Assembly: GCA_019359505.1 (NCBI GenBank)
Contig: JAHHHD010000027.1
Span: 1 to 64,000 of the forward strand
DNA length: 64,000 bases
Direction of reading: 5' to 3'
From: Drouetiella hepatica Uher 2000/2452
GTDB lineage: Bacteria > Cyanobacteriota > Cyanobacteriia > Elainellales > Elainellaceae
Shown: positions 1-64,000 of the stretch, in pieces
How the letters are laid out: every line of letters starts with the position of its first letter
Position numbering within the stretch: the first letter of the stretch is position 1
Notes under the pieces: model-generated
What the model was told of the DNA's origin: nothing
The model's input: only the letters and a program-made list of their open reading frames with translations
Database searches by the model: none
Made by a program: the position numbers and the translations under genes

Positions 1-127
1 TATTGCTCTCAACCTGCTCACCCAAGAGACCACTGCAAAGCTTGGCATCAAGAATAAACGGTTGCGAGCGGGTTGGGATGAAGACTATTTGCTCAAGGTC
101 TTGTGTGGTTAAGATGCGTTCGCCCTG
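1..127 (+). mobile_element. 3' end of an ISAs1-type insertion sequence (cut by window edge)
   Basis: The first 112 bases encode the last 36 residues of a transposase. The following stretch (113-127) reads gatgcgttcgccctg, whose reverse complement starts CAGGGCG, as expected for an ISAs1-family terminal inverted repeat. The left end, the body of the element and any target duplication lie outside the window, so completeness cannot be judged. The element boundary at 127 is inferred. Confidence 0.6.
2..112 (+). CDS. ISAs1-family transposase, C-terminal fragment
   Basis: Read in the frame starting at base 2, the sequence gives an open frame with residues IALNLL, then [14 protein letters not shown] and finally YLLKVL before a TAA at 110-112. 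This resembles the conserved C-terminus of ISAs1 (DDE) transposases, where a basic GIKxKR-type stretch precedes a tryptophan-containing tail. Only the tail is visible, so the catalytic residues cannot be checked and it could be intact or decayed upstream of the window. Confidence 0.6.
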
Positions 128-228
128 CTCCAGTAAAATATCTCGCTCTATCGAATTAACCCCAGAGGGTGAAGCGCTTTTCTGTGGCGTATTTTACGCT
201 GAGAATATCGATCTACCGGAGTAGAGAT

Positions 229-438
229 ATGTTGAAACACCTGAAGCTAGGCGAGGTTTTGGCTCAGCACAAGCTGATCTCTCAAGACGAGCTACAGCCC
301 ATTCTTGAAAATCAGCCCCATAGCTCCAAACGCATCGGAGAGCTATTGGTGGAGCGATCGCTCATCTCACCTGATGATCTAAACAACGCACTTAAAGAGC
401 AATACTGGCGCGATCGCGGCTATTGGGTGATCGGATAG
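229..438 (+). CDS. Miniature GspE/MshE N-terminal-domain-like protein
   Basis: This is a 69-residue protein starting at the ATG at 229; an upstream in-frame ATG at 169 would add residues that look non-coding. The sequence carries two copies of a short helical pattern: LGEVLAQHKLIS near residues 7-18 and IGELLVERSLIS near 37-48. This is the pattern of the N-terminal domain of type II secretion/type IV pilus ATPases (GspE/PilB, MshEN), which in larger proteins can bind c-di-GMP. Here it stands alone without an ATPase. The role is unknown; a small adaptor or nucleotide sensor is an inference. Confidence 0.6.
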   Translation: MLKHLKLGEVLAQHKLISQDELQPILENQPHSSKRIGELLVERSLISPDDLNNALKEQYWRDRGYWVIG

Positions 439-449
439 AGTCACTGCTT

Positions 450-2135
450 TTAAGTGGGTAAAGGATCAGATCCAGGACGCAGGAACGAGGGCAAATCAAC
501 TCCAGACGATCGTGGCTTCTTGGTGGAACGCAGGGGATAAACTACTGGAGAGGGCCAGCTTGGCTGAGACAATGCTGGAATAAAGCTCCTTTCCTCAGTT
601 TCCAGATCTGGCTCTTCAGCGTCTGAAACAGCCTCATACCTGTCTTGAGCTTTACCATCTCGAACTTCACCAGCAGACTGAATAGACTGTAGCTCTGCCT
701 GAGTAGGCGGCACAAGCTGCCGGATCGGTTCGCTATCGGGCAAGGCATCAAAATTAATAGACTCAAAGGCAGAAAAGTCTCCCGATAGACTGGCTCGAAC
801 CATATCTTCAGTCGAGACTTCGATCAGCCGAGCCAAATCTTGCCAGAGTGCATCTTCCCCCCCTGCTGAGTCTATCAGTACGCCTTCAAGCGTAGCGCTT
901 TCGGCTTCGACGGGCAGGGCTGCAATAGGCGGTTTGGCTAGAGGAGTTGCCGTAGGCTGGGCTTCGAAGCTTGGCACTGCGATCGCTTCATGACCTGTCT
1001 CATGACCTGCATCACTGCTTGGCTTGTTTGGCTCGATCGCCAGTAAATCTGGCAGAGTTTGCACTGTTTGCTGAGCCATAGAATCAGAGGCAGCAACCTC
1101 GGCGATATGTTCTAGCTCAGGTAAATCGACTAAAGGGAATTTAAGACTGCTTCCCACGGCGCCCGCTGGAGCAGGTGAAAACTCTGGCTCCATCGCAGAT
1201 TCTTCCGTCTCAAATCCATCTAACTTCTCTATTAGCCCGCCTAGCTTCATCCAAGGAGGGGCGATCGCATCTCCCTGCGCCGACCAAGGCTGAATCTTCT
1301 GAGTTTTGAGCAGGAAAGGATTGTCTCCCATCATGGCTTCAGCCATTGCCTCTGCACCCAGATCGTATTGGGGCGTGGGCACTTCCAGGCATTTCTCTAA
1401 TGCCGTCTTAAATTGCAGCGTATAGCGTTGCTGACGGTGCAGACGAGCTTGCAGGTCTCGGTTAGAGCTTTCGGTCTGCCCCAAAATCTGCACCTGCTCG
1501 TTGTAGCGCTGTTGAATCAGGGCAGATTCCCGCTCTAGCTCAGCGACTCGTTCCTGGCTACTCTCTAGCTGTCCGGTCAAAGTTTCAATCAAGATCTGCT
1601 GACGCTGATTCGCCTGATGCGCAAATTCGAGCTGATTGAATAGGCTGACGATCGCTTCGGGTGGAGCTTCCAGCGGTGCGGATGCATCTATGGCTTGAGG
1701 CTCTGCACTATCCTGCGATCGCCCCACCTCTGCCTGAAGCGCAATCTGGCTACTTTCCAACGCCTCCTCAAGTTGAGATACGCGATCGAGCAAAATACTG
1801 TTGCACTGATTGAGTTCTTGAATCAAGCTGATCAAGTCCGTGACATCTACCTCGGCAGGTTCGGGGGCGGCATCCGACCAGGCGGCGATCGCGGCTATAG
1901 GATCGGATGAAGTAGGGCGATCGGATGATGTGGATCGTGGAGCTGCCTCCCTAGGCAAGCCTTTGGGTGCGGCTAAGGGTTGTTCGGCAGCTTCAGCTTC
2001 AAAGAACAGATCTTCAAGTGAGCGATCGTCCAGTGAATGAATGCTGTCAGCGAGGTCAGCAAAAGGATTTTCCCAATCGACCGTATCGGCATCAGATTGA
2101 CCTGGATAATTGGACGGGGCGTTGGATTCACTCAT
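450..2135 (-). CDS. Acidic coiled-coil protein of unknown function
   Basis: About 561 residues from the ATG at 2135; a GTG nine bases upstream (2144) is possible. The N-terminal part is acidic and low in complexity. Residues of roughly 100-260 form a glutamine/glutamate/leucine-rich region likely to be a coiled coil (LEEALESS, ELERESALIQQRY, LQARLHRQQRY). The C-terminal half is rich in Ala, Pro and Glu and looks disordered, ending in a basic, proline-rich tail. No membrane segment or enzyme motif is visible. I do not recognise a characterised family. It probably acts as a soluble scaffold, but this is only inferred from composition. Confidence 0.7.
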   Translation of the reverse strand: MSESNAPSNYPGQSDADTVDWENPFADLADSIHSLDDRSLEDLFFEAEAAEQPLAAPKGLPREAAPRSTSSDRPTSSDPIAAIAAWSDAAPEPAEVDVTDLISLIQELNQCNSILLDRVSQLEEALESSQIALQAEVGRSQDSAEPQAIDASAPLEAPPEAIVSLFNQLEFAHQANQRQQILIETLTGQLESSQERVAELERESALIQQRYNEQVQILGQTESSNRDLQARLHRQQRYTLQFKTALEKCLEVPTPQYDLGAEAMAEAMMGDNPFLLKTQKIQPWSAQGDAIAPPWMKLGGLIEKLDGFETEESAMEPEFSPAPAGAVGSSLKFPLVDLPELEHIAEVAASDSMAQQTVQTLPDLLAIEPNKPSSDAGHETGHEAIAVPSFEAQPTATPLAKPPIAALPVEAESATLEGVLIDSAGGEDALWQDLARLIEVSTEDMVRASLSGDFSAFESINFDALPDSEPIRQLVPPTQAELQSIQSAGEVRDGKAQDRYEAVSDAEEPDLETEERSFIPALSQPSWPSPVVYPLRSTKKPRSSGVDLPSFLRPGSDPLPT

Positions 2136-2349
2136 AGCTCTCACTCACAAGCACATCATTAAAGAAGCGGCAATCATTCGGCAATGAACGTCAGGATAAT
2201 ATAGCGTACTTTGCCTGGGCTAGCTCCAATTCATTTTTAAATCCATTTCATGAGCTTTGCCAGCTACTTTCACAGGCGGCGTTGCTACTTTTAGGAGCGC
2301 TCTGCGACCCTCTCACATGAAAACTGATCCCAAAAATTTACCCCCTGAT

Positions 2350-2385
2350 TAAGCCAAGTATTGAGCTAACTCAATACTTGGCTTA
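2350..2385 (-). terminator. Hairpin overlapping the csaB stop codon
   Basis: A perfect 16-bp inverted repeat (2350-2365 and 2370-2385) with a 4-base loop. The csaB stop codon (2366-2368) lies in the loop, so one arm encodes the last residues of CsaB. There is no clear T-tract on the minus-strand side. It is best read as a terminator-like or transcript-stabilising 3' structure. Confidence 0.5.
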
Positions 2386-3403
2386 ACAGCTCCTGATGAA
2401 TTAAAGCCCGATCGATCAGCGCATGAATGCGATCGCTCGATACCGCTTCACCATTTGCATATAGCTCAATCCACTCGCGGCTCATCTGTACTGCGCTAGT
2501 GGGCATTTGTGCCAGTTCCCAGCCAGGAAACTCTAGATCCTGCATAAGCTGGGAAACCTTGGGATCATAGCTAATCCCAAAACATCGACACTCCGATGCC
2601 GCCGCCATAATTAGCCCATGAAACCGCATGGCGATCGTCATTTCTACCCCTCGAAACACACCCTTGAGCTGCTGTGGATCGGGTAGCGTCAAAATGTGGC
2701 TGATTCCCGACAGCCGAGGCTGAATGGCTTGGGCGATCGCCAAATCCTGCACAGGCTGAAAGGGAATCAGTAAAATGCTGGTCTGGGTGGCTTTCTGAAA
2801 GTCAGCTAGCGCCTGAGTCAACATCTCTAGACGCTGAGGGGTGAGCTGAGGGTGCGATCGCAGAGCCACCGCAACCCTAGGGGCAGGAATATCCCATAGC
2901 CCCGGTACAGGCACAGATTCCAATGCCCAGACTGGGTCGGCAGCCAGCGTAAAAGGAATCTGCCAGTTTGCCAACAGCGCTGCCGAGCCGTTGTCTCGCA
3001 CGCTGACTGCCGTACAGCCCTTCAGTGCCGCCTGAGTCATCTTTCGGGTGAGCAATCGCTGCAAAGGCCCAATCCCCTGTGCCCAGGCGATCGTCTTCAG
3101 CCCCAGCTGTTGAGCCAACCCCATCAGTCCACCATAGTAAAAGGGACTGAGGACGCTCGTCGCATCCTGCATCAGGCTACCCCCTCCCCAAATGAAGGCA
3201 TCCGATCGCCGGAGTGCCTGCAAGACCTGGAGCGACTTGCGCGGACAGGTTTCTACCCCATAGCGATCGCTCGTCTCGGCTGGATTGCCCGACAAAACGA
3301 TCGGCGTGACGTGAGCAGGCAGCATTTGCAGTAAAGTTGCCAATAGAGCCTCATCGCCGCCGTTTCCCATGCCATAGTAGCCACACAACACTGCCCGCAT
3401 CAC
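2366..3403 (-). CDS. csaB: Polysaccharide pyruvyl transferase CsaB
   Basis: This 345-residue protein matches the CsaB family in length. It starts with MRAVLCGYYGMGNGGDEALL, the family's N-terminal glycine-rich motif, followed by FIWGGGSLMQD near residue 95 and AMRFHGLIMAA near 260, the conserved RFHG motif. Family members add ketal pyruvate from phosphoenolpyruvate to cell-wall polysaccharides, which in other bacteria anchors SLH-domain proteins to the envelope. Many cyanobacteria carry SLH-type porins, so a similar anchoring role is likely. It is transcribed away from the DUF2499/DUF3593 pair, with two palindromes in the gap. The 3' end is embedded in a hairpin. Confidence 0.9.
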   Translation of the reverse strand: MMRAVLCGYYGMGNGGDEALLATLLQMLPAHVTPIVLSGNPAETSDRYGVETCPRKSLQVLQALRRSDAFIWGGGSLMQDATSVLSPFYYGGLMGLAQQLGLKTIAWAQGIGPLQRLLTRKMTQAALKGCTAVSVRDNGSAALLANWQIPFTLAADPVWALESVPVPGLWDIPAPRVAVALRSHPQLTPQRLEMLTQALADFQKATQTSILLIPFQPVQDLAIAQAIQPRLSGISHILTLPDPQQLKGVFRGVEMTIAMRFHGLIMAAASECRCFGISYDPKVSQLMQDLEFPGWELAQMPTSAVQMSREWIELYANGEAVSSDRIHALIDRALIHQELLSQVLS

Positions 3404-3431
3404 TGCACCAAACGCGCCTTGTCTTTAAAGA

Positions 3432-3521
3432 TAGGACTTACGCAAGCCCTCTAGCTGTAGTGCATTTTGTTGTGTGTGGTGGGCGCAGCCCACCACACAC
3501 AACAAAATTGCGTAAGTCCTA
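3432..3521. mobile_element. MITE-like palindromic element, 90 bp
   Basis: Outer inverted repeats of 14 bp (taggacttacgcaa at 3432-3445 and its complement at 3508-3521) flank an inner perfect 21-bp inverted repeat (3464-3484 and 3488-3508) with a 3-base loop. The outer end resembles termini common in cyanobacterial miniature elements. It encodes nothing and lies between divergent csaB and the DUF2499 gene, so it may also affect their promoters. Confidence 0.6.
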
Positions 3522-3545
3522 AAAGAGTGTTTTAGACCTGCTGCT

Positions 3546-3589
3546 CATTTTTTGAAGGGGGGCACGATGCACCCCCTTTAAAAAATAGA
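3546..3589. repeat. GC-rich hairpin flanked by T and A runs
   Basis: A T-run and ggggggc arm at about 3549-3563 face a gcaccccctt arm and A-run ending about 3588, forming a hairpin with U-rich potential on both strands. Since both neighbours are transcribed away from it, it is not an obvious terminator of either gene. Confidence 0.4.
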
Positions 3590-3644
3590 TACTTTAATTT
3601 AAAGCACAATCTAAAACACAACCTTTCTTACAATACCGGAGCCA

Positions 3645-3956
3645 ATGCACGCCCTCTCAATTCCCACCTGGATGATTCATGTTTCGAGCGTTATTGAGTG
3701 GATTGCTGCCATCTGGCTAATCTGGACTTATGGCGAAATTAGCCAGAATCGGGCATGGCGATCGCTCTCCTTTGGGATGTTGCCGGCTCTAGTCAGCGCC
3801 ATGTGTGCCTGTACCTGGCATTTTTTTGATAATGCTAAGTCCCTAGAGTGGCTGGTGACGCTGCAAGCCGCGACGACGTTGGGAGGAAATATGACGCTTT
3901 GCGCCGCTGCCTGGTGGATCTGGCGCAGCTCACAAACTAAGGTGCTGAAACCATGA
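3645..3956 (+). CDS. DUF2499 membrane protein (Ycf49-like)
   Basis: A 103-residue protein with about three hydrophobic segments: one near residues 8-28, one near 43-60 with the motif ACTWHFFDN, and one near 70-93 ending in WWIWRSS. These features match DUF2499, a small family of cyanobacteria and chloroplasts related to Ycf49. The function is unknown. The stop codon overlaps the start of the DUF3593 gene by four bases (ATGA), so the two are probably translationally coupled and may act together in the thylakoid or plasma membrane. Confidence 0.8.
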   Translation: MHALSIPTWMIHVSSVIEWIAAIWLIWTYGEISQNRAWRSLSFGMLPALVSAMCACTWHFFDNAKSLEWLVTLQAATTLGGNMTLCAAAWWIWRSSQTKVLKP

Positions 3957-4321
3957 TGATGTCTCAAAGTGCCCTATTTGGACTTTCTCTCTTTCCCTAT
4001 CTGGGATTTCTGTGGTTTTTGACGCGATCGCGCCAAACGCCACGACTGGCTCTCATCGGGTTTTACCTAACGCTGCTGTTTGTTGCCGTCACTATTCCTG
4101 CCGGAATCTATGCCCAGGTGCATTACGGCACTTCTTTAGCCAACGTGGACTGGCTGCACGGCAGCGCTGAATCGTTCCTCACCCTTGCCAATATTTTTGT
4201 CGTGCTGGGGTTTAGAGAGGCAATCCTTCAGGCACAGCAGCCCCAAGCGGAATCAAATTCTGGGTTAGAGGCGATCGAAAAAGTCAGTGATTCCAGCGCC
4301 ACACCAGAATCTACCCTCTAA
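3953..4321 (+). CDS. DUF3593 membrane protein
   Basis: A 122-residue protein with about three membrane segments. Conserved-looking stretches are SLFPYLGFLWFL near residue 12, IPAGIYAQVHYG near 50, and VDWLHGSAESFLTL near 65-78; a polar tail follows from about residue 95. These match DUF3593, which occurs beside DUF2499 in cyanobacteria and has plant homologues. It starts at one of three consecutive ATG codons (3953, 3956, 3959); the first gives the ATGA overlap with the upstream gene. Its function is unknown. A joint role in the photosynthetic membrane is inferred from phylogenetic range and coupling. Confidence 0.8.
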   Translation: MMMSQSALFGLSLFPYLGFLWFLTRSRQTPRLALIGFYLTLLFVAVTIPAGIYAQVHYGTSLANVDWLHGSAESFLTLANIFVVLGFREAILQAQQPQAESNSGLEAIEKVSDSSATPESTL

Positions 4322-4507
4322 TATCGAATAATCCGTTTAAGATTTGATATAGATTCAACTTGTCGAAAGTTCGCCAAAGTTTTGAGCGCCAGACTAATTT
4401 AGCCTACGGCTGAAATCTAGCCAACCGTTCTGGTGAAACGTTTTCTTCAAAAGCCTCTCTGCCCCAGGCTGTCTTTAATCTGACTACCCCCGTGCGCTAC
4501 CTCCGCC

Positions 4508-6565
4508 ATGATTTGCTGCATCAATCCCCAATGCCAGAAGCCTCTTAACCTCGACGATGCCAAAATCTGCCAAACCTGCGGTTCGCCTCTCATTCGTCTA
4601 AGGGAGCGCTACCGGGCAATTCAGCCTTTGGGTCAAGGGGGGTTTGGCAGAACCTATTTGGCGCAAGATGAAGATCGTTTGAACAGCCATTGTGTCATCA
4701 AGCAATTTTCGCCGCAGGTGCAGGGCACAAAATCGATGGAGAAGGCGATTCGGCTGTTTACGCAGGAGGCAGTCCGGCTGGATGAATTGGCGGCTCATCC
4801 CCAAATTCCTAACCTGCTCGCCTATTTTGAGCAAGACGGCTTTCTTTATCTGGTGCAGCAATTTGTTGAAGGACAAAGTCTGCTTCAGGAAATGCGGCAA
4901 GATGGCGCGTTTAACGAGCGCCAAATCCGAGATGTGCTTGCCGATGTCCTGCCTGTTCTCCGCTTCATTCACAAGCATCAGGTGATCCACCGAGACATTA
5001 CTCCCACCAATATCCTGCGCCGCAAAGCAGACGATCGCCTCATTTTGATCGACTTTGGGGTCGCCAAGCAAATCGACGAAGAGGCAGGAGCCGAGCAGCC
5101 GGGAACCCGGATCGGGACAGAGGGGTATGCGCCGCTTGAACAGTTTCGTGGGGGGAAAGCGTATCCAGCTAGCGATCTTTATAGCTTGGGGGCAACCTGC
5201 CTTCACCTCTTAACGGCTACCCGTCCTGACAACTTATACGATCCGCTCAACGGGCAGTGGATCTGGCGAGAGTATCTGCGGAGCCATGGCAAAAAGCCTG
5301 TGAGTGAGCAGCTAGGCTATATCTTAGATAACTTACTGCGCGATCTGGTGGGCGAACGCTACCAGTCTTCAGATGAAGTCATGCGAGATTTGAATGCCGA
5401 CTCGTTTCATCCGCCTGAAAAAGCTGCAAATTCAATTAGAACTGGGAATTCGCCTCATGCTACCCAGCAACCTTCGCATCAGCCTGTCCAGCCCATGCCG
5501 CCTTTCCCATCGGCAAACCCGATCGCGGCTAGACCTTCAGTCTCTCAGCCTTTAGTCTCTCAGCCTTCAGTCTCCAAGCCTCTAGTCTCTAAGCCGCCAC
5601 TTTCCAAGCCCCCCGTATCGCAGCCGCCTACGTCTAGTCAGCCTGTATCCAAACCTACGCCAGCCCGTCTCTCTGGCTCGTCTCGCTGTATCCAAACGTT
5701 AACGGGGCATGCCTCATGGCTGACAGACATAGCTATCAGCCAATCTACTCCCACTTTTGCTAGCAGCAGCCTCGATGGCACGGTAAAAATTTGGAACCTA
5801 GCCACAGGGGAGGAACTGCTGAGCTTAAAGGGGCACACAAAGAGCGTCAATGCGATCGCCATCAGCCCCAACGGTCGCTTTCTGGTGAGCGGCAGCGATG
5901 ACTATACCGTCAAAATTTGGAATTTTCTCAATGGCGCACTGCTCAAAACTTTGACTGGTCACTCTAGAGATGTGACTGCGGTTGCCATTAGTCCCGATGG
6001 GCGAATGCTGATTAGCGGTGGCGAAGATCGAACCCTTCGGCTGTGGGATCTGAACACAGGTGCGCTTCTTAAGGTGCTGAGCAGTGCATCAGGCATGATC
6101 AAATCGATCGCTCTGAGTCCAGACGGCAATTTTTTAGCCAGCGGTGGATTGGATCACAAAGTCAATCTGTGGAATTTGAGGACAGGAGAACCGCTCCAAA
6201 CTCTGGTGGGACATCTTAGCCACCTCCACAGCATTGCTTTTAGCCCGCGCGGACAAGTTCTGGCAACTGCCAGCAAAGATAAGACTATCCGCCTCTGGAA
6301 TTTGCAAACGGGCGATCTGCTGCGTACTTTGAGTGATCATGCGCGAGACGTGAACGCGATCGCTATCACCTCTGACGGCAGAACGCTGATCAGTGGCAGT
6401 AGCGATACTACCCTCAAGCTGTGGGATCTCACTAGCGGCAGAGTCATAGACACCTGGAAAGAGCATTTAGACGCGATCAATGCGATCGCTCTCAGCCCAG
6501 ACGGCAAGCTTTTGGTGAGCGGCAGCTCTGATAAAACGCTTAAGATTTGGCAGCTTCAAGCCTAA
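4508..6565 (+). CDS. Serine/threonine protein kinase with N-terminal zinc ribbon and seven WD40 repeats
   Basis: 685 residues. The N-terminus has a Cys4 ribbon (C4, C9, C21, C24). A Hanks-type kinase domain covers about 35-300: glycine loop GQGGFG at 42-47, ATP lysine K65, HRD at 161-163, N168 and DFG at 182-184. The usual HRDxK lysine is replaced by Thr (T165). A Ser/Pro/Gln-rich linker (about 315-390) repeats VSQP/VSKP units. Seven WD40 repeats (about 395-685) should form one propeller for protein binding. This layout is common in cyanobacterial kinases. No transmembrane segment is seen, so it is probably cytoplasmic. Its substrates are unknown. Confidence 0.93.
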   Translation: MICCINPQCQKPLNLDDAKICQTCGSPLIRLRERYRAIQPLGQGGFGRTYLAQDEDRLNSHCVIKQFSPQVQGTKSMEKAIRLFTQEAVRLDELAAHPQIPNLLAYFEQDGFLYLVQQFVEGQSLLQEMRQDGAFNERQIRDVLADVLPVLRFIHKHQVIHRDITPTNILRRKADDRLILIDFGVAKQIDEEAGAEQPGTRIGTEGYAPLEQFRGGKAYPASDLYSLGATCLHLLTATRPDNLYDPLNGQWIWREYLRSHGKKPVSEQLGYILDNLLRDLVGERYQSSDEVMRDLNADSFHPPEKAANSIRTGNSPHATQQPSHQPVQPMPPFPSANPIAARPSVSQPLVSQPSVSKPLVSKPPLSKPPVSQPPTSSQPVSKPTPARLSGSSRCIQTLTGHASWLTDIAISQSTPTFASSSLDGTVKIWNLATGEELLSLKGHTKSVNAIAISPNGRFLVSGSDDYTVKIWNFLNGALLKTLTGHSRDVTAVAISPDGRMLISGGEDRTLRLWDLNTGALLKVLSSASGMIKSIALSPDGNFLASGGLDHKVNLWNLRTGEPLQTLVGHLSHLHSIAFSPRGQVLATASKDKTIRLWNLQTGDLLRTLSDHARDVNAIAITSDGRTLISGSSDTTLKLWDLTSGRVIDTWKEHLDAINAIALSPDGKLLVSGSSDKTLKIWQLQA

Positions 6566-6570
6566 TGCTC

Positions 6571-6603
6571 TTTTGGATTTTAGAAGCAATCTAAAATCCA
6601 AAA
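6571..6603. terminator. Bidirectional terminator-like hairpin
   Basis: A 14-bp inverted repeat (ttttggattttaga at 6571-6584 and its complement at 6590-6603) lies between the convergent kinase and rplI genes. Both arms begin or end in T/A runs, so it could stop transcription in either direction. The right side also contains AAAATCC heptamer repeats common in cyanobacteria. Confidence 0.65.
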
Positions 6604-6615
6604 TCCAAATCCACT

Positions 6616-7074
6616 CTAGCTACCTACAACCGTAATCTCAATGGTTGCCACCACTTCAGGATGCAGCTTGATGTCTAGTCTGTAGGAACCCAATTTGTTG
6701 ATTTCAGGAACGGTGATATCACGGCGATCGATTTCGATTCCCACCGCAGATTGAATGACTTCTGCAACGTCCTGGTTGGTAACGGTTCCAAAGATCGATT
6801 CATTTTCGCCTTCTTGCTTGGCGATCGTCAGAGAGGTTGCTTTCTCTAGAGCTACTTTTTGAGCTTCAGCTTCAATCTTCAGCTCTGCCAAACGCTTTCT
6901 TTCTGCTTCCCGACGTCGCTCAACCTGCTTGAGAATTCCCGGCGTGGTGTGAACCGCCAATTTCTGAGGCAACAGGTAGTTGCGGGCATAGCCGGGAGCT
7001 ACCTCAACCAAATCGCCTACTCGACCGAGCTTGCTAATATCTTTACTTAAGACCAACTGAATTCGTTTTGCCAT
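6616..7074 (-). CDS. rplI: 50S ribosomal protein L9
   Basis: 152 residues, the normal length. The N-terminus [17 protein letters not shown] is followed by the L9 signature [17 protein letters not shown] (about 20-36). Next come a charged helical linker (about 50-75) and the C-terminal domain with [18 protein letters not shown]9 binds domain V of 23S rRNA near the L1 stalk and affects reading-frame maintenance. It is transcribed convergently with the kinase gene, with a terminator-like hairpin between them. Confidence 0.97.
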
Positions 7075-7273
7075 GAGCGTTTCCCTAATATCTACCCTTA
7101 AATCTTTAGCGCTGCTAGATAACGCTATGGTTTTGTCATTTTCTCGCCAGTCTATTATCGTATCGAAAGCTTGTGAACGATCGCAACCTATTCACCAAAA
7201 TTAGCCTACTTAAAACGATATGATCGCAAGGGCAATCGATCGACCTGTACTCTACAGCCCTCTGGACATTTCG

Positions 7274-7741
7274 ATGACAACGACCCTGATCCTAGATGCT
7301 CAAATACTCGATCGCCTCGATCTAGCTCCTGCCCAAAAGCTAGTTGACAATTGGCTTGCGGAGGGAACGATCGCCCAGCAAGAAATCCAGTTTCAAATTG
7401 ATTACCCTCGCGATCCTACAGATCCCAGAGAACTCTCAGAAATTCCTGAAATTCGGCTGTGGTTTGTCCGGCTTGATGCCCGCTATCCTTGGCTTCCCTA
7501 CCTGTTGAACTGGGAAGGAGAGCTAGCCCGCTACACCGCCATGCTGGTGCCTCATCAGTTTGGTTTAGAGGGCATTCTCTACAATCCAGAATCTCTAGAA
7601 ATTTTTGTGATGAATAAGGTCTTTGTGCTGATGGATTGGACGCAGCAGCAGGGCATCGCCAGCCGTACCAAGATGAAATTTATGACGAAAATGCTGGGCT
7701 ATGAGCTAGATGACGGCTTTTTCGATCTGGTAGGGTTCTAA
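7274..7741 (+). CDS. CRR6-family NDH-1 (NdhI) assembly factor
   Basis: 155 residues from the ATG at 7274; an upstream in-frame ATG at 7220 adds an unlikely extension. Motifs seen include IDYPRDPTDPRELSEIPE near 45-62, EIRLWFVRLDARYPWLPYLL near 62-82 and a C-terminal GYELDDGFFDLVGF. This pattern matches the CRR6 family of cyanobacteria and plants, required for assembly of the NdhI-containing subcomplex of the photosynthetic NDH-1 complex. It should act in the cytoplasm on newly made NdhI. It is alone between rplI (divergent) and ispF (convergent). Confidence 0.8.
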   Translation: MTTTLILDAQILDRLDLAPAQKLVDNWLAEGTIAQQEIQFQIDYPRDPTDPRELSEIPEIRLWFVRLDARYPWLPYLLNWEGELARYTAMLVPHQFGLEGILYNPESLEIFVMNKVFVLMDWTQQQGIASRTKMKFMTKMLGYELDDGFFDLVGF

Positions 7742-7764
7742 ATTTGGTCAATCACACCGTTCGC

Positions 7765-8244
7765 CTAGTCACAGATCAGTAAAACAACTGCGTAGGCTGC
7801 AATTCCCTCTTCTCGTCCCACCGCATCTAACTTCTCATTTGTGGTGGCTTTAATGCCAATCTGGTCAGGAGCAATATTGAGGGTTTCTGCAAGTCGATCG
7901 CGCATCGCCTGGATGTGAGGCTTGATTTTGGGTCGCTCGGCAACAATTACTGTGTCTAGATTGCCAATATGCCAGCCTTTCTGGAGAATCAGCGCGTTGA
8001 CCTGCTGCAAGAGCTGAAGGCTATCGGCACCTTTCCATTGAGGGTCGGTGGGTGGAAAGTAGTGCCCAATGTCTCCTAAGCTGAGTGCGCCCAGCATCGC
8101 GTCCATAATGGCATGGGTCAGGGCATCGGCATCGCTGTGTCCTAGCAATCCCAATTCGTGAGGAATGTGAATGCCTCCTAAAATCAGAGGGCGATCGCTC
8201 ACCAAACGATGAATATCATAGCCGTTGCCAATCCGAAGATTCAT
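7765..8244 (-). CDS. ispF: 2-C-methyl-D-erythritol 2,4-cyclodiphosphate synthase
   Basis: 159 residues, typical for IspF. The metal ligands are visible as D10 and H12 (GYDIH) and H44 in the motif [14 protein letters not shown]. The C-terminus has [21 protein letters not shown], the conserved CDP-binding and active-site segment. The enzyme cyclises CDP-ME 2-phosphate in the MEP pathway that makes isoprenoid precursors for carotenoids, chlorophyll phytyl and quinones. It appears to be a single-gene unit. Confidence 0.97.
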
Positions 8245-8312
8245 TGCGATGTCCTTTTTACTGTCAAATACAGATTATCAGGATTAAATCGCAGGATAGC
8301 GACACAAAATCA

Positions 8313-9248
8313 CTAGCGCTGGCTTTGTGCCTGTTGCAGAGCTGATTCACTGTTTTGTTGGTAAACTTGCACGCGGTCTTGCGCCACCGCATACCGGGAA
8401 TCTTCTGCTGAGGTCATACCCATCAAATCAGATGCTTTCTGCCATTGAGCCGCAACATTGAGCCATTCGGCAGAGGATTGCGCCTTTTGCCCTGCCGTCA
8501 CGGTCTCTTGCGCCAATCGAACAGCATCGGCAAAGGGATCTTGCTTAAGCGCAACAGGACTCAGAGCGCTGGGGGAAGGGGGAGCGATCGCCGATTGAGC
8601 GGATTCCACAGACGGACTGTTATTCAGAGCCAAGTTTGCGGGAGGCGAGTTTGCAGAAGGCGAGCTTGCGCCCGTTTGCTCTGAGCTAACTTCTTGTCCA
8701 GTTATAGGATTCAGCCTTTGCTGGAGCATCCAGCCCAACGCTAGTAAAACAATGCTGAAGCTGGCTCCACCCATTAGCCCCCGCCAAAACACTCGCTTCT
8801 CGCGCTCCAAACGGTGCGGATGTTTTTTGGGCAAATCAGCGCCCATTGGGTCAGGCGAATGGTCTCGCCAATCTTGTCTCAAGCGCTTAAATAGCGTCGG
8901 CTGCCGCAGGACAATTTCTTCAGACCAAAGCAGCTGCTGTTTTGGATCGCGACTAATTTCTTCTAGCCAGAGCAACTGCTGTTCTCTGACAATTCGGCTA
9001 TTCACATTAACTCGACGGATGCTTCGGGGCTGAAGAGATTCCAAAATTTGCTGGACTTGAGGAACCACGATCGGCTGCTCTAGCTGTTCCGGTTTTGCTG
9101 CCTCACACAGCAATTGCAAAACGCCTTGAGCAAACATGGCTCTAGTCCGAATTCCAGAACCTGCCAATCTTTCATTTAATACTTGAATAATTGCAGAGAC
9201 GCTGCCCTGACGGGCTTGCCTCACAATGTCATCGATTGGATCTATCAT
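8313..9248 (-). CDS. Cyanobacterial single-pass membrane protein of unknown function
   Basis: 311 residues. An N-terminal helical region (about 1-130) contains repeated patterns such as QQLLWLEEISRDPKQQLLWSEEI near 88-112. It is followed by a basic stretch and one transmembrane helix around 160-175 (FSIVLLALGWML). A Ser/Ala/Pro/Asn-rich linker and a C-terminal helical segment (about 235-311) follow. No enzyme motif is recognised. The linker plus membrane anchor suggests a cytoplasmic domain tethered to an extracytoplasmic helical domain. The function is unknown. Confidence 0.75.
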   Translation of the reverse strand: MIDPIDDIVRQARQGSVSAIIQVLNERLAGSGIRTRAMFAQGVLQLLCEAAKPEQLEQPIVVPQVQQILESLQPRSIRRVNVNSRIVREQQLLWLEEISRDPKQQLLWSEEIVLRQPTLFKRLRQDWRDHSPDPMGADLPKKHPHRLEREKRVFWRGLMGGASFSIVLLALGWMLQQRLNPITGQEVSSEQTGASSPSANSPPANLALNNSPSVESAQSAIAPPSPSALSPVALKQDPFADAVRLAQETVTAGQKAQSSAEWLNVAAQWQKASDLMGMTSAEDSRYAVAQDRVQVYQQNSESALQQAQSQR

Positions 9249-9306
9249 TTATCGCTCAAAGTTAAATTAATAATGACCTCAAGAATTTGGAGGGTTGCTC
9301 GTTACA

Positions 9307-9371
9307 ACTTGATTAAAAGTAGAACTTGTTAAAAGTAGCCTTGTTAAAAGCAAAACTTGATTAAAAGCAAG
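9307..9371. repeat. Four tandem ~16-bp repeats
   Basis: Four imperfect units of 15-17 bp with the core cttg(a)ttaaaag occur at 9307-9323, 9324-9339, 9340-9354 and 9355-9371. They lie in the 300-bp gap upstream of the membrane-protein gene and downstream of the phosphatase gene. The rest of the gap (9372-9548) is AT-rich with no gene seen. Confidence 0.7.
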
Positions 9372-9548
9372 ACTGACCAGAATAGACGCACATAATTTTG
9401 AGTCATAATCTGACAAACAGATTTAAAGATATGTTAAATCTTTGCCAATTCAAAGCCGAGGCGCATCAGTTAGACTTTTATAACAACAAATATGCCACCT
9501 GTAAACATGAGTTTATGTTGATTTCAAAGCTTGATTCTAGGCAGTAAT

Positions 9549-10295
9549 TTAAGGCTGCTGTAGCAAATGATGATAGTCATTAAATCGACGAATTTGCCAT
9601 AAATCTGTATTAAAGCGATTTTGATCGGTGCTGTCCCAGCGCGATCGATCGATCCAAAATTCAAACAGCGCTGTGTTACGAGGATGTAGCCGCCAAGAGC
9701 GATCGCATCCCAAAAGCTCTGCGATGAGGTGTTGCAAGATCCAGCTATGGCTAACAATCAAGATCTGTTCGCCGTTATGATGGCGATCGAGCAAAAGCTG
9801 AATAAATCGGCGGCTGCGATCGCGAGCCTCTTGCAAAGATTCAGCTCCCGGAATTTGAATCCAGTTTGGCGAGTTTTCTAGAGCCTTGCAAAGATCAGGA
9901 TAGCGCTCCATTGCTTCGCCCCAGGTTAGCCCCTCAAACACGCCATTCTGAAATTCTCGAAGCTCATCGGCATAGTGAATCAGGATTTGAGAACTTTCGC
10001 TCACCGGGGGGTTGGGTTGATTAATCTCGTCCTCAATTAAGTCACTAATGGTGGAGGGCAAAGGTTCTGCGGTGAAGCGCGATCGCAAAATTTCGCTCGT
10101 TTGAGCCGTGCGCCTCAACGGACTGCTGTAGATGCAGGTAGGATGCCAGGACTCTTTCAGCAAACGCTGAGCCAGTTTTTCAGTCTGAAGTCTGCCCTCT
10201 GGCGAAAGGTCAAATTCGCCATTGCCCTGCATCCGCTTTTGCAGATTGCCGATCGACTGAGCATGCCGAGTAAACAGTAGCTTGAGCGGGTTCAT
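9549..10295 (-). CDS. Histidine phosphatase family protein (phosphoglycerate-mutase-like)
   Basis: 248 residues from the ATG at 10295; the in-frame extension to 10343 looks non-coding. The catalytic motif is RHAQSIGN near residue 9, a variant of RHGxSxxN with Ala for Gly. The second arginine motif YSSPLRRTAQTSEIL lies near 56, and VSHSWIL near 178 holds the second histidine. The family removes phosphate from sugars or other small molecules through a phosphohistidine. Length and motif spacing fit the single-domain branch, not a glycolytic mutase with certainty. The substrate is unknown. Confidence 0.85.
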   Translation of the reverse strand: MNPLKLLFTRHAQSIGNLQKRMQGNGEFDLSPEGRLQTEKLAQRLLKESWHPTCIYSSPLRRTAQTSEILRSRFTAEPLPSTISDLIEDEINQPNPPVSESSQILIHYADELREFQNGVFEGLTWGEAMERYPDLCKALENSPNWIQIPGAESLQEARDRSRRFIQLLLDRHHNGEQILIVSHSWILQHLIAELLGCDRSWRLHPRNTALFEFWIDRSRWDSTDQNRFNTDLWQIRRFNDYHHLLQQP

Positions 10296-10416
10296 GCAGA
10301 TAGGATAGCTCTGCGATTGAGCAATAGGATTAGATGGACGCAATTTAATCCTTTTAACGCATCGGAGGAACTAGCCTCTCAAATATCAAGTTTTGCAACA
10401 GAAATGAGAGCTGAAA

Positions 10417-10445
10417 TTGACAGCGACTTGAAAAACAGTAACAAT
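10417..10445 (+). promoter_or_regulatory. Sigma-70-type promoter for the small RNA
   Basis: A perfect TTGACA (10417-10422) is followed after 16-17 bases by TAACAA/AACAAT (10439-10445). This predicts a start near 10451, just before a hairpin that opens the putative RNA. No plus-strand protein gene follows before the terminator at 10602. Confidence 0.5.
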
Positions 10446-10451
10446 AGACAC

Positions 10452-10625
10452 ACTAAACGAGGTTTTCCTTAGTGAGTTAGGAATCAAGCGAACGTAAGAG
10501 TATCAGTTCGGGAGATGTAAAGAAATTTAGGAGCCGATGCCTCCAGATTTCTCTCTCCAACTTCTAAGGTTGAAAATCTTGTCTCAAGTTAGCTGGTTGA
10601 CGCACCCCTCGCGGGGTGCTTTTTT
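10452..10625 (+). ncRNA. Candidate small RNA (~175 nt)
   Basis: The segment has a promoter-like sequence upstream, contains no plausible open reading frame, and ends in a strong intrinsic terminator. It begins with a hairpin: CACTAA pairs with TTAGTG. Later there is a hairpin pairing aaatttaggagc with gcctccagattt (about 10529-10556). The size and position as a free-standing transcript resemble cyanobacterial 6S-like or regulatory sRNAs, but I cannot assign it to a known family. Confidence 0.5.
10602..10625 (+). terminator. Intrinsic terminator of the small RNA
   Basis: A 7-bp GC-rich stem (gcacccc at 10602-10608 and ggggtgc at 10613-10619) with a TCGC loop is followed directly by six T residues. 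This is a textbook Rho-independent terminator on the plus strand. Confidence 0.85.
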
Positions 10626-10696
10626 CATGGGTTGATTTTTCTAAATAGCAAGCTCTGCAAATCTTTTAAGGCGTTGCTGATTTCATATAGCTATCG

Positions 10697-10790
10697 CATT
10701 ACGTAATTGAGTTAGGACGAGTTATTTTTTGAGAGCCGCGCGGAGCGAGGCTCTCAAAAAATAACTTATTGGATCTAAGCGCGTAGCGCT
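10697..10790. repeat. 94-bp palindromic repeat element, copy A
   Basis: It shares its flanks with copy B at 22160-22253: both start cattacg and include attgagttaggacga, then a perfect 17-bp inverted repeat (10721-10737 and 10749-10765), and end in gcgcgtagcgct. The 11-base loop (10738-10748) is the reverse complement of the loop in copy B except for one end base. No coding capacity is seen. It lies between the small-RNA terminator and the RHH-like gene. Confidence 0.75.
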
Positions 10791-10844
10791 ATGTCGCTCG
10801 TTTGCTTAGGATCGTGGATTAAATAACCTGTACAGCCGATCTGA

Positions 10845-10875
10845 GGTAGGGGCTTAGCAATGCTAAGCCCCTACC
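10845..10875. repeat. 15-bp perfect palindrome
   Basis: Arms ggtaggggcttagca (10845-10859) and its complement (10861-10875) make a strong hairpin. It lies just downstream of the minus-strand RHH-like gene, but lacks a clear T-tract. It is probably an extragenic palindrome with possible 3' end function. Confidence 0.5.
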
Positions 10876-10931
10876 CCAAGAATTACATCTTGTCAAATCC
10901 ATGCTCCTTAGGACATTCTCCAGAACAACAG

Positions 10932-11153
10932 CTAGGGCTGCTGTTCTGGAGGAGGAGCGTCATTAAGTAATTCACGCTGTGCGGCTTCGCTGATGACCCG
11001 TCGCAGCCACTCTGTGCGATTGGGCAAGCGGTGAATCGCTTTATAAACTGATTCAGGTAGACGCACACCCATCACTTGTTTGGAAAGAGGCTCATCGCCC
11101 ACCTGCGTAAAAGTTCCGCCTTGAGATTTTTGTCTGGGGTTAAGTAGCGGCAT
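10932..11153 (-). CDS. Ribbon-helix-helix-like small protein
   Basis: 73 residues. The core GVRLPESVYKAIHRLP near 29-44, followed by NRTEWLRRVISEAAQREL, looks like a ribbon-helix-helix fold: a short beta strand with alternating hydrophobic residues, then two helices. Such proteins are usually DNA-binding regulators or antitoxins. There is no toxin partner directly adjacent. Immediately upstream of the start codon are five 11-bp tandem repeats (11157-11211), which could be an operator for autoregulation; this is an inference. The N-terminal 25 residues appear disordered. Confidence 0.65.
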   Translation of the reverse strand: MPLLNPRQKSQGGTFTQVGDEPLSKQVMGVRLPESVYKAIHRLPNRTEWLRRVISEAAQRELLNDAPPPEQQP

Positions 11154-11156
11154 AGT

Positions 11157-11211
11157 GGGTCTGTATCGAGTCTGTATCGGGTCTGTATTAGGTCTGTGTC
11201 GAGTTCGGATC
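11157..11211. repeat. Five 11-bp tandem repeats upstream of the RHH-like gene
   Basis: Units gggtctgtatc, gagtctgtatc, gggtctgtatt, aggtctgtgtc and gagttcggatc occupy 11157-11211 without spacers. They end four bases from the start codon of the minus-strand gene, so they form its leader or promoter. An 11-bp period places each unit on about the same helix face. Confidence 0.75.
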
Positions 11212-11496
11212 GGATCGTTCTGCGATCGGAGAACGGCATTATGTTAACACGGTCTTTCCAGGTCAGCTCAGGTGTAGAATAGTACACTTCTTAGGGCTGG
11301 ATAACCGTACAAAATTTAACCGCAGAATTCCCCACAAGAACGCGTTAACTCGATAAAATAAATATATCAGAAGTTATTAGATCTCCTGGCGACTGTACTA
11401 CTCATTTTTCACGATTTTAGATTCCTAGCTAGCCAGGTTTTAGCTTTTACTTTTAGATGTTTAGAGCTGGATTACTCCTCACCCCTCTACGTGATA

Positions 11497-11847
11497 ATGA
11501 CTCCATTTATTAACACCGAAGCCGTTGAAGCGACATTGAATCAGACGGCGATCGCTCTCCAGACGCACTTTGTTCAAGAAACAGGCGAATGGTATGGCGC
11601 AGAAGATTTGCAGCGAGCGCTAACCCAATGGCTGGAGCTGTCCATTGAGGCTTTGGCAGAAGATGCTCTGTTTCACGCTGTGGAGGGCGATCGCGCTTAT
11701 GCCTTCAATCGCCGTGCCTTCGAGCTTCAGATGCAGCGGATTCAGTCGCAGCCGCTCCAATCCCAGATACAGACTCAAGCCAACGGTTCTCAAGCCCACA
11801 GCTCTCAGATTCTGACCGAAACTAGCCTCAGACCCATAGCGGCTTGA
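11497..11847 (+). CDS. Small protein of unknown function
   Basis: 116 residues from the ATG at 11497; a GTG at 11491 is an alternative. The first 75 residues are predicted helical (VEATLNQTAIALQTHF, LQRALTQWLELSIEALAEDAL, then EGDRAYAFNRRAFELQMQ). The tail is Gln/Ser-rich and probably disordered. I do not recognise the family. The gene is followed after 39 bases by another small helical protein gene with a good Shine-Dalgarno sequence, so the two probably form an operon. Confidence 0.6.
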   Translation: MTPFINTEAVEATLNQTAIALQTHFVQETGEWYGAEDLQRALTQWLELSIEALAEDALFHAVEGDRAYAFNRRAFELQMQRIQSQPLQSQIQTQANGSQAHSSQILTETSLRPIAA

Positions 11848-11886
11848 GCCACCTCCCTTTCCTCCTCACTTCTTAGGAGTCCATCG

Positions 11887-12240
11887 ATGAGACTTATTGA
11901 CTATCCCACCGCAATCGCCCAACAGCAGCGCGAGTTCTTGCGAGAAGAACAGCATGTGCGTCGGCTTCAGGAAATTGTGAACCGCCACACGGCTGAGATT
12001 GACACTCAGATCGCCTTTGACTCTGACTTGCGTAACGATGCCCAGCGCAAGGCAAAGCGGATTGAGCTAATGCGATCGCCCGATCGGCAGCGCGCTTGGG
12101 CTAACTTGCAAATGGCGCAAGACCGCCGTGCTGAAATTGAAATTGATTTAAGCTTGCTCCGGAATCAATTCTCGGTGCTGAAGCTAGAAATGCGAGAGAC
12201 GATCGCGCTGCGGGAGCTTCAAGTTGCTGACGCAGCTTAG
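11887..12240 (+). CDS. Small coiled-coil protein of unknown function
   Basis: 117 residues, start ATG at 11887 preceded by AGGAG (11876-11880). The sequence is almost wholly helical and charged, with heptad-like patterns (REEQHVRRLQEIVNRHTAEI, then DRRAEIEIDLSLLRNQFSVLKLEM). No enzyme motif or membrane segment is visible. It is probably a coiled-coil partner of the protein encoded just upstream. Small phage-derived or recombination-accessory proteins can look like this, but there is no other prophage sign nearby. Confidence 0.6.
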   Translation: MRLIDYPTAIAQQQREFLREEQHVRRLQEIVNRHTAEIDTQIAFDSDLRNDAQRKAKRIELMRSPDRQRAWANLQMAQDRRAEIEIDLSLLRNQFSVLKLEMRETIALRELQVADAA

Positions 12241-12259
12241 ACTTCATGCCACAGCGACA

Positions 12260-13339
12260 TCAGGCAGGATGAAAATAGAAGGCGGCTCCCAAAACTATGT
12301 AGGTTGCCAACAGCAAAACGCCTTCCAGCCAGTTCGATCTCCCATCCAAGCTAATCAAATTAGCAACCGCAACGGCAATCACGACCGCAATCACTTCAAA
12401 CAAATTAAAGTTGAGATCCATTGGTTGACCGATCGCCTGCCCGACTAGCACCAACATTGGCGCTACTAGCAGCGCCACCAGCAAACTCGATCCCATGGCA
12501 ACTGAAACCGACAGATCCATGTTGTTTTTCAAGGCAACCGTAACGGCTGTCACATACTCGGCGGCACCGCCCACCAGCGGCAGCAAAATCACCCCAGTAA
12601 ACAGCGGCGTTAACCCTAGCCCTGCGGTTGCCTCTTCCACTGCACCCACAAAAATTTCTGACTCAAATGCTACGCCGATCGTTGCCACTAGCAAAACGCC
12701 AATCCACAGCAGCAGGTTAGGTTTTTCGGCATGGGCTTCTCCTTCTCCCTCTAGCTCGACCACGCCTACTTCATAGAGGTAGCTGTGGGTTTTGAGCGAA
12801 AACAGCAGCGTCATCAGGTACACCGCGATCATGACGATCGCTACCGTGGTCGATAAACGGCTAATGGACAGCGAATCTACTACGTTGGAAGTAGAAATAA
12901 CGGTTGCCGGGAGGACGATCGCTACCACAGCTAGCGTCATGGTTGAGCCGTTCACCCTCGCCACCACAGGCTTAAACTCCTGCTCTTTATAGCGCAAGCC
13001 GCCCAAAAACATTGACAGACCCATGACCAGCAGCAGGTTGCTAATAATAGTACCTGTAATGCTGGCTTTTACAATGTCGATCAGTCCTGCCTTGAGGGCA
13101 ACCAGCGAAATAATTAGCTCCGTGGCGTTGCCAAAAAAGGCGTTGAGCAGTGCGCCAATTGAAGGGCCTGAAATCACCGCAACTTCCTCCGTGGCGGTGC
13201 TCAGCCAGATTGCTAAAGGCACAATGGCGATCGCGGCTGTAATAAAGACCGTGAGTGCGCCCCATTCCATCTTTTCGGCGGCAACCGAAATAGGAATGAA
13301 CACCAGCAGACCTAGCGAAATAATTTTTTTGATAGACAT
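12260..13339 (-). CDS. Calcium/proton exchanger (CAX family)
   Basis: 359 residues from the ATG at 13339. The in-frame stretch up to 13519 is hydrophilic and likely non-coding. About eleven membrane helices in two halves are separated by an acidic loop (ELEGEGEAHAE near 195-205). The first ion-binding motif is GNATE (70-74). The second reads GGAAE (257-261), with Gly258 where most CAX proteins have Asn. Family members expel Ca2+ or other divalent cations using the proton gradient. The gene is divergent from the ferritin-like gene, with a 224-bp shared upstream region. Confidence 0.9.
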   Translation of the reverse strand: MSIKKIISLGLLVFIPISVAAEKMEWGALTVFITAAIAIVPLAIWLSTATEEVAVISGPSIGALLNAFFGNATELIISLVALKAGLIDIVKASITGTIISNLLLVMGLSMFLGGLRYKEQEFKPVVARVNGSTMTLAVVAIVLPATVISTSNVVDSLSISRLSTTVAIVMIAVYLMTLLFSLKTHSYLYEVGVVELEGEGEAHAEKPNLLLWIGVLLVATIGVAFESEIFVGAVEEATAGLGLTPLFTGVILLPLVGGAAEYVTAVTVALKNNMDLSVSVAMGSSLLVALLVAPMLVLVGQAIGQPMDLNFNLFEVIAVVIAVAVANLISLDGRSNWLEGVLLLATYIVLGAAFYFHPA

Positions 13340-13563
13340 AAATTTACAGGTTAGCGAGCCAATGCTATTTAAACGCCTTTCACCCAAATTTGAAAGATCG
13401 ATCAGAACATATTCAGGCGTAGGTAGTCCTCGAAATGTAGTGAATACCAGCAGCCAGACGTAAAGATGTCTCTTAAGAGCCGGGAGGATGCTGAATTTCT
13501 TCGTTACACTTGTTAACAAGTTGTACTGATTTGTCGTTAATAGCCCGAACAGAGACTCGAATT

Positions 13564-14475
13564 ATGAGCGTTGTTTATCCCCGCAAACTAGAAAGTTCTT
13601 TTGGCTCTCTCAGCGCTCGTGATGTGCTAGGACAAGTGGTGCGCGATCGTGAAATTCACCTGATGACGCTAAACCGCTACCGCTATAGCGAACAGCGAAG
13701 CTGCAAAGACTTAACCGATTTAGTTGAACAACTCGACGGTAAATCAGTTGATTTGATCAAAGATGTGTCTCGCCATATTTCAGATGAAGCGCGTCATGCC
13801 ATGTGGCTGACAGATCTGCTGGTAGAAATTGGCGCTGATGTGGGCACGCCTCCCGGCTCATCTTATATCGGCGAGTTTGAGCGATTGCTCGATCGCGAAC
13901 ATGTCACACCCGAACATCTTGACGATTTCGTGATTTCTTCTCTTGCCGCCATTAATGTAACTGAAAAGCGCGGCTGTGAATATTTCGCAGCTCACATTTA
14001 CGCCCTTAAGCAGGCTCCTGAGACTGAGGAAAATATCAAAATTCGTGAAGTGATTGAACGCATTCTGCCCGAAGAAGCAGGGCATGTGCGTTGGGGCAAT
14101 CGCTGGCTAGCGGCCATGGGACGCAAAAGCCCAGAGCACAAGCAGAAAGTGGAGCAGGCTAAACAAAAGTATGCGGCGATCGAGCAGGCAGCATTTTCCT
14201 CTGGCATGGATATTACCTTGGGGGCAGAACTGCGTCGGGTCGGCGATTTGCTGGACATTGCCAACACGCTCCCGCTGTGGCAGCGTCCGCAATACCTGAT
14301 GGAGCGCTTGCCTCAGACGCTGCTGGCTCCAGATCTTCAGCGCACTCGGATCACCGCCGTGCAGCGCGCTTGGGAACGCGATCCTAAAGTGTTTATGGAG
14401 CGGTTTGTGCCCATGTTTTTGAGCGGATTGACGCGATCGCAGCAGCCGTTACAGAAGGTTTCCGCGAAAAAGTGA
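13564..14475 (+). CDS. Ferritin-like diiron-domain protein
   Basis: 303 residues from the ATG at 13564. A four-helix diiron pattern is visible: ExxH in DEARHA (E75, H78), E134 in TEKRGCEY and ExxH in EEAGHVRWG (E171, H174), plus a candidate first-helix glutamate (E30 or E43). This fits the ferritin-like superfamily, which includes oxidases, hydroxylases and iron-storage proteins. The C-terminal 110 residues, including a PLWQRPQYLMERLP stretch, are an unassigned extension. The substrate is unknown. It is divergently transcribed from the cation exchanger, so a shared link to metal status is possible but inferred. Confidence 0.8.
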   Translation: MSVVYPRKLESSFGSLSARDVLGQVVRDREIHLMTLNRYRYSEQRSCKDLTDLVEQLDGKSVDLIKDVSRHISDEARHAMWLTDLLVEIGADVGTPPGSSYIGEFERLLDREHVTPEHLDDFVISSLAAINVTEKRGCEYFAAHIYALKQAPETEENIKIREVIERILPEEAGHVRWGNRWLAAMGRKSPEHKQKVEQAKQKYAAIEQAAFSSGMDITLGAELRRVGDLLDIANTLPLWQRPQYLMERLPQTLLAPDLQRTRITAVQRAWERDPKVFMERFVPMFLSGLTRSQQPLQKVSAKK

Positions 14476-14483
14476 TGGTTGTT

Positions 14484-14535
14484 GTTGGGAGTCAGGAGTG
14501 GAGAATATTCTGGCTCCTGACTCCTGTCTCCCAAC
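14484..14535. terminator. Inverted repeat between convergent genes
   Basis: An imperfect hairpin pairs gttgggagtcaggag (14484-14498) with the ctcctgact/ctcccaac stretch (14514-14535), which also contains tandem gactcctg-like units. It lies between the convergent ferritin-like and ftsY genes and could limit read-through both ways. Confidence 0.45.
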
Positions 14536-14552
14536 TCCTGGCTCCCGACTCC

Positions 14553-16103
14553 TCAGCCACTGAGCAAAGCCTCTACAAACTCGTAGCTGGAAAAGGGTCG
14601 CAAGTCCTCAATGCCTTCACCCGCGCCAATAAATCGGATCGGTAAACCCAACTGCTGCACAACCGCTAGAGCAATGCCGCCCTTAGCAGTGCCATCCAGC
14701 TTGGTGAGAACGACACCGCTAACCTGCGCTGCTTCCGAGAAAACTTCAGCCTGACGTAAGCCATTTTGTCCCAGAGTCGAATCCAACACCAGCAATGACT
14801 CTACTTTGGCACCTGGCGCTTTTTTGTCAATAATGCGGCGAATTTTGCTTAGCTCATCCATCAAGTTTTTCTTGTTTTGCAAGCGTCCAGCTGTGTCCAC
14901 AATCAGCAGTTCCGTCCCGCGCGCCTGAGCTGCCGCGATCGCATCAAACACGACAGCTGCCGGATCGGTATTCTTGCCGGGATTGGCGATGACCTCAACA
15001 TTGCTGCGATCGCCCCAAACCTGAACCTGCTGCACTGCCGCCGCTCTAAATGTGTCTGCGGCGGCAATCAGGCAGCGATAGCCTGACTTTTGAGCAATGT
15101 GGGTCAGCTTGCCGATAGTCGTGGTTTTTCCGGCTCCGTTCACGCCTGTGACGAGCCAGATGTTGAGCCGATCTTTTTCAGGCAGCAAAACTGGTTCGTA
15201 GTTCTGACCCAGCGGCTTGTCCAGCATCTCCTGAAGCAGAGTCTTGAGGTAGGCGATCGCCTCAGAGGGGGGCAAAGTCTCTTGCCGCAGCTTGGTTTGC
15301 AGCGATTCAATGATGTAGTCTGTTGCCACGACGCCAACATCGGCTTGCAGCAGCAGCGATTCGATCTCCGTGACTGCATCTTGGTTCAGCGGCCCCTGAC
15401 CAACGATCGCTCTCAGCTGGTTGACTAAACTACGCCGAGTTTTGTCTAGACCCTGCCGCAGCCTCTTGAGCCAGGTAATTTCTTCGATCGAGATATCTTC
15501 AGGACGGCGACCCTGGGCTGCCAACACTTCGGCTGACCAGAGAAAGCCCTCATCCATTGTCAGGGCGGTTGTCAAGTTGGCAACGGGAGCCGTTTCGGTT
15601 GTCGTGACGGGAGCTTCAGCGGCGATCGCGTCTTGCTTGAGGCGTTCTAGGCGTTCCAGACGCTCAGCTTCAGCCTGTGCCCAGAAGGGCAATGGAGCGG
15701 CAGTAGGGACGACTTCGGGAGCCGGAGCATCAAGGGCTGAGACAGGAACTTCAGCGATCGGCGCTTCGGTAGAAACTGGTGCTGGCTCTATCGCCGATTC
15801 GACAGGTGCCGCCTCGGATGCCACTTCGGATACCGCCTCGGATGCTGCTTCAGAAGCCACTTCCGTAGAAGCTTCTGTGCCCTGAGCAGCTTGGCGTTTG
15901 CGAATATTCTCGTAGGCGAGCTTTGCCCAACTGAGTTGATCCTGAGCCACCGCTGGAGTCTCATCCTTTGGCTGTGTTTCTTGGGAAGGCTCAGAAGTCG
16001 ATGTGGCTGTTATGGGTTCGGTTGCCTCAGTCGATTCAGATGATTCAGCCTCAGAATCGGAGGACTCGCTGAACTGACGATTAAACCAATTGAAAGGAGC
16101 CAT
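14553..16103 (-). CDS. ftsY: Signal recognition particle receptor FtsY
   Basis: 516 residues. The C-terminal NG domain (about 215-516) has the G1 P-loop GVNGAGKTTT, DTAGR, TKLDGTAKGG and a final GEGIEDLRPF, all diagnostic of FtsY GTPase. The N-terminal 200 residues form an acidic, Ala/Glu/Pro-rich A-domain with repeated SEAASEA-type units, which attaches to membranes in bacteria. The protein docks the Ffh-nascent chain complex at the plasma or thylakoid membrane. nusB lies upstream on the same strand, 185 bp away. Confidence 0.97.
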   Translation of the reverse strand: MAPFNWFNRQFSESSDSEAESSESTEATEPITATSTSEPSQETQPKDETPAVAQDQLSWAKLAYENIRKRQAAQGTEASTEVASEAASEAVSEVASEAAPVESAIEPAPVSTEAPIAEVPVSALDAPAPEVVPTAAPLPFWAQAEAERLERLERLKQDAIAAEAPVTTTETAPVANLTTALTMDEGFLWSAEVLAAQGRRPEDISIEEITWLKRLRQGLDKTRRSLVNQLRAIVGQGPLNQDAVTEIESLLLQADVGVVATDYIIESLQTKLRQETLPPSEAIAYLKTLLQEMLDKPLGQNYEPVLLPEKDRLNIWLVTGVNGAGKTTTIGKLTHIAQKSGYRCLIAAADTFRAAAVQQVQVWGDRSNVEVIANPGKNTDPAAVVFDAIAAAQARGTELLIVDTAGRLQNKKNLMDELSKIRRIIDKKAPGAKVESLLVLDSTLGQNGLRQAEVFSEAAQVSGVVLTKLDGTAKGGIALAVVQQLGLPIRFIGAGEGIEDLRPFSSYEFVEALLSG

Positions 16104-16288
16104 AAAAACCTATCCACGCTTTGTACCCAGACTTCACTCTCCTATCATAGGACGTACGCACGACCTACGAAAAATCGGTTTTGCAGGAGGCTTTGAAGAC
16201 ACATTGTGCCCTCACAATCTCCTAACTGCGGAAGTCCTGAACATGAAGGTGCAGGCTCATAGCGCTTAACTCTGGTACAAGCTCATCT

Positions 16289-16969
16289 CTAAGAGCTAAC
16301 GCCGGATTCTTGTGATTCTTCAACTATCTCAGCACCTTCAGGCTCTAAAGGGGCTTTGCCGGAGAGGCGATCGCTGATTTTTCTCAGTACGCCATTGATA
16401 AACCGATGCCCTTCATCACCGCTATAGCGCTTGGCAAGCTCGATCGCCTCATCGATCGCCACTTTTTGGGGTACGCCTAAAATCCACATTTCGGTCGTGG
16501 CAATTCGCAGAATGTCCTGATCAATCCGTGCCAGCCGATGCATCTGCCAGTCCACCATCGAAGCATTGATCAGCTGGTCAACCTCTACGCGGTTTGCCTG
16601 CACATTGGTCAGTAGCTCCATGACGTAAGCTCTTACTTCTTTTTGGTTGGCAAGCTGGATGAATTCAGGTATTTCTAGCGCTGCCCCCACCCGATTAATT
16701 GCCGTTTGCGCTAGCTCTAGCGCCTCGTTCACCATTGCTCTAGCGCTCTGCACATCGATCGCCCTAGTTTCGCTGCTGAGCAACCGTTCATTGCCCCGCG
16801 CCACTTCGGCAGATGCCGTTTCTAGGGTATCCTGCACTTCGGTACTCAGCGTCCGAATGGCGGCTAAAAGCACATCTTGAAGCTGCTGTGCCTGAATCTT
16901 TTCGGGCTTGCTGGGTAGCTGACCAATGCTGAGAAGGGCGAGTTCGCGGGAGACGTGACGGGCTTGCAT
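16289..16969 (-). CDS. nusB: Transcription antitermination factor NusB
   Basis: 226 residues, longer than the ~140 of enterobacteria but normal for cyanobacteria, which have an insertion after the first helices. The N-terminus [18 protein letters not shown] and the C-terminal core [44 protein letters not shown] match NusB. It binds boxA RNA with NusE (S10) and promotes rRNA antitermination. It is in the same direction as ftsY and may be cotranscribed. Confidence 0.95.
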
Positions 16970-17043
16970 GGGGGAAGAAAATGGGGAATAGGAAGATTAG
17001 AGAGTGGGAAAGATGCGTTTAAGCAGTGGGTTTAACACTGGGT

Positions 17044-18849
17044 TTAACGCTTTAGGGGCAAATTGATTCGCAAAAGTTGATAGACCGAGAAGTTGGCGAT
17101 CGTCTCATAACGATAGCGATCGGCATCTAGCAAACCCGATTCTTTGAGCTTGCGGGTGCGACCCAATACCAGGATAGAGGGTGGTTTAGGTCTTTGGGCG
17201 GCAAGTTTGACCAAACGCCGAGGCACATCGTCTAATTCTTCGATGTAGGTAATCGGACGCTGAGTATAGAACACCATTGAGGGTTTGGCAAAGCCCACCA
17301 TGACGGCAGGCTCCGCAGGCTGCTGTGCTTGGACGATCGCGACTGCCATTTGCCGTAGAGGCAGCTGTCTTTGCGAGTCCATAATCGCTGTGGCGGGCAT
17401 CAGCACCAGCAAAACAAAGGCGGTAAAGCCAACTAAATTCACGCCCCAGAGCCAGCGCCCCTGACGGCGAATTTGCAGAGCTAGGGCAACGATCGCAGCA
17501 CTTCCCCAGATGACGGCTCCGACGATTAAAATACCCGACTGCTCTAGCAATTCCGGCAGCTTGGGCATCTCAGGATCATCCCCCATCCAGCGGGTGCAGT
17601 AGAGAATGGCTCCTGCTAAGCTAACCAATAGACCGACATTCGCCCAATGGCTGATCGCCGTCGCACGATTAGGGCGCGATCGCGTCATCTGGTCACTCCA
17701 GAATAGCGCCGTCAGAATTGCCGCAGCGGGCAGCAGCGGAATCGTATAGCTGGGTAGCTTAGTGACAGCGATCGTAAAGAAGCCAAAGATCACCCCAAAC
17801 CAGACCCAGGCAAACAGCCCCAACTGCGCTGAGCGAGGCTGCTGCTGCCAGTAACGGCGTTGCCAAAATTGCAGTCGGGCGATCGCAATAGGCAGATGAA
17901 TTGACCAGGGCAAAAATCCGATGGGCACGACCAGAAAGTAGAAATACCAGGGAGCCGAGTGGCGATTCACGACTTGAGTAAACCGCTCAAAGTTGTGATA
18001 GCCAAAAAATGCGTTGATATAGGCTTCACCATTCGCCTGAATGACCAGCACAAACCAGGGAAGAGCGATCGCCGCAAACAGTAGCCCCCCCCACAGCAGC
18101 CGCATTTCCCTTAAGACAGGGCGTAACTTGCCCACGTACAGCAGGAAAACCAGAACGATCAGCCCTGGAATAATCGCTCCTACAGGGCCTTTGGTCAGTA
18201 CGGCTAGGGCGGTTAGGACATAGAAAGCCAGATACCACCGTCCCTGAGCTTTTGGGCGATCGGGCTGGGCATAGGCGACGAAAAAGGCAAGCAGTGCCGA
18301 ACCGATGCAGCCATTCAGCAGCATATCCGACACGCCCGTTCTGCCCCAAACGATCGTCTGCGGATTAAGGGCAATGAGAGCCGAGCCGATCGCCGCCGAC
18401 AGCCAAAGCTGGAGCGAAGTCTGAGTAGCAGCAGGCTGAGAAGGAAAGGAATCTAGCGCAGCCGGACTGGCATAGCCAAATCGCCGTAGGGTATAGAATC
18501 CTAGCCCAGTTAGCGCCGTTGCCGCGATCGCCGATGGAAACCGAGCCGACCACTCGTTGACGCCGAAGATTTTGTAGGCGATCGCCGCGATCCAATAGAC
18601 AAGAGCGGGCTTATCAAAGCGGGTGACTCCGTTAAAATAAGGCGTAACCCAATCTCCGGTAACGTTCATTTGACGCGCCGCTTCTGCAAACAATGGCTCT
18701 GTCTCATCCACTAGCCCAATGCTGCCGAGATGTAGCCAAAAGGCAACAAAGGTGACTAGGGCAACCCAGGCAATAGAGCAGATCCAGGCAAACCGAGGCT
18801 GCTTTTCGAACCTTGTCACCCTAGATTGAATCCAATTGTCGCGTTCCAA
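17044..18849 (-). CDS. ArnT/PMT-like membrane glycosyltransferase
   Basis: 601 residues starting at a TTG (18849), since the first ATG would remove the first membrane helix. About 11-12 hydrophobic segments are seen. The first extracytoplasmic loop carries GLVDETEPLFAEAARQM, the acidic DE motif of GT-C enzymes such as ArnT and PMT, followed by FDKPALVYW. A soluble C-terminal portion of about 100 residues follows. Family members transfer a sugar from a polyprenyl phosphate donor to lipid or protein on the outer face of the membrane. The acceptor is unknown here. Confidence 0.88.
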   Translation of the reverse strand: MERDNWIQSRVTRFEKQPRFAWICSIAWVALVTFVAFWLHLGSIGLVDETEPLFAEAARQMNVTGDWVTPYFNGVTRFDKPALVYWIAAIAYKIFGVNEWSARFPSAIAATALTGLGFYTLRRFGYASPAALDSFPSQPAATQTSLQLWLSAAIGSALIALNPQTIVWGRTGVSDMLLNGCIGSALLAFFVAYAQPDRPKAQGRWYLAFYVLTALAVLTKGPVGAIIPGLIVLVFLLYVGKLRPVLREMRLLWGGLLFAAIALPWFVLVIQANGEAYINAFFGYHNFERFTQVVNRHSAPWYFYFLVVPIGFLPWSIHLPIAIARLQFWQRRYWQQQPRSAQLGLFAWVWFGVIFGFFTIAVTKLPSYTIPLLPAAAILTALFWSDQMTRSRPNRATAISHWANVGLLVSLAGAILYCTRWMGDDPEMPKLPELLEQSGILIVGAVIWGSAAIVALALQIRRQGRWLWGVNLVGFTAFVLLVLMPATAIMDSQRQLPLRQMAVAIVQAQQPAEPAVMVGFAKPSMVFYTQRPITYIEELDDVPRRLVKLAAQRPKPPSILVLGRTRKLKESGLLDADRYRYETIANFSVYQLLRINLPLKR

Positions 18850-19006
18850 TGTCTGCCGCCTCTATCGAACAAATTACCCAAAGAAGTTTACCTAAAGAAG
18901 ATCAGTAAGCAAGTCAGTGCTCAAAACCTTAGACTAATCCAGTGACGCTGGGTGCCTCCACGATCGCATTCAGACCTTACTTTACTGGAAATTTGCCTTC
19001 GGAAAA

Positions 19007-19045
19007 ATCTGCCCCTGAAAATCTGCCCCTGAAAATCTGCTCAGG
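19007..19045. repeat. 14-bp tandem repeats
   Basis: Two exact 14-bp units atctgcccctgaaa (19007-19020, 19021-19034) and a partial third occur at the 3' border of the hypothetical gene whose stop is at 19041. They are another example of the short tandem repeats scattered through this region. Confidence 0.6.
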
Positions 19046-19640
19046 GCTGCAAATTCAGCAGCCATTCCTGTGCGGTCAAGTTCCAAGTGGGCAGCGCAGT
19101 TTTTCCCACAACGTAAGGCCCCCAGTAGCGACGAGAGCCATCCTGAGCAAATGCCATTAGTACGTCTCCAGTCTGAAGCTGCAATGTGCCATCTGGGAGT
19201 GAAAGCTTTAACCCCTTAGATTTACCTTCGCCCGGAGCAAAATCCCAGTGAACGGGCTGTTCGTAACTGCGGTTTTCAGAGTCTACTGCACCTTCTTCGA
19301 CCGTGCCGGGTTTTTGGGACAGTAGAGCCACCCGCACAGGATACTCAGTTTGGTTGCTAACGCGCAGGTTTTGGGCGCTGGATGCCTCCGGCTTTTGAGA
19401 AGTATCCGGGACTGAGGGCGAGGCAGGCGTAGGAGCAACGCTGGGTGCTGCGGCAGGCGAGACGGGCGAGGCAACGGGCGATCGCTCAAATGATTCAGAG
19501 TTTGCTGCACTCTGCTCTGGGGGAGCGGGTTCAGTCAAAACTTGTACCTCAAACCTAGAGAAGAGCAACGCAGTCAAACACACTCCCATCACTCCAATAA
19601 TGGCTGGATAAAGCTTCAGCTTTAGATTGTCGGTCAGCAT
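19041..19640 (-). CDS. Membrane-anchored protein of unknown function
   Basis: 199 residues. A hydrophobic segment at about 12-28 (IIGVMGVCLTALLF) acts as an anchor or signal. A Pro/Ser/Ala-rich linker follows (about 35-90). The C-terminal domain (about 95-199) is beta-rich with RVSNQTEYPVRVALL, VHWDFAPGEG and YWGPYVVG. This plan resembles small conserved cyanobacterial periplasmic proteins, but I do not recognise a characterised family. The gene stands alone, with its 3' end inside short tandem repeats. Confidence 0.7.
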   Translation of the reverse strand: MLTDNLKLKLYPAIIGVMGVCLTALLFSRFEVQVLTEPAPPEQSAANSESFERSPVASPVSPAAAPSVAPTPASPSVPDTSQKPEASSAQNLRVSNQTEYPVRVALLSQKPGTVEEGAVDSENRSYEQPVHWDFAPGEGKSKGLKLSLPDGTLQLQTGDVLMAFAQDGSRRYWGPYVVGKTALPTWNLTAQEWLLNLQP

Positions 19641-19861
19641 ACCCGTCTCTTAAATGACTCTTGACGTTTAGTCACTGCTCTCCTTCTCTACTCTAGTTAT
19701 TCGTTTCAGTCTTGCGGACAATTTAGCGCTCTTCTCAGCATATTTTCTAGAAGATTTAAGGCTTTGGATATTTGAGGCGATCGCTTTCTTAAAAATTCCC
19801 TGGCGTGATAGGCTTCAGGGCATTAGCATTTTTCATGGCTATTTGAGGCGCGGCGCAGGCT

Positions 19862-20212
19862 ATGCAGAATACTCGGCTCAACACATTATTCGATGATGTC
19901 CTAGGACAGTTTGGGCGCTGGCTACGCAACCCCTGGCGACGGACTTCGCTGCTGTTGATTAGTCTGCTGCTGGGTAACTTTCTGGCAACAACGATCTCGA
20001 CGATCGCTGGACAAAAGGCTGAGCCGGATGTGGCGATCGCAATTTTGCTGGTTTTGTTGACAGAGGGCACCAGCTGGTGGGTGTATCGGAATCGCCGCAG
20101 AGAAAACAATGCAGCAGATAGAGCAAATTCTGTAGTTTTAGAGCTGTTTAACGGCACTAAGCTGGGATTGACCTACGGCTTATTTGTAGAGGCTTTTAAA
20201 CTCGGCAGCTAA
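19862..20212 (+). CDS. ycf20: Ycf20-like protein (DUF565)
   Basis: 116 residues with hydrophobic segments near 28-45 (LLLISLLLGNFLATTIS) and 53-72, and a C-terminal NGTKLGLTYGLFVEAFKLGS motif. This is the pattern of Ycf20/DUF565, found in cyanobacteria and plastids. In a green alga a Ycf20 homologue has been linked to non-photochemical quenching; the molecular role is not known. The gene ends 15 bp before glyK on the same strand, so the two may be cotranscribed. Confidence 0.85.
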   Translation: MQNTRLNTLFDDVLGQFGRWLRNPWRRTSLLLISLLLGNFLATTISTIAGQKAEPDVAIAILLVLLTEGTSWWVYRNRRRENNAADRANSVVLELFNGTKLGLTYGLFVEAFKLGS

Positions 20213-20227
20213 AGGGTTAAACCGACC

Positions 20228-21274
20228 GTGAGCAGGCGCATCTGGGACTCAAACTGGACTATGAACTGGAGCATGGGTCATGGGGCAATTAACCCTCTAG
20301 GCTCTTTCCCAGAAGAGCGATCGCGCCTGCTTCAAGCCATCTATCCCTCTCTGCAAGAATTTTGTATTCATACTTTGGGCTGGCAAACCTGCCCGATCGA
20401 GATCCTGCGAGATTTGTGGCTGCCGCTGGCAATGCAGCTACAGGTTTGGCAACGGCAGGCTTGGGATCAGTCACAGCGTCCTCTAATTCAAGGGATTTTG
20501 GGTGGACAAGGCACCGGAAAAACGACCCTGGCGGCAATTCTGACGCAAATTCTCAACCTCCTGGGATTGCAGGTGTGTCAACTCTCAATTGACGACCTCT
20601 ACAAAACCTATAGCGATCGCCAACAGCTCCAGCAGGCTGATCCCCGCTTTTGCTGGCGAGGGCCTCCAGGCACCCATGATGTTGAGTTAGGCATTGCCGT
20701 ACTGCAACGCCTACGTCAGTCTCAGCCCGTCGAGTTACCTCGGTTTGACAAGTCAGCGCATGGGGGAATGGGCGATCGCGCTCTACCTGAACCTATCGCT
20801 CAGGCAGACATTGTGTTTTTAGAAGGCTGGTTTGTCGGAGTGCGCCCAGTAGACCCAATCGCCTTTGACACGGCTCCACCGCCAATTGTCACTGCTGCCG
20901 ATCGCGCCTTTGCCCGTGAGGTCAACGATCGCCTCCAAGACTACTTGCCTCTGTGGGATCTGCTCGATCGCCTCATTGTGCTGGCACCCACCGACTATCG
21001 CTACAGCAAGCAGTGGCGACGTGAAGCCGAACATCGGATGATTGCGGCAGGCAAACCGGGCATGACCGATGGCGAGATAGATCGATTTGTGGAGTATTTT
21101 TGGCGATCGCTCCACCCAGAGCTGTTCATTGCCCCGCTACTGGGCAAATCAAATTTGAGCGAAACCAGCTCAGCCGATTACGTAATTGAAATAGATGCCA
21201 ATCATTGCCCTACCCGGCTGTATAGCCCTACCCAACCGGATCGCCCTACCCAATCCGCGTCACCTGCTGATTGA
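20228..21274 (+). CDS. glyK: D-glycerate 3-kinase
   Basis: 348 residues from a GTG at 20228; an ATG at 20261 is an alternative. The P-loop GGQGTGKTT lies near 96-104, followed by QLSIDDLYKTY and GPPGTHDVELG, all conserved in plant-type glycerate kinase. LEGWFVGVRP near 200 and the C-terminal RMIAAGKPGMTDGEIDRFVEYFWR complete the match. The enzyme phosphorylates D-glycerate to 3-phosphoglycerate, the last step of photorespiration, returning carbon to the Calvin cycle. Its 3' end overlaps the convergent SAM hydrolase gene by 29 bp. Confidence 0.93.
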   Translation: MSRRIWDSNWTMNWSMGHGAINPLGSFPEERSRLLQAIYPSLQEFCIHTLGWQTCPIEILRDLWLPLAMQLQVWQRQAWDQSQRPLIQGILGGQGTGKTTLAAILTQILNLLGLQVCQLSIDDLYKTYSDRQQLQQADPRFCWRGPPGTHDVELGIAVLQRLRQSQPVELPRFDKSAHGGMGDRALPEPIAQADIVFLEGWFVGVRPVDPIAFDTAPPPIVTAADRAFAREVNDRLQDYLPLWDLLDRLIVLAPTDYRYSKQWRREAEHRMIAAGKPGMTDGEIDRFVEYFWRSLHPELFIAPLLGKSNLSETSSADYVIEIDANHCPTRLYSPTQPDRPTQSASPAD

Positions 21275-22034
21275 TGCGGGGGTTGCCAAAACGCGACCAG
21301 GCGCTGCCGCCTCTGAGGAATAGCTCCATCCAGCGAATAGGTTTGCCGTTAGAGTCGAGCCAGCCAGAGCTGCCGGGGGCAAAGGCAAGCGTTCCTTCAG
21401 AAACCCTGAAACTGCCGTCAGAATAGATCGCATCGCTGACCACATCGCCGATGCGAATCACAATTTTGGTTTCCGGTTGCAGAGACAGCGTATCCGCCGG
21501 AATCGTCGTTTTGATATTGCCATAGCCATCAATCCAAGCAATCCGATCGGTGGGCGCATCAGGAATTTGACTAGGGTCGATCGCCTCTCCTAACACGCTG
21601 AGGTCTGCTTGAGCGATCGCTCCCGCCGCCGGGGGAAAGACATCCCGCGATCGAAATTGGGAGCCGCCCCTCGACACATTAATCGTGTGCAGCGCTTTAG
21701 CATGGTGCTTAATGAACGACAGCGTATAGCCCGCGTTCACGCCCACGACCTGGACTCCGTTGGGTAACAAGGCATAGGTCAAGCCTTCTCCTTCGTTGTC
21801 TCGACGGGCTTCAGGGTCATCTTGACGCGGAGCGCAGTTGTGATAGATCAAGCGATCGCTCGTCCCTGGGTTTAAGCCGAGTTGCGCAATCCAAAATCCG
21901 GTCGCTAGGGTGCTAAAAGGCGGCACGGAAAGCTCATGAATTTGAGCCTGGGGCAGCGCCAGCAGTAGCCGCTGTTTGACTTCGGCAAAGGCTGGATCAC
22001 CCGTCCCATAATCGGCGATTAAAGAAATAAACAT
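21246..22034 (-). CDS. SAM hydroxide adenosyltransferase (SAM hydrolase, DUF62 family)
   Basis: 262 residues. The N-terminal FISLIADYGTGDPAFAEVK contains the D-Y-G-D-type motif of the fluorinase/chlorinase/SAM-hydrolase family. The middle has SRDVFPPAAGAIA, matching the conserved RD-F-PAAA motif that includes the activating arginine and aspartate, and the C-terminal half has DRIAWIDGYGNIKTTIP. Family members split S-adenosylmethionine to adenosine and methionine using water, or halogenate it in rare cases. The halogenase loop cannot be assigned by eye, so hydrolase is the default. The gene overlaps glyK tail-to-tail. Confidence 0.85.
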   Translation of the reverse strand: MFISLIADYGTGDPAFAEVKQRLLLALPQAQIHELSVPPFSTLATGFWIAQLGLNPGTSDRLIYHNCAPRQDDPEARRDNEGEGLTYALLPNGVQVVGVNAGYTLSFIKHHAKALHTINVSRGGSQFRSRDVFPPAAGAIAQADLSVLGEAIDPSQIPDAPTDRIAWIDGYGNIKTTIPADTLSLQPETKIVIRIGDVVSDAIYSDGSFRVSEGTLAFAPGSSGWLDSNGKPIRWMELFLRGGSAWSRFGNPRINQQVTRIG

Positions 22035-22159
22035 AGGATGACAAAAAATAGAGAGGAAGGGGTGTAATGTGACTTTAACTTTAATGCAGTCATGCAGTTG
22101 ACTTGAGTGTTATGGCAGCATTGGGTAGGAGCGATCGCCCAGCCGTCATGAGTGCATGG

Positions 22160-22253
22160 CATTACGAATTGAGTTAGGACGAGTTATTTTTTGAGAGCCG
22201 CGCTCCGCGCGGCTCTCAAAAAATAACTTATTAGATCTTAAGCGCGTAGCGCT
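22160..22253. repeat. 94-bp palindromic repeat element, copy B
   Basis: It has the same flanks and orientation as copy A at 10697-10790, with a perfect 17-bp inverted repeat (22183-22199 and 22211-22227) and identical terminal gcgcgtagcgct. The 11-base loop (22200-22210) is inverted relative to copy A. This suggests a mobile or recombining non-coding element. Confidence 0.75.
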
Positions 22254-22497
22254 GTAAAACAGGACGCTATGATACTGTGACATTCTGATGCAAAGCACGA
22301 GACTGACCCAATAGCATTTCCACCGCCCTCGGAAAATTAGTAAGCTCTATAATGATTGTCCAAGTTTTAGCCAACCTCAAAACCTCCTTTTAGGAAGCTA
22401 AGGCACTTTACTCATCAGATCTACGTCAGTCTAGAATCATATCTGGAATCTTGTAAGGGCAAGTGATTCTGTAAGCCGCTAGCATCACCAAGCTTTC

Positions 22498-22525
22498 AAA
22501 ATCTAAAATCCAAAATCTAAAATCC
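22498..22525. repeat. Heptamer tandem repeats
   Basis: Alternating aaaatct and aaaatcc units occur four times in a row. Such AT-rich heptamer arrays (STRR type) are common in filamentous cyanobacteria. It ends 12 bp before the DUF2808 start codon, so it forms part of that leader. Confidence 0.75.
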
Positions 22526-22537
22526 AAAACCGTTCCT

Positions 22538-23080
22538 ATGTTGCATAAGAAATCCTCAAGGCTTCGCCTAGTTTCCATTTTGGCTGTGACAGCTTGCCTC
22601 GTGACAGGTCTAGCCGCAGTGACACAGGCACAGGGCACCCCAGGTCTCACCATTTTTAGCGGAGTTCGGAGCGAAAACCAGTTAGGCTACAAGCTAGACT
22701 ACGAAGGAAAGCTGGGCGCACGCGATCGCTACCATCTCCGTATCCCTTCTCGCAAGATGGAATTTGCGGTTTCGCGGCTGGTGATCAACTATCCCGATAC
22801 CTACGAAGGCACCTTTGATCCCGAAGCGGTACGAGTTGAGGTGGCTGGCGATAGGGTGGCGCTAGAAGATGTGTCGTGGGATCGGGAAAACCGGGCGATC
22901 GATATCTATCCTCAAGAACCAATTCCAGCAGGTAAGCGGGTAGAGGTTGTGTTGTCTAACGTCTACAACCCTACTCGGCTCGGTACGCACTATTTCAATG
23001 CGTCCATTCAGTCTCCTGGCGATCTGCCTTTGACCCGCTACGTGGGCACTTGGATCATCAACATTGGTAGCGATAACTAA
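22538..23080 (+). CDS. DUF2808 secreted protein
   Basis: 180 residues. The N-terminus is a signal peptide (basic start, hydrophobic stretch about 11-30, cleavage near AQA-QG). The mature part has GVRSENQLGYKLDYEGKLG, ARDRYHLRIPS, INYPDTYEGTFDP and a C-terminal NVYNPTRLGTHYFNAS, matching DUF2808, a family almost confined to cyanobacteria. It is predicted to be exported to the periplasm or cell surface. The function is unknown. It is transcribed towards rpmH. Confidence 0.85.
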   Translation: MLHKKSSRLRLVSILAVTACLVTGLAAVTQAQGTPGLTIFSGVRSENQLGYKLDYEGKLGARDRYHLRIPSRKMEFAVSRLVINYPDTYEGTFDPEAVRVEVAGDRVALEDVSWDRENRAIDIYPQEPIPAGKRVEVVLSNVYNPTRLGTHYFNASIQSPGDLPLTRYVGTWIINIGSDN

Positions 23081-23125
23081 GCCCACATCCCGCGCCAGCT
23101 ATCCCCTACTTTTTTTTGAGAAGTT

Positions 23126-23160
23126 TAGAAATTGCTCGATTTGCAGTCGAGCAATTTCTA
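23126..23160 (+). terminator. Hairpin downstream of the DUF2808 gene
   Basis: A perfect 14-bp inverted repeat (23126-23139 and 23147-23160) with a 7-base loop lies 46 bp after the stop codon. It is not followed by T residues, although a T-run precedes it. Its role as a terminator is uncertain. Confidence 0.4.
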
Positions 23161-23245
23161 GGATAAAAGGACAGCGGTTGCAGCTTCAGAGTGCTAATAT
23201 GATGGACTGTGAGTTTTTAACTTTTGGTAATGGAGCAGGGCACTC

Positions 23246-23389
23246 ATGACTAAGCGCACCCTAGAAGGAACAAGCCGTAAGCGGAGAAGAAAGTCTGGCT
23301 TTAGAGCGCGGATGCGGACTGCCACAGGCAGACGAGTAATTAGGGCACGTCGGAGCAGAGGTCGGGTACGGTTATCAGTTTCTCAATAG
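23246..23389 (+). CDS. rpmH: 50S ribosomal protein L34
   Basis: 47 residues. The start [20 protein letters not shown] and the following [18 protein letters not shown] are diagnostic of L34, with a very high arginine content. It is a small ribosomal protein that binds 23S rRNA early in assembly. It heads the conserved block rpmH-rnpA-PH-yidC-jag. The 111-bp gap to rnpA is typical of cyanobacteria. Confidence 0.97.
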
Positions 23390-23500
23390 TTTTGGTCTAG
23401 TAGCCCCAGTCATGTACAGTTACCCAACTCACCCATCTCCCTGTAGGCTCCATGTTGTGCACTACCCAGGTTATGGGCGCTTTCGCGTGGGTCGCTGACA

Positions 23501-23914
23501 GTGGCTCTGCCCAAGCCCCACAGGCTGCGAAAACGACAGGACTTTAACGCAATCTATAAATCTGGGCTGCGTCGCTCAACGGCACACCTGACTTTAAGAG
23601 CGTTGCGGCGAACCGACCTCAATCCCGTAGTGACTTCTGATCAGGCGATCGATTTAGATGGCTATAGCTTAACTCAGGGCTACCCAACTCAGTTGGGCAT
23701 CTCAGTCAGCCAAAAGGTTAGTAAAAGAGCAGTGGTGAGAAACCTTATTAAGCGAAGGTTGCGAGTCGCCTTTTTTTCTCTGTTACCCCAAATGTCGTCG
23801 GGCTGGCAGGTTGTCATTGTCGTAAAGCCAGGTGCGGCTGAGTGCGATTACGGGCAATTTCTGCAAGAATTAAAACAGTTGTTGATCAAGGCTGAGGTGA
23901 TGAATGGCAGTTAA
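23501..23914 (+). CDS. rnpA: Ribonuclease P protein component
   Basis: 137 residues starting at GTG (23501). The N-terminus ALPKPHRLRKRQDFNAIYKSG and the RNP-like motif KVSKRAVVRNLIKRRLR near 80-96, with VIVVKPGA further on, match RnpA. It binds the catalytic RNA of RNase P for 5' processing of tRNA precursors. A short insertion between beta strands (about 40-65) is usual in cyanobacteria. Its 3' end overlaps the next gene by 11 bp. Confidence 0.95.
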   Translation: MALPKPHRLRKRQDFNAIYKSGLRRSTAHLTLRALRRTDLNPVVTSDQAIDLDGYSLTQGYPTQLGISVSQKVSKRAVVRNLIKRRLRVAFFSLLPQMSSGWQVVIVVKPGAAECDYGQFLQELKQLLIKAEVMNGS

Positions 23915-24299
23915 TGAAGAGGTGTACTACGAGGGTGGTCCTCATTGGGGCGATTTAATCACTAATATCTTGCTAGGGTTCACGGTCATTTGCCTGCCTC
24001 TCACCTTTGGGGCAATCGCCCGTGCTGTTTGGTTGCGCTATCGCATTACCGATCGCCGTCTTTCTGTCATTGGTGGATGGATGGGACGTGAGCGTTCAGA
24101 CATCATCTACTCCGAAATTGCTAAGGTGGTCACTGTGCCACGCGGGCTGGGCGCTTGGGGCGATATGGTGATTACCTTAAAGGACGGTAGCCGTCTGGAG
24201 CTGAGAGCAATGCCCCGATTTCGAGAGGTCTACACCTTTATCACCAGCAAGATTTCGACCAAGGCACAGGATGCCAGTGGAGCGATCGGCACTAAATAG
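23904..24299 (+). CDS. PH-domain membrane protein (bPH type)
   Basis: 131 residues. One or two hydrophobic segments lie at about 13-45 (LITNILLGFTVICLPLTFGAI), followed by a bacterial pleckstrin-like domain with YRITDRRLSVIGGW, DIIYSEIAKVVTVPRG and DMVITLKDGSRLELRAMPRF. The gene overlaps rnpA by 11 bp and precedes yidC, the usual cyanobacterial order. The domain may bind lipids or other membrane proteins. A role in membrane protein insertion is inferred only from neighbourhood. Confidence 0.85.
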   Translation: MAVNEEVYYEGGPHWGDLITNILLGFTVICLPLTFGAIARAVWLRYRITDRRLSVIGGWMGRERSDIIYSEIAKVVTVPRGLGAWGDMVITLKDGSRLELRAMPRFREVYTFITSKISTKAQDASGAIGTK

Positions 24300-24326
24300 G
24301 TGCTGAATAAGCCTGGGATGGTAATT

Positions 24327-24367
24327 AGTGCTGAGATAGCAAGTGATCAGTGCTGAGATAGCAAGTG
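24327..24367. repeat. 19-bp direct repeat
   Basis: The sequence agtgctgagatagcaagtg occurs exactly twice (24327-24345 and 24349-24367) with a 3-base spacer, followed by a degenerate third unit. It lies in the 199-bp gap between the PH-domain gene and yidC. Confidence 0.75.
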
Positions 24368-24498
24368 TTGAGATATAAGCGCTGAGTAGACCATAAATTG
24401 GGTAACCGCATTCAATCGGCGGGTATTCACTACACAGTTTTCTAGGTTGGATAAGTTAGATTTAGACAGACGCTCAGAGACGCAGGTAGACACAACGC

Positions 24499-25725
24499 AT
24501 GGATTTTGGTGTCGGTTTTCTCTCAAATAATGTAATGCTGCCAATCCTAGATTTCTTCTATGGGATTGTGCCTAGCTATGGTTTGGCGATCGTTGCCTTA
24601 ACGCTCGTGGTTCGTTTCGCAGTTTATCCCCTCAGCGCTGGCTCTATCCGAAACATGCGACGGATGAAGGTGACTCAGCCGCTGATGCAAAAGCGAGTAA
24701 AGGAAATCCAGGAGCAGTATAAGAGCGACCCTGCCAAGCAGCAGGAGGAAATGAGTAAGGTTTACAAGGAATTTGGCAATCCCTTAGCGGGCTGTCTTCC
24801 TGTCGTTGCTCAAATGCCGATTTTGTTTGCGCTCTTCGCCACACTGCGCGGTTCGCCATTCTCTGACATTCCCTACAACATTAATCTGCAAGTCTTGCCA
24901 CGTGAACAGATTGAGCAAGTGCAGCCTCAAGCCTTTGCCACCAATCCGCAAAATGTCTATGTTGCAGATGGCGTTCACGTCCCAGTTGCTGCGATTCTTC
25001 CGGGAGGTAATCGCCTTACCGTAGGTGAGAAAACCAGCGTCGAGTTTCAGACCACAGAAGGGAAGCCGCTGAGCCAGCTTCTGGCTGAGTATCCTGATAC
25101 CGAGATCAAGCCATTCTGGAGCGTTACAAAGGGCGCAGATCTGGTTAAGCTGGACGCAGCCGGAAACCTGGAGGCTCTCAGCCCAGGCGATGTAACACTT
25201 CAGGGCAAAGTTCCAGGTCTTGCTGCCAACAAAGGATTCTTGTTCATCAAAGCCCTAGGGCGCGTGGGAGCAATGGATCAGGAAACGGGCAAAATCAACT
25301 GGGATGTCTTGTCCATGATTCTGTTCTTCGGCATTAGTTTGTACGTCAGTCAACAGCTCTCAGGACAGGGTTCCGCTAGCGGCGATAATCCTCAGCAAGC
25401 CACGGTCAACAAGCTAACTCCCGTGATTTTCTCTGGTATGTTCCTGTTCTTTCCGCTGCCTGCTGGCGTGCTGATGTATATGGTGATTGCCAACATTTTT
25501 CAGACGTTGCAGACCTACATTCTATCTAGAGAGCCGCTGCCTGAAAATCTCCAAAAGATTGTCGCTGAGCAGGAGAAGAAAGCCTCTACTGAAAAAGCGG
25601 GTGAAACCATAAGGGCGGCTCTTCCTTTTGAACCCGTATCGAAGAAAGAACTGGAAGAGGGTAGCAAAGAGGAAAGCGCTAAAGAAACAAAGAAGAGTTC
25701 GGGTCGCACAAAGAAGAAAAGCTGA
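24499..25725 (+). CDS. yidC: Membrane protein insertase YidC/Oxa1/Alb3
   Basis: 408 residues. The Oxa1 core has the first transmembrane helix with the functional arginine in [12 protein letters not shown] (about residue 38), the cytoplasmic hairpin [35 protein letters not shown], and C-terminal helices with [20 protein letters not shown]. The loop between helices is enlarged (about 145-255) and contains a BIG2-like beta-domain pattern. A basic tail (about 360-408) probably binds ribosomes. It inserts proteins into plasma and thylakoid membranes. jag follows after 8 bp. Confidence 0.95.
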
Positions 25726-25733
25726 GGTGAGCA

Positions 25734-26222
25734 ATGAATGAAGCCTTGGTTCAACGGGGTAAGCAGTGGCTAGAGGATTTGATGCAGCTCATGAGTCTGC
25801 CGACGCAGGTAGATGTTCATGACAGGGTGGAAGCTGAAGGTAGCTATTGGCTGACGATCAGCGACACATCGTTCACCCCTGAGCAAACGCAGTCCATTAT
25901 TGGCAAAGATGGTGCTGTTCTTGATGCTATTCAGTATCTCGCTAACACCACGCTGAATTTAGGTCAGGCTGAAGGTTCTCAGCAAGCCTACACGATTGAG
26001 CTAGCTGGCTACCGTGTGCGCCGACAGGCAGAGCTTCAGGCGATCGCTGACCAGGCTGCTCAACAGGTTCGTGAAACAGGCAATGAGTATGAAATGAAGG
26101 CGCTCTCTGCCGCAGAGCGTCGTCAGGTACATACCTATCTGAAAACCTTTGGGGACTTGGAAACTGAGAGCCGAGGACGAGAACCCGATCGCCGTTTGGT
26201 CGTACGATTAGCCCTCAGCTAG
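25734..26222 (+). CDS. jag: Jag-type KH/R3H RNA-binding protein
   Basis: 162 residues. A KH-like domain (about 55-100) has the GKDGAVLDAIQYLANTTLN loop, and a C-terminal R3H domain (about 115-162) has AERRQVHTYLKTFGDLETES with the R-x3-H motif. Family members (Jag/KhpB/SpoIIIJ-associated) bind RNA and are usually encoded next to yidC, as here with an 8-bp gap. The N-terminal Jag_N domain of Firmicutes is absent, which is usual in cyanobacteria. Confidence 0.93.
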   Translation: MNEALVQRGKQWLEDLMQLMSLPTQVDVHDRVEAEGSYWLTISDTSFTPEQTQSIIGKDGAVLDAIQYLANTTLNLGQAEGSQQAYTIELAGYRVRRQAELQAIADQAAQQVRETGNEYEMKALSAAERRQVHTYLKTFGDLETESRGREPDRRLVVRLALS

Positions 26223-26268
26223 GAGCTTACGCCCACCGGATTTTTTTAGAAACGAGAGAACACCTGTT

Positions 26269-26778
26269 ATGGAAGCGATCCACATTCCACAATTGGTCAG
26301 AGCGCCAGAGCAAACTGAAGCGATCGAGGTACAGACCTATCTGCCAGATCTTAAAACTCTGACGCTTGTGCAGGGAATGATGGAGGTGGCGCATCGAGGT
26401 AACTATCTGGAAGTTTCGGCACAGGCTGAAACGATCATGACCCTAACCTGCGATCGCTGTCTGCAACAATACAATCAGCGCATTAAGGTTGAGGTTTCTG
26501 AGCTGATTTGGCTGCAAGAATCCCCAGAGGAAGCGATCGAGGAAGATGTGGAGCGAGAAATTGCCTACGAAGACTTGGTAGAGAGTTTGCATCCTCAGGG
26601 TCACTTTCACCCAGACGAGTGGCTTTATCAGCAGTTTTGTCTAGAAATTCCTCAGAGACAGCTTTGCAGTCAGGACTGCCAGGGGATTTTGACGGGCGAG
26701 TCCAGTTCGCCCGCTAACAATCCACCCGTCGATCGGCGTTGGGCTTCCCTAGAAGCCTTTAAGGATCAATTGCTGTAG
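26269..26778 (+). CDS. DUF177 (YceD-like) protein
   Basis: 169 residues. Two cysteine pairs are seen, TCDRCLQQY near 63 and QLCSQDCQGI near 131-139, with an acidic stretch EEDVEREIAYEDLVE between them; the pattern fits DUF177. In other bacteria and plants the family is linked to 23S rRNA processing or accumulation. It sits 46 bp after jag and 22 bp before ycf46, consistent with an operon. Confidence 0.88.
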   Translation: MEAIHIPQLVRAPEQTEAIEVQTYLPDLKTLTLVQGMMEVAHRGNYLEVSAQAETIMTLTCDRCLQQYNQRIKVEVSELIWLQESPEEAIEEDVEREIAYEDLVESLHPQGHFHPDEWLYQQFCLEIPQRQLCSQDCQGILTGESSSPANNPPVDRRWASLEAFKDQLL

Positions 26779-26800
26779 GTTTCCTTCATGAGCTGCTTTC

Positions 26801-28294
26801 ATGGGCTTCAACGAAGATTTTGAGTTATTGCTGCGCGCCCGCTATCCGATCATTTATATCCCGACCCAAGAAGAAGAGCGGGTAGAGACGGCGATCGCGC
26901 ATTCTGCAAAACGGCAGGGGAACCGGAGCCTTTATATCTGGGATTTTGTGGATGGCTATCAAGGCAATCCCAATGACGCGAACTTTGGACGACGCAATCC
27001 ACTACAGGCGCTAGAGTTTGTGGAAAAGCTGCCTGCAAGCGTTGCTGCGATTTTTATCCTGCGGGACTTTCATCGATTTCTTGAAGACGTTGCCGTTGCC
27101 CGTAAGCTCAGAAATTTATCGCGTTTGCTTCAGGCTCAGCCTAAGAATATTGTGATTCTTTCGCCACAGATCAACGTTCCAGACGACCTGGGTGAAGTGT
27201 TGACGGTGCTAGAGTTTCCGCTGCCCCACCTACCTGAAATTCGAGCTGAGCTAGAACGGCTACTGTCTGCCCTGGGGCAAAGTCTGGAGCCACGAGTGCT
27301 GGATGAAGTTGTTCGCTCTTGCCAAGGTCTGTCGATGGAGCGAATTCGGCGAGTTCTGGCAAAGGCGATCGCCACTCACGGCAACCTTCAGCCCGAAGAT
27401 GTAGAGCTGATTTTGGAAGAGAAGCGCCAAACGATTCGCCAGACCCAGATCCTCGACTTCTATCCGGCTACCGAAAAGATCTCAGATATCGGCGGTTTGG
27501 ACAATCTCAAAGACTGGCTGCTGCGCCGGGGCGGCGCGTTTTCCGAACGCGCCCGCCAGTATGGGCTACCCCATCCGCGTGGACTGCTGCTTGTAGGTAT
27601 TCAGGGCACAGGCAAGTCTCTGACGGCAAAGGCGATCGCCCATCACTGGCATTTGCCGCTGTTAAGGCTAGATGTAGGTCGCCTGTTTGCAGGTTTGGTG
27701 GGTGAATCTGAGTCTCGAACGCGCCAAATGATCCAGCTTGCCGAGGCGTTAGCGCCCTGCATTCTGTGGATCGATGAAATTGATAAAGCCTTTGCCGGAT
27801 TTGACAGCAGGGGAGATTCGGGCACCACTAGCCGCGTTTTTGGCACATTCATTACCTGGCTTGCTGAAAAATCCTCTCCGGTCTTTGTCGTGGCGACTGC
27901 CAATAATATCCAGGCTTTGCCGCCAGAAATGCTGAGACGCGGTCGGTTCGACGAAATTTTCTTTGTGAATTTGCCCACCCAGGAAGAGCGGCGAGCGATT
28001 TTTGCGGTGCATCTGTCACGGCTGCGTCCGCATAACCTCAACGTTTACAATCTCGATCGTCTGGCCTACGAAACGCCTGATTTTTCAGGAGCTGAGATTG
28101 AGCAAATTCTGGTGGAGGCGATGCATATTGGCTTTAGCCAAAATCGAGACTTCACAACTGAGGATATCTTGGAAGCCGCTAGCCAAATGATTCCGTTAGC
28201 CAAAACCGCTCAAGATCAGATTCGACTTTTGCAAGATTGGGCAACCAATGGCAGAGTGCGGTTAGCTTCTCGGCAAAGCGGCTTAGGTAATTAG
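26801..28294 (+). CDS. ycf46: Ycf46-type AAA ATPase
   Basis: 497 residues. The N-terminal domain begins GFNEDFELLLRARYPIIYI with EEERVETAI, as in Ycf46. The AAA module (about 235-400) has Walker A GIQGTGKSLTAKAIA, Walker B ILWIDEIDKAF, and the arginine-finger region PEMLRRGRFDEIF. Ycf46 occurs in cyanobacteria and plastids; a role in inorganic carbon uptake or photosynthesis has been suggested in Synechocystis. It ends the rpmH-to-ycf46 block. Confidence 0.93.
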   Translation: MGFNEDFELLLRARYPIIYIPTQEEERVETAIAHSAKRQGNRSLYIWDFVDGYQGNPNDANFGRRNPLQALEFVEKLPASVAAIFILRDFHRFLEDVAVARKLRNLSRLLQAQPKNIVILSPQINVPDDLGEVLTVLEFPLPHLPEIRAELERLLSALGQSLEPRVLDEVVRSCQGLSMERIRRVLAKAIATHGNLQPEDVELILEEKRQTIRQTQILDFYPATEKISDIGGLDNLKDWLLRRGGAFSERARQYGLPHPRGLLLVGIQGTGKSLTAKAIAHHWHLPLLRLDVGRLFAGLVGESESRTRQMIQLAEALAPCILWIDEIDKAFAGFDSRGDSGTTSRVFGTFITWLAEKSSPVFVVATANNIQALPPEMLRRGRFDEIFFVNLPTQEERRAIFAVHLSRLRPHNLNVYNLDRLAYETPDFSGAEIEQILVEAMHIGFSQNRDFTTEDILEAASQMIPLAKTAQDQIRLLQDWATNGRVRLASRQSGLGN

Positions 28295-28304
28295 ATTTGG
28301 CTCT

Positions 28305-28334
28305 GACGAATCTAGACGAATCTAGACGAATCTA
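28305..28334. repeat. Three exact 10-bp tandem repeats
   Basis: gacgaatcta occurs three times without spacer, 11 bp after the ycf46 stop. It adds to the series of short tandem arrays in gaps of this window. Confidence 0.7.
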
Positions 28335-28395
28335 ACTGTCTGGACTTACCATCAACCCTTAGAATAGAGCGTCATCACTTTTTCGGCGGACTGCT

Positions 28396-28824
28396 ATGAG
28401 TTTGTCTGGAATTAGCAAGTTCATCCTTGGTTTATTATTGGCGATCGCTCTCCTAGCGATGGCTGGCTATGGCGCAACACGCTATGTCTTAACGCAACTT
28501 GCCACCCCTCCCGTTAGACCTGTTTTTCCCAACGATCCTTCTCCGACTCCCGGTGCCCCACCTAAGTCCTCGCCCAGCCCCAGCCCTAGCCCTAGCCCAA
28601 CTCCAATCTCTGTTGCTGAAGGTTATCTGGCTCGCGTCACGCAGCCGATCGGCCTAATCTTGCGCCAAGAGCCGAGTGGCGATGCAGCACAAGTAGGCGG
28701 CGTTGACTTTAACCAAGAACTCACGGTTTTGGAAGAAGCACCTGATGGAGCATGGCAACGTGTTCGCCTTGCCGATGGCACGGAGGGATGGATTAAGGGC
28801 AGCAACACAGAAAAGGTGAATTAG
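28396..28824 (+). CDS. Membrane-anchored SH3-like domain protein
   Basis: 142 residues. A transmembrane anchor (about 8-30, FILGLLLAIALLAMAGYG) is followed by a Pro/Ser linker with repeated SP units (about 45-75). A bacterial SH3-like domain (about 78-138) has YLARVTQPIGLILRQEPS, NQELTVLEE, WQRVRLADGTEGWI. Such domains bind cell-wall peptides or glycans, so the domain probably faces the periplasm. It is a single gene with a short 3' leader before the next small ORF. Confidence 0.85.
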   Translation: MSLSGISKFILGLLLAIALLAMAGYGATRYVLTQLATPPVRPVFPNDPSPTPGAPPKSSPSPSPSPSPTPISVAEGYLARVTQPIGLILRQEPSGDAAQVGGVDFNQELTVLEEAPDGAWQRVRLADGTEGWIKGSNTEKVN

Positions 28825-29027
28825 AGAAGCGATCGAGCAGCCTGCGGATCGTTGGCTATTAGGAGCGTCAGGAAAGCGTGTCAGGAGAGCCGTTATTAAG
28901 AAAGTTAAGCGAATCTAAACCTTGGTTACAAGATCCAGGATTTGCATTCAGGGATACATTGATGGATGGTAGGTTGATCAAAATCACATGGTTTAGGTCA
29001 CACGTTTCAATCTACCTTAGAATAAAA

Positions 29028-29201
29028 ATGTACGATAAGAATTCAAAGAAGGATTGGCTAGGTTCAGCTGTAACGGCAGCATTGGGAGCGGGCATTGTCA
29101 CAACTTTTGCTATTAGCCAAGGTCAGCATCCTTTAATGGCATTTGGAATTACAGGCTTTGCAGTGGCAGCAACGCTGTTATTTGATCACTTCATGCCTTA
29201 G
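29028..29201 (+). CDS. Small membrane protein of unknown function
   Basis: 57 residues from the ATG at 29028. The ORF continues upstream to 28878, but that part looks non-coding. A short charged N-terminus (MYDKNSKKDW) is followed by two hydrophobic segments (about 11-27 and 33-52) ending FDHFMP. No family recognised. Its 3' end runs into four 16-bp tandem repeats, the first of which supplies the final codons. Confidence 0.5.
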   Translation: MYDKNSKKDWLGSAVTAALGAGIVTTFAISQGQHPLMAFGITGFAVAATLLFDHFMP

Positions 29202-29258
29202 CCAATGGATGCTTTAGCCAATGGATGCTTTAGCCAGTGAATGCCTTAGCCAATGGAT
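29195..29258. repeat. Four 16-bp tandem repeats
   Basis: Units gccttagccaatggat, gctttagccaatggat, gctttagccagtgaat and gccttagccaatggat lie head to tail at 29195-29258. The first includes the stop codon of the small membrane protein. A 16-bp hairpin follows 46 bp downstream. Confidence 0.8.
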
Positions 29259-29304
29259 AGCTTAGAAGCCCTGTTCTCTAAGCTCTGTCTTTATCAATAT
29301 CTTC

Positions 29305-29344
29305 AAACTGCCAGTCCTTGATTCTCTTCAAGGACTGGCAGTTT
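29305..29344 (+). terminator. 16-bp hairpin with A/T flanks
   Basis: aaactgccagtccttg (29305-29320) pairs perfectly with 29329-29344 around an 8-base loop. The right arm ends in TTT. It is a plausible terminator for the SH3 protein and small membrane protein genes. Confidence 0.65.
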
Positions 29345-29594
29345 GCTTAATGAGCAGCTAATGAGCAATTTTGCTGAGTTGCACCTGGCCTAATGCCACC
29401 CGACTCAATTTATTGCATTAGGCTAAATCCACTGCGCCAAAAAGATAGAAATCGCCTAAGATTATTGCCTAAACGTAGGCGATCGCCCAGCAACCCTAAA
29501 CCGCTATAGGTGACATAATATATAGTTCTTTATAGAGGTCTGACTCTATGGGTGGTCATCTCTGAGCCAGGTTGATTTAAGGAGAACATGCAAT
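29345..29594 (+). promoter_or_regulatory. Long leader of the peptidoglycan-binding-repeat gene
   Basis: About 250 bp without genes precede the start at 29595. An AT-rich stretch (tgacataatatatagttctttat, about 29511-29534, given in parts: tgacataata then tatagttctttat) could hold the -10. A strong Shine-Dalgarno AAGGAGAA lies at 29579-29586, eight bases from the ATG. Confidence 0.4.
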
Positions 29595-30821
29595 ATGAAA
29601 CTTTATTCCTCTACTTCCCGATGGTTAAGCTCGTCGCTGCTGCACCTGCGATCGAGACTTGGGTGGAGATTAGCTTTGATGCTTTTAGCAACAGCGGCGG
29701 GTTTGGGTGCATCACCTGCCATGGCGCAGTCAATGTCCGCAGTGCAAATGAATGATAGCGGACAAGCCGTAACAGACCTTCAGCAGCGGCTCACGGATTT
29801 AGGCTATTACAACGGCGAGATTACGGGATTCTATGGCTCTCTGACTCAGGAGGCGGTAATGCGCTTTCAGCAAGATATGGGGCTAGCGGCGGATGGAGTG
29901 GTGGGTAGCGCTACTGTAACGGCGCTATACAGTCCGTCTGGCTCATCTGCTCAAGATCCTTCTACACCCCGATCGCTCGTGCGCCGAGGAGATAGCGGCT
30001 CACAGATTTCAGAACTGCAAAAGCGCTTGGCGGAGTTGGGATACTATAACGCCTCTATCTCCGGCACGTTTGATCAAATCACTGAAGATGCCGTAACCCG
30101 CTTTCAGCGCGACAATGGTTTACCTGCGGATGGCATTGTGGGAGCTGCAACCGAAACAGCGCTACGTCAGCCAGCTGGACAATCTTTTCAAACTACTAAC
30201 CCCGCCCCTAGCCCAACTGTCTTTAACTCACCGACGAACTCAGCTTCAAATCCAACTGTCTCTAATCTGCTGCGGTTAGGTAGTACGGGTGCTAGTGTCT
30301 CCGAGCTACAAACCCGACTGACCACTCTAGGGCTTTATCAGGGTGCGATTACAGGCAACTATGATGCCCAAACTCAGGCTGCTGTTGTTGCCCTTCAGCG
30401 ATCGCGTGGTCTTGTGCCAGATGGTATTGCTGGCCCCCAAGTTACTGCTGCACTAGGTTTGCCTAGTGTACCTGGCGGAAATAGCACTAGCGGCAGCATC
30501 AGCGGTAGCCCTACGCAGTCTTGGCAAGAAATTCAGCAGGCAAGGACTGAAGCACAGCAAGCTAGAATCCTGGCGGAGGAGGCAAAACGAGAGGCGGAGC
30601 AGGCGCGTCTAGAGGCTGAGCAGTCCCGCCTAGTGCTGACTCAAAATCTTCAGGAAGGGCGCTATAGTGTTGCCGAATTGCAGCGCTATCTGCGATCGAA
30701 TGGCTACAATCCAGGCGACATCAACGGATCGCTAACTCCAGAAACTCGGAGTGCTATTACAGAAGCACAGCAACGCTACGGACTAAGCGATACCGATCTA
30801 TTTGGAAACATATTGCCCTAG
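29595..30821 (+). CDS. Exported protein with four peptidoglycan-binding repeats and a coiled coil
   Basis: 408 residues. A long signal peptide ends near AMAQ (about 45). Three PG_binding_1 repeats lie at about 53-112, 129-190 and 227-288, each with GxxVxxLQxRLxxLGYY and a DGxxGxxTxxAL end. A charged, Ala/Glu/Gln-rich coiled coil follows (about 312-352: QQARTEAQQARILAEEAKRE), then a shorter fourth repeat (about 358-404). No hydrolase domain is present. It probably binds the cell wall and tethers or oligomerises something through the coiled coil. A strong SD precedes the start. Confidence 0.88.
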   Translation: MKLYSSTSRWLSSSLLHLRSRLGWRLALMLLATAAGLGASPAMAQSMSAVQMNDSGQAVTDLQQRLTDLGYYNGEITGFYGSLTQEAVMRFQQDMGLAADGVVGSATVTALYSPSGSSAQDPSTPRSLVRRGDSGSQISELQKRLAELGYYNASISGTFDQITEDAVTRFQRDNGLPADGIVGAATETALRQPAGQSFQTTNPAPSPTVFNSPTNSASNPTVSNLLRLGSTGASVSELQTRLTTLGLYQGAITGNYDAQTQAAVVALQRSRGLVPDGIAGPQVTAALGLPSVPGGNSTSGSISGSPTQSWQEIQQARTEAQQARILAEEAKREAEQARLEAEQSRLVLTQNLQEGRYSVAELQRYLRSNGYNPGDINGSLTPETRSAITEAQQRYGLSDTDLFGNILP

Positions 30822-30853
30822 AGATCTGTCAATTTCTGCTGGTAAAACTACCC

Positions 30854-31597
30854 TCATACGACTCTCCCAAGCAGCCATCCTGCTCCTACCCCTGCATATG
30901 AGATTGCTAACAAAGTCAGGGTCGTTTGCTGGAGATTCCATCTCTGAAGCAGCGATCGCTTAGCAGGGGGAATAGTGGCGAAGATGCTGGCAACCCACGC
31001 TAGGCAAAAAGCAGCGCTCAGGTCTGCAACCGTGTAAAACCATGCGCTTTGGTACAGAAAAGAGAGTGCGCCTTGCAGGCTGGCGCCTTCCAATGAAATC
31101 CTTGCCCATCTGAGGGTGGATTCAGCAGTAAGCACCCATTCTGGTGTCGTCTGCCAGCTAGTCAGCTTCAAAGCCCACAGGTTTGCGATGCCAACCGAGG
31201 GAAGCCAGAGCCAATCTGCCACACCGCTGACTCCTGCACGAACAATCCAATCCCCGATTCCTGCCATAAGCATCAAGTAGAAAACAGTAGAGAGCGTTAC
31301 ACCTCCTGGCAAATAATCGTGGGAGAGCCTAGTCAGCCAAACCAGTGCCAGCATATTAAGCAGCAACATGCCGATCGCCAAGATCATTAATGGCATCATC
31401 GCCAGGAAAAACACGAGGGATAGAGTTCCTCCTGTGGTTTTTCCTGATGAATGATCTGTGTTTAAATCCGCTGTTGCTGTAATCAGGACGATCGCACTTC
31501 CCCATACCCACCACGGAACGGCAAATACGCCGAGCAGTAGCCCTACAGAAAGTTGCAGCAGAAATGTGCCGATCAGTCGTGTCGTCACGATCGCCAA
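30854..31597 (-). CDS. Multi-pass membrane protein of unknown function
   Basis: 247 residues from a TTG at 31597 (or a nearby GTG). Six to seven hydrophobic segments are seen, including LLQLSVGLLLGVFAVPWWVW near 12-31 and PLMILAIGMLLLNMLALVWL near 69-88. No catalytic motif is recognised. It lies 22 bp after the stop of the FG-GAP/UnbV gene on the same strand, so the two likely form an operon; that is the only clue to function. Confidence 0.75.
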   Translation of the reverse strand: MAIVTTRLIGTFLLQLSVGLLLGVFAVPWWVWGSAIVLITATADLNTDHSSGKTTGGTLSLVFFLAMMPLMILAIGMLLLNMLALVWLTRLSHDYLPGGVTLSTVFYLMLMAGIGDWIVRAGVSGVADWLWLPSVGIANLWALKLTSWQTTPEWVLTAESTLRWARISLEGASLQGALSFLYQSAWFYTVADLSAAFCLAWVASIFATIPPAKRSLLQRWNLQQTTLTLLAISYAGVGAGWLLGRVV

Positions 31598-31619
31598 TGA
31601 TTTGCGTGCTTTCTAGACA

Positions 31620-32993
31620 TTATGCCTCTGAGATGGGGTAGCTAACTTGAATCAACTGATTGGCGGCTGGAGCGGTTAATCGGGTCGTCTTGCCGTCAAG
31701 CCACCGAACTTCCACAAAGTCAATCTGTGTCTCTTTGCCCAAACCAAAGTGCGCAACAGGCTCCATTTGACAGAGATAGCCACTCCCCGCGTCGATCGCC
31801 CGCATTTGCCGCCTGCCTGCTGCCGTGAGGGTAACGATCGCCCCTCTTGCTGGAGCACCTTGGGCAGTCAGGGGCAGAATTCGCAGCCAAGAATTTGTGT
31901 TGGCAGTCGTGTGGTAGAGCGATAGCGGCTGGGCACCCGACTCGCCGTGAGCAATCACTAGCTCTAATCTGCCGTCGCCATCGAAATCACCAATTGCTGC
32001 CCCTGTGCCTAGTCCACGCGGCTCTAGCGCATCGCCCATTTCTAGTGCCACCCATTTACCCTCGCGCCAGCCAAACAGGCGGTTGGGTTGTCCAATGTTG
32101 TTAAAAAACAGCTCCTCATAGCCGTCATTGTCAAAATCTGCGGCAATAACGGTGCGGATGCGAGAGGGCATTGCCATGGATTGGGAGGCGATATCCCTGA
32201 ACTTACCCGGCTCCTGCTGAATAAATAGCCGATGCGCGCCTTCCCAATTGCCATAAACCAGGTCAAAGCGTCCGTCGCCGTTAGCATCTAAGATCGCAAT
32301 GCCTCGACCATGCTCATAGGGATCGCTGATATGGGCGATCGCCGCAATATCCATAAAGGTGCCATCTCCCTGATTGCGAAACAGGAAGTTAGAGCCGTTT
32401 TCATTCGCCATAAAAATATCCATGCGCTCAGAAACCAGGGGCAGTGAGACAATCCCTCGCCCGCTCGCAACCTTTGCCAACCCCGCCGCAACAGCCACAT
32501 CGGCGATCATGTTATCAGCGTTTAGCTCATACAGCCGAATGGCTCCGCCATAGTTGGCAACTAGACAGCCATATTTTCCGGTGCCGTGGCGGTCGATCCA
32601 GGCAACCGATCGCCCTGCCGTTAGGTTAAGGGCATCCTGATTTTGGGGTAGGGAAAATAGGTCGTGCCAGCCGCCCTCTTGCCAATCGAATAGGCGATCG
32701 CCAAATTGCTTGCGCCCGCCAAATGTATCTGTGTTGAGGACATAGATTTCTTCGCGTCCGTCGCCGTCTAAATCGCCTGCCGCCACCCCGATCGCCTGCC
32801 GTCCAAAATCGGCTAGTACGGAGTCTGCGACATCTGCGAAGCCTGCACCTTGCCACTTTAAAACCAAATTTTGCCCACCAAATCCAGCAACAAACAGCTC
32901 AAATGCACCATCACCATCGATATCTGTAACGGCAATACCGTATCTGAGCTGTGCAGGGTTATCTGTCAAGAGAACGCTTTTGTCAGTGAACAT
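31620..32993 (-). CDS. FG-GAP/VCBS repeat protein with UnbV-type C-terminal domain
   Basis: 457 residues, no clear signal peptide. Several calcium-binding FG-GAP/VCBS units are visible: DIDGDGAFELFVAG near 25, GDLDGDGREEIYV near 93, ILDANGDGRFDLVYGN near 236, DFDNDGYEELFFNN near 290, DFDGDGRLELVIAH near 338. Together they suggest a beta-propeller. The C-terminal 85 residues (GYLCQMEPVAHFGLG, VDFVEVRWLDGKTTRL) match the ASPIC/UnbV domain seen in CRTAC-like proteins. Such proteins are typically adhesive or surface-bound, but the lack of an obvious signal is odd. A membrane protein is encoded just downstream. Confidence 0.85.
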   Translation of the reverse strand: MFTDKSVLLTDNPAQLRYGIAVTDIDGDGAFELFVAGFGGQNLVLKWQGAGFADVADSVLADFGRQAIGVAAGDLDGDGREEIYVLNTDTFGGRKQFGDRLFDWQEGGWHDLFSLPQNQDALNLTAGRSVAWIDRHGTGKYGCLVANYGGAIRLYELNADNMIADVAVAAGLAKVASGRGIVSLPLVSERMDIFMANENGSNFLFRNQGDGTFMDIAAIAHISDPYEHGRGIAILDANGDGRFDLVYGNWEGAHRLFIQQEPGKFRDIASQSMAMPSRIRTVIAADFDNDGYEELFFNNIGQPNRLFGWREGKWVALEMGDALEPRGLGTGAAIGDFDGDGRLELVIAHGESGAQPLSLYHTTANTNSWLRILPLTAQGAPARGAIVTLTAAGRRQMRAIDAGSGYLCQMEPVAHFGLGKETQIDFVEVRWLDGKTTRLTAPAANQLIQVSYPISEA

Positions 32994-33034
32994 GGGATTT
33001 TCAGACGATTTTTAGAGTAAACATACGGCGCAAT

Positions 33035-33183
33035 GTTTTACAGCTAGTTTTGGGAGTAGTGGTATTTAGGTAGGGATGTTTTGTTGCATGGGCAAAGCCC
33101 ATGCAACAAAACATCCCTACCCTTTGAGGACTACCGTTTTGTGAGGGGCAATGCAATGCTCTTCACAAAACTAGCTGTAAAAC
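33035..33183. mobile_element. MITE-like element with 18-bp inverted ends and inner hairpin
   Basis: Perfect 18-bp terminal inverted repeats (gttttacagctagttttg at 33035-33052 and its complement at 33166-33183) enclose a perfect 25-bp inverted repeat (33069-33093 and 33097-33121) with a 3-base loop. The 149-bp unit has no coding capacity and fills almost the whole gap between the FG-GAP gene's start and the nudix gene's end. Confidence 0.7.
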
Positions 33184-33189
33184 CTAAGC

Positions 33190-33639
33190 TTAAGGGTCAA
33201 CCAAACCCGCCGCCAGCAAAGCTTTCCAGGTGCGCGTGGTGCAGGTTTCGGCAGTTAGTTCACCGATCGCCAGCCATTGAATTCCTCGCTCTCCGACTTC
33301 CGGCTCCTCACTGCTCAGCACCGCAGAGCGATCGGGCACTGAGCATCGGTAGATCAGGTTGAGCAGATGCGAGGTTTTACCCGTTTCTTTTGGAAAAAAC
33401 GTCTCAGCGATCGTCAAAACCCCCTCAACCTGAAAGTCAATGAGTCCTGTTTCTTCGCGCACTTCACGGGTCAAGCCTTCCATCAAGCTCTCCCAAGGCT
33501 CCAGTCCGCCCCCTGGCAAATCCCAGAGGTCGGCTTCTGGGAGGCTAGTTTGGTGAATCAAGAGCACGTCGCCAGCATCGAGGATCAGACCCAAGACGCT
33601 GACTCTCAGCTTGAAATCGGATTTAGAGTCGGGCTGCAT
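33190..33639 (-). CDS. NUDIX hydrolase
   Basis: 149 residues. The Nudix box is clear: GGGLEPWESLMEGLTREV followed by REETGLI (about 41-66), with the required G-x5-E-x7-REUxEExGU spacing. The family hydrolyses nucleoside diphosphates linked to other groups. Substrate cannot be told from sequence. Its 3' end lies 7 bp from the MITE-like element. Confidence 0.92.
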   Translation of the reverse strand: MQPDSKSDFKLRVSVLGLILDAGDVLLIHQTSLPEADLWDLPGGGLEPWESLMEGLTREVREETGLIDFQVEGVLTIAETFFPKETGKTSHLLNLIYRCSVPDRSAVLSSEEPEVGERGIQWLAIGELTAETCTTRTWKALLAAGLVDP

Positions 33640-33703
33640 AGGTGGATCGCATAGATTGACCTCTCTAGATATAAGTTGTATGGATTAGGTTGACTTTCAA
33701 AGA

Positions 33704-34459
33704 TTAGGAGGACAGGATTTCCAAGTAAGCTTTGACCGTGCTGAATAGCCCAATTTCTAGCGCTTCTGCCATCAGCGCGTGACCGATCGACACTTCTAAG
33801 ATGCCCGGAATAGTGCAAAACTTCGCTAGATTTTGTAAGTTCAGATCATGTCCAGCATTGACCCCTAGCCCTGCGCTCTGAGCCGCTTCAGCCGCGATCG
33901 CATACTGTGCCAGTACATCTCGCCCTTCTCGATAGGCGGCAGCATAAGGTTCAGTGTATAGCTCAACGCGATCGGCTCCGATGACCTTAACCTCTGCCAT
34001 CGGCTCTGGAAAGGCATCCATAAACAGGCTTACCCGAATGCCTAAATCCTTGAGCTGCTCAATAATGGGGATGAGCCGAAGGCGATCGCTCGACAAGTCC
34101 CAGCCGTGATCAGAGGTAAAAGCTTCTGGAGAGTCAGGCACGAGCGTACACTGCGTCGGTCGGACTGCGCTCACCAAGTCCATGAACTTTGCCTCAAAGG
34201 GATTCCCTTCGATGTTATATTCAGCAGCCGGATATTCTGCTTTCAGCATGACTGCCAGCTCATAAACGTCCGCAGGTTTGATATGGCGCTGGTCAGGGCG
34301 AGGATGTACTGTTACGCCATAGGCTCCAGCATTGAGAACCGTTCGGGCAGCATCTAGGACACTGGGGATACCTATATTTCGGGAGTTTCTCAGCAGCGCA
34401 ACTCGGTTTAAATTGACGCTGAGATGCGTAGAAGAATGCGTCGGAGAGGAATAGGTCAT
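33704..34459 (-). CDS. pdxJ: Pyridoxine 5'-phosphate synthase
   Basis: 251 residues from the ATG at 34459. An in-frame extension to 34576 is Asn/Ser-rich, would overlap cobO and is probably not translated. Motifs: LSVNLNRVALLRNSR at the N-terminus, GVTVHPRPDQRHI near 50-62, NIEGNP near 81, CTLVPDSP near 105, ELYTEPYAAAY near 168, GVNAGHDLNLQNL and SIGHALMAEAL near 230. PdxJ condenses 1-deoxyxylulose 5-phosphate with 3-amino-1-hydroxyacetone 1-phosphate in vitamin B6 synthesis. Confidence 0.96.
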   Translation of the reverse strand: MTYSSPTHSSTHLSVNLNRVALLRNSRNIGIPSVLDAARTVLNAGAYGVTVHPRPDQRHIKPADVYELAVMLKAEYPAAEYNIEGNPFEAKFMDLVSAVRPTQCTLVPDSPEAFTSDHGWDLSSDRLRLIPIIEQLKDLGIRVSLFMDAFPEPMAEVKVIGADRVELYTEPYAAAYREGRDVLAQYAIAAEAAQSAGLGVNAGHDLNLQNLAKFCTIPGILEVSIGHALMAEALEIGLFSTVKAYLEILSS

Positions 34460-34565
34460 GAACTCAAGGCTTGCTTTATTTGAATTTGGAAGGGTTGAAT
34501 TAGAAGTTGAATTGAGAAGATTTTGGGACTGATCCCCATTTACTTTATCAATATTCAATCCCCGA

Positions 34566-35237
34566 TCAATATTCAATCCCTGCTTGGGCTTTGATGCCTT
34601 GCTCTCGAAAGGGGTGCTTGACTAAAGTCATTTCTGTAACTAAATCGGCGCGATCGATCAGCTCAGTCGGCGCGCCCCGACCCGTCAAAATGATGTGGGA
34701 ATCTTCAGGCTTTTGCGCCAGCCCTTTCAAGACATCTTCCACCTGTAAGTAGCCCAACTTCAGGGCAATATTGACTTCGTCAAGCAGCACCAGCTTAAAT
34801 TCAGGATTGATGATGAAGCTGAGGGCAGTTTCCCAGGCAAGCTGAGCTTTTTGAATATCCCGCTCCCGATCTTGAGTTTCCCAAGTGAAGCCTTCGCCCA
34901 TGGCGTGAAATTCAAGCTGATCTTCCCAAAAGCTAAACGCCTTTTTTTCAGCAGGTTCCCAGCCGCCTTTGATAAACTGGACGATCGCCACCCGGTAGCC
35001 ATGCCCTAGCGATCGCAGCACCATGCCCAGGGCGGCGGTGGTTTTGCCTTTGCCGTTGCCCGTATGGACAATGATTAGCCCTTTTTCTTGGGTGCGATCG
35101 GCCAAACGCTTTTCTTGGACTTCCTTACGGCGCTCCATTTTGCGGCGATACTGATCTTCGGTGAGCGTTGGCACAGTCGCTTCCCGGTCAAGGCGATCGG
35201 CTTCCTGATCAGCAGGGGTGGAGTGAGTGAGATCCAT
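34566..35237 (-). CDS. cobO: Cob(I)yrinic acid a,c-diamide adenosyltransferase
   Basis: 223 residues. The P-loop GNGKGKTTAALGM near 59-71, GFTWETQDRERD near 114 and VLLDEVNIALKLGY near 150 match the CobO/BtuR family. It adenosylates corrinoids in cobalamin synthesis. An N-terminal charged extension of about 50 residues is a little longer than the minimum for the family. pdxJ follows on the same strand. Confidence 0.93.
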   Translation of the reverse strand: MDLTHSTPADQEADRLDREATVPTLTEDQYRRKMERRKEVQEKRLADRTQEKGLIIVHTGNGKGKTTAALGMVLRSLGHGYRVAIVQFIKGGWEPAEKKAFSFWEDQLEFHAMGEGFTWETQDRERDIQKAQLAWETALSFIINPEFKLVLLDEVNIALKLGYLQVEDVLKGLAQKPEDSHIILTGRGAPTELIDRADLVTEMTLVKHPFREQGIKAQAGIEY

Positions 35238-35366
35238 AAAAGTTACCCTTTGGACACATTTGACCCTTTCAGCATGACTTATTCAGCGGAAGAACCCAAG
35301 CAAGCTGGTATAACTTGAAGTTGATGCTACTTGAGTTTTCTTGCCATTTAAGTTTTAGAGCGCCCT

Positions 35367-36242
35367 ATGATCCCTGCGGTTTGTATTCAAAGTGTTCACA
35401 AGGTTTACAACAACACTGCCGTTGTCAACGATCTAACTCTCGTGATTCAACCGGGCGAAATTTTCGGGCTGCTAGGACCAAATGGCGCTGGCAAATCTAC
35501 CACCATTCGGATGTTAACTACGCTGACGCAGCCTACCCAAGGGCAAGTGGTTGTAGCAGGCTATGACGTGGTTAAGCAGCCGTTTCGCGTCAAGCAGCAA
35601 ATTGGCGTAGTGCTTCAGCAAACCAGCGTGGATCTGGATCTGTCCGTATGGGAGAACATGGAATTTCATGGACGAATGCACCACATTCCCGATGCCGATC
35701 GCCAGAAGGAGATTGACCGCTGGCTGGACTATGTGGAATTGGGCGATCGCCGCAAAGAGCTAGTCAAAACTCTGTCGGGCGGCATGAAGCGGCGGCTGCA
35801 AATTGCCAGAGCGCTGCTGCATCAGCCGCAAATTCTATTCTTAGACGAACCTACCGTCGGGCTTGACCCTCAAACTCGCCGCCGTCTCTGGGAAATCATC
35901 AAAGGCTTAAATCAGCAGGGCATGACGATTGTGCTGACGACTCACTACATGGAAGAGGTGGAATATCTCTGCGATCGCATTGGCATTATGGACAGCGGCA
36001 AATTGATTGCGTTAGGCACGCTGCAAGAGCTGCGCCAGAGCCATGGTGAAGGTCTGGTGATGAAACAGAAGGGCGATTCTCTACAAGACGGGCAAGCCGA
36101 ACGCTGGGACTATCAATTTTTCCCAACCATGGCAGATGCTAAAGCCTATCTCGATCAGCAGCCTGACAAAACGGGTATGATGACCCGCCCTTCTAATTTA
36201 GAAGACATCTTTGTGGATTTGACGGGCAGAAATCTAGACTAG
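35367..36242 (+). CDS. ABC transporter ATP-binding protein (DrrA-like)
   Basis: 291 residues. Walker A GPNGAGKST (about 36-44), Q-loop LQQTSVDLDLS, signature LSGGMKRR near 137, Walker B ILFLDEPTVGLD near 156-167 and the H-loop TTHYMEEVEYL near 190 are complete. The C-terminal segment with RPSNLEDIFVDLTG is typical of DrrA-type exporters. No ABC-2 permease gene is adjacent; scpB follows, so the partner must lie elsewhere. Confidence 0.9.
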   Translation: MIPAVCIQSVHKVYNNTAVVNDLTLVIQPGEIFGLLGPNGAGKSTTIRMLTTLTQPTQGQVVVAGYDVVKQPFRVKQQIGVVLQQTSVDLDLSVWENMEFHGRMHHIPDADRQKEIDRWLDYVELGDRRKELVKTLSGGMKRRLQIARALLHQPQILFLDEPTVGLDPQTRRRLWEIIKGLNQQGMTIVLTTHYMEEVEYLCDRIGIMDSGKLIALGTLQELRQSHGEGLVMKQKGDSLQDGQAERWDYQFFPTMADAKAYLDQQPDKTGMMTRPSNLEDIFVDLTGRNLD

Positions 36243-36316
36243 ATCGGGATTAAATCTGGATTCAGTTCAGGAAGTAGCAGCCATTTGTGAGAACTGGGCT
36301 ATACTCTCTCTCTATT

Positions 36317-36364
36317 CGCCTGTATTTGTATCCGCTTGTATTTGTATCCGCCTGTATTTGCCTA
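36317..36364. repeat. Three 16-bp tandem repeats
   Basis: Units cgcctgtatttgtatc, cgcttgtatttgtatc and cgcctgtatttgccta lie head to tail at 36317-36364, in the 154-bp gap upstream of scpB. Confidence 0.75.
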
Positions 36365-36396
36365 GTCTATCTAGTCGCCTAAGCTGAATAAATTCT

Positions 36397-36912
36397 ATGC
36401 CGATCGCCAGTCCTCCCCTTTTGTCTTTTGCAATGTCGTCGTTAGCCTGCAAAATTGAAGCTATTTTATACCTCAAGGCTCAGCCATTGACGATCGGCAA
36501 GTTGGCAGAATACGCCGGATGCGATCGGCAAGCTCTTGAGGCAGGTCTGATTGAGCTGATGCAGGACTATGCCCATCGAGACAGCGCCCTCGAAGTAGTG
36601 GAAACTCCAGATGGCTACTGCCTTCAGCTGCGAGAAACCTTTCAAGACTTAGTGCAGACGCTGATTCCGGTAGATTTAGGCGTAGGCGCATTGCGAACCT
36701 TGGCGGCGATCGCCCTCAAAGGCTCCATAACGCAGACTGACCTAGTAGAGCTACGAGGATCGGGAGCTTACGATCACGTTAAAGAGCTGGTAGAGCTAGG
36801 CTTTATTCGTAAACGCCGCCAGCCAGAGGGGCGATCGTACTGGTTGCAAATTACCGATAAGTTTCACCAATATTTCCAGGTAGACAAGCTACCGCAGCCG
36901 TCAGACCCCTAG
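36397..36912 (+). CDS. scpB: Segregation and condensation protein B
   Basis: 171 residues from the ATG at 36397; the ATG at 36433 (MSSLACKIEAILYLK) may be the real start. The pattern of two winged-helix domains is seen: KIEAILYLKAQPLTIGKLAEYAG, then LRTLAAIALKGSITQTDLVELRGSGAYDHVKELVELGFI, given here as the region about 106-145, and RKRRQPEGRSYWLQIT. ScpB works with ScpA and SMC in chromosome organisation. Confidence 0.88.
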   Translation: MPIASPPLLSFAMSSLACKIEAILYLKAQPLTIGKLAEYAGCDRQALEAGLIELMQDYAHRDSALEVVETPDGYCLQLRETFQDLVQTLIPVDLGVGALRTLAAIALKGSITQTDLVELRGSGAYDHVKELVELGFIRKRRQPEGRSYWLQITDKFHQYFQVDKLPQPSDP

Positions 36913-37022
36913 CCGTTTTTCTGGATACCCCCCCTGCCACCCAGGAAATACGGGTCACAGTAGAAGATATAAATGGCACAATGGGGTAAACTGACCGCAA
37001 TTAGTGTAGGACTGTAGACTCT

Positions 37023-37391
37023 ATGGCGTTTAACCCTGACAATTTGGATTTCTCCGGCAGTGAGGTCGAAGAAGGTCAGGTGAATCAATTGTTGAAATAT
37101 CTCCAGCACCAATCTCCAGAAATTTTGGCAACGGTAGCAAAATCTGTGAGTCCTGAGATCAGACAAATTATTTCGCAAAATGTTCAAGGTTTAGTTGGCT
37201 TTCTGCCTTCAGAAGCGTTTAGCGTTCAGGTGACCACCGATCGAGAAAATCTTGCTAGCTTACTTGCATCGGCAATGATGACAGGCTATTTCTTACGACG
37301 GATGGAGCAACGCATGGAACTAGAATCCAGTGTTAGAGGTTCTTTTTCTTGGGGTGAGGATGAAGATAAATCTTCGTCTACAGAAGGGTGA
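37023..37391 (+). CDS. DUF760 protein
   Basis: 122 residues. Helical pattern with NQLLKYLQHQSPEILATVAK near 20-40, EIRQIISQNVQGLVGFLPSE near 45-65, then LASLLASAMMTGYFLRRMEQR near 80-100, matches DUF760. The family is found in cyanobacteria and plastids; plant members have been tied to chloroplast protein turnover. No membrane segment is evident. It converges on hhoA, with only 4 bp between the stops. Confidence 0.88.
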   Translation: MAFNPDNLDFSGSEVEEGQVNQLLKYLQHQSPEILATVAKSVSPEIRQIISQNVQGLVGFLPSEAFSVQVTTDRENLASLLASAMMTGYFLRRMEQRMELESSVRGSFSWGEDEDKSSSTEG

Positions 37392-37395
37392 GAAC

Positions 37396-38601
37396 TTAGC
37401 CCACTTCTTCTATGGGAAAAGCGCTAGGTCTGACCTGAAAAATCAGAGATTCCCCTTGCCGCTGAACTTCCACAGCAAGCATTTCACCTACACGGCTATC
37501 CTCTACCTGATTTTGCACATCAGAAGCGCTCGTTACGACCGTTTCATTCACCTTGAGGATAATGTCCCCAGGACGCAGACCTGCGGCGGCGGCTGGGGCG
37601 CTAGGCATCACATCTACGACTAAAATGCCGCGTTCGACTGTCACCTTAAGCTTTGATGCCGGATCTTGATTAATCCGATCGCGCATTTCAGGGGTCAAAT
37701 CCACCATCTGAATGCCCAAGTAGGGATGCGTCGCCTTTCCGGTGGCGAAAAGCTGCTGAGCAACGCGCTGTCCCGTTTCAATGGGAATGGCAAACCCTAA
37801 CCCCTGGGCATTAGCTCGGATGGCAGTATTGATGCCAATCACCTCACCGCGATCGTTGAGCAACGGCCCGCCAGAGTTGCCTGGATTAATCGCAGCATCG
37901 GTTTGGATAAATCGGACGCGCCGATCGGGAATGCCCACCTGAGAGCTAGACCGACCCAGAGCGCTGATGATGCCTGCCGTAACGGTGTTGTCTAATCCTA
38001 AAGGGTTGCCAATGGCGATCGCCCACTGTCCCGGCAGCAAATCTTCAGAACGACCCAAAACAACGACGGGGAGGCTTGAAGCCTCAATTTTCACAGCCGC
38101 CACGTCAGTAATAGGGTCAACGCCCACTACTTTCCCTTCAAAAATTCGTCCATCTTTGAGCGTCACCGTCACGTTATCGCTGCCTTCGACAACATGAGCG
38201 TTTGTGATAATGTGTCCATCGACACTGGTGATAAATCCTGAACCCGTGCCCTGCTCAACACGTTCTTGAGGAGAGGGCGTTTCCTCCCCAAAAAACCGCT
38301 TGAATGGAGGGCTGCTAAAACCGTTTCCTCTATTAGAGACAGTTCTAGCAGAATCAATTCGCACAACGGCTGGTCCAACTTTATCAACAGCTGTGGCAAT
38401 AAAATTGTGGTTAGCATGAGATTGTTGAAGAGGCGCGACGCGATACACCACTGGCGTATTCAGCGAGGTTGCCGCAGACTCATTGGCTGTCACGCTAGGA
38501 TCAGAGTGCTTCAGGTAAGTATTGCCAACCCAGCCCACTCCTCCTCCAAGTGCCAGTAACCCTGCACAAATTGCGAGCTGCCTGAATACAAATAAACTCA
38601 T
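37396..38601 (-). CDS. HtrA/Deg-type serine protease
   Basis: 401 residues. An N-terminal hydrophobic segment (about 7-28) serves as signal or anchor. The trypsin-like domain carries the full triad: H136 (TNAHVVEG), D166 (DPITDVAAV) and S243 (NPGNSGGPL). One PDZ domain follows (about 300-395) with PAAAAGLRPGDIILKVN. This is one of the Deg paralogues (HhoA/HhoB/HtrA) of cyanobacteria; which one cannot be told here. It degrades or refolds damaged periplasmic/lumenal proteins. Confidence 0.95.
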   Translation of the reverse strand: MSLFVFRQLAICAGLLALGGGVGWVGNTYLKHSDPSVTANESAATSLNTPVVYRVAPLQQSHANHNFIATAVDKVGPAVVRIDSARTVSNRGNGFSSPPFKRFFGEETPSPQERVEQGTGSGFITSVDGHIITNAHVVEGSDNVTVTLKDGRIFEGKVVGVDPITDVAAVKIEASSLPVVVLGRSEDLLPGQWAIAIGNPLGLDNTVTAGIISALGRSSSQVGIPDRRVRFIQTDAAINPGNSGGPLLNDRGEVIGINTAIRANAQGLGFAIPIETGQRVAQQLFATGKATHPYLGIQMVDLTPEMRDRINQDPASKLKVTVERGILVVDVMPSAPAAAAGLRPGDIILKVNETVVTSASDVQNQVEDSRVGEMLAVEVQRQGESLIFQVRPSAFPIEEVG

Positions 38602-38855
38602 TGTTTCTCTTTCGTCACGAAAGATGCGCAGTGTAAAGATAAGAGGCGTTGCTGATTTTTCGGAGAACTCATGGAACTTCTCATGTTCCCTCTCGGTCAG
38701 GAAGTTTTGAGGTCAGACTACTTTGCGGGTAGGTATACCATCACTCTAACCAAGTTTCTTACAGAATTGGAGGCACCACAAACAAACTTGAAGCTAAAGC
38801 TTGAGACGAAATTTAACGACTGCGATCGCCCTGAGACTTCAACTTTCTACTCCCC

Positions 38856-39764
38856 ATGAAGCTGCCTCAACATTTTAAGCGTTCATATTTTAAGTCTTCA
38901 TCACTCGGCTCTGTGGCTTTACTAGGTTTACTGGCTCTTCCCGTCTCTGCCCAATCTGCCAACGCGCCTGCCACAGGCTGTCCTCAACCCGCACTGTCTC
39001 GTCTGACCCGTCACCGAGTTGCTTCTGGGGAGACGATCGCCAGCATTGCCCAGCAGTACAACCTCATCCCGGCAACGCTGCTAGGGTTTAATCCCGACAT
39101 CCGCAGCGGCAGTGCGCCCGTGGGCACAGAGCTGGTGATTCCGCCCTACAACGGCGTACGGGTGGATGTGCCCGCAGGTAGGAACTGGCGAGAGATTGCT
39201 AAATCCTACGGAGTTAGAGCCGATGTGCTGTTTGAGATTAACGGCTGTCAAGAAGCCCCTAGCGTCGTGTTTGTCCCTGGCGTGAACTGGTCGCCACCCG
39301 GTACTGCCCAGGCGACAGTTGCCAACGCCTTGAGCCGATCGCCTTTACCCGGTACGGCAGCTATCTTGCGAAACTACGGCTGGCAGTTGGATGCTTCTAG
39401 CAAAGTCGTGTTTAACAGCGGCGTGGATCTGGAAGCCGCCGCCGGGACAAATGTCCTGAGCGCAGGAGCCGGAACGGTTGCCTTTGCCGGAACGCAGGAC
39501 GAGTACGGCAAAATGGTGGTGATTAACCACAGCCAAGGGCTGCAAACCCGATACGCCCAGCTTGGCGAGATTTCAGTTCAGGTGGGACAGCAGGTGCAGA
39601 CGGGCGATCGCATTGGTAAGGTTAGCGCTGCTAGCGATGCTCCTGGCGGTTCTACAGGTGGGCTGCACTTTGAAGTGCGGTCTAACTCTAGCCTCGGCTG
39701 GGTTGCCCAAGATCCAGGGAACTACATCCCGGCACTGAAGCGAAGCGATCGCGGCACAAGGTAA
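38856..39764 (+). CDS. LysM and degenerate M23-domain protein
   Basis: 302 residues. A signal peptide ends near AQSA (about 35). Two LysM-like repeats (about 52-95, HRVASGETIASIAQQYNL; about 103-143) bind peptidoglycan. The M23 domain (about 180-295) has NSGVD where zinc-binding HxxxD is expected (N187 for His, D191 kept), H225 in NHSQGLQTRYAQL and GLHFE (G269, H271) where HxH is expected. Two of four zinc/catalytic positions are lost, so it is probably an inactive regulator like EnvC/NlpD rather than an endopeptidase. It converges with cpcT. Confidence 0.9.
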   Translation: MKLPQHFKRSYFKSSSLGSVALLGLLALPVSAQSANAPATGCPQPALSRLTRHRVASGETIASIAQQYNLIPATLLGFNPDIRSGSAPVGTELVIPPYNGVRVDVPAGRNWREIAKSYGVRADVLFEINGCQEAPSVVFVPGVNWSPPGTAQATVANALSRSPLPGTAAILRNYGWQLDASSKVVFNSGVDLEAAAGTNVLSAGAGTVAFAGTQDEYGKMVVINHSQGLQTRYAQLGEISVQVGQQVQTGDRIGKVSAASDAPGGSTGGLHFEVRSNSSLGWVAQDPGNYIPALKRSDRGTR

Positions 39765-39767
39765 ATT

Positions 39768-40364
39768 CTAGCCCCTCACTTCATCGGCAAAGCTGGCTCG
39801 ACGGATAAACTCAAACGCTCCTGCCACCGAACCCCACAGATGCTCATCGGTTTGTGGATCTCGACCGCGATCGAAGCTAGTGAAAGCCGTGTCGCTGACT
39901 TCAAATTCGTTATCTAGATAAGTCGTCTGTCCATTGCGCACCACAATACAAGCTTTACCTGGCTCTACACGCCCCTTGAAGCTGTGCCCTGTCCATTCCA
40001 CAATCATGTCGCAGCCCGACATTTTTTCCAGACGATCGGCTGATAACATTGCCAACCGCTGAGGAGCTCGTGCCGCCCCATAAAACTCTTCCTCATTCTT
40101 GACGGTGTAGTTTTCAATCAGAATGGGGGCTTGATTCTCTTGCGTCACTAGCTTCAGCACCCGCAGCCGATAGGGCTGATTTAGCATATAGTCGTAGGCT
40201 TGCTCAAGGAACAGGCTGACCCCTGAGAGCAGTTCTATCGGCAAAGGACGCATACACACCCGAATATGGGCAAAGAAAGGCGGGTTTTCAAACGCCTGTT
40301 CCTGGTTGCTAAAGTCGGCTGCCATCCAGCGCGCCAGAGTGGTGATGTCGGTAGCGTGGGTCAT
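39768..40364 (-). CDS. CpcT/CpeT-family phycobiliprotein chromophore lyase
   Basis: 198 residues, the usual length. Motifs: LARWMAADFSNQEQAFENPPFF near 10-31 (shown here as LARWMAADFSNQEQAF), CMRPLPIELLSGVSLFLEQAY near 37, and MSGCDMIVEW near 115, then GKACIVVRNGQTTYLDNEFE. The family attaches phycocyanobilin to a cysteine on phycobiliprotein beta subunits (CpcT) or phycoerythrin (CpeT). Which paralogue is not resolved. No phycobiliprotein gene is nearby. Confidence 0.9.
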   Translation of the reverse strand: MTHATDITTLARWMAADFSNQEQAFENPPFFAHIRVCMRPLPIELLSGVSLFLEQAYDYMLNQPYRLRVLKLVTQENQAPILIENYTVKNEEEFYGAARAPQRLAMLSADRLEKMSGCDMIVEWTGHSFKGRVEPGKACIVVRNGQTTYLDNEFEVSDTAFTSFDRGRDPQTDEHLWGSVAGAFEFIRRASFADEVRG

Positions 40365-40418
40365 GAAAGCGATCGAGGTTGAGGAGCAGTTTTATTATTT
40401 TACGAGAATACGGGATTG

Positions 40419-41564
40419 CTAACCGCCCATGCCAGGAATCAAACCTGTGCTGAGCCGCTTCAATGCCCGACCGGCTACATCGCCATAGCCCATCTGACCG
40501 ACAAGAATCTGCCCCATTCTCGTGGGTGCTGAAGGGCGCTTTACCCCTACTTTGTAGCCAATGCCCGGAACGCTGTAAAACACTGCCGCGAGACGCTGTG
40601 CCCACACCATGTCATTCCCCCATTCTTTGATGATGACCTCGGTGTATTGCTCTAGGGCATTGGCATTGCCACCGATCGCCTGATCGATCGCTTCTGCCGC
40701 CTTCATGCCGCTGAAGATCGAGGGACGAATACCTTCTGCTGTCATAGGGTCAACGACGCAAGCCGCTTCTCCAGCCAGCAGGGCATTTTGTGTATGCAGG
40801 TTTTGATGACCGTCCCACAGACAGAGCGGATGTCCAAACTGTTTGGCAGACTTGAAATCAATGTTGAAGGAAGCCGCATACTCGGCAAGAATACCTTTAA
40901 AATCTTGCTGTCCGCCATTACCCCGAAAGGTGCCAATGCCGATCGAATAGCCATCGGCTTTAGGAAAATTCCAGATATAGCCGTTTTTCACCATGCCAAA
41001 TTCAAAATGAACCTGGGTATCGGGGTTGCTGGCCGGAGCTTCTGCCTCCAAGGCTCCCGCCAGACGGCGTTTGCGATCCTTGAAGCCGAGCCATTTTGCC
41101 ATCGAGCCTTTGGCTCCATCGGCAGCGATGAGATAGCGTCCTTCAACGGGCACAATCCCGGATTCGGTAACGGTATTGACCTGCCAGCGATCGCCCTTAA
41201 ACTCAATTCCAGAGACTGTCGTGCTGTCTCGTAGCTCTGCCCCCTGCTTCTGGGCCTGCTGCACCAAAAAGTGGTCAAACACATCACGTCGCACCATCCA
41301 AATCGGATCGATGTCGTTGAGCGTCGCTTCTACCGGGTCGTCCATCTTCCAGGTGAAGCGTAGAGCATTGACCTTGAGCGAGATTGCCGGAGAAAAGTCG
41401 AAGTCAAACCACTGGGCAACCTGGGGTGAAACGCCACCTCCGCAGGGTTTGTAGCGCGGCAGAGACTCTTTCTCTAGGATTAAGACCGAGCGCCCTCGCT
41501 TTGCCAAATGGTAGGCAGCAGCGCCTCCTGCCGGTCCCGCTCCGACAACAATGCAGTCATACAT
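40419..41564 (-). CDS. Geranylgeranyl-reductase-family FAD-dependent enzyme (ChlP-like)
   Basis: 381 residues. The FAD-binding motif VVGAGPAGGAAAYHLAKRG is at the N-terminus, with CGGGVSP near 42, the RRDVFD pattern near 92 and LLAGEAACVVDPMTAEGI near 265-282. This matches the geranylgeranyl reductase family. Typical ChlP reduces the geranylgeranyl side chain to phytyl for chlorophyll and tocopherol, but paralogues exist and the length is somewhat shorter than ChlP (about 405). It follows cpcT on the same strand in reverse order, 54 bp apart. Confidence 0.85.
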   Translation of the reverse strand: MYDCIVVGAGPAGGAAAYHLAKRGRSVLILEKESLPRYKPCGGGVSPQVAQWFDFDFSPAISLKVNALRFTWKMDDPVEATLNDIDPIWMVRRDVFDHFLVQQAQKQGAELRDSTTVSGIEFKGDRWQVNTVTESGIVPVEGRYLIAADGAKGSMAKWLGFKDRKRRLAGALEAEAPASNPDTQVHFEFGMVKNGYIWNFPKADGYSIGIGTFRGNGGQQDFKGILAEYAASFNIDFKSAKQFGHPLCLWDGHQNLHTQNALLAGEAACVVDPMTAEGIRPSIFSGMKAAEAIDQAIGGNANALEQYTEVIIKEWGNDMVWAQRLAAVFYSVPGIGYKVGVKRPSAPTRMGQILVGQMGYGDVAGRALKRLSTGLIPGMGG

Positions 41565-41630
41565 AAGTCTAGAATTGCACTCCTGAGTACGCCAGTGTCT
41601 TGTTCAAAGTTCTTTTTGACCTCGATTCGT

Positions 41631-42179
41631 CTATAGGGTCATGATGTCGGTTTCTTTTTCCCCTAGAAGCTGGTCGATTTTGCTGACGTACTTGTCGGTG
41701 AGCTTCTGAATGCTGTCCTGCAAATCGCGAGCTTCGTCTTCAGAGACTTCGCTGTTTTTCTCCTGCTTGCGCACGGCATCCACCGCATCTCGGCGAACGC
41801 TGCGCACTGAGACTTTTCCTTCTTCGGCGTACTTAGCAGCCGTTTTGACCAGCTCTTTACGGCGATCGCTCGTCAGCGGCGGAATGTTGAGCCGAATCAC
41901 AGAGCCGTCATTGCTGGGGGTCAGACCAATATCTGACAGCGAGATCGCTTTTTCAACAATGTTGAGCGAACCGCGATCGTAGGGTTGGATCAGCACCGTT
42001 GAAGAGTCAGGCGTGCTGATGTTCGCCAGCGACTTAAGGGCGGTTGGCGTGCCGTAGTATTCGACCTGCACCCGATCGAGCAGGGCGGCATTGGCGCGTC
42101 CGGTGCGGATGGTGTTGAAGTTGCGCTGAGTAGACTCAATCGCTTTCTGCATCTGACTTTCGACTTCAGATAATTTCAC
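41631..42179 (-). CDS. frr: Ribosome recycling factor
   Basis: 182 residues from the GTG at 42179, which gives the family's usual length; the ORF continues upstream but overlaps pyrH. Motifs: [23 protein letters not shown] near 14-36 (core [11 protein letters not shown]), VLIQPYDR and [13 protein letters not shown], then [15 protein letters not shown] splits post-termination ribosomes with EF-G. It is translationally coupled to pyrH, overlapping its 3' end by 14 bp. Confidence 0.96.
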
Positions 42180-42894
42180 AGGATTCTCCCACAATTGTGC
42201 CAATTGATTCTCCCATGACAGCGCGGCGAATGTTACCTGGCACCGAAAGGTCAAAGACGATAATTGGAATATTGTTATCTTTACACAGAGCGATCGCCGT
42301 CGTGTCCATGACTTTCAAGTCTTGGGTGATGACGTGAGTATAAGTCAGGCTCTGGAAACGGCGGGCATCGGTATTTTTCTTAGGATCAGAGTCATAGACT
42401 CCATCCACCTTAGTTGCCTTAAACACCACTTCGGCATCAATTTCAGCAGCTCTGAGGGCAGCCGTGGTATCGGTCGTGAAAAACGGATTGCCAGAACCAG
42501 CACCAAAGATAACCACGCGCCCTTTCTCAAGATGGCGAATAGCACGGCGACGGATGTAGGGTTCTGCAACCTCCTGAATCTCGATCGCCGTCAGCAGGCG
42601 AGTGGGAATCTCGATTTGCTCCAAAGCGTCTTGGAGCGTCATTGCGTTCATTACCGTAGCGATCATGCCGATATAGTCGGCCGTTGCCCGATCCATTCCA
42701 GCTGCCGCACCCTTAACGCCGCGAAAGATGTTGCCGCCGCCCACGACGATCGCCACCTCAACCCCTTCCGCTACAATTTCCTTCAGCTCTAGAGCAATGC
42801 TTTGAACGATCGCCGGGTCGATTCCGTAGGACAGATCGCCCATCAAAGCTTCGCCGCTCAACTTCAGCAGAACGCGCTGGTATATTAGTCCCAT
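42166..42894 (-). CDS. pyrH: Uridylate kinase
   Basis: 242 residues from the ATG at 42894; the frame extends upstream to 42987 but the standard start is [17 protein letters not shown]. Motifs: [10 protein letters not shown] near 55, [15 protein letters not shown] near 75, [21 protein letters not shown] near 130-150, and [11 protein letters not shown] near 165. It phosphorylates UMP to UDP. The pyrH-frr pair is a conserved arrangement; the 3' end overlaps frr. Confidence 0.96.
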
Positions 42895-42974
42895 GAACGG
42901 TTTTTCAGTTTTAAGGTGCTTCCACCCTAAGATAGCAGCAGAATTGTCTTCTGTAACCTCCGGAGCATCGGTTT

Positions 42975-43526
42975 TTACATACGCCATTTAACGGAACAGC
43001 CAACGGGAGGAGTTGAGCTGACAGGAATTTCCTGCTCTGCCAAGAGCTGTGCGATCGCTTCTCTTAAATAATGGGCATGAATATCCTGTGGATTTTGCGG
43101 ATTATCATCAATGGCTCCTCGGTATCGAATGATGCTCGGGCGATCGAGTAAGTAAACTTCGGGCGTGCGCTCTGCGCCAAAGCTACGCATCACATCCTGC
43201 GTCAAATCGCGCAGATAGGGAAAATTGAGCTGATGCTCAGCAGCAAAAGCCTTCATGGCTTCAAAGCCTTCCTCTGGATAGCGCTGGTCGTCATTGCCGT
43301 TAATGGCGACCAGCGTAAACTCCTGATCCTGAAAATCTGCCTGAATTTGCTTGAGGCGATCGAGGTACAGCCGGACACAAGGAGAGCGGTTGCTCATCAT
43401 CACCACGCCAACCGACCGAAACTTTTCCAAGTAGCGGGTTAGGTGATGAACTGAATGATCGGTTCCCGGCAGCTCAAAATCAGGTGCATAACGACCAATC
43501 GGTGTGCTGATGTCCATACTTGTCAT
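42975..43526 (-). CDS. Peroxiredoxin-like (PRX_like1) thioredoxin-fold protein with displaced cysteine
   Basis: 183 residues from the ATG at 43526 (or 180 from 43517). The thioredoxin fold is clear: [10 protein letters not shown] near 14, [20 protein letters not shown] near 75-94, [10 protein letters not shown] near 125 and a C-terminal VGCSVKWR. In the usual family pattern the active site reads N-x-C-P-x-V; here it reads NRSPCV, so a Ser holds the Cys place and the Cys sits two residues on. The CTP motif also reads RTP. Redox activity may be altered. It is upstream of pyrH on the same strand. Confidence 0.85.
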
Positions 43527-43651
43527 CTTAGTTCGACCCGACTGCAACAGAACTCGACATCATTCTAGACTCAGCGGCTGCAAATGGAATTGGTAGAATC
43601 ACAGCGCCAGCCATTTTCTGCTTGCGTTTTTTACTACCTAAAGGAACTAAT

Positions 43652-45913
43652 ATGCAGGGTGCCGAGCTGCCTATCACGCAAGATTTGGTGCTGATCGGGG
43701 GTGGACACAGCCACGCAATCGCCCTCAAAAAGTTTGGCATGAATCCCGTTCCAGGCGTAAAGCTGACGCTAATTACTGACGTGCTGCATACCCCTTATTC
43801 TGGAATGTTGCCGGGGTACGTGGCAGGTCTATACAGCTTTGAGGAGTGCCATATTGACTTGCGTCCCCTCAGCCAGTTTGCTCAAGTGCAGATGGTACGC
43901 GATCGCGCCATAGGTCTGGATTTAGAAAACAATCGCATCTTGCTGGCTAACCGTCCGCCGATCGCTTTTGACTGGCTCTCGATCGATGTTGGCAGCACGC
44001 CTGCCGTACTAGATATCCCCGGAGCCAAAGAATATGCCATTCCCGTCAAACCGATCTCGCAGTTTCTGCAATATTGGGATCGGCTAGTCGCAGAAATCGC
44101 CCAAAATCCTCAGCCCCTCTGTTTGGCGATTGTCGGAGGAGGCGCAGGCGGGGTCGAACTGGCGCTTTCTATTCAGGCAAGGCTTCAGCGAATTTACAAA
44201 GGCACACAGCAGCCAAGTAGCCATCTGGAGCTGCATTTATTTCATCGCGGCGATCGCCTCCTGCCCGAACGCAGTCCTTGGGTTGGGCATCGGGTTAAGC
44301 AAATTCTGACGGAACGAGGGGCGATCGTCCATCTGGGGCAGTCTGTCGCTTCTATTCAGTCTTCTGGCAAACAAAAAATCATCGGCTGTCAATCAGGATT
44401 AATGGTGAAGTGCGATCGCGTCTTTTGGGTGACGCGTGCTTCGGCAGCTCCTTGGCTTCGGCAGTCAGGCTTGTCTACCGATTCAGAAGGCTTTATCCAG
44501 GTTAATGACAAGCTGCAATCTCTCTCCCATCCTCAAGTTTTTGCGGCAGGTGATATTGCCACAATGGTGAACCATCCTCGCCCCAAGGCTGGAGTCTTCG
44601 CCGTGCGCCAGGGCAAGCCGTTGGTCAACAACTTGCGGCGATCGCTGCTCCATCAGCCCTTACAATCCTTCACGCCCCAAAGAGAGTTTCTAATTCTGCT
44701 GGGCACAGGCGATAAACGGGCGATCGCTTCCCGTGGCTCCTGGGGCTGGGGTGCTAATTCGCTGCTTTGGCGCTGGAAAGATCGAATCGATCGGCAATTT
44801 ATGCAGCAGTTCACTGATTTGAAGCCAATGATGGCAGCCGATGATGACACTAAAAAATCTCAGGCGGCACCCATGCGCTGCGCAGGCTGTGGCTCCAAAA
44901 TTGGCAGCTCTGTTCTGAGCAAAGTTCTGGATCGGGTTCGGCAGGAGCAGCCCGATAGGGACGATCGCCCAGACATTCTCGTAGGCTTAGACGCTCCAGA
45001 TGATGCGGCGGTTATCTCTATTCCGACGGGGCAGGTCATGGTGCAAACGATCGATTATTTCCCGGCGCTGGTGGATGATCCGTTTCTGTTTGGGCAAATT
45101 TGCGCCAATCACTGCCTCAGCGACATTTTTGCCATGGGAGCAACGCCGCAAAGCGCACTGGCACTCGCCACTCTGCCTTTCGCCTCAGAATCTAAGCAAG
45201 AAGAACGGCTCTATCAACTGCTCTCAGGCGCGACTCAAGCACTGCATCAGGCAGGTGCGCCTCTGATTGGCGGACACACAACCGAAGGAGCCGATCTTGC
45301 CTTTGGGTTGACCTGTAACGGCATAGCGCACTTCGATCAGCTATGGCGCAAGAGCGGCATGAAGCCCGACCAGGCGATCGTCCTTACCAAAGCTCTAGGG
45401 ACAGGGACGCTGTTTGCGGCACAGATGCGGCTCAAGGCAAAAGGCGACTGGATCGAGGAGGCGATCGCTTCCATGCTGCTCTCTAACCAGGCTGCCGCCC
45501 ACTGCTTGCGGCAACATGGCGCAACGGCTTGTACCGACATCACGGGCTTTGGGCTGTTGGGACACCTGCTAGAAATGGTGCAGGCTTCTCAAGTCGCTGT
45601 CGAACTTGACCTTCAGGCGATTCCAGTTCTGACCGGAGCCAAAGAAAGCCTGCAACAAAACATCTTTAGCTCGCTCTATCCCCAGAACTTAGCTGCGGCT
45701 CGTCAAATTCACAATCTTGACCAAGTAATCAGCCATCCGCTCTATCCGCTGTTGTTCGATCCCCAAACTTCGGGAGGTCTGGCAGCGACTCTGCCTATGG
45801 AACAAGTCGAGTCTTGTCTAGCAGCGCTAAAGCGATCGGGGTATTACCAGAGTCGAGCGATCGGTCAAGTGGTGCATCGAACCGATCGCCGACCTCTCAA
45901 TCTACTGTTCTAA
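43652..45913 (+). CDS. selD: Fused NDH-like flavoprotein and selenophosphate synthetase
   Basis: 753 residues from the ATG at 43652, with SD AAGGAAC. Residues about 1-375 form a pyridine-nucleotide-disulfide-oxidoreductase domain: LVLIGGGHSHAIAL (FAD), LAIVGGGAGGVELALS (NAD), VFAAGDIATM. Residues about 405-753 form SelD: RCAGCGSKI with C413 and K416, DDAAVISIP, DYFPALVDDPFLFG, GGHTTEGAD, and TDITGFGLLGHLLEM. SelD makes selenophosphate from selenide and ATP. The fusion to a flavoprotein is known in some cyanobacteria; its electron partner is unknown. No selA, selB or selenouridine synthase gene is in the window. Confidence 0.95.
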   Translation: MQGAELPITQDLVLIGGGHSHAIALKKFGMNPVPGVKLTLITDVLHTPYSGMLPGYVAGLYSFEECHIDLRPLSQFAQVQMVRDRAIGLDLENNRILLANRPPIAFDWLSIDVGSTPAVLDIPGAKEYAIPVKPISQFLQYWDRLVAEIAQNPQPLCLAIVGGGAGGVELALSIQARLQRIYKGTQQPSSHLELHLFHRGDRLLPERSPWVGHRVKQILTERGAIVHLGQSVASIQSSGKQKIIGCQSGLMVKCDRVFWVTRASAAPWLRQSGLSTDSEGFIQVNDKLQSLSHPQVFAAGDIATMVNHPRPKAGVFAVRQGKPLVNNLRRSLLHQPLQSFTPQREFLILLGTGDKRAIASRGSWGWGANSLLWRWKDRIDRQFMQQFTDLKPMMAADDDTKKSQAAPMRCAGCGSKIGSSVLSKVLDRVRQEQPDRDDRPDILVGLDAPDDAAVISIPTGQVMVQTIDYFPALVDDPFLFGQICANHCLSDIFAMGATPQSALALATLPFASESKQEERLYQLLSGATQALHQAGAPLIGGHTTEGADLAFGLTCNGIAHFDQLWRKSGMKPDQAIVLTKALGTGTLFAAQMRLKAKGDWIEEAIASMLLSNQAAAHCLRQHGATACTDITGFGLLGHLLEMVQASQVAVELDLQAIPVLTGAKESLQQNIFSSLYPQNLAAARQIHNLDQVISHPLYPLLFDPQTSGGLAATLPMEQVESCLAALKRSGYYQSRAIGQVVHRTDRRPLNLLF

Positions 45914-45961
45914 ATCTCAGCCCGATTCTTGCTCAACGCTATGGCTGTCGCCAGTTTGCTT

Positions 45962-46004
45962 AGGACATTTAGGGTGGGGCGCTTCGCGCCCCACCCTAAA
46001 TGTC
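45962..46004. repeat. 20-bp perfect palindrome
   Basis: ggacatttagggtggggcgc (45962-45981) pairs fully with 45985-46004 around a TTC loop. It is nested in shorter inverted repeats (taggac/gtccta) and followed by another small hairpin (aaccgcc/ggcggtt, about 46013-46028). It could terminate selD or be an extragenic palindrome. Confidence 0.6.
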
Positions 46005-46117
46005 CCCGTCCTAACCGCCTTGGCGGTTGCTATATCTTCATCCAATCAATATTTTGATGTATTATTTAAGTCATAGAATATTATTAATTTTAAGTGTTTA
46101 CACTCAAGTAGACTGCT

Positions 46118-47209
46118 ATGAGACAGCCTTTCGTTAGCCTCATTATTGATAATTACAACTACGGTCGATTTTTGAAGCAGGCGATCGACTCCTGCCTCAA
46201 TCAAAGCTATCCAAATGTTGAAGTGATTGTGGTTGACGACGGCTCAACTGACGACTCTCACGACATTATCCATAGCTATGGCGATCGCATCGTACCCGTC
46301 TTTAAGGCAAACGGCGGACAGGCTTCGGCATTCAACGCAGGATTTTTAGCCAGCCAGAGCGAGTTGATTGTCTTTGTCGATGCAGATGATTACTTGTCTC
46401 ATGAGGCAGTAGAGCAAGTTGTTTCGGTTTGGAAGCCAGGTATTGCACAGGTGCAGTATCGTCTGGAGTTAGTCGATGAAGCAGGACAGTTTATTGATCT
46501 GTTTCCCACGGCGAAGACGAAGTTTGATAGCGGTGACGTATATCCAATTCTCCTGGCAAGAGGGCGGCAACAAACTACCGTGACTAGCGGCAATGCTTTG
46601 AGTCGGGAGGCATTGAGTCAAATCATGCCCATCCCCGAAGCTGAATTTCGCATTTCTGCGGATGGATACCTGATGACGCTGATTCCTTTTTACGGCAAAG
46701 TTGCTTCGATCGAGCAGCCTCTAGGAGCCTATCGCATTCACGGCAATAGCTGGTGGACCCGTACAAAAGGCACCAATCAGGCTGAGAAATTTCGCAAGTC
46801 GATCGCCCATGATTTTCACCGATACGATTTTTTACGCGCCAGGGCGAACGAGTTGAGCTACGCGATCGCTCCCGACTTAGGGTTTCGAGACTACAACCAT
46901 CTCACCGCTCGGATTGCGTCTCTTCGGATGGAACCCGATCAGCATCCTGTTGCTTCTGATTCATTAACAGACCTAGGACTCAAAGGCTGGCGATCGGTTT
47001 TGAGGTATGCAAATGTGGGCTGGAAAAGAAAGCTAGTTTTAAGCGGCTGGTTCCTATGGGTAGGCTTTATGCCTCGCTATCTGGGCACCTTGGCAGTCAG
47101 TTGGCTGATGGTTCCTAGCTCTCGCCCTGCCGGAGTCGATCGTCTGTTTAAGCAAGTGCGATCGCTGTCCACCTTCTCGATGAAACCCCTTCCCAAAAAA
47201 GCTGCGTAA
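46118..47209 (+). CDS. GT2-family glycosyltransferase
   Basis: 363 residues. The GT-A core has VSLIIDNYNYGRFLKQAIDS near 6-26, VIVVDDGSTDDSHDII near 38-54, and the metal-binding DxD-like FVDADDYL near 86-94. The C-terminal 100 residues include a membrane-proximal hydrophobic stretch (LVLSGWFLWVGFM near 307-319). It is the only plus-strand gene of the glycan island and lies tail-to-tail with the GT39-like gene, so it has its own promoter. Sugar specificity is unknown. Confidence 0.9.
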   Translation: MRQPFVSLIIDNYNYGRFLKQAIDSCLNQSYPNVEVIVVDDGSTDDSHDIIHSYGDRIVPVFKANGGQASAFNAGFLASQSELIVFVDADDYLSHEAVEQVVSVWKPGIAQVQYRLELVDEAGQFIDLFPTAKTKFDSGDVYPILLARGRQQTTVTSGNALSREALSQIMPIPEAEFRISADGYLMTLIPFYGKVASIEQPLGAYRIHGNSWWTRTKGTNQAEKFRKSIAHDFHRYDFLRARANELSYAIAPDLGFRDYNHLTARIASLRMEPDQHPVASDSLTDLGLKGWRSVLRYANVGWKRKLVLSGWFLWVGFMPRYLGTLAVSWLMVPSSRPAGVDRLFKQVRSLSTFSMKPLPKKAA

Positions 47210-47214
47210 AAACA

Positions 47215-48819
47215 TTATTCGCCTTGAAGCAAGCTAGGAAAATTGCGCTTTTGACTCAGAGACTTAACGTTAGAGCCAAAAAAATTCTGACTGTTCTCAA
47301 CAGAGTAGTATTGAGCCACAAAGTCATCTAGCACTTGGCGACTGGGCGCGTAGTAGGTAGAGTCAGGCGAGGATGAGCCATTTGGGTCAGTCTCTTCAGT
47401 GGTTACTAGCCAGATCGAACGGTAGTCTCCCGGCGTACGTGACAGAGCAGCCAAAACATCTTGCTGATTCTGTAAGACGAGATCGCGCCAGCTAAAAGCT
47501 TTAAAGTCTTCTGGCTTGGGCAATGCCATCAGACGATTAACACCCTTATAGTAATGCTCAAGAGTCATCGCATCTTCTGGATTAAAGACTAAGATAGGTT
47601 GGTTAGGCTGCTCGTGAGCCATAAGATATTCCGCTACTCGAATGTAATCCCCTCCCTTTGCCAAAGGTGAATACTGAGCACCTAGGGAAATCAAGTAAAG
47701 GAAGATTAGCGTTGAGCAAAATATAGGTAAAGCTCTTTTTCTGCTAGCGTATTTGACCAGCGATAAGGCAGAAAATAGAACGAGTAGAGTAGGGAAAAAT
47801 TGAATGCTCGTGTGCCTGAAGCTAATGGTGTCTGTTGCAAAAAATACACAGAAATAAAGCGAGAAAAGCGCGATCGCCAATAGCCAAACTGCCAGATGAT
47901 TCTTGTTGATCGATCGATAGTTTTTAACAATAGAAGCAATCAATCCAGCAAAAATCACTAATCGAGTAACTCTCCAAAAACTCAAGCTAGATTCAGTGAG
48001 TGTAGCAGGAACGATATATCGTAAGAGGCCAGAGAAAGAGCCTTTCAGAGCATCAATTAGCGGAGCGGAACGTTCACCCTCAATTGGATTATCAGATAGA
48101 ACTCCCATTTGCTGAATGACGATAATAGCCATGGGCAAAAATAAAGCGCCAGCAATCACCATATCAAGCAGGTAGCAGCGCAATGCACGAGTGCGTTTTA
48201 ATCCCAGCAAGACAAAACCGTTTGCAATTAGTAGAAATGCTAAAAAATAGTGCGTATAAATAGAGATTATAGCGATCGCCACGTAGAGTTTTCTGGCTAG
48301 GGGACGATGCTGATCACTAAGATATCCATCGAAGAATAGAATGAGCAATAAAGCTGCAAATAGAGTAGAAAGAGCATATAACCTAATTTCTACCGCTGCT
48401 GCAATAGTGTAGGGACTAAACGCCACGATCGCAGCCAACCAGTTGGGATTTAGCTCTTCAAAAAATCGTTTAGAGATTAGCGCAGACAAATAAATAGTTA
48501 GGGCAATACAAATAATCGATAGAAGCCTAGCAAAAAATATGGATTCATTGACGTTACGCCACAGCGTTAGCAAGACAAAATAAGGAGGCGATTGTTCTTC
48601 AAAATAGATTGCCTGCGTAATTGCATATCCAATGTCTTTACTAGAAGTATTTAATGAATAGGCTTCATCGACCCAAATATTAAGGCTTGCTGCCAAAGGG
48701 ACTGTTACACAGAGATTGAGAACAATCAAAAATAAATTAGTGAGCCGCCAATTATTCTGTAAACTTTCCCAGAATGGGAGCTTTCGCCAATCCGAATAAA
48801 AATTTTGCAATACTTTCAT
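47215..48819 (-). CDS. GT39/PMT-like membrane glycosyltransferase
   Basis: 534 residues from the ATG at 48819; a TTG at 48831 is weaker. About ten to eleven transmembrane helices are predicted. The first periplasmic loop carries WVDEAYSLNTSS, the DE motif of GT-C enzymes, and SPPYFVLLTLW near 85. The soluble C-terminal part (about 380-534) has FNPEDAMTLEHYY. Such enzymes move sugars from polyprenyl phosphate to lipid or protein outside the membrane. A matching GT2 donor synthase is encoded in the same cluster (57160-58422). Confidence 0.85.
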   Translation of the reverse strand: MKVLQNFYSDWRKLPFWESLQNNWRLTNLFLIVLNLCVTVPLAASLNIWVDEAYSLNTSSKDIGYAITQAIYFEEQSPPYFVLLTLWRNVNESIFFARLLSIICIALTIYLSALISKRFFEELNPNWLAAIVAFSPYTIAAAVEIRLYALSTLFAALLLILFFDGYLSDQHRPLARKLYVAIAIISIYTHYFLAFLLIANGFVLLGLKRTRALRCYLLDMVIAGALFLPMAIIVIQQMGVLSDNPIEGERSAPLIDALKGSFSGLLRYIVPATLTESSLSFWRVTRLVIFAGLIASIVKNYRSINKNHLAVWLLAIALFSLYFCVFFATDTISFRHTSIQFFPTLLVLFSALSLVKYASRKRALPIFCSTLIFLYLISLGAQYSPLAKGGDYIRVAEYLMAHEQPNQPILVFNPEDAMTLEHYYKGVNRLMALPKPEDFKAFSWRDLVLQNQQDVLAALSRTPGDYRSIWLVTTEETDPNGSSSPDSTYYAPSRQVLDDFVAQYYSVENSQNFFGSNVKSLSQKRNFPSLLQGE

Positions 48820-48994
48820 TTTAATCAGCAACTCTAGTCATTGCATTTCTAAGTTTTCCCGAATTTAATCTAATAATTAACATTGACCTAGTAATACTGT
48901 CAAAGCAACACAATATCTGAAGGATAATTCCCTCAGATATTATGCTGCTCAATCAGGCATATTCGATGCTAATTAATCAGGAAAACTAATGCTG

Positions 48995-50356
48995 CTAGTG
49001 CTGGAGTGCCCCTACAATGCCGCGAACCTTCTTCAAGGTCTGCCAGTAAATATCCTCCATCAGAATATGATCGAACTCGCCGTTGCGCCCAATGCTATAC
49101 AGCCCCTCAACCCCTGTAGAACGCTCAAACTTCTGGCGCTCTGCCTCATACTCGTTCAGAAAAACAGGATAGGCGATCGGAGTTCGTAACACTCGACATC
49201 CTAAATATCTTTGATTTGCATCAGGAACGATCGGCTTGAGATGCTCAAGGCAATACTGACCCAGCCGTTCTTCTTCCATCTGCCAAATTTCGTCCCCAAC
49301 ATTGCATCCAATATCAACGGTGATTAATGTTTTGTCTGATGGAGCCAGCCAAGGCATTGAGAGCGGCGTTTCAGTCAAGCGAAAGAAAGGAAACTCGTTC
49401 TCAGGTGTCCAAAGGACGGTATCCGGCAAAAGTCCGCGTCCTTGAAACCGCATGTTGACAAACACCATCGGACGAAAGCGAAAGCGCGAAAGCGGCTGCA
49501 AAACATTTGTGCCTTTTACGAGCTTAGGCAAAATGTTACAAGGCGCAGTGCTAATCACTGCCGACACCGCCTGTTCACGCCCCTTGACACGGATTGCTTG
49601 TACTCGTCCAGAATCTACTAGAATTTCCTCTACAGGAGACTCTAGCTGAATAGCATTCTCCAACTCATCGGCGAGTTTCTGGCACAGTAGCCCTAGCCCC
49701 CCATCTGGGTAGACATGCCAAACGGAAGGATTTTCAGGCATCTCATGGCTATAGCCACAGGCAACCGCACGTCCCGTTAAACGGCTAGCAAGCTTGAGCG
49801 AAAGCGTCTGCCCAATGCTGTTTTGCAGCTTGTTTCCAACGGATGCCGACAAATCAGAAGCCGCTGCACCCGACCAAGCTTCTAACAGAGGTAGAGCGAC
49901 CTCGTCCGCAAGTTCTCTGCCATAGCTAGCCCGAAACCACTCCGCAGCAGAGCTATTTTTGCGCTTCTCATCGACAGGCTGAATGCGGCTAGCCAGACCG
50001 CCTGCCAAAAATCGAGGCACCTGCAAAAGTCCGAAAGGATAGCTATAGGTACGTCCCCGCAATAACACTGTCTCGCCATAATATTTGACAGTCCGGCAAT
50101 GTGCCCCAATGCCAGTCGCGGCGGCTAAGCGATTGGTAAGAAAGTGTGCGCCAAAGTCGTAGGTGAAGCCATCTTGGTCATGAAAGCTTGTAGCCAGACC
50201 CGCAATTTTCTGACCTGCCTCATAGAGAACAACCGGAACGTTCTGTCTGCGGAGAAAGTATGCGGCAGTAAGACCTGCTAATCCTGCACCGACGATCGCC
50301 ACAGGTTTTCTAGAGTCAAATTCTATAGTCTCGGATTCTCTGATATCACTTTGCAT
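48995..50356 (-). CDS. FAD-dependent amine-oxidase-like protein (first of two)
   Basis: 453 residues. The dinucleotide motif VAIVGAGLAGLTAAYFLRR is followed by YEAGQKIAGLATSF and FDFGAH-like FTYDFGAHFLT, as in protoporphyrinogen oxidase-like, squalene-associated and UDP-galactopyranose mutase-like flavoproteins. The C-terminal GLYSIGRNGEF plus ILMEDIYWQTLK closes the FAD site. The precise reaction is unknown. Placement in a glycan operon suggests a sugar or polyprenyl substrate. The distance to the methyltransferase gene is 65 bp. Confidence 0.85.
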   Translation of the reverse strand: MQSDIRESETIEFDSRKPVAIVGAGLAGLTAAYFLRRQNVPVVLYEAGQKIAGLATSFHDQDGFTYDFGAHFLTNRLAAATGIGAHCRTVKYYGETVLLRGRTYSYPFGLLQVPRFLAGGLASRIQPVDEKRKNSSAAEWFRASYGRELADEVALPLLEAWSGAAASDLSASVGNKLQNSIGQTLSLKLASRLTGRAVACGYSHEMPENPSVWHVYPDGGLGLLCQKLADELENAIQLESPVEEILVDSGRVQAIRVKGREQAVSAVISTAPCNILPKLVKGTNVLQPLSRFRFRPMVFVNMRFQGRGLLPDTVLWTPENEFPFFRLTETPLSMPWLAPSDKTLITVDIGCNVGDEIWQMEEERLGQYCLEHLKPIVPDANQRYLGCRVLRTPIAYPVFLNEYEAERQKFERSTGVEGLYSIGRNGEFDHILMEDIYWQTLKKVRGIVGALQH

Positions 50357-50421
50357 GATTACACCTCGTTAACAGTTTTTGACACAGTACTTTCGACGCG
50401 TGATCTCAACCCGTATTTTGA

Positions 50422-51423
50422 TCACAAGGGTCTTCGCAGCGTTGCCCGTATCAGTGCCCCTCTGCCCATCCACTGATGGAGCATATCGAACAGGGTGAAA
50501 ATCCCCAGAGAAAAGGTGGAGTTGAGACTAAAGCGCTCGACAAGCCATTTGGGAGCCTGCCAATCCACCAGCGTGTTGCGAATAGAGTAAACCCAATTCA
50601 CAGGGCTAACTACTGTAGTCAGCGTATCCACCTCCATCAGCGTTTTTTGAGCCAAGGCGCGAATGGTATTGGGATTGAAAAGATTCCAGTGTCTGGGAAA
50701 GTGATACCCGCCCCAATGCCGGGTTTTGAAAAGCTGGAAGTCAAGAGTATCAGTGTTATCTGTCACGATGATGACTTTACCGCCCGGTTTGAGGAGCGAT
50801 CGCACCGTTGTCAATACAGCAGATGGGTCATCCACATGCTCAATGGTGGCAATCATAAACGCCAAGTCATAGCTGGCTTGCGGTAGAACAAAATCTTCGA
50901 CAAGATCTTGCACAATGCCGTGATGGATTTTGAGTCCTTTTCGAGTGCCTGCCTCGACTGCGCGATCGCTGGGATCAACGCCTTCAAGCTGCCAGCTCGG
51001 CTGACCAAACTTTTTGAGTAGATTCAGGTGAAATCCGTCACCACAGCCGACATCAATAATTCGAGCATCTTTTCCCAGCCCCTTGCAGCAAGACAGAAGG
51101 CGACGAGCTTCTAGTTTTTGCCGAACTTGATAAACAAACCCATACCGCTCCGCAGAAAACTCGAAGGCGTGATAGTCCGGCGGATAAATGCGGGATAGAT
51201 CTTGCATCGCAGGGCGTGGGTTCGTGTAAATTAACCCACAGTTGCGACAACGCACCGCTAAGAATGTATCTGGGCTGGTACGATACTCGAAATCCTCTCC
51301 CACTCCCACTGGCTCAACATCATTTAAATCGCAGATGCAGCAATTCACAGAGACGAGAGAGAGCGGTGCATTTGCGCCCGCACGGCAGGGTGCGCCAAGC
51401 TTAGTTATGGGTTGTTTAACCAT
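50422..51423 (-). CDS. Class I SAM-dependent methyltransferase
   Basis: 333 residues. A zinc-ribbon-like N-terminus has CCICDLNDVEP and CRNCGLIYTNPRP (Cys pairs near 28-31 and 58-61). The methyltransferase core has ARIIDVGCGDGFHLNLLKKFG near 118 (motif I), DPSDRAVE, and FMIATIEHVDDPSAVL with LLKPGGKVIIVTDN. The arrangement matches ribbon-containing methyltransferases of sugar operons that methylate nucleotide or glycan sugars. Its substrate is unknown. Confidence 0.88.
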   Translation of the reverse strand: MVKQPITKLGAPCRAGANAPLSLVSVNCCICDLNDVEPVGVGEDFEYRTSPDTFLAVRCRNCGLIYTNPRPAMQDLSRIYPPDYHAFEFSAERYGFVYQVRQKLEARRLLSCCKGLGKDARIIDVGCGDGFHLNLLKKFGQPSWQLEGVDPSDRAVEAGTRKGLKIHHGIVQDLVEDFVLPQASYDLAFMIATIEHVDDPSAVLTTVRSLLKPGGKVIIVTDNTDTLDFQLFKTRHWGGYHFPRHWNLFNPNTIRALAQKTLMEVDTLTTVVSPVNWVYSIRNTLVDWQAPKWLVERFSLNSTFSLGIFTLFDMLHQWMGRGALIRATLRRPL

Positions 51424-51514
51424 TCGAATTTCCTTCTAAATCCTAAAACTAGAGAACGCCGAGAACCACTGCGCTTAAGTACAAAGAATTAAGCTAGAAC
51501 TTAAATTAGAAGCC

Positions 51515-52525
51515 TTAGACTTGCGAATGGACACTAAACTCTGCGCTTAAAGGATTCACTTTCGGTTCAACGAGCGGCAGATTGTAGGTACTAGAAACGA
51601 GTTCAGCATGTTGTCCTACAGGAACCACCGTGAACTGATTGGAGAGCATCTTGAGAGCTTTACCGAGAACCGCTAGCTTTTTAGTGTGGGATAAGCTCAT
51701 GCCAGGAAAAAACGCCAGCTCCGGCACATCTTCAGCTCCTAGAAAATCCAGAGGATGAAGCAGCAACGAGGGCGGTGTTTTCGTCAGTTTACAGAGCCAA
51801 AGTGCAAATCGGAAATACAGCAGCGCTGCGGTGGACGAAAACACGCTAATGAATAGCACATAGCTAAAATGAATAGGAACTTTGAAGATCGGCATCGTCG
51901 TAACGGGAATTTCCGTTAGCTGGTCAGACTTTAGGCTCCAGCGATAGGGCTTGAGGGGCTGAAAGCCTTCTTTAAAACCGCCGAATAGCGCCTTCCGCTT
52001 TTCTCGCTCTTCGGGGGTAAGATTGCTGGTCATGAAGTAGTAAGCCCGTGCTAGCGGTCCCAAATAGGTAGGAAACGTAGAGGCATCATATTTGTAGCCG
52101 CGCTTTGCCAGCACTCGCAGGACAGAGGATGAAAAGCTGTATCCGGGACCTCGGAATCCGACGGGATGCTGTCCGGTGACTCGCTTCAGATGACCCTCTG
52201 CCCTCGCGATCTCCTGCTCAATTTCCTCCTCGCTATAGAGGTGCAGCCAGGACTCATGATGGAAAGAGTGATTGCCGATTTCGTGACCTGCTGCCGATAT
52301 AGAGGCGATCGCTTCCTGATTTTTTTCCAAAGCTGCATCCTGACCGACAATGAAGAAGGTAATGGTCAGATTGAGGTCTTTCAAAAAGTCCAAGGCGCGG
52401 GGAATGACGACATTTAAGTAGGAGGGAAACTCCTCCCAACCTGGATCGCCATGAATTTTCATATACGACCACTGATTGTCTAGATCGAGAGAAAGACTGG
52501 CGATCGGTTTTTTCTTAAACTTCAT
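51515..52525 (-). CDS. Polysaccharide deacetylase (NodB-type)
   Basis: 336 residues. Motif 1 is SLSLDLDNQW near 10-19 (two aspartates), motif 2 is HEIGNHSFHHESW near 80 (HxxxH), and GFRGPGYSFSS near 119-129 is motif 3. These support a metal-dependent de-N-acetylase. A hydrophobic stretch (VLFISVFSSTAALLYFRFALWL, shown as region about 222-243) may attach it to a membrane. It starts 5 bp after the stop of the second FAD gene, so they are likely coupled. Confidence 0.9.
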   Translation of the reverse strand: MKFKKKPIASLSLDLDNQWSYMKIHGDPGWEEFPSYLNVVIPRALDFLKDLNLTITFFIVGQDAALEKNQEAIASISAAGHEIGNHSFHHESWLHLYSEEEIEQEIARAEGHLKRVTGQHPVGFRGPGYSFSSSVLRVLAKRGYKYDASTFPTYLGPLARAYYFMTSNLTPEEREKRKALFGGFKEGFQPLKPYRWSLKSDQLTEIPVTTMPIFKVPIHFSYVLFISVFSSTAALLYFRFALWLCKLTKTPPSLLLHPLDFLGAEDVPELAFFPGMSLSHTKKLAVLGKALKMLSNQFTVVPVGQHAELVSSTYNLPLVEPKVNPLSAEFSVHSQV

Positions 52526-52530
52526 GAGGT

Positions 52531-53895
52531 TTAGCGGGTAGATACGGCAAGGGAAGACTTGGATAAGGTCAGCAGTTCGGCAGCAGCACTCTCGGCAAGC
52601 TGCACCGTTTCGTTGACGTTCAGCGTACCGTTGAGAATATGCGCTGAGTTAATAATGTGAACGCCTGGAATGGAGGTGTGCATCGGCGGCAAATGCTCAG
52701 AATAGTTGAGCGTAGAAATCGCCAGCACATATTTCACCCGCGAAACTTTGAAGCTGAGGACATCACTACGATCGAAGTGAGAATACATCCGTTCGAGGGC
52801 GCTGACAAACTTTTCCTGTAGTTCTGAGTCAGACAGCGAGAATGCTGGATCGTCTGGGGCAATATATTTAGGTAAATAAACCAGAGTATTGCCGTGAAAA
52901 TAGTCGGGTTCCACCAGAGTGGTCATCTCAATCACTCCGGTAAACGGCACCCAGGTATCGGTGATATTGGTAACGTAGTAGGGCGAGAGCGGCTGTTTGA
53001 GCAGGAGCGAAGCGCAGATGATGCCTTGGTACTGAATATTTTTGAGGCGATCGCGTTCTTCTGAATCAAGCTGCGGACAGACTTGGGCGGCAATTGGGGC
53101 GGCGGTCGTGAGGATGACGCGATCGAAGCTTTCCCAGCCTGCCGTTTGAAGTTTGACCTGCCCCTCCGCAGATTGCACCTGCTGGACAACAGCCCCCAGT
53201 CGAATCTCGACTCCTTCCTCAGTCAGAACTTCCGCAAAGCGTTCCAATAGCCGCGCGTAGCCACCCGGCAGATAGCCAAACATTTCTTTCTTCAATCCCG
53301 TCCGTCTAGCCGCATAGAGGCGAGCGATGATTGCCCAAATAAACGCGGCTGAGGCTTTCTTGTAATTCTCACCCAGCTTTGCTCGCAGCAACGGCAGCCA
53401 AAACTTTTGAAAAGTATGCTTACCCGACCAGCGGCTGAGCCAATCCACTACCGAGATTTTTTCGAGTTGCTTCCAGTCTCTGATTTTGGAGGCGTAAAGG
53501 ATGGTAAACCCCAGCCGAATTTTGTCAATCAGACCCAGCGGCGGGAAGCGAAGAAATTCGATCGCGTTAGAAACTGAATATAAGTTGCCATCCATATAGC
53601 AACCCGTCTTAGTTTCCACCCACTGCATATCTTGCTCTAGCCTCAGCTCTTTCAGCAAGTTGCGTAGGCAGAGATCAGACAGCAAGGTGACATGGTAGTG
53701 GCGATCCCAGGTGATATCCCCCAGCATCCAGGCGCTTGCCAACCCGCCTAGCTCTGGAGAGGCTTCGAATAACGTCACCTGTTTCCCGGCTTGGGCAAGA
53801 CGATGAGCCAAGGTCATGCCCAGAATGCCGCCCCCGACGATCGCATAACGTTCTTCACCCTGTGCCGACGATGAGCGAGATGATGAAATAACCAT
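52531..53895 (-). CDS. FAD-dependent amine-oxidase-like protein (second of two)
   Basis: 454 residues from the ATG at 53895; a TTG at 53934 gives an unlikely longer form. The N-terminal YAIVGGGILGMTLAHRLAQ and ASPELGGLASAW form the FAD site, followed by WDRHYHVTL. The C-terminal GVHIINSAHILNGTLNVNETVQLA closes the fold. It differs from the first flavoprotein in length and motifs, so they are not simple duplicates. It precedes the deacetylase by 5 bp. Reaction unknown. Confidence 0.85.
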   Translation of the reverse strand: MVISSSRSSSAQGEERYAIVGGGILGMTLAHRLAQAGKQVTLFEASPELGGLASAWMLGDITWDRHYHVTLLSDLCLRNLLKELRLEQDMQWVETKTGCYMDGNLYSVSNAIEFLRFPPLGLIDKIRLGFTILYASKIRDWKQLEKISVVDWLSRWSGKHTFQKFWLPLLRAKLGENYKKASAAFIWAIIARLYAARRTGLKKEMFGYLPGGYARLLERFAEVLTEEGVEIRLGAVVQQVQSAEGQVKLQTAGWESFDRVILTTAAPIAAQVCPQLDSEERDRLKNIQYQGIICASLLLKQPLSPYYVTNITDTWVPFTGVIEMTTLVEPDYFHGNTLVYLPKYIAPDDPAFSLSDSELQEKFVSALERMYSHFDRSDVLSFKVSRVKYVLAISTLNYSEHLPPMHTSIPGVHIINSAHILNGTLNVNETVQLAESAAAELLTLSKSSLAVSTR

Positions 53896-53920
53896 AGGTT
53901 TGTGAGACGCACAAGTTAAA

Positions 53921-53960
53921 CAAGAGCTGGACAAGAACTGGACAAGAACTGGACAAGACC
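53921..53960. repeat. 11-bp tandem repeats
   Basis: caagagctgga, caagaactgga, caagaactgga and a partial fourth occur at 53921-53960, in the gap between the acyltransferase and flavoprotein genes. This is the same 11-bp period as the array at 11157-11211. Confidence 0.7.
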
Positions 53961-54002
53961 AGAAAGAGCGAAGCAGAGACGCGATCGCGCCTCTGCTTCA
54001 AG

Positions 54003-54626
54003 CTAAATCGGAGGCGTAAGCTCAATCACTTCGCGGTTTTTGACGGCATACTTCAAGTCGCAGGCAGGACAGGCTATCTGCTCCTCAAACGTCTCAACCT
54101 CAGGGAACCGCATCAGCAATTGCCCACAGCGGCAGACACAACCGATCGACTTAGCCGGATGCCCGATCGCCAAGTGAAAGTCAGGGACAGATTTGGTGAT
54201 TAGCGAACCCATGCCTACCATGGCAAATCGACCGATGGACAAGTCGTTGCCGATCGTGCAGCCTGCGCCAATGGTTGCGCCTTCCCGTACTAGAGTCGGT
54301 AAGGTATGCTCGTCTGGGTCAGAAGGGCGGAGTTGCTTAAGATCGACGGTCGTAGCTCTGGGAAAGCGATCGTTGGTAAAGATCGTCCCGGCGCTAATCA
54401 TCACCCCATCTTCGATCGTCACAGCATTGCAGACATAGACGAAAGCATTAATCTTGACTCGATCGCCGATCGCTACGCCGTAAGCGATATAAGTCTTCTC
54501 GCCAATGATGCACTGTTCGCCAATGCGGGCAGAGTGACGAATGTGAACGCTATCCCAAACCGATGTACCTGACCCGATCGCCACATTATCCTCGACGATT
54601 GCCGTGGGGTGAATGCGGGCGTTCAC
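54003..54626 (-). CDS. Left-handed beta-helix acyltransferase with C-terminal zinc ribbon
   Basis: 207 residues starting at GTG (54626). Hexapeptide repeats (HPTAIVEDNVAIGSGTSVW and later ATIGAGCTIGNDLSIGRFAMVGMGS) form a left-handed beta helix typical of WbpD/WlbB-like N-acetyltransferases. The C-terminal 45 residues contain CVCRCGQ and CPACDLKY, a ribbon-like CxC...CxxC zinc-binding pattern not usual for this family. It overlaps the Gfo/Idh stop codon by one base. In 3-acetamido sugar pathways this enzyme acetylates the 3-amino group. Confidence 0.87.
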   Translation of the reverse strand: MNARIHPTAIVEDNVAIGSGTSVWDSVHIRHSARIGEQCIIGEKTYIAYGVAIGDRVKINAFVYVCNAVTIEDGVMISAGTIFTNDRFPRATTVDLKQLRPSDPDEHTLPTLVREGATIGAGCTIGNDLSIGRFAMVGMGSLITKSVPDFHLAIGHPAKSIGCVCRCGQLLMRFPEVETFEEQIACPACDLKYAVKNREVIELTPPI

Positions 54627-55675
54627 TAGGCTTTCCCTCCCACAGCCATCTTGGTTGTAGACTGAGCACCGTTTTGAGCTAGGGCGATCGGTACCCAGTT
54701 ATTTTGTTTGAGGGCAGCATATGCTGCCTCAATGACCTCAACTGAAGCCACGCCGTCCTCAGCAGTAATCACCAGCGATTCCTGGTTGCGGATGGCTTTA
54801 GCAAAGTTGTCGATTTGGCTACGGAAAGACTGCACCTTGTTATAGCCATTGCCAAAGACAATCCAGTCCTGACTGGTTGCCTGACGATATTTGGACTCCT
54901 TCCAGCCCACCGAAATCGTCCCCTGAGAGCCGTAGATGCGGATGTAATAATCCAGCTCTTTGTTGATGCTCCAAGACAAATCGATATTGCCGACAACGCC
55001 GCTCATACTCTTGACAAAGATACGCACCGTATCTTCAACCGATAGCCCTTGAATTCGCCTGCCCTCTACGACCTGAACTTCAGCGATCGGCCCCAAAAAG
55101 TAGCGCATGATGTCTACGGAGTGTGTGCCGTTGTCAATTAGCACACCGCCACCGCTGATGGCAGCATTGGAGTTCCAGCGCGTAGACATATCGACGCGAG
55201 CCGTGAAGGCGTTCTCAAACAAAACGATATCGCCCAAGATCCCAGATGCCACAATGCTCTTTGCTTTCACTACATCTTCAGCAAAGCGGAACTTAGAAGC
55301 CATGGTCAAAATCACCCCATGCTCATCGGCAGCCGCCTTCATTTCTCTGGCGCTTTTTGCCGTGATGCTCATTGGCTTCTCGCAAAGAACGTGAATCTTT
55401 CGCTCTAGCAAATGAACACAGATCTCAGGATGGGTGGAAGGCGGTGTACAAACAATCACAGCATCCAGTTGAGCGCCCTCTAACATGCTCTGATAGGAAT
55501 CAAAGCTTTGGCATTTAGCTTTTTCTGCCATGGCTTTTGCCGCTTCAGTTCGGACATCAGCAACGGCTACAAGTTGGGCAGTGGTGGAAGTTTCAAAGGC
55601 TTGGGCATAGGCTTGGGCAATGCCACCTGCGCCGATCAGCCCAAATCTAACTTTTGAATTAGCGTAATCTGACAT
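54626..55675 (-). CDS. Gfo/Idh/MocA-family oxidoreductase (WlbA/WbpB-like)
   Basis: 349 residues from the ATG at 55675; the upstream frame to 55849 overlaps the aminotransferase gene and looks non-coding. The Rossmann motif FGLIGAGGIAQAYAQAF is near 10, AVIVCTPPSTHPEI near 70 and LCEKPMSITAKSAREM near 97-112 (the conserved EKP). The family oxidises a sugar at C3 using NAD. With the aminotransferase and acyltransferase next to it, it fits the 3-keto intermediate step of 3-acetamido sugar synthesis. Confidence 0.9.
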   Translation of the reverse strand: MSDYANSKVRFGLIGAGGIAQAYAQAFETSTTAQLVAVADVRTEAAKAMAEKAKCQSFDSYQSMLEGAQLDAVIVCTPPSTHPEICVHLLERKIHVLCEKPMSITAKSAREMKAAADEHGVILTMASKFRFAEDVVKAKSIVASGILGDIVLFENAFTARVDMSTRWNSNAAISGGGVLIDNGTHSVDIMRYFLGPIAEVQVVEGRRIQGLSVEDTVRIFVKSMSGVVGNIDLSWSINKELDYYIRIYGSQGTISVGWKESKYRQATSQDWIVFGNGYNKVQSFRSQIDNFAKAIRNQESLVITAEDGVASVEVIEAAYAALKQNNWVPIALAQNGAQSTTKMAVGGKA

Positions 55676-55772
55676 GACGATTTTCCTAAAAACTGAGGAT
55701 GGATGAATTAGGGAACCACGACTTGGCAGCAGAATTTGAAAGAAGTTTTTTGCGAGAGAAACTCTATTGAAG

Positions 55773-57020
55773 CTAAGCCTGAAGCTGAGCGATCGCCCCC
55801 TTAATGGCATCCGCAATATAGTCAATATGCTCGTCGGTGTAAGCCTCATTCCAGGGCAGTACCAAGACTTTTTCTAAGCCTTCAAAGGTACCAGGAAAGA
55901 GGGCAGGCGAGTAGTCCACAGCTTCGGGCTGTGCCAGAGTAAAGGGGAAGCGGGAATTGCCAAAGGTGCGCTGTTTTTCAAAGATTTCGCATTGGAAAGC
56001 GGGCTTTTGAATATAGCGAGGCGCAGAGAAGATGCCTTTCTCTTCTTTCAGCTTCTTCGCTAGACCCACGGCTCCATCTTTGATAACGCTGCCATCCACT
56101 CGTAGGCAGTATTTCCAATAGACATGCACGTTATTTGAATCAATGTGTGGAGTCTCAATGCCAGGAATATCTTGCAGCTTTTCTGTTAGCTTCACAGCAG
56201 CTATCCAACGTCGTTCCACCACGCCTTCCAGTTTGCCTAACTGAGCTAGCGCCACTGCACCCGTTAGTTCATTCATGCGATAGTTCAGCGCAATGAAGTA
56301 GTGATCGGGCTTAGGATCGCCATAGCCAAAAGCTTTGTTAATGTACAAGAAAAGCCGACGTGCCAGCGCATCATCGTTCGTAGCCACAATGCCGCCTTCG
56401 CCTGTGGTAATATGCTTGCCCTGCTGAAGACTAAAACAACCGATCGCCCCGATCGCTCCCACATACTGATCGCCATGTCTTGCCAGAAACGCCTGAGCCG
56501 TATCTTCAATCACCGGAATGTTCCGTGAGTTGGCAAGCGCCATAATCTCTGTCATATTACAGGGATTACCAAATAGATGCGTAACAATGATGGCTTTTGT
56601 GCGCTCTGTGATACATTTAGCGATCGTTTCTGCGGTCACGTTCCAAGTGCACGGATCAACATCTGCAAATCGCGGAATTGCACCCTGATAGAGGATAGGG
56701 GTCAGGGCACCCATATCGGTAATGGATGTAGTGATAATTTCGTCACCCGGTTCAGGGTCAATAGCGGCGATTGCTGTGTGTACCGCAGCAGAACCGGAAG
56801 TGCAGGCATAGGCATATTTCACGCCCAGCAGGTCAGCAAACTTTTGCTCCAGCGCTTTGACAAAAGTGCCTTTGGTACTGGTCAGAGTACCGCTACGGAT
56901 TGCTTCAGTGACAAGGGCAATTTCTTCTGCGCCTAGAGTCCGCCCTGAAGTATCCTGATCAGATGGCAATTTCAGCAGGGCTTGAGAAACTGCTTGAGCA
57001 GCGGAAAGGGTGTTGACCAT
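55773..57020 (-). CDS. DegT/DnrJ/EryC1/StrS-family sugar aminotransferase
   Basis: 415 residues, start ATG at 57020 with SD AGGAG. PLP-fold signs: YAYACTSGSAAVHTAIAA near 74-91, DEIITTSITDMGALTPILY near 97, VIEDTAQAFLA near 174, and GCFSLQQGKHITTGEGG near 197 with the lysine of the PLP imine in QQGKH. This is the family that transaminates 3-keto or 4-keto nucleotide sugars. It lies upstream of the Gfo/Idh gene in the same operon. Confidence 0.92.
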   Translation of the reverse strand: MVNTLSAAQAVSQALLKLPSDQDTSGRTLGAEEIALVTEAIRSGTLTSTKGTFVKALEQKFADLLGVKYAYACTSGSAAVHTAIAAIDPEPGDEIITTSITDMGALTPILYQGAIPRFADVDPCTWNVTAETIAKCITERTKAIIVTHLFGNPCNMTEIMALANSRNIPVIEDTAQAFLARHGDQYVGAIGAIGCFSLQQGKHITTGEGGIVATNDDALARRLFLYINKAFGYGDPKPDHYFIALNYRMNELTGAVALAQLGKLEGVVERRWIAAVKLTEKLQDIPGIETPHIDSNNVHVYWKYCLRVDGSVIKDGAVGLAKKLKEEKGIFSAPRYIQKPAFQCEIFEKQRTFGNSRFPFTLAQPEAVDYSPALFPGTFEGLEKVLVLPWNEAYTDEHIDYIADAIKGAIAQLQA

Positions 57021-57159
57021 GCGTTTATTTCTCCTGATTAGATGAGTTAGATAGTGATTACAATGAGTTGAATACTCAACAAGTGACCTAGCTCAAGCGT
57101 TTTAATGAAAACTGAGAGCTATTTTTTCCCAACAGTGAGAAAAGTTGAAAGGAGGCTGT

Positions 57160-58422
57160 CTATCTATCTAGCTTTTGTTCTGACCGTGAAGCTTTGTAGA
57201 CAGCACTACCCAGATAAAAAACCTCTTCAAAATACCGTTTACTTTGCATAGACAGTATGCCCAAGCTAAAGAGTTGGATAGCGAGCATCAGAAACATACC
57301 GCCTAAGATAAAGGTATGAGGAGCCTGTTGAAAGGCAGCTGCAACGGCTTCAGTGGGATCAACAACAGGTTGAATCATCTGTTGATAGTTTGTCCAAACA
57401 TGAACGAATGCCCAAAACCCAGAGAAGGCGGCGAGTAAAAAAAATAGAAAGCTGGGAATAATAAAAAACATCACGGGTCTAAAAACAAACCCAAAGTAAA
57501 AAACATCCCAGGTATGACGCAAAATTTTCATACTCGACTTGCGTCTGTTTGCCTTGGGACGATCTTGGCTTACCTGCCGACTTACCTGTTGAGTTCTCCA
57601 GTTCAAATGAGCAGGAATTTCCTCAATCTTGGCTCCCAAGACTAGACCCTTGTGGATTACTTCAGGATTGATCTCCATGCCATAAGACTTGAGGTTGAGA
57701 CTGCGAACAAAACTCGTCCGATAGGCACGCACCATGCCAGTTAATGTTGAAACATTTCGGCGAGCCGCAGTTGAGAGGAAGCGATTAGCCCAGACACTCA
57801 GCGCTAAACGAAGCCAGGGTACATTAGAGACTTGACCCCCTGTCATGTAGGGGGAAGTCAAGACAACGTCTGCTCCACCCTCCGTTATTTTCGCCAAGAG
57901 CATTGCAATGTGCTCAGGGGCATAGCTTAGGTCAATATCTAATGTGACGATGAATTCTCCTTGAGCCTGTTCAAAGCCCGTTCTTAAGGCTTGCCCTAAG
58001 CCAGAATTCACCAAGTGATGAATGACTCGGACATTGGCATGGCTTTGGGCAAAGCTATCGGCAATTTCACCTGTATTATCTTTACTGCCGTCATTGACCA
58101 GAATTATTTCCCAGCGATATTCATGCAGATGCTCTAGGTACTGATAGAGAATTCCTAGATTTCGTTCAAGAATTGCGGCCTCATTATACGCTGGGGCAAC
58201 CACAGAAATGAACGATCGCCTGTCAATCTGCTCTGTCGAACCAGGCTGATATAAATCAGGTTGATGTAGCGGCGCGGTCATCAATCTGACTTCTTCATCA
58301 AATCCCTGATTTTTAAGTCCCTGTTTTCTGGGAACCTGAGCGTCCGCGCCCCCATTTGGCTCTCCACCAAGTGGGGACTGCCCCGCCCACTGACCCGACC
58401 ATTGAGTAGAATCTGAAACCAT
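57160..58422 (-). CDS. GT2 glycosyltransferase, polyprenyl-phosphate-sugar synthase type
   Basis: 420 residues. The N-terminal 45 residues are disordered. The GT-A core has SVVAPAYNEAAILERNLGIL near 69, IILVNDGSKDNTGEIADSF near 105, and FIVTLDIDLSYAPEHIAML (the DxD) near 155. Two to three hydrophobic segments at the C-terminus (about 305-340 and 375-400) anchor it, as in dolichol-phosphate mannose synthases. It probably makes the polyprenyl-phosphate sugar used by the GT39-like enzyme of the cluster. It is the first gene of the minus-strand operon. Confidence 0.88.
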   Translation of the reverse strand: MVSDSTQWSGQWAGQSPLGGEPNGGADAQVPRKQGLKNQGFDEEVRLMTAPLHQPDLYQPGSTEQIDRRSFISVVAPAYNEAAILERNLGILYQYLEHLHEYRWEIILVNDGSKDNTGEIADSFAQSHANVRVIHHLVNSGLGQALRTGFEQAQGEFIVTLDIDLSYAPEHIAMLLAKITEGGADVVLTSPYMTGGQVSNVPWLRLALSVWANRFLSTAARRNVSTLTGMVRAYRTSFVRSLNLKSYGMEINPEVIHKGLVLGAKIEEIPAHLNWRTQQVSRQVSQDRPKANRRKSSMKILRHTWDVFYFGFVFRPVMFFIIPSFLFFLLAAFSGFWAFVHVWTNYQQMIQPVVDPTEAVAAAFQQAPHTFILGGMFLMLAIQLFSLGILSMQSKRYFEEVFYLGSAVYKASRSEQKLDR

Positions 58423-59175
58423 TTCACAAACCTCGTTTTGGGAAGTACCTGACTGCTGACGCCTGACGATTTCAGCTGAGAAAACATCTTCTAACCCACA
58501 AAATTCTTTCTTGCAGCCAAGTCACCAGTAGAGAGAAGCCCTGAATCAAAACCTCGATCGCATCGCTCTGTGCCTGACCCACTAGACATGTCAATCAAAC
58601 AGCTAACGTTCAGCGGCTAAGTATATGCCTCAAAAACTATCAATCATCTAGTGATTATTTATACTTAAAGACTAAAAAGTATCCATCAGTAATTCTGAGG
58701 ACTTTACCGAATCGTTATGGAACATAAAGACTCGACTGCACATTTATTAAAGATCAAACAAACTTCTGAATTTCTGTAAATATACTATACCAATAGAGTT
58801 TGACTAATTATGAATCTTATAGTAGTCAATGGAAATTTTAAGCATAGTTCACGCAAATTTCATATAAATTCAGCCTAATTTACGAGAAATACATCCGGAT
58901 TCATAGGAGAAACAGCGAGTCCTCTTTTCTGCTGGGCTCATTTTTCTGCGATCGTTCAGTACATCTTCCAAGGATATGAGTATGAGTTCTATCGAGCTTC
59001 ATCTTTGGTCTATCCGTAGTATCTTCACTAAAAGCTAATTTTTTTGACATGTTACCTGAGCGCGATTCCGTTAGGATTTTGTACGGCTCACAAACCTTTG
59101 CAGGCTTGAGGCACATCTCACTACAATTAGCAGGACAGTTCGCAAACCAGAAACGAAGCCGAGCCTAATTGCCCC
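58423..59175. other. Long AT-rich intergenic region
   Basis: This 753-bp gap separates the divergent glycan operon and the DUF39 gene. It should hold both promoters, but no clear sigma-70 pair is prominent. AT-rich parts include 58640-58870. A minus-strand frame of 71 codons (58901-59116) and others are present but look non-coding. No repeat or RNA gene is obvious. Confidence 0.5.
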
Positions 59176-60372
59176 ATGCGATCGATCGCCGAAATTAACG
59201 ACAAAATTCAGCGCAAAAAAGCTGTGGTTTGGACAGTTGAAGAACTGAAGGCTAAAGTGCAGGACATTGGCGTGACTCAGGCGGCAAAGCAGGTGGATGT
59301 GATTACCACAGGAACCTTTGAGCCAATGGAGTCTTCGGGAGCCATTCTCAATATTGGACATACCGATCCACCGATCAAGATTCGTCAGTGCTGGCTTGAT
59401 GGCGTTCCGGCATATTCAGGGTTTGGAGCCGTTGATCTCTATTTAGGAGCAACTCAGACGGTAGACTATGGGGGCGTTGGCGATAACGATGGACAAGACC
59501 TGCGCGATCGGGGAGGTGGGCACGTAATTGCTGACTTGATTGCCGGAAAACCCGTGCATCTGCGGGCGATCGGTCAAGTTACCGACTGCTATCCTCGCGC
59601 CTCGTTTGAGACGACTATCAGCCGCAACACGATTAATCAGTTCTATTTGTTTAACCCTCGCAATCTTCACCAGAATTTTATAGTGGGCGTGAATGGAGGC
59701 GATCGACCCATCTACACCTACCTGGGTTCGCTACAGCCGCAGCTCGGCAATGCGGTTTACTCCAATCCGGGGGCCATTTCGCCTCTGATGAACGATCCCG
59801 ATCTTCAGCTAGTTGGCATTGGTACAAAAATATTTCTAGGGGGCGGCGTCGGCTACGTTGCTTGGGAAGGGACCCAGCACTTCCCAATGCAAAAGCGTTT
59901 ACCAAACCACACGCCGATCGGTCCGGCAGCAACTTTGGCGCTGATTGGCGATGCTAAACAAATGCAGTCTCGCTGGGTGCGCGGCTGCTATTTCAAAAGC
60001 TACGGGTCTTCTCTAATGCTAGGGGTAGGCGTACCCTTTCCAGTTTTGCAAGAGGAGGTCGTGGTCCATTGTGCCGTGCAGGATCAAGACCTAGTGGCTC
60101 CTGTCATGGATTTTTCAATTCCGCGCCGGGTGCGTCCCACTTTTGGCTTGGTTAGCTATGCTCAGCTTAAGTCGGGCAAGATTGCGATCGATGGTAAAGC
60201 AGTACGGGTGGCTCCTCTCGCCAGTATTTATTTGTCACGGCAGGTGGCGCAAGAGCTAAAACAGTGGATTGAGGCAGGACAATTTACCCTAACGGAACCT
60301 GTGGCAGCGATTCCCATGGATCGATTGCTTGTGGCGCAGGATCGATGGGGCACTCAGATTAGTTTGGAGTAG
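59176..60372 (+). CDS. Homocysteine biosynthesis protein (HcyBio/DUF39)
   Basis: 398 residues. The pattern of DUF39 is clear: DVITTGTFEPMESSGAILN near 40-58, CWLDGVPAYSGFGAVDLYLGATQ near 75-97 (core GVPAYSGFGAVDLYLGA), GGGHVIADLIAGKPVHLRA near 113, and MLGVGVPFPVLQEE near 281. Family members in anaerobes and methanogens help assimilate sulfide into homocysteine from aspartate semialdehyde. Conserved-type cysteines are seen near 75 and 136. The NIL/ferredoxin partner gene found in methanogens is absent nearby. Whether the cyanobacterial protein does the same reaction is not established here. Confidence 0.88.
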   Translation: MRSIAEINDKIQRKKAVVWTVEELKAKVQDIGVTQAAKQVDVITTGTFEPMESSGAILNIGHTDPPIKIRQCWLDGVPAYSGFGAVDLYLGATQTVDYGGVGDNDGQDLRDRGGGHVIADLIAGKPVHLRAIGQVTDCYPRASFETTISRNTINQFYLFNPRNLHQNFIVGVNGGDRPIYTYLGSLQPQLGNAVYSNPGAISPLMNDPDLQLVGIGTKIFLGGGVGYVAWEGTQHFPMQKRLPNHTPIGPAATLALIGDAKQMQSRWVRGCYFKSYGSSLMLGVGVPFPVLQEEVVVHCAVQDQDLVAPVMDFSIPRRVRPTFGLVSYAQLKSGKIAIDGKAVRVAPLASIYLSRQVAQELKQWIEAGQFTLTEPVAAIPMDRLLVAQDRWGTQISLE

Positions 60373-60550
60373 CAGCTTGCCGAGATCAAACCTGATCCTC
60401 TTTCAGATAGTATGAAGGAATGCCTAAATAGCGATCGGGTTTTCGGTCAAGTCTCAGCGTGACAAAGTTGCGACTGTCTGTTAGCTAAGTTCACAGTCGG
60501 GTTAAATGAGTTTAGATAGCTATTGTGTCGATACAAGCAAGGGAGACAGT

Positions 60551-60796
60551 ATGAGCCAGGAAGAAATTTTTCAACGGGTAAAGAAAATCGTGACCGATCA
60601 GCTGAGCGTTGATCCAGGCGAGGTTACACCCGAAGCTAGCTTTGCTAATGATCTAGGCGCTGATTCTCTCGATACCGTTGAGTTAGTCATGGCACTAGAA
60701 GAAGAGTTTGATATTGAAATTCCAGATGAAGCGGCTGAAGGCATTGCAACCGTGCAGGCCGCAGTCAACTACATTCAAGAGAAAGCAGCAGCCTAA
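60551..60796 (+). CDS. acpP: Acyl carrier protein
   Basis: 81 residues from the ATG at 60551, preceded by GGGAG. The frame opens earlier at 60506 but the family start is [14 protein letters not shown]. The phosphopantetheine serine is S39 in [10 protein letters not shown]. Acidic helices complete the ACP fold. It carries growing acyl chains in fatty acid synthesis. fabF follows 193 bp downstream, the conserved acpP-fabF arrangement. Confidence 0.97.
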
Positions 60797-60989
60797 ATTC
60801 ATTAGGCTCTCTAGACCGTAATTTCAATAGACTGTGGTCTAGTGGAGTTGAGTAAGCTGGGCAGAGGTCGATACTGAATGCCTGCCTACGCCTATCTCTT
60901 AAGACTAGCGCCACAGTCTAGCTTGTGTTTTTAGCGCTGGGCGCTGACATCGTGGTTTCTGGGTATTTCACCCCATCAAAGTTGCCGTC

Positions 60990-62243
60990 ATGAAAAGTTA
61001 TGAATTAAAGCGCGTCGTGGTTACAGGGCTGGGCGCAATCACGCCTCTGGGTAACACATTGACCGAGTATTGGGAAGGGTTAGTGAGCGGGCGCAATGGG
61101 ATTGCGCCCATAACGCTATTCGATGCTTCTCAGCATGACTGCCGAATTGCAGGAGAGGTCAAAGGGTTTGATCCGCATGACTATCTCGATCGCAAAGAGG
61201 CAAAGCGGATGGATCGCTTTTCTCAGTTTGGAGTTTGTGCCAGCCAACAGGCGCTAGCGGATGCCAAGTTTGTCATCAATGATTTGAATGCCGAACAGGT
61301 AGGCGTGATTCTGGGCACAGGGATCGGCGGCTTAAAGGTGATGGAAGATCAGCAAACGATCTACCTCGATCGCGGTCCGAACCGCTGTAGTCCGTTTATG
61401 GTACCCATGATGATTGCCAACATGGCGGCAGGTCTAACCGCCATCCACACGGGCGCAAAAGGACCGAATGTCTGCACAGTGACGGCTTGCGCGGCGGGTT
61501 CCAATGCGATCGGCGATGCGTTTCGTCTGGTGCAGCGGGGCTATGCTCAGGCAATGATTTGTGGCGGCACGGAAGCAGCTGTCACGCCTTTGTCGTTTGC
61601 TGGGTTTACTTCCTGTAGAGCGATGTCAACCCGTAACGAAGACCCTCTGCATGCCTCTCGTCCTTTCGATCGCGATCGCGATGGTTTTGTGATGGGTGAA
61701 GGAGCGGGGGTGCTAATCCTGGAAGAGCTAGAACATGCTCTCAGCCGAGGAGCTAAAATCTATGCCGAGATGGTGGGCTATGGCATGACCTGCGATGCTT
61801 ACCACATGACTAATATTGCTCCTCAAGGTGAGGGGGCAGCTAGAGCGATGTCTCTGTGCCTCAAGGATGCTGAAATTACGCCAGACCAGGTTAGCTACAT
61901 CAATGCCCATGGTACCAGTACGCCTGTGAATGATCCCAACGAGACAGCTGCCATTAAAACCGTTCTGGGAGAACAGGCTTACCGCGTTGCCGTCAGCTCT
62001 ACAAAATCAATGACAGGGCATCTGTTGGGAGGGTCAGGTGGCATTGAGGGCGTTGCCGCAGTGATGGCGGTGGCTAATGATCGGGTGCCGCCTACAATTA
62101 ACTTGCAAAACCCAGATCCAGCTTGTGATTTAGACTATGTGCCCCACCACAGCCGATCGCACCCGGTAGAAGTGGCGTTGTCTAATTCTTTTGGCTTTGG
62201 CGGTCACAACGTGACGTTGGCTTTCAGAAAATACAGGCCTTGA
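60990..62243 (+). CDS. fabF: 3-oxoacyl-[acyl-carrier-protein] synthase II
   Basis: 417 residues. The active-site cysteine lies in TVTACAAGSNAIGDAF (about 168), with histidines in NAHGTSTPVND (about 305) and KSMTGHLLGGSGGIEG (about 341). The N-terminus VVVTGLGAITPLGN is typical. FabF elongates acyl-ACP in fatty acid synthesis and influences membrane fluidity. It sits between acpP and transketolase. Confidence 0.97.
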   Translation: MKSYELKRVVVTGLGAITPLGNTLTEYWEGLVSGRNGIAPITLFDASQHDCRIAGEVKGFDPHDYLDRKEAKRMDRFSQFGVCASQQALADAKFVINDLNAEQVGVILGTGIGGLKVMEDQQTIYLDRGPNRCSPFMVPMMIANMAAGLTAIHTGAKGPNVCTVTACAAGSNAIGDAFRLVQRGYAQAMICGGTEAAVTPLSFAGFTSCRAMSTRNEDPLHASRPFDRDRDGFVMGEGAGVLILEELEHALSRGAKIYAEMVGYGMTCDAYHMTNIAPQGEGAARAMSLCLKDAEITPDQVSYINAHGTSTPVNDPNETAAIKTVLGEQAYRVAVSSTKSMTGHLLGGSGGIEGVAAVMAVANDRVPPTINLQNPDPACDLDYVPHHSRSHPVEVALSNSFGFGGHNVTLAFRKYRP

Positions 62244-62572
62244 GAGCATGACGTTTGTCTAATGGCTCTGGGCGTATCGCCCTTTGCTCAGCGTTACCCA
62301 TAAGCGGTAGGCTTTATAAGTGGAGCAATTCTGGTTGCGTCTGTTTTTGCTGCTCTGCCTCTGCGCTCCCTCTCTGTGGCTAAGCCTAATTTGGGGTGAC
62401 TTGGCAGGGTGGCATTGAAAATATCTATTAAATTCAGGCAGCGGCAGTATAGATCTACCGCAGCTTAAGTTATAGACTAATAGCAATACGCAGTAGGTAT
62501 AGTTACTTACTGTTTCGATCAGTTTCTCCGTCACACCTGAGCATTAAACCGTCGTTAGATTTAGAGGAAGCC
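62244..62572. other. Intergenic region upstream of transketolase
   Basis: 329 bp with no convincing gene. A minus-strand frame of 91 codons (62259-62534) shows no family signature. The segment should include the tkt promoter; the Shine-Dalgarno AGAGGA lies at 62562-62567. Confidence 0.5.
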
Positions 62573-64000
62573 ATGGCTGTTGCAACCCAATCCCTCGAAG
62601 AACTCTGTATTAATTCGATTCGTTTTCTGGCGATCGATGCCATTGAAAAAGCAAAGTCAGGTCATCCCGGTCTGCCGATGGGCGCTGCACCGATGGCGTA
62701 TGTCCTTTGGGACAAGTTCATGCGGTTCAACCCCAAGAACCCCAAGTGGTTTAACCGCGATCGTTTCGTTCTCTCAGCAGGGCATGGCTGCATGTTGCAG
62801 TATGCCTTGCTATATTTAACGGGCTATGACAGCGTCTCCATTGAGGAAATCAAGCAATTCCGTCAGTGGGGATCAAGAACGCCCGGACATCCCGAAAACT
62901 TTGAGACTTCCGGCGTTGAGGTGACAACAGGACCTCTAGGACAGGGCATTGCCAACGGAGTAGGTCTGGCAGTTGCTGAGGCTCATCTAGCAGCTCGCTT
63001 TAACAAGCCCGACCTGACGCTAGTGGATCACTACACCTACGTCATTGTCGGTGATGGCTGCAACATGGAGGGCGTTTCGGGTGAAGCAGCCTCGATCGCT
63101 GGGCACTGGGGCTTGGGCAAGCTGATCGTTCTCTATGACGACAATCACATTTCTATCGACGGCTCCACAGATGTTGCCTTCACCGAAGATGTCTCCAAGC
63201 GATTTGAAGCCTACGGCTGGCATGTGCTGCATGTAGAAAATGGCAACACGGATCTAGATGCCATTGCTCAGGCGATCGAATCCGCAAAAGCCGTGACCGA
63301 TAAGCCGACGATGATTAAGGTGACGACGACGATTGGCTATGGCTCTCCCAACAAAGCCAACACCGCGGGAATTCACGGCGCGGCTCTGGGGGGCGACGAA
63401 ATTAAGCTCACTCGCGAAAACCTCGGCTGGAACCACGAGCCTTTCGAGATTCCCGATGACGCGCTGAGCCATATGCGCAAGGCGATCGAGCGGGGCGCTA
63501 GCTATGAAGCCGAGTGGGAAACGACTTGGGCACAGTACAAAACCAAATATCCTGAAGATGCGGCTGAATTCGAGCGGCTGATTTCAGGCAAACTGCCGGA
63601 GGGTTGGGACAAGGTGCTGCCCACCTACACCGCTGAAGATAAAGCGCTGGCGACTCGTAAGCATTCTGAAACCTGCTTGAACAAGCTAGCTCCGGTTCTG
63701 CCTGAGCTGATTGGTGGCTCTGCCGACCTCACCCACTCTAACCTGACGGAAATCAAGGGCTTTGGTGACTTTCAGAAAGGTCAATACCAAAACCGCAATA
63801 TCCACTTTGGCGTGCGGGAACATGGCATGGGGGCAATTTGCAACGGTATTGCCCTGCATGGTTCCGGTCTGATTCCTTACGGCGCAACCTTCTTAATCTT
63901 TACGGATTATATGCGTGCTGCCATTCGTCTTTCGGCGCTCTCCCAGGCGGGTAGTATTTGGGTAATGACCCATGATTCGATCGGTCAGGGCGAAGATGGC
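62573..64000 (+). CDS. tkt: Transketolase, N-terminal part (runs off window)
   Basis: The frame is open from the ATG at 62573 to the window end, giving 476 of about 670 residues. Visible motifs: [18 protein letters not shown] near 29-47, [12 protein letters not shown] near 120 and the TPP-binding [20 protein letters not shown] near 160-179, DDNHISIDG near 190. It moves two-carbon units between sugar phosphates in the Calvin cycle and the pentose phosphate pathway. The 3' end lies outside the window. Confidence 0.97.

Follow-up and report, generated by a model that had tools for sequence, protein, structure and literature searches.

What does a compact island of nucleotide-sugar enzymes, glycosyltransferases, a deacetylase and two flavoproteins make in a cyanobacterium? 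The window analysed here, 64,000 nucleotides of contig JAHHHD010000027.1 of Drouetiella hepatica Uher 2000/2452, carries such an island at positions 46,118 to 58,422. The reading favoured from its sequence, at a probability of about 0.55, is an Arn-like route in which a surface molecule would receive an amino sugar on the outer side of the inner membrane, with an extra step by the flavoprotein FAD_B.

Gene content and conservation of the island

Ten open reading frames were found at the positions that an earlier note on this DNA had given, and all but one of them lie on the minus strand:

57160..58422, minus strand: GT2, polyprenyl-phosphate-sugar synthase-like (Glycos_transf_2; two C-terminal hydrophobic segments by hydropathy)
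55773..57020, minus strand: DegT aminotransferase (DegT family, 280.8 bits; PLP-lysine motif)
54626..55675, minus strand: Gfo/Idh 3-dehydrogenase-like protein (reading frame opens at 55849; likely start 55675)
54003..54626, minus strand: LbH (hexapeptide) N-acetyltransferase, WlbB/WbpD-like (nearest solved relative 3mqg)
52531..53934, minus strand: FAD_B, PRK07233-family flavoprotein of amine-oxidase/PPO type (NF005560, 488.4 bits)
51515..52525, minus strand: NodB/CE4 deacetylase, proposed N-deacetylase of a lipid-linked sugar (Polysacc_deac_1; conserved residues)
50422..51423, minus strand: class I methyltransferase, accessory (family model match; relatives in loci L055 and L056)
48995..50356, minus strand: FAD_A, second amine-oxidase/PPO-type flavoprotein, accessory (family models; profile alignment to PPO)
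47215..48831, minus strand: GT-C-like membrane protein (weak PMT_2; about nine hydrophobic segments by hydropathy)
46118..47209, plus strand: GT2, probably a neighbour outside the unit

The family labels of the earlier note hold for the two GT2 proteins, DegT, Gfo/Idh, the hexapeptide transferase, Polysacc_deac_1 and the class I methyltransferase, and the two distinct FAD enzymes that it had called amine-oxidase-like are both Amino_oxidase-type by family models, each with a GxGxxG motif. The supposed GT39-like transferase is a membrane protein, but its PMT_2 score of 20.1 bits lies under the cut-off of 26.1; no NCBIfam model and no solved structure (E of 1 or less) matched it. The Gfo frame as listed overlaps DegT, and a start at Met59 (55675) is likelier than the listed one since several orthologues are shorter. 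In a defence library, NodB and the GT-C-like protein matched no model; the best matches of the flavoproteins (the desaturase-named C3a186) and of the methyltransferase (mad2) were not taken as signs of a defence role.

In the taxonomic order to which the window belongs, 11 genomes bear NodB, and 6 of them keep the gene order GT2-DegT-Gfo-LbH-FAD_B-NodB; two planctomycete loci carry DegT-Gfo-LbH-FAD_B-NodB at 52-73% identity with no GT2 at the head; DegT is 72% identical in L081 and L082. The arrangement goes beyond chance, judging by its recurrence in several genomes and across two phyla. In two family members GT2, FAD and NodB stand together and the trio of DegT, Gfo and LbH is absent from the locus. 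"Trio-less" here means lacking orthologues of this trio within the locus, a limit set by L064, in which a FAD_B relative (FAD_B') lies in the same run of genes as another, different set of DegT, LbH and Gfo. Trio and NodB occur in L078 with no FAD_B within its 9.2 kb contig, and NodB occurs in L077 with neither trio nor FAD_B within 19.9 kb.

Co-occurrence of all nine minus-strand genes was the check set beforehand; what recurs is a core of six, while FAD_A, the methyltransferase and the GT-C gene vary. The island is a six-gene core with variable genes and not one nine-gene unit. Close relatives of FAD_A were found in only two of the 17 other loci (L055 and L056), and these alone also hold methyltransferase relatives (74-75% identity), in both cases beside FAD_A. 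In a phylum sample, one other genome of 292 had FAD_A, at 28% identity, and a 58% relative lies on an Aureimonas plasmid with no glycan genes nearby. It is proposed that FAD_A and the methyltransferase add a further modification in a few strains. Relatives of the GT-C-like protein occur in three of the 17 loci (L060, 42%; L059, 37%; L081, 31%). The plus-strand GT2 has no match there beyond 27% over 28% of its length and, lacking a real relative, probably lies outside the unit.

The sugar trio and the loading of the lipid

The trio had been assigned by the earlier note to 3-acetamido sugars, and this assignment is supported: the nearest solved relative of LbH is 3mqg, an acetyltransferase of LPS biosynthesis (7.9e-35) that we take to be WlbB-type, that of Gfo is 3q2i, presumably WlbA, and both trio and gene order are conserved. 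DegT matches WbpE at 2.4e-38 and, best among solved structures, 7b0m at 7.7e-53. On NCBIfam models, Gfo scored 147 bits for inositol 2-dehydrogenase and 138 for UDP-GlcNAc 3-dehydrogenase, both far under cut-off. The PLP lysine was found in SLQQGKHITTGEGG of DegT and EKP in Gfo; the roles of the motifs in DegT, Gfo, the flavoproteins and NodB are presumed ones. Judged by family alone, a Wbp/Wlb-type 3-dehydrogenase, aminotransferase and acetyltransferase are thus present.

The UDP-sugar 6-dehydrogenase expected for one version of the pathway, which the earlier note had missed in the window, does not simply lie beyond its edge. The genome (99.78% complete) yielded three nucleotide-sugar dehydrogenases, each with TuaD as its best equivalog under the cut-off of that model; all three look UDP-glucose-type, and none is a candidate UDP-GlcNAc 6-dehydrogenase. 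A sugar that keeps its 6-OH, UDP-GlcNAc3NAc, is therefore a likelier product of the trio than the Wbp uronic acid.

The suggestion of lipid-linked transfer is supported too, in that the GT2 at 57160-58422 resembles DPM synthase (5mlz, its nearest solved relative) and then ArnC (9hwj, 1.4e-15). Its best NCBIfam model is ArnC, far under cut-off (74.5 bits of 529). This GT2 heads the block in six trio loci and in two loci without the trio, and its identity goes from 66 to 59% when trio-bearing family members are replaced by trio-less ones. It does not clearly track the trio, so its donor may differ from the trio product. For export, a flippase-like protein follows NodB in four relatives' loci, but homologues of this LPG_TM candidate were found in one of six genomes searched and not in the window's own. 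No ArnE/ArnF-like gene is among the ten island frames. In L065, a pair of small membrane proteins whose sole model matches are ArnE and ArnF, under cut-offs, adjoins FAD_B' and a GT2, and L066 has a similar pair.

The deacetylase, FAD_B and competing readings

NodB, left without a step in the earlier note, can plausibly be placed at the ArnD/NaxD position. It scores 79.5 bits on Polysacc_deac_1, and D14, D16, H86, H90, R125 and H257 are present and invariant across the 16 NodB rows aligned; the ArnD equivalog model gives just 22.3 bits of 382, with NodB fold and conserved residues kept. NaxD is a deacetylase that removes acetyl, where the ArnD position removes formyl (NaxD in excerpts of PMC10215926). 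The NodB tree follows the organisms, and forcing the trio rows together was rejected (p-AU 5.9e-80); from trio-bearing to trio-less family members, NodB identity declines from 74 to 69%.

FAD_B belongs to NF005560 (PRK07233; 488.4 bits against a curated cut-off of 252), which NCBIfam names "hypothetical protein". Among the 36 genomes of the window's order, 11 have NodB, and 10 of these also have FAD_B; none has FAD_B without NodB, and the two are spread over the same six genera. Across the wider phylum, five of six NodB-positive genomes (of 373, a sample in which FAD_B-bearing G376 may or may not be counted) have FAD_B at no less than 40% identity: the window's own and four of another cyanobacterial family, with the genes unlinked. 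G167 has NodB and no close FAD_B. Where NodB changes little from trio-bearing to trio-less family members, FAD_B drops from 71 to 43% identity, and the FAD_B proteins of cyanobacterial and planctomycete trio loci group together (95/93). The tree follows the trio with one exception, L079, which has the trio and a FAD_B on a long branch in the trio-less clade. Since the FAD_B tree tracks the trio and that of NodB does not, FAD_B probably acts on the sugar and not on the lipid tail.

A ring-contracting mutase (UGM) was considered for the flavoproteins, prompted in part by a 4dsg match over residues 19-78; the FAD_A motif YDFGAHFLTNR also seems to resemble UGM. This identity was dropped because the profile alignment (hhalign) to 10 UGM rows covered N-terminal columns only (77 for FAD_B, 94 for FAD_A), while that to seven PPO rows was nearly full length (423 and 377). 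Structure predictions A4 (5 rows) and A5 (2 rows) failed, with pLDDT values of 41.9 and 36.0. Plasmids gave eight distant FAD_B matches (27-31% identity) and no NodB match at E 1e-30, and in viral contigs no FAD_B relative came up in a scan by sequence pattern.

FAD_B might instead saturate or desaturate the polyprenyl carrier, as squalene, carotenoid and porphyrin enzymes are among its best models and solved relatives after its own family, and distant PRK07233 members adjoin UbiA, DprE1-like and DprE2-like genes. A lipid enzyme, however, need not vary with the trio as FAD_B does and NodB does not, and action on the carrier seems improbable. It is likewise unlikely that the trio acts on UDP-GlcNAcA and that an ordinary polysaccharide takes up the resulting 2,3-diacetamido uronic acid: the 3mqg and 3q2i relationships would fit this, as would the UDP-GlcNAc 2-epimerase family gene (a WbpI-type step) that planctomycete loci L079, L081 and L082 carry in addition, yet the three dehydrogenases found in the genome look UDP-glucose-type, and where a UDP-HexNAc-type dehydrogenase does adjoin DegT, Gfo and LbH, in L064, those three proteins share only 35, 22 and 39% identity with the trio. 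The stretch from NodB to selD is highly variable in its genes, and a changeable chromosomal slot near selD could hold neighbours that serve several pathways; so loose an assemblage is quite unlikely in view of the core of six genes, which recurs in another phylum, and of NodB and FAD_B occurring together, unlinked in four genomes.

Proposed route and comparison with known systems

Under the favoured Arn-like reading, family membership suggests that Gfo would oxidise UDP-GlcNAc at C3, DegT would aminate this carbon and LbH would N-acetylate it to UDP-GlcNAc3NAc. GT2 would load the sugar onto polyprenyl phosphate, and NodB, with its conserved active-site residues, would take an N-acetyl group off the lipid-linked sugar. 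A flavin-dependent step by FAD_B, placed on the sugar by its tree, would be followed by flipping across the membrane by a protein from outside the island gene set, and the GT-C-like protein would pass the sugar to a surface molecule outside. In a speculative and rather unlikely version, NodB frees the amine and FAD_B then oxidises it or the adjacent carbon on the polyprenyl-phosphate-linked sugar, giving a keto- or imino-sugar donor. To our knowledge such flavin chemistry is assigned to no lipid-linked sugar pathway; if true, the PRK07233 family would have a function. The role of this family becomes directly testable because relatives adjoin polyprenyl-phosphate-sugar genes in several cyanobacteria, the three annotated plasmid loci examined and planctomycete loci, and Arn-like transfer of lipid-linked amino sugars is pointed to in cyanobacteria and planctomycetes.

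A search of the open-access literature (PMC) turned up no paper recognised as describing this gene set, and known systems match it in part. Like the Wbp/Wlb pathway for 2,3-diacetamido sugars (order as given in excerpts of PMC10622841), the island has the Gfo, DegT and LbH trio; unlike it, the trio is coupled to a polyprenyl-phosphate-type GT2 and a deacetylase, and none of the three dehydrogenases found in the genome is a candidate for the UDP-GlcNAc 6-dehydrogenase. Three-component extracytoplasmic glycosylation (Gtr; the pentofuranose case in excerpts of PMC11127046) shares the logic of polyprenyl-phosphate-sugar synthase, flippase and GT-C. Here the set consists of GT2 and a weak GT-C, with the flippase not found, and in the proposed route NodB, and probably the flavoprotein, would alter the donor once it is lipid-bound. 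Polyprenyl-phosphate-pentose runs of the UbiA-DprE1-DprE2 type also contain distant PRK07233 flavoproteins, but the known systems make the pentose from PRPP on the lipid (excerpts of PMC11127046), and none of four runs examined contained NodB. The wps-3 exopolysaccharide cluster of Actinoplanes, as outlined in excerpts of PMC13390465, likewise brings together a deacetylase, DegT and an FAD enzyme, but is Wzx/Wzy-type and its FAD enzyme belongs to the PheA/TfdB monooxygenase family.

The Arn pathway for L-Ara4N (step order from excerpts of PMC12650200 and PMC7835334) shares with the island an aminotransferase, an N-acylated donor, an ArnC-like GT2, a NodB-fold deacylase and a GT-C-like protein, and in another cyanobacterial family an ArnE/F-like pair lies next to a FAD_B relative. 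The island differs in having the 3-acetamido trio in place of ArnA (no ArnA formyltransferase/decarboxylase is among its ten frames, which include an acetyltransferase instead), acetyl in place of formyl, and no flippase gene. Overall, the route probably resembles the known Arn coating with amino sugars and differs from it by an extra flavin enzyme.

Conserved core and accessory genes

All ten ORFs of the island (46118-58422) lie at the coordinates reported in the earlier note, and its family calls generally hold; the weak one is the GT39-like protein, whose PMT_2 score of 20.1 bits falls below the threshold. This GT-C-like protein has about nine hydrophobic segments by hydropathy, and a search for solved relatives gave none at E up to 1. 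Activity motifs are as expected in the DegT aminotransferase, the Gfo/Idh dehydrogenase (Gfo), the flavoproteins FAD_A and FAD_B, and the deacetylase NodB. The Gfo ORF opens upstream of its likely true start, 55675:

55675-55849, minus strand: opening stretch of the Gfo ORF, inside DegT

Six of the 11 NodB-bearing genomes among the 36 of the window's order keep the run GT2-DegT-Gfo-LbH-FAD_B-NodB (the window, L054 and L056-L059), with a methyltransferase gene inserted between FAD_B and NodB in L057-L059 and one further ORF there in L058. Two (L060, L061) have GT2-FAD_B'-NodB, FAD_B' being a FAD_B relative, and lack the DegT-Gfo-LbH trio at the locus. The remaining three are uninformative on order: L055 and L063 break off next to FAD_B, and the 4.6 kb contig of L062 carries only NodB. 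Judged by order and gene content across the compared loci, the six-gene core co-occurs, and the conserved co-occurrence of all nine genes that the earlier note set as its test is not seen. In L056, L058, L059 and L063 the island has the window's SelD gene in its vicinity. In L063 (23-8777), FAD_B, NodB and SelD are each broken across several frames, and the matching public contig name (L009) states a coverage of 2.4; these are therefore probably assembly errors.

NodB was found in 6 of 294 planctomycete genomes; the seven loci examined are these six and L082, whose genome came from a related-locus search. L081 and L082 carry DegT-Gfo-LbH-FAD_B-NodB in that order (72, 61-63, 72-73, 61-63 and 52-58% identical to the window, respectively), headed in both by a fusion protein whose domains were seen for L082:

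L082:180-2063: fusion protein with NodB, DUF3473 and GT2 domains

L079 has all five genes, reordered, with a 2-epimerase and the fusion. The others are less complete: in L080 a contig end carries Gfo-LbH-FAD_B-NodB, L078 shows DegT-Gfo-LbH-NodB with FAD_B absent from its contig, L076 has FAD_B and NodB on a contig that ends before the expected trio position, and L077 has NodB and a PMT-type protein, its 19.9 kb containing no trio and no FAD_B.

The accessory genes are sparser among the 17 other loci compared (10 cyanobacterial, 7 planctomycete). FAD_A and the neighbouring methyltransferase have close relatives only in L055 and L056, the GT-C-like protein has relatives in L059, L060 and L081, and for the plus-strand GT2 there is essentially no relative. 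In the phylum sample, FAD_A occurs in one other genome of 292, at 28% identity. An Aureimonas plasmid carries a FAD_A relative (L098:14980-16410, 58% identity) whose annotated neighbours include no glycan biosynthesis genes. A flippase-like LPG_synthase_TM protein follows NodB in L057-L060; a homologue was present in one of six genomes searched, and none in the window's genome.

Distribution and phylogeny of FAD_B and NodB

Within the window's order, FAD_B is present in 10 of 36 genomes, every one among the 11 with NodB. The sole NodB genome without FAD_B (G390) is a 68% complete assembly, and the two genes share one set of 6 genera out of 21. Across the wider phylum, where searches score only a handful of top candidates from an initial screen, NodB occurs in 6 of 373 genomes and FAD_B, at >=40% identity, in five of those six: the window's own, where the two genes adjoin, and four of another family (f6), where they are on separate contigs or far apart on the chromosome. 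G167 has NodB and no close FAD_B; G376, which may lie outside the 373-genome sample, has FAD_B. As the genomes are related, the counts for the order and for the wider phylum are not independent.

In the FAD_B tree (21 rows), a branch with support 95/93 sets apart the trio loci of cyanobacteria and planctomycetes (10 rows), including L055 and L076, both cut before the expected trio position, and six rows without this trio form a separate clade (100/98). L079 is the exception: it has the trio, yet joins the trio-less clade, with a branch length of 2.64. In the tree of NodB (21 rows, drawn from a partly different set of loci), the 14 cyanobacterial rows group together (98/98), and a constraint uniting 11 trio-side rows, L079 excluded, was rejected (p-AU 5.9e-80). 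On average, five trio loci are 43% (FAD_B), 69% (NodB) and 59% (GT2) identical to the two without the trio, and 71, 74 and 66% identical among themselves; a small GT2 tree did not settle either way whether GT2 tracks the trio. Judged from these sequences, FAD_B follows the sugar trio and NodB follows the organism, L079 excepted. The simplest reading would be that FAD_B recognises whichever portion of the molecule is altered by the trio, and so acts on the sugar.

"Without the trio" means that trio orthologues are absent from the locus. The DegT/LbH/Gfo set of L064 is a different one (35, 39 and 22% identical to the trio, respectively) that adjoins a UDP-HexNAc-type dehydrogenase, in one gene run with FAD_B'. 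The stretch L064:3103-17034 holds what looks like a full Wbp-like set (UDP-HexNAc-type dehydrogenase, Gfo, LbH, DegT, 2-epimerase), FAD_B' and two small membrane proteins. In L065 and L066, FAD_B' is flanked by a GT2 on one side and two small membrane proteins on the other; those of L065 hit no models but ArnE and ArnF, scoring 42-51 bits where the cut-offs are 92 and 99. Distant PRK07233 relatives lie in UbiA/DprE1-like/DprE2-like/epimerase runs in L069 and in Burkholderia, Agrobacterium and Rhodobacteraceae plasmids (L094-L096), the latter with an added GtrA-family gene:

L069:5422-10846: UbiA, SDR, DprE1-like FAD oxidase, epimerase and PRK07233 flavoprotein, in a small-genome cyanobacterium

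In L068 the relative adjoins a GT2, and around that of L067 no gene of this kind was recognised.

Donor sugar and flavoprotein chemistry

The first enzyme of the Wbp route, as outlined in PMC10622841, is a UDP-GlcNAc 6-dehydrogenase. A search at E 1e-20 of the genome that holds the window (99.78% complete) gave three nucleotide-sugar dehydrogenases, whose best equivalog is the UDP-glucose dehydrogenase TuaD (534, 528 and 275 bits, none reaching the cut-off of 700); the better of the UDP-ManNAc dehydrogenase models gives them 185, 184 and 107 bits. The L064 dehydrogenase has the opposite pattern (ManNAc 267, TviB 252, TuaD 142 bits). Because the three dehydrogenases look UDP-glucose-type, the donor would more likely be neutral UDP-GlcNAc3NAc than a uronic acid. 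Both FAD_A and FAD_B align to the PPO family over nearly their full length and to UGM only N-terminally, which makes oxidation or desaturation likelier than ring contraction.

Comparison with known systems

In the Arn systems, as described in PMC12650200 and PMC7835334, an acylated amino-sugar donor is loaded by an ArnC-type enzyme, deacylated on the lipid, flipped and transferred by a GT-C enzyme; the deacetylase NaxD is described as required before galactosamine joins lipid A (PMC10215926). By analogy, the island layout fits this logic: an acylated amino-sugar donor would be loaded by GT2 in the manner of ArnC, deacylated while on the lipid, then flipped and transferred by the GT-C-like protein. 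Unlike Arn, the island has no ArnA, and its NodB scores 22 of 382 bits with the ArnD model; Arn-family membership is therefore not claimed. The layout also fits the broader group of three-component systems as presented in PMC11127046. An Actinoplanes exopolysaccharide cluster, in the description of PMC13390465, resembles the island in having a deacetylase, a DegT protein and a FAD enzyme, although the latter belongs to a different flavoprotein family.
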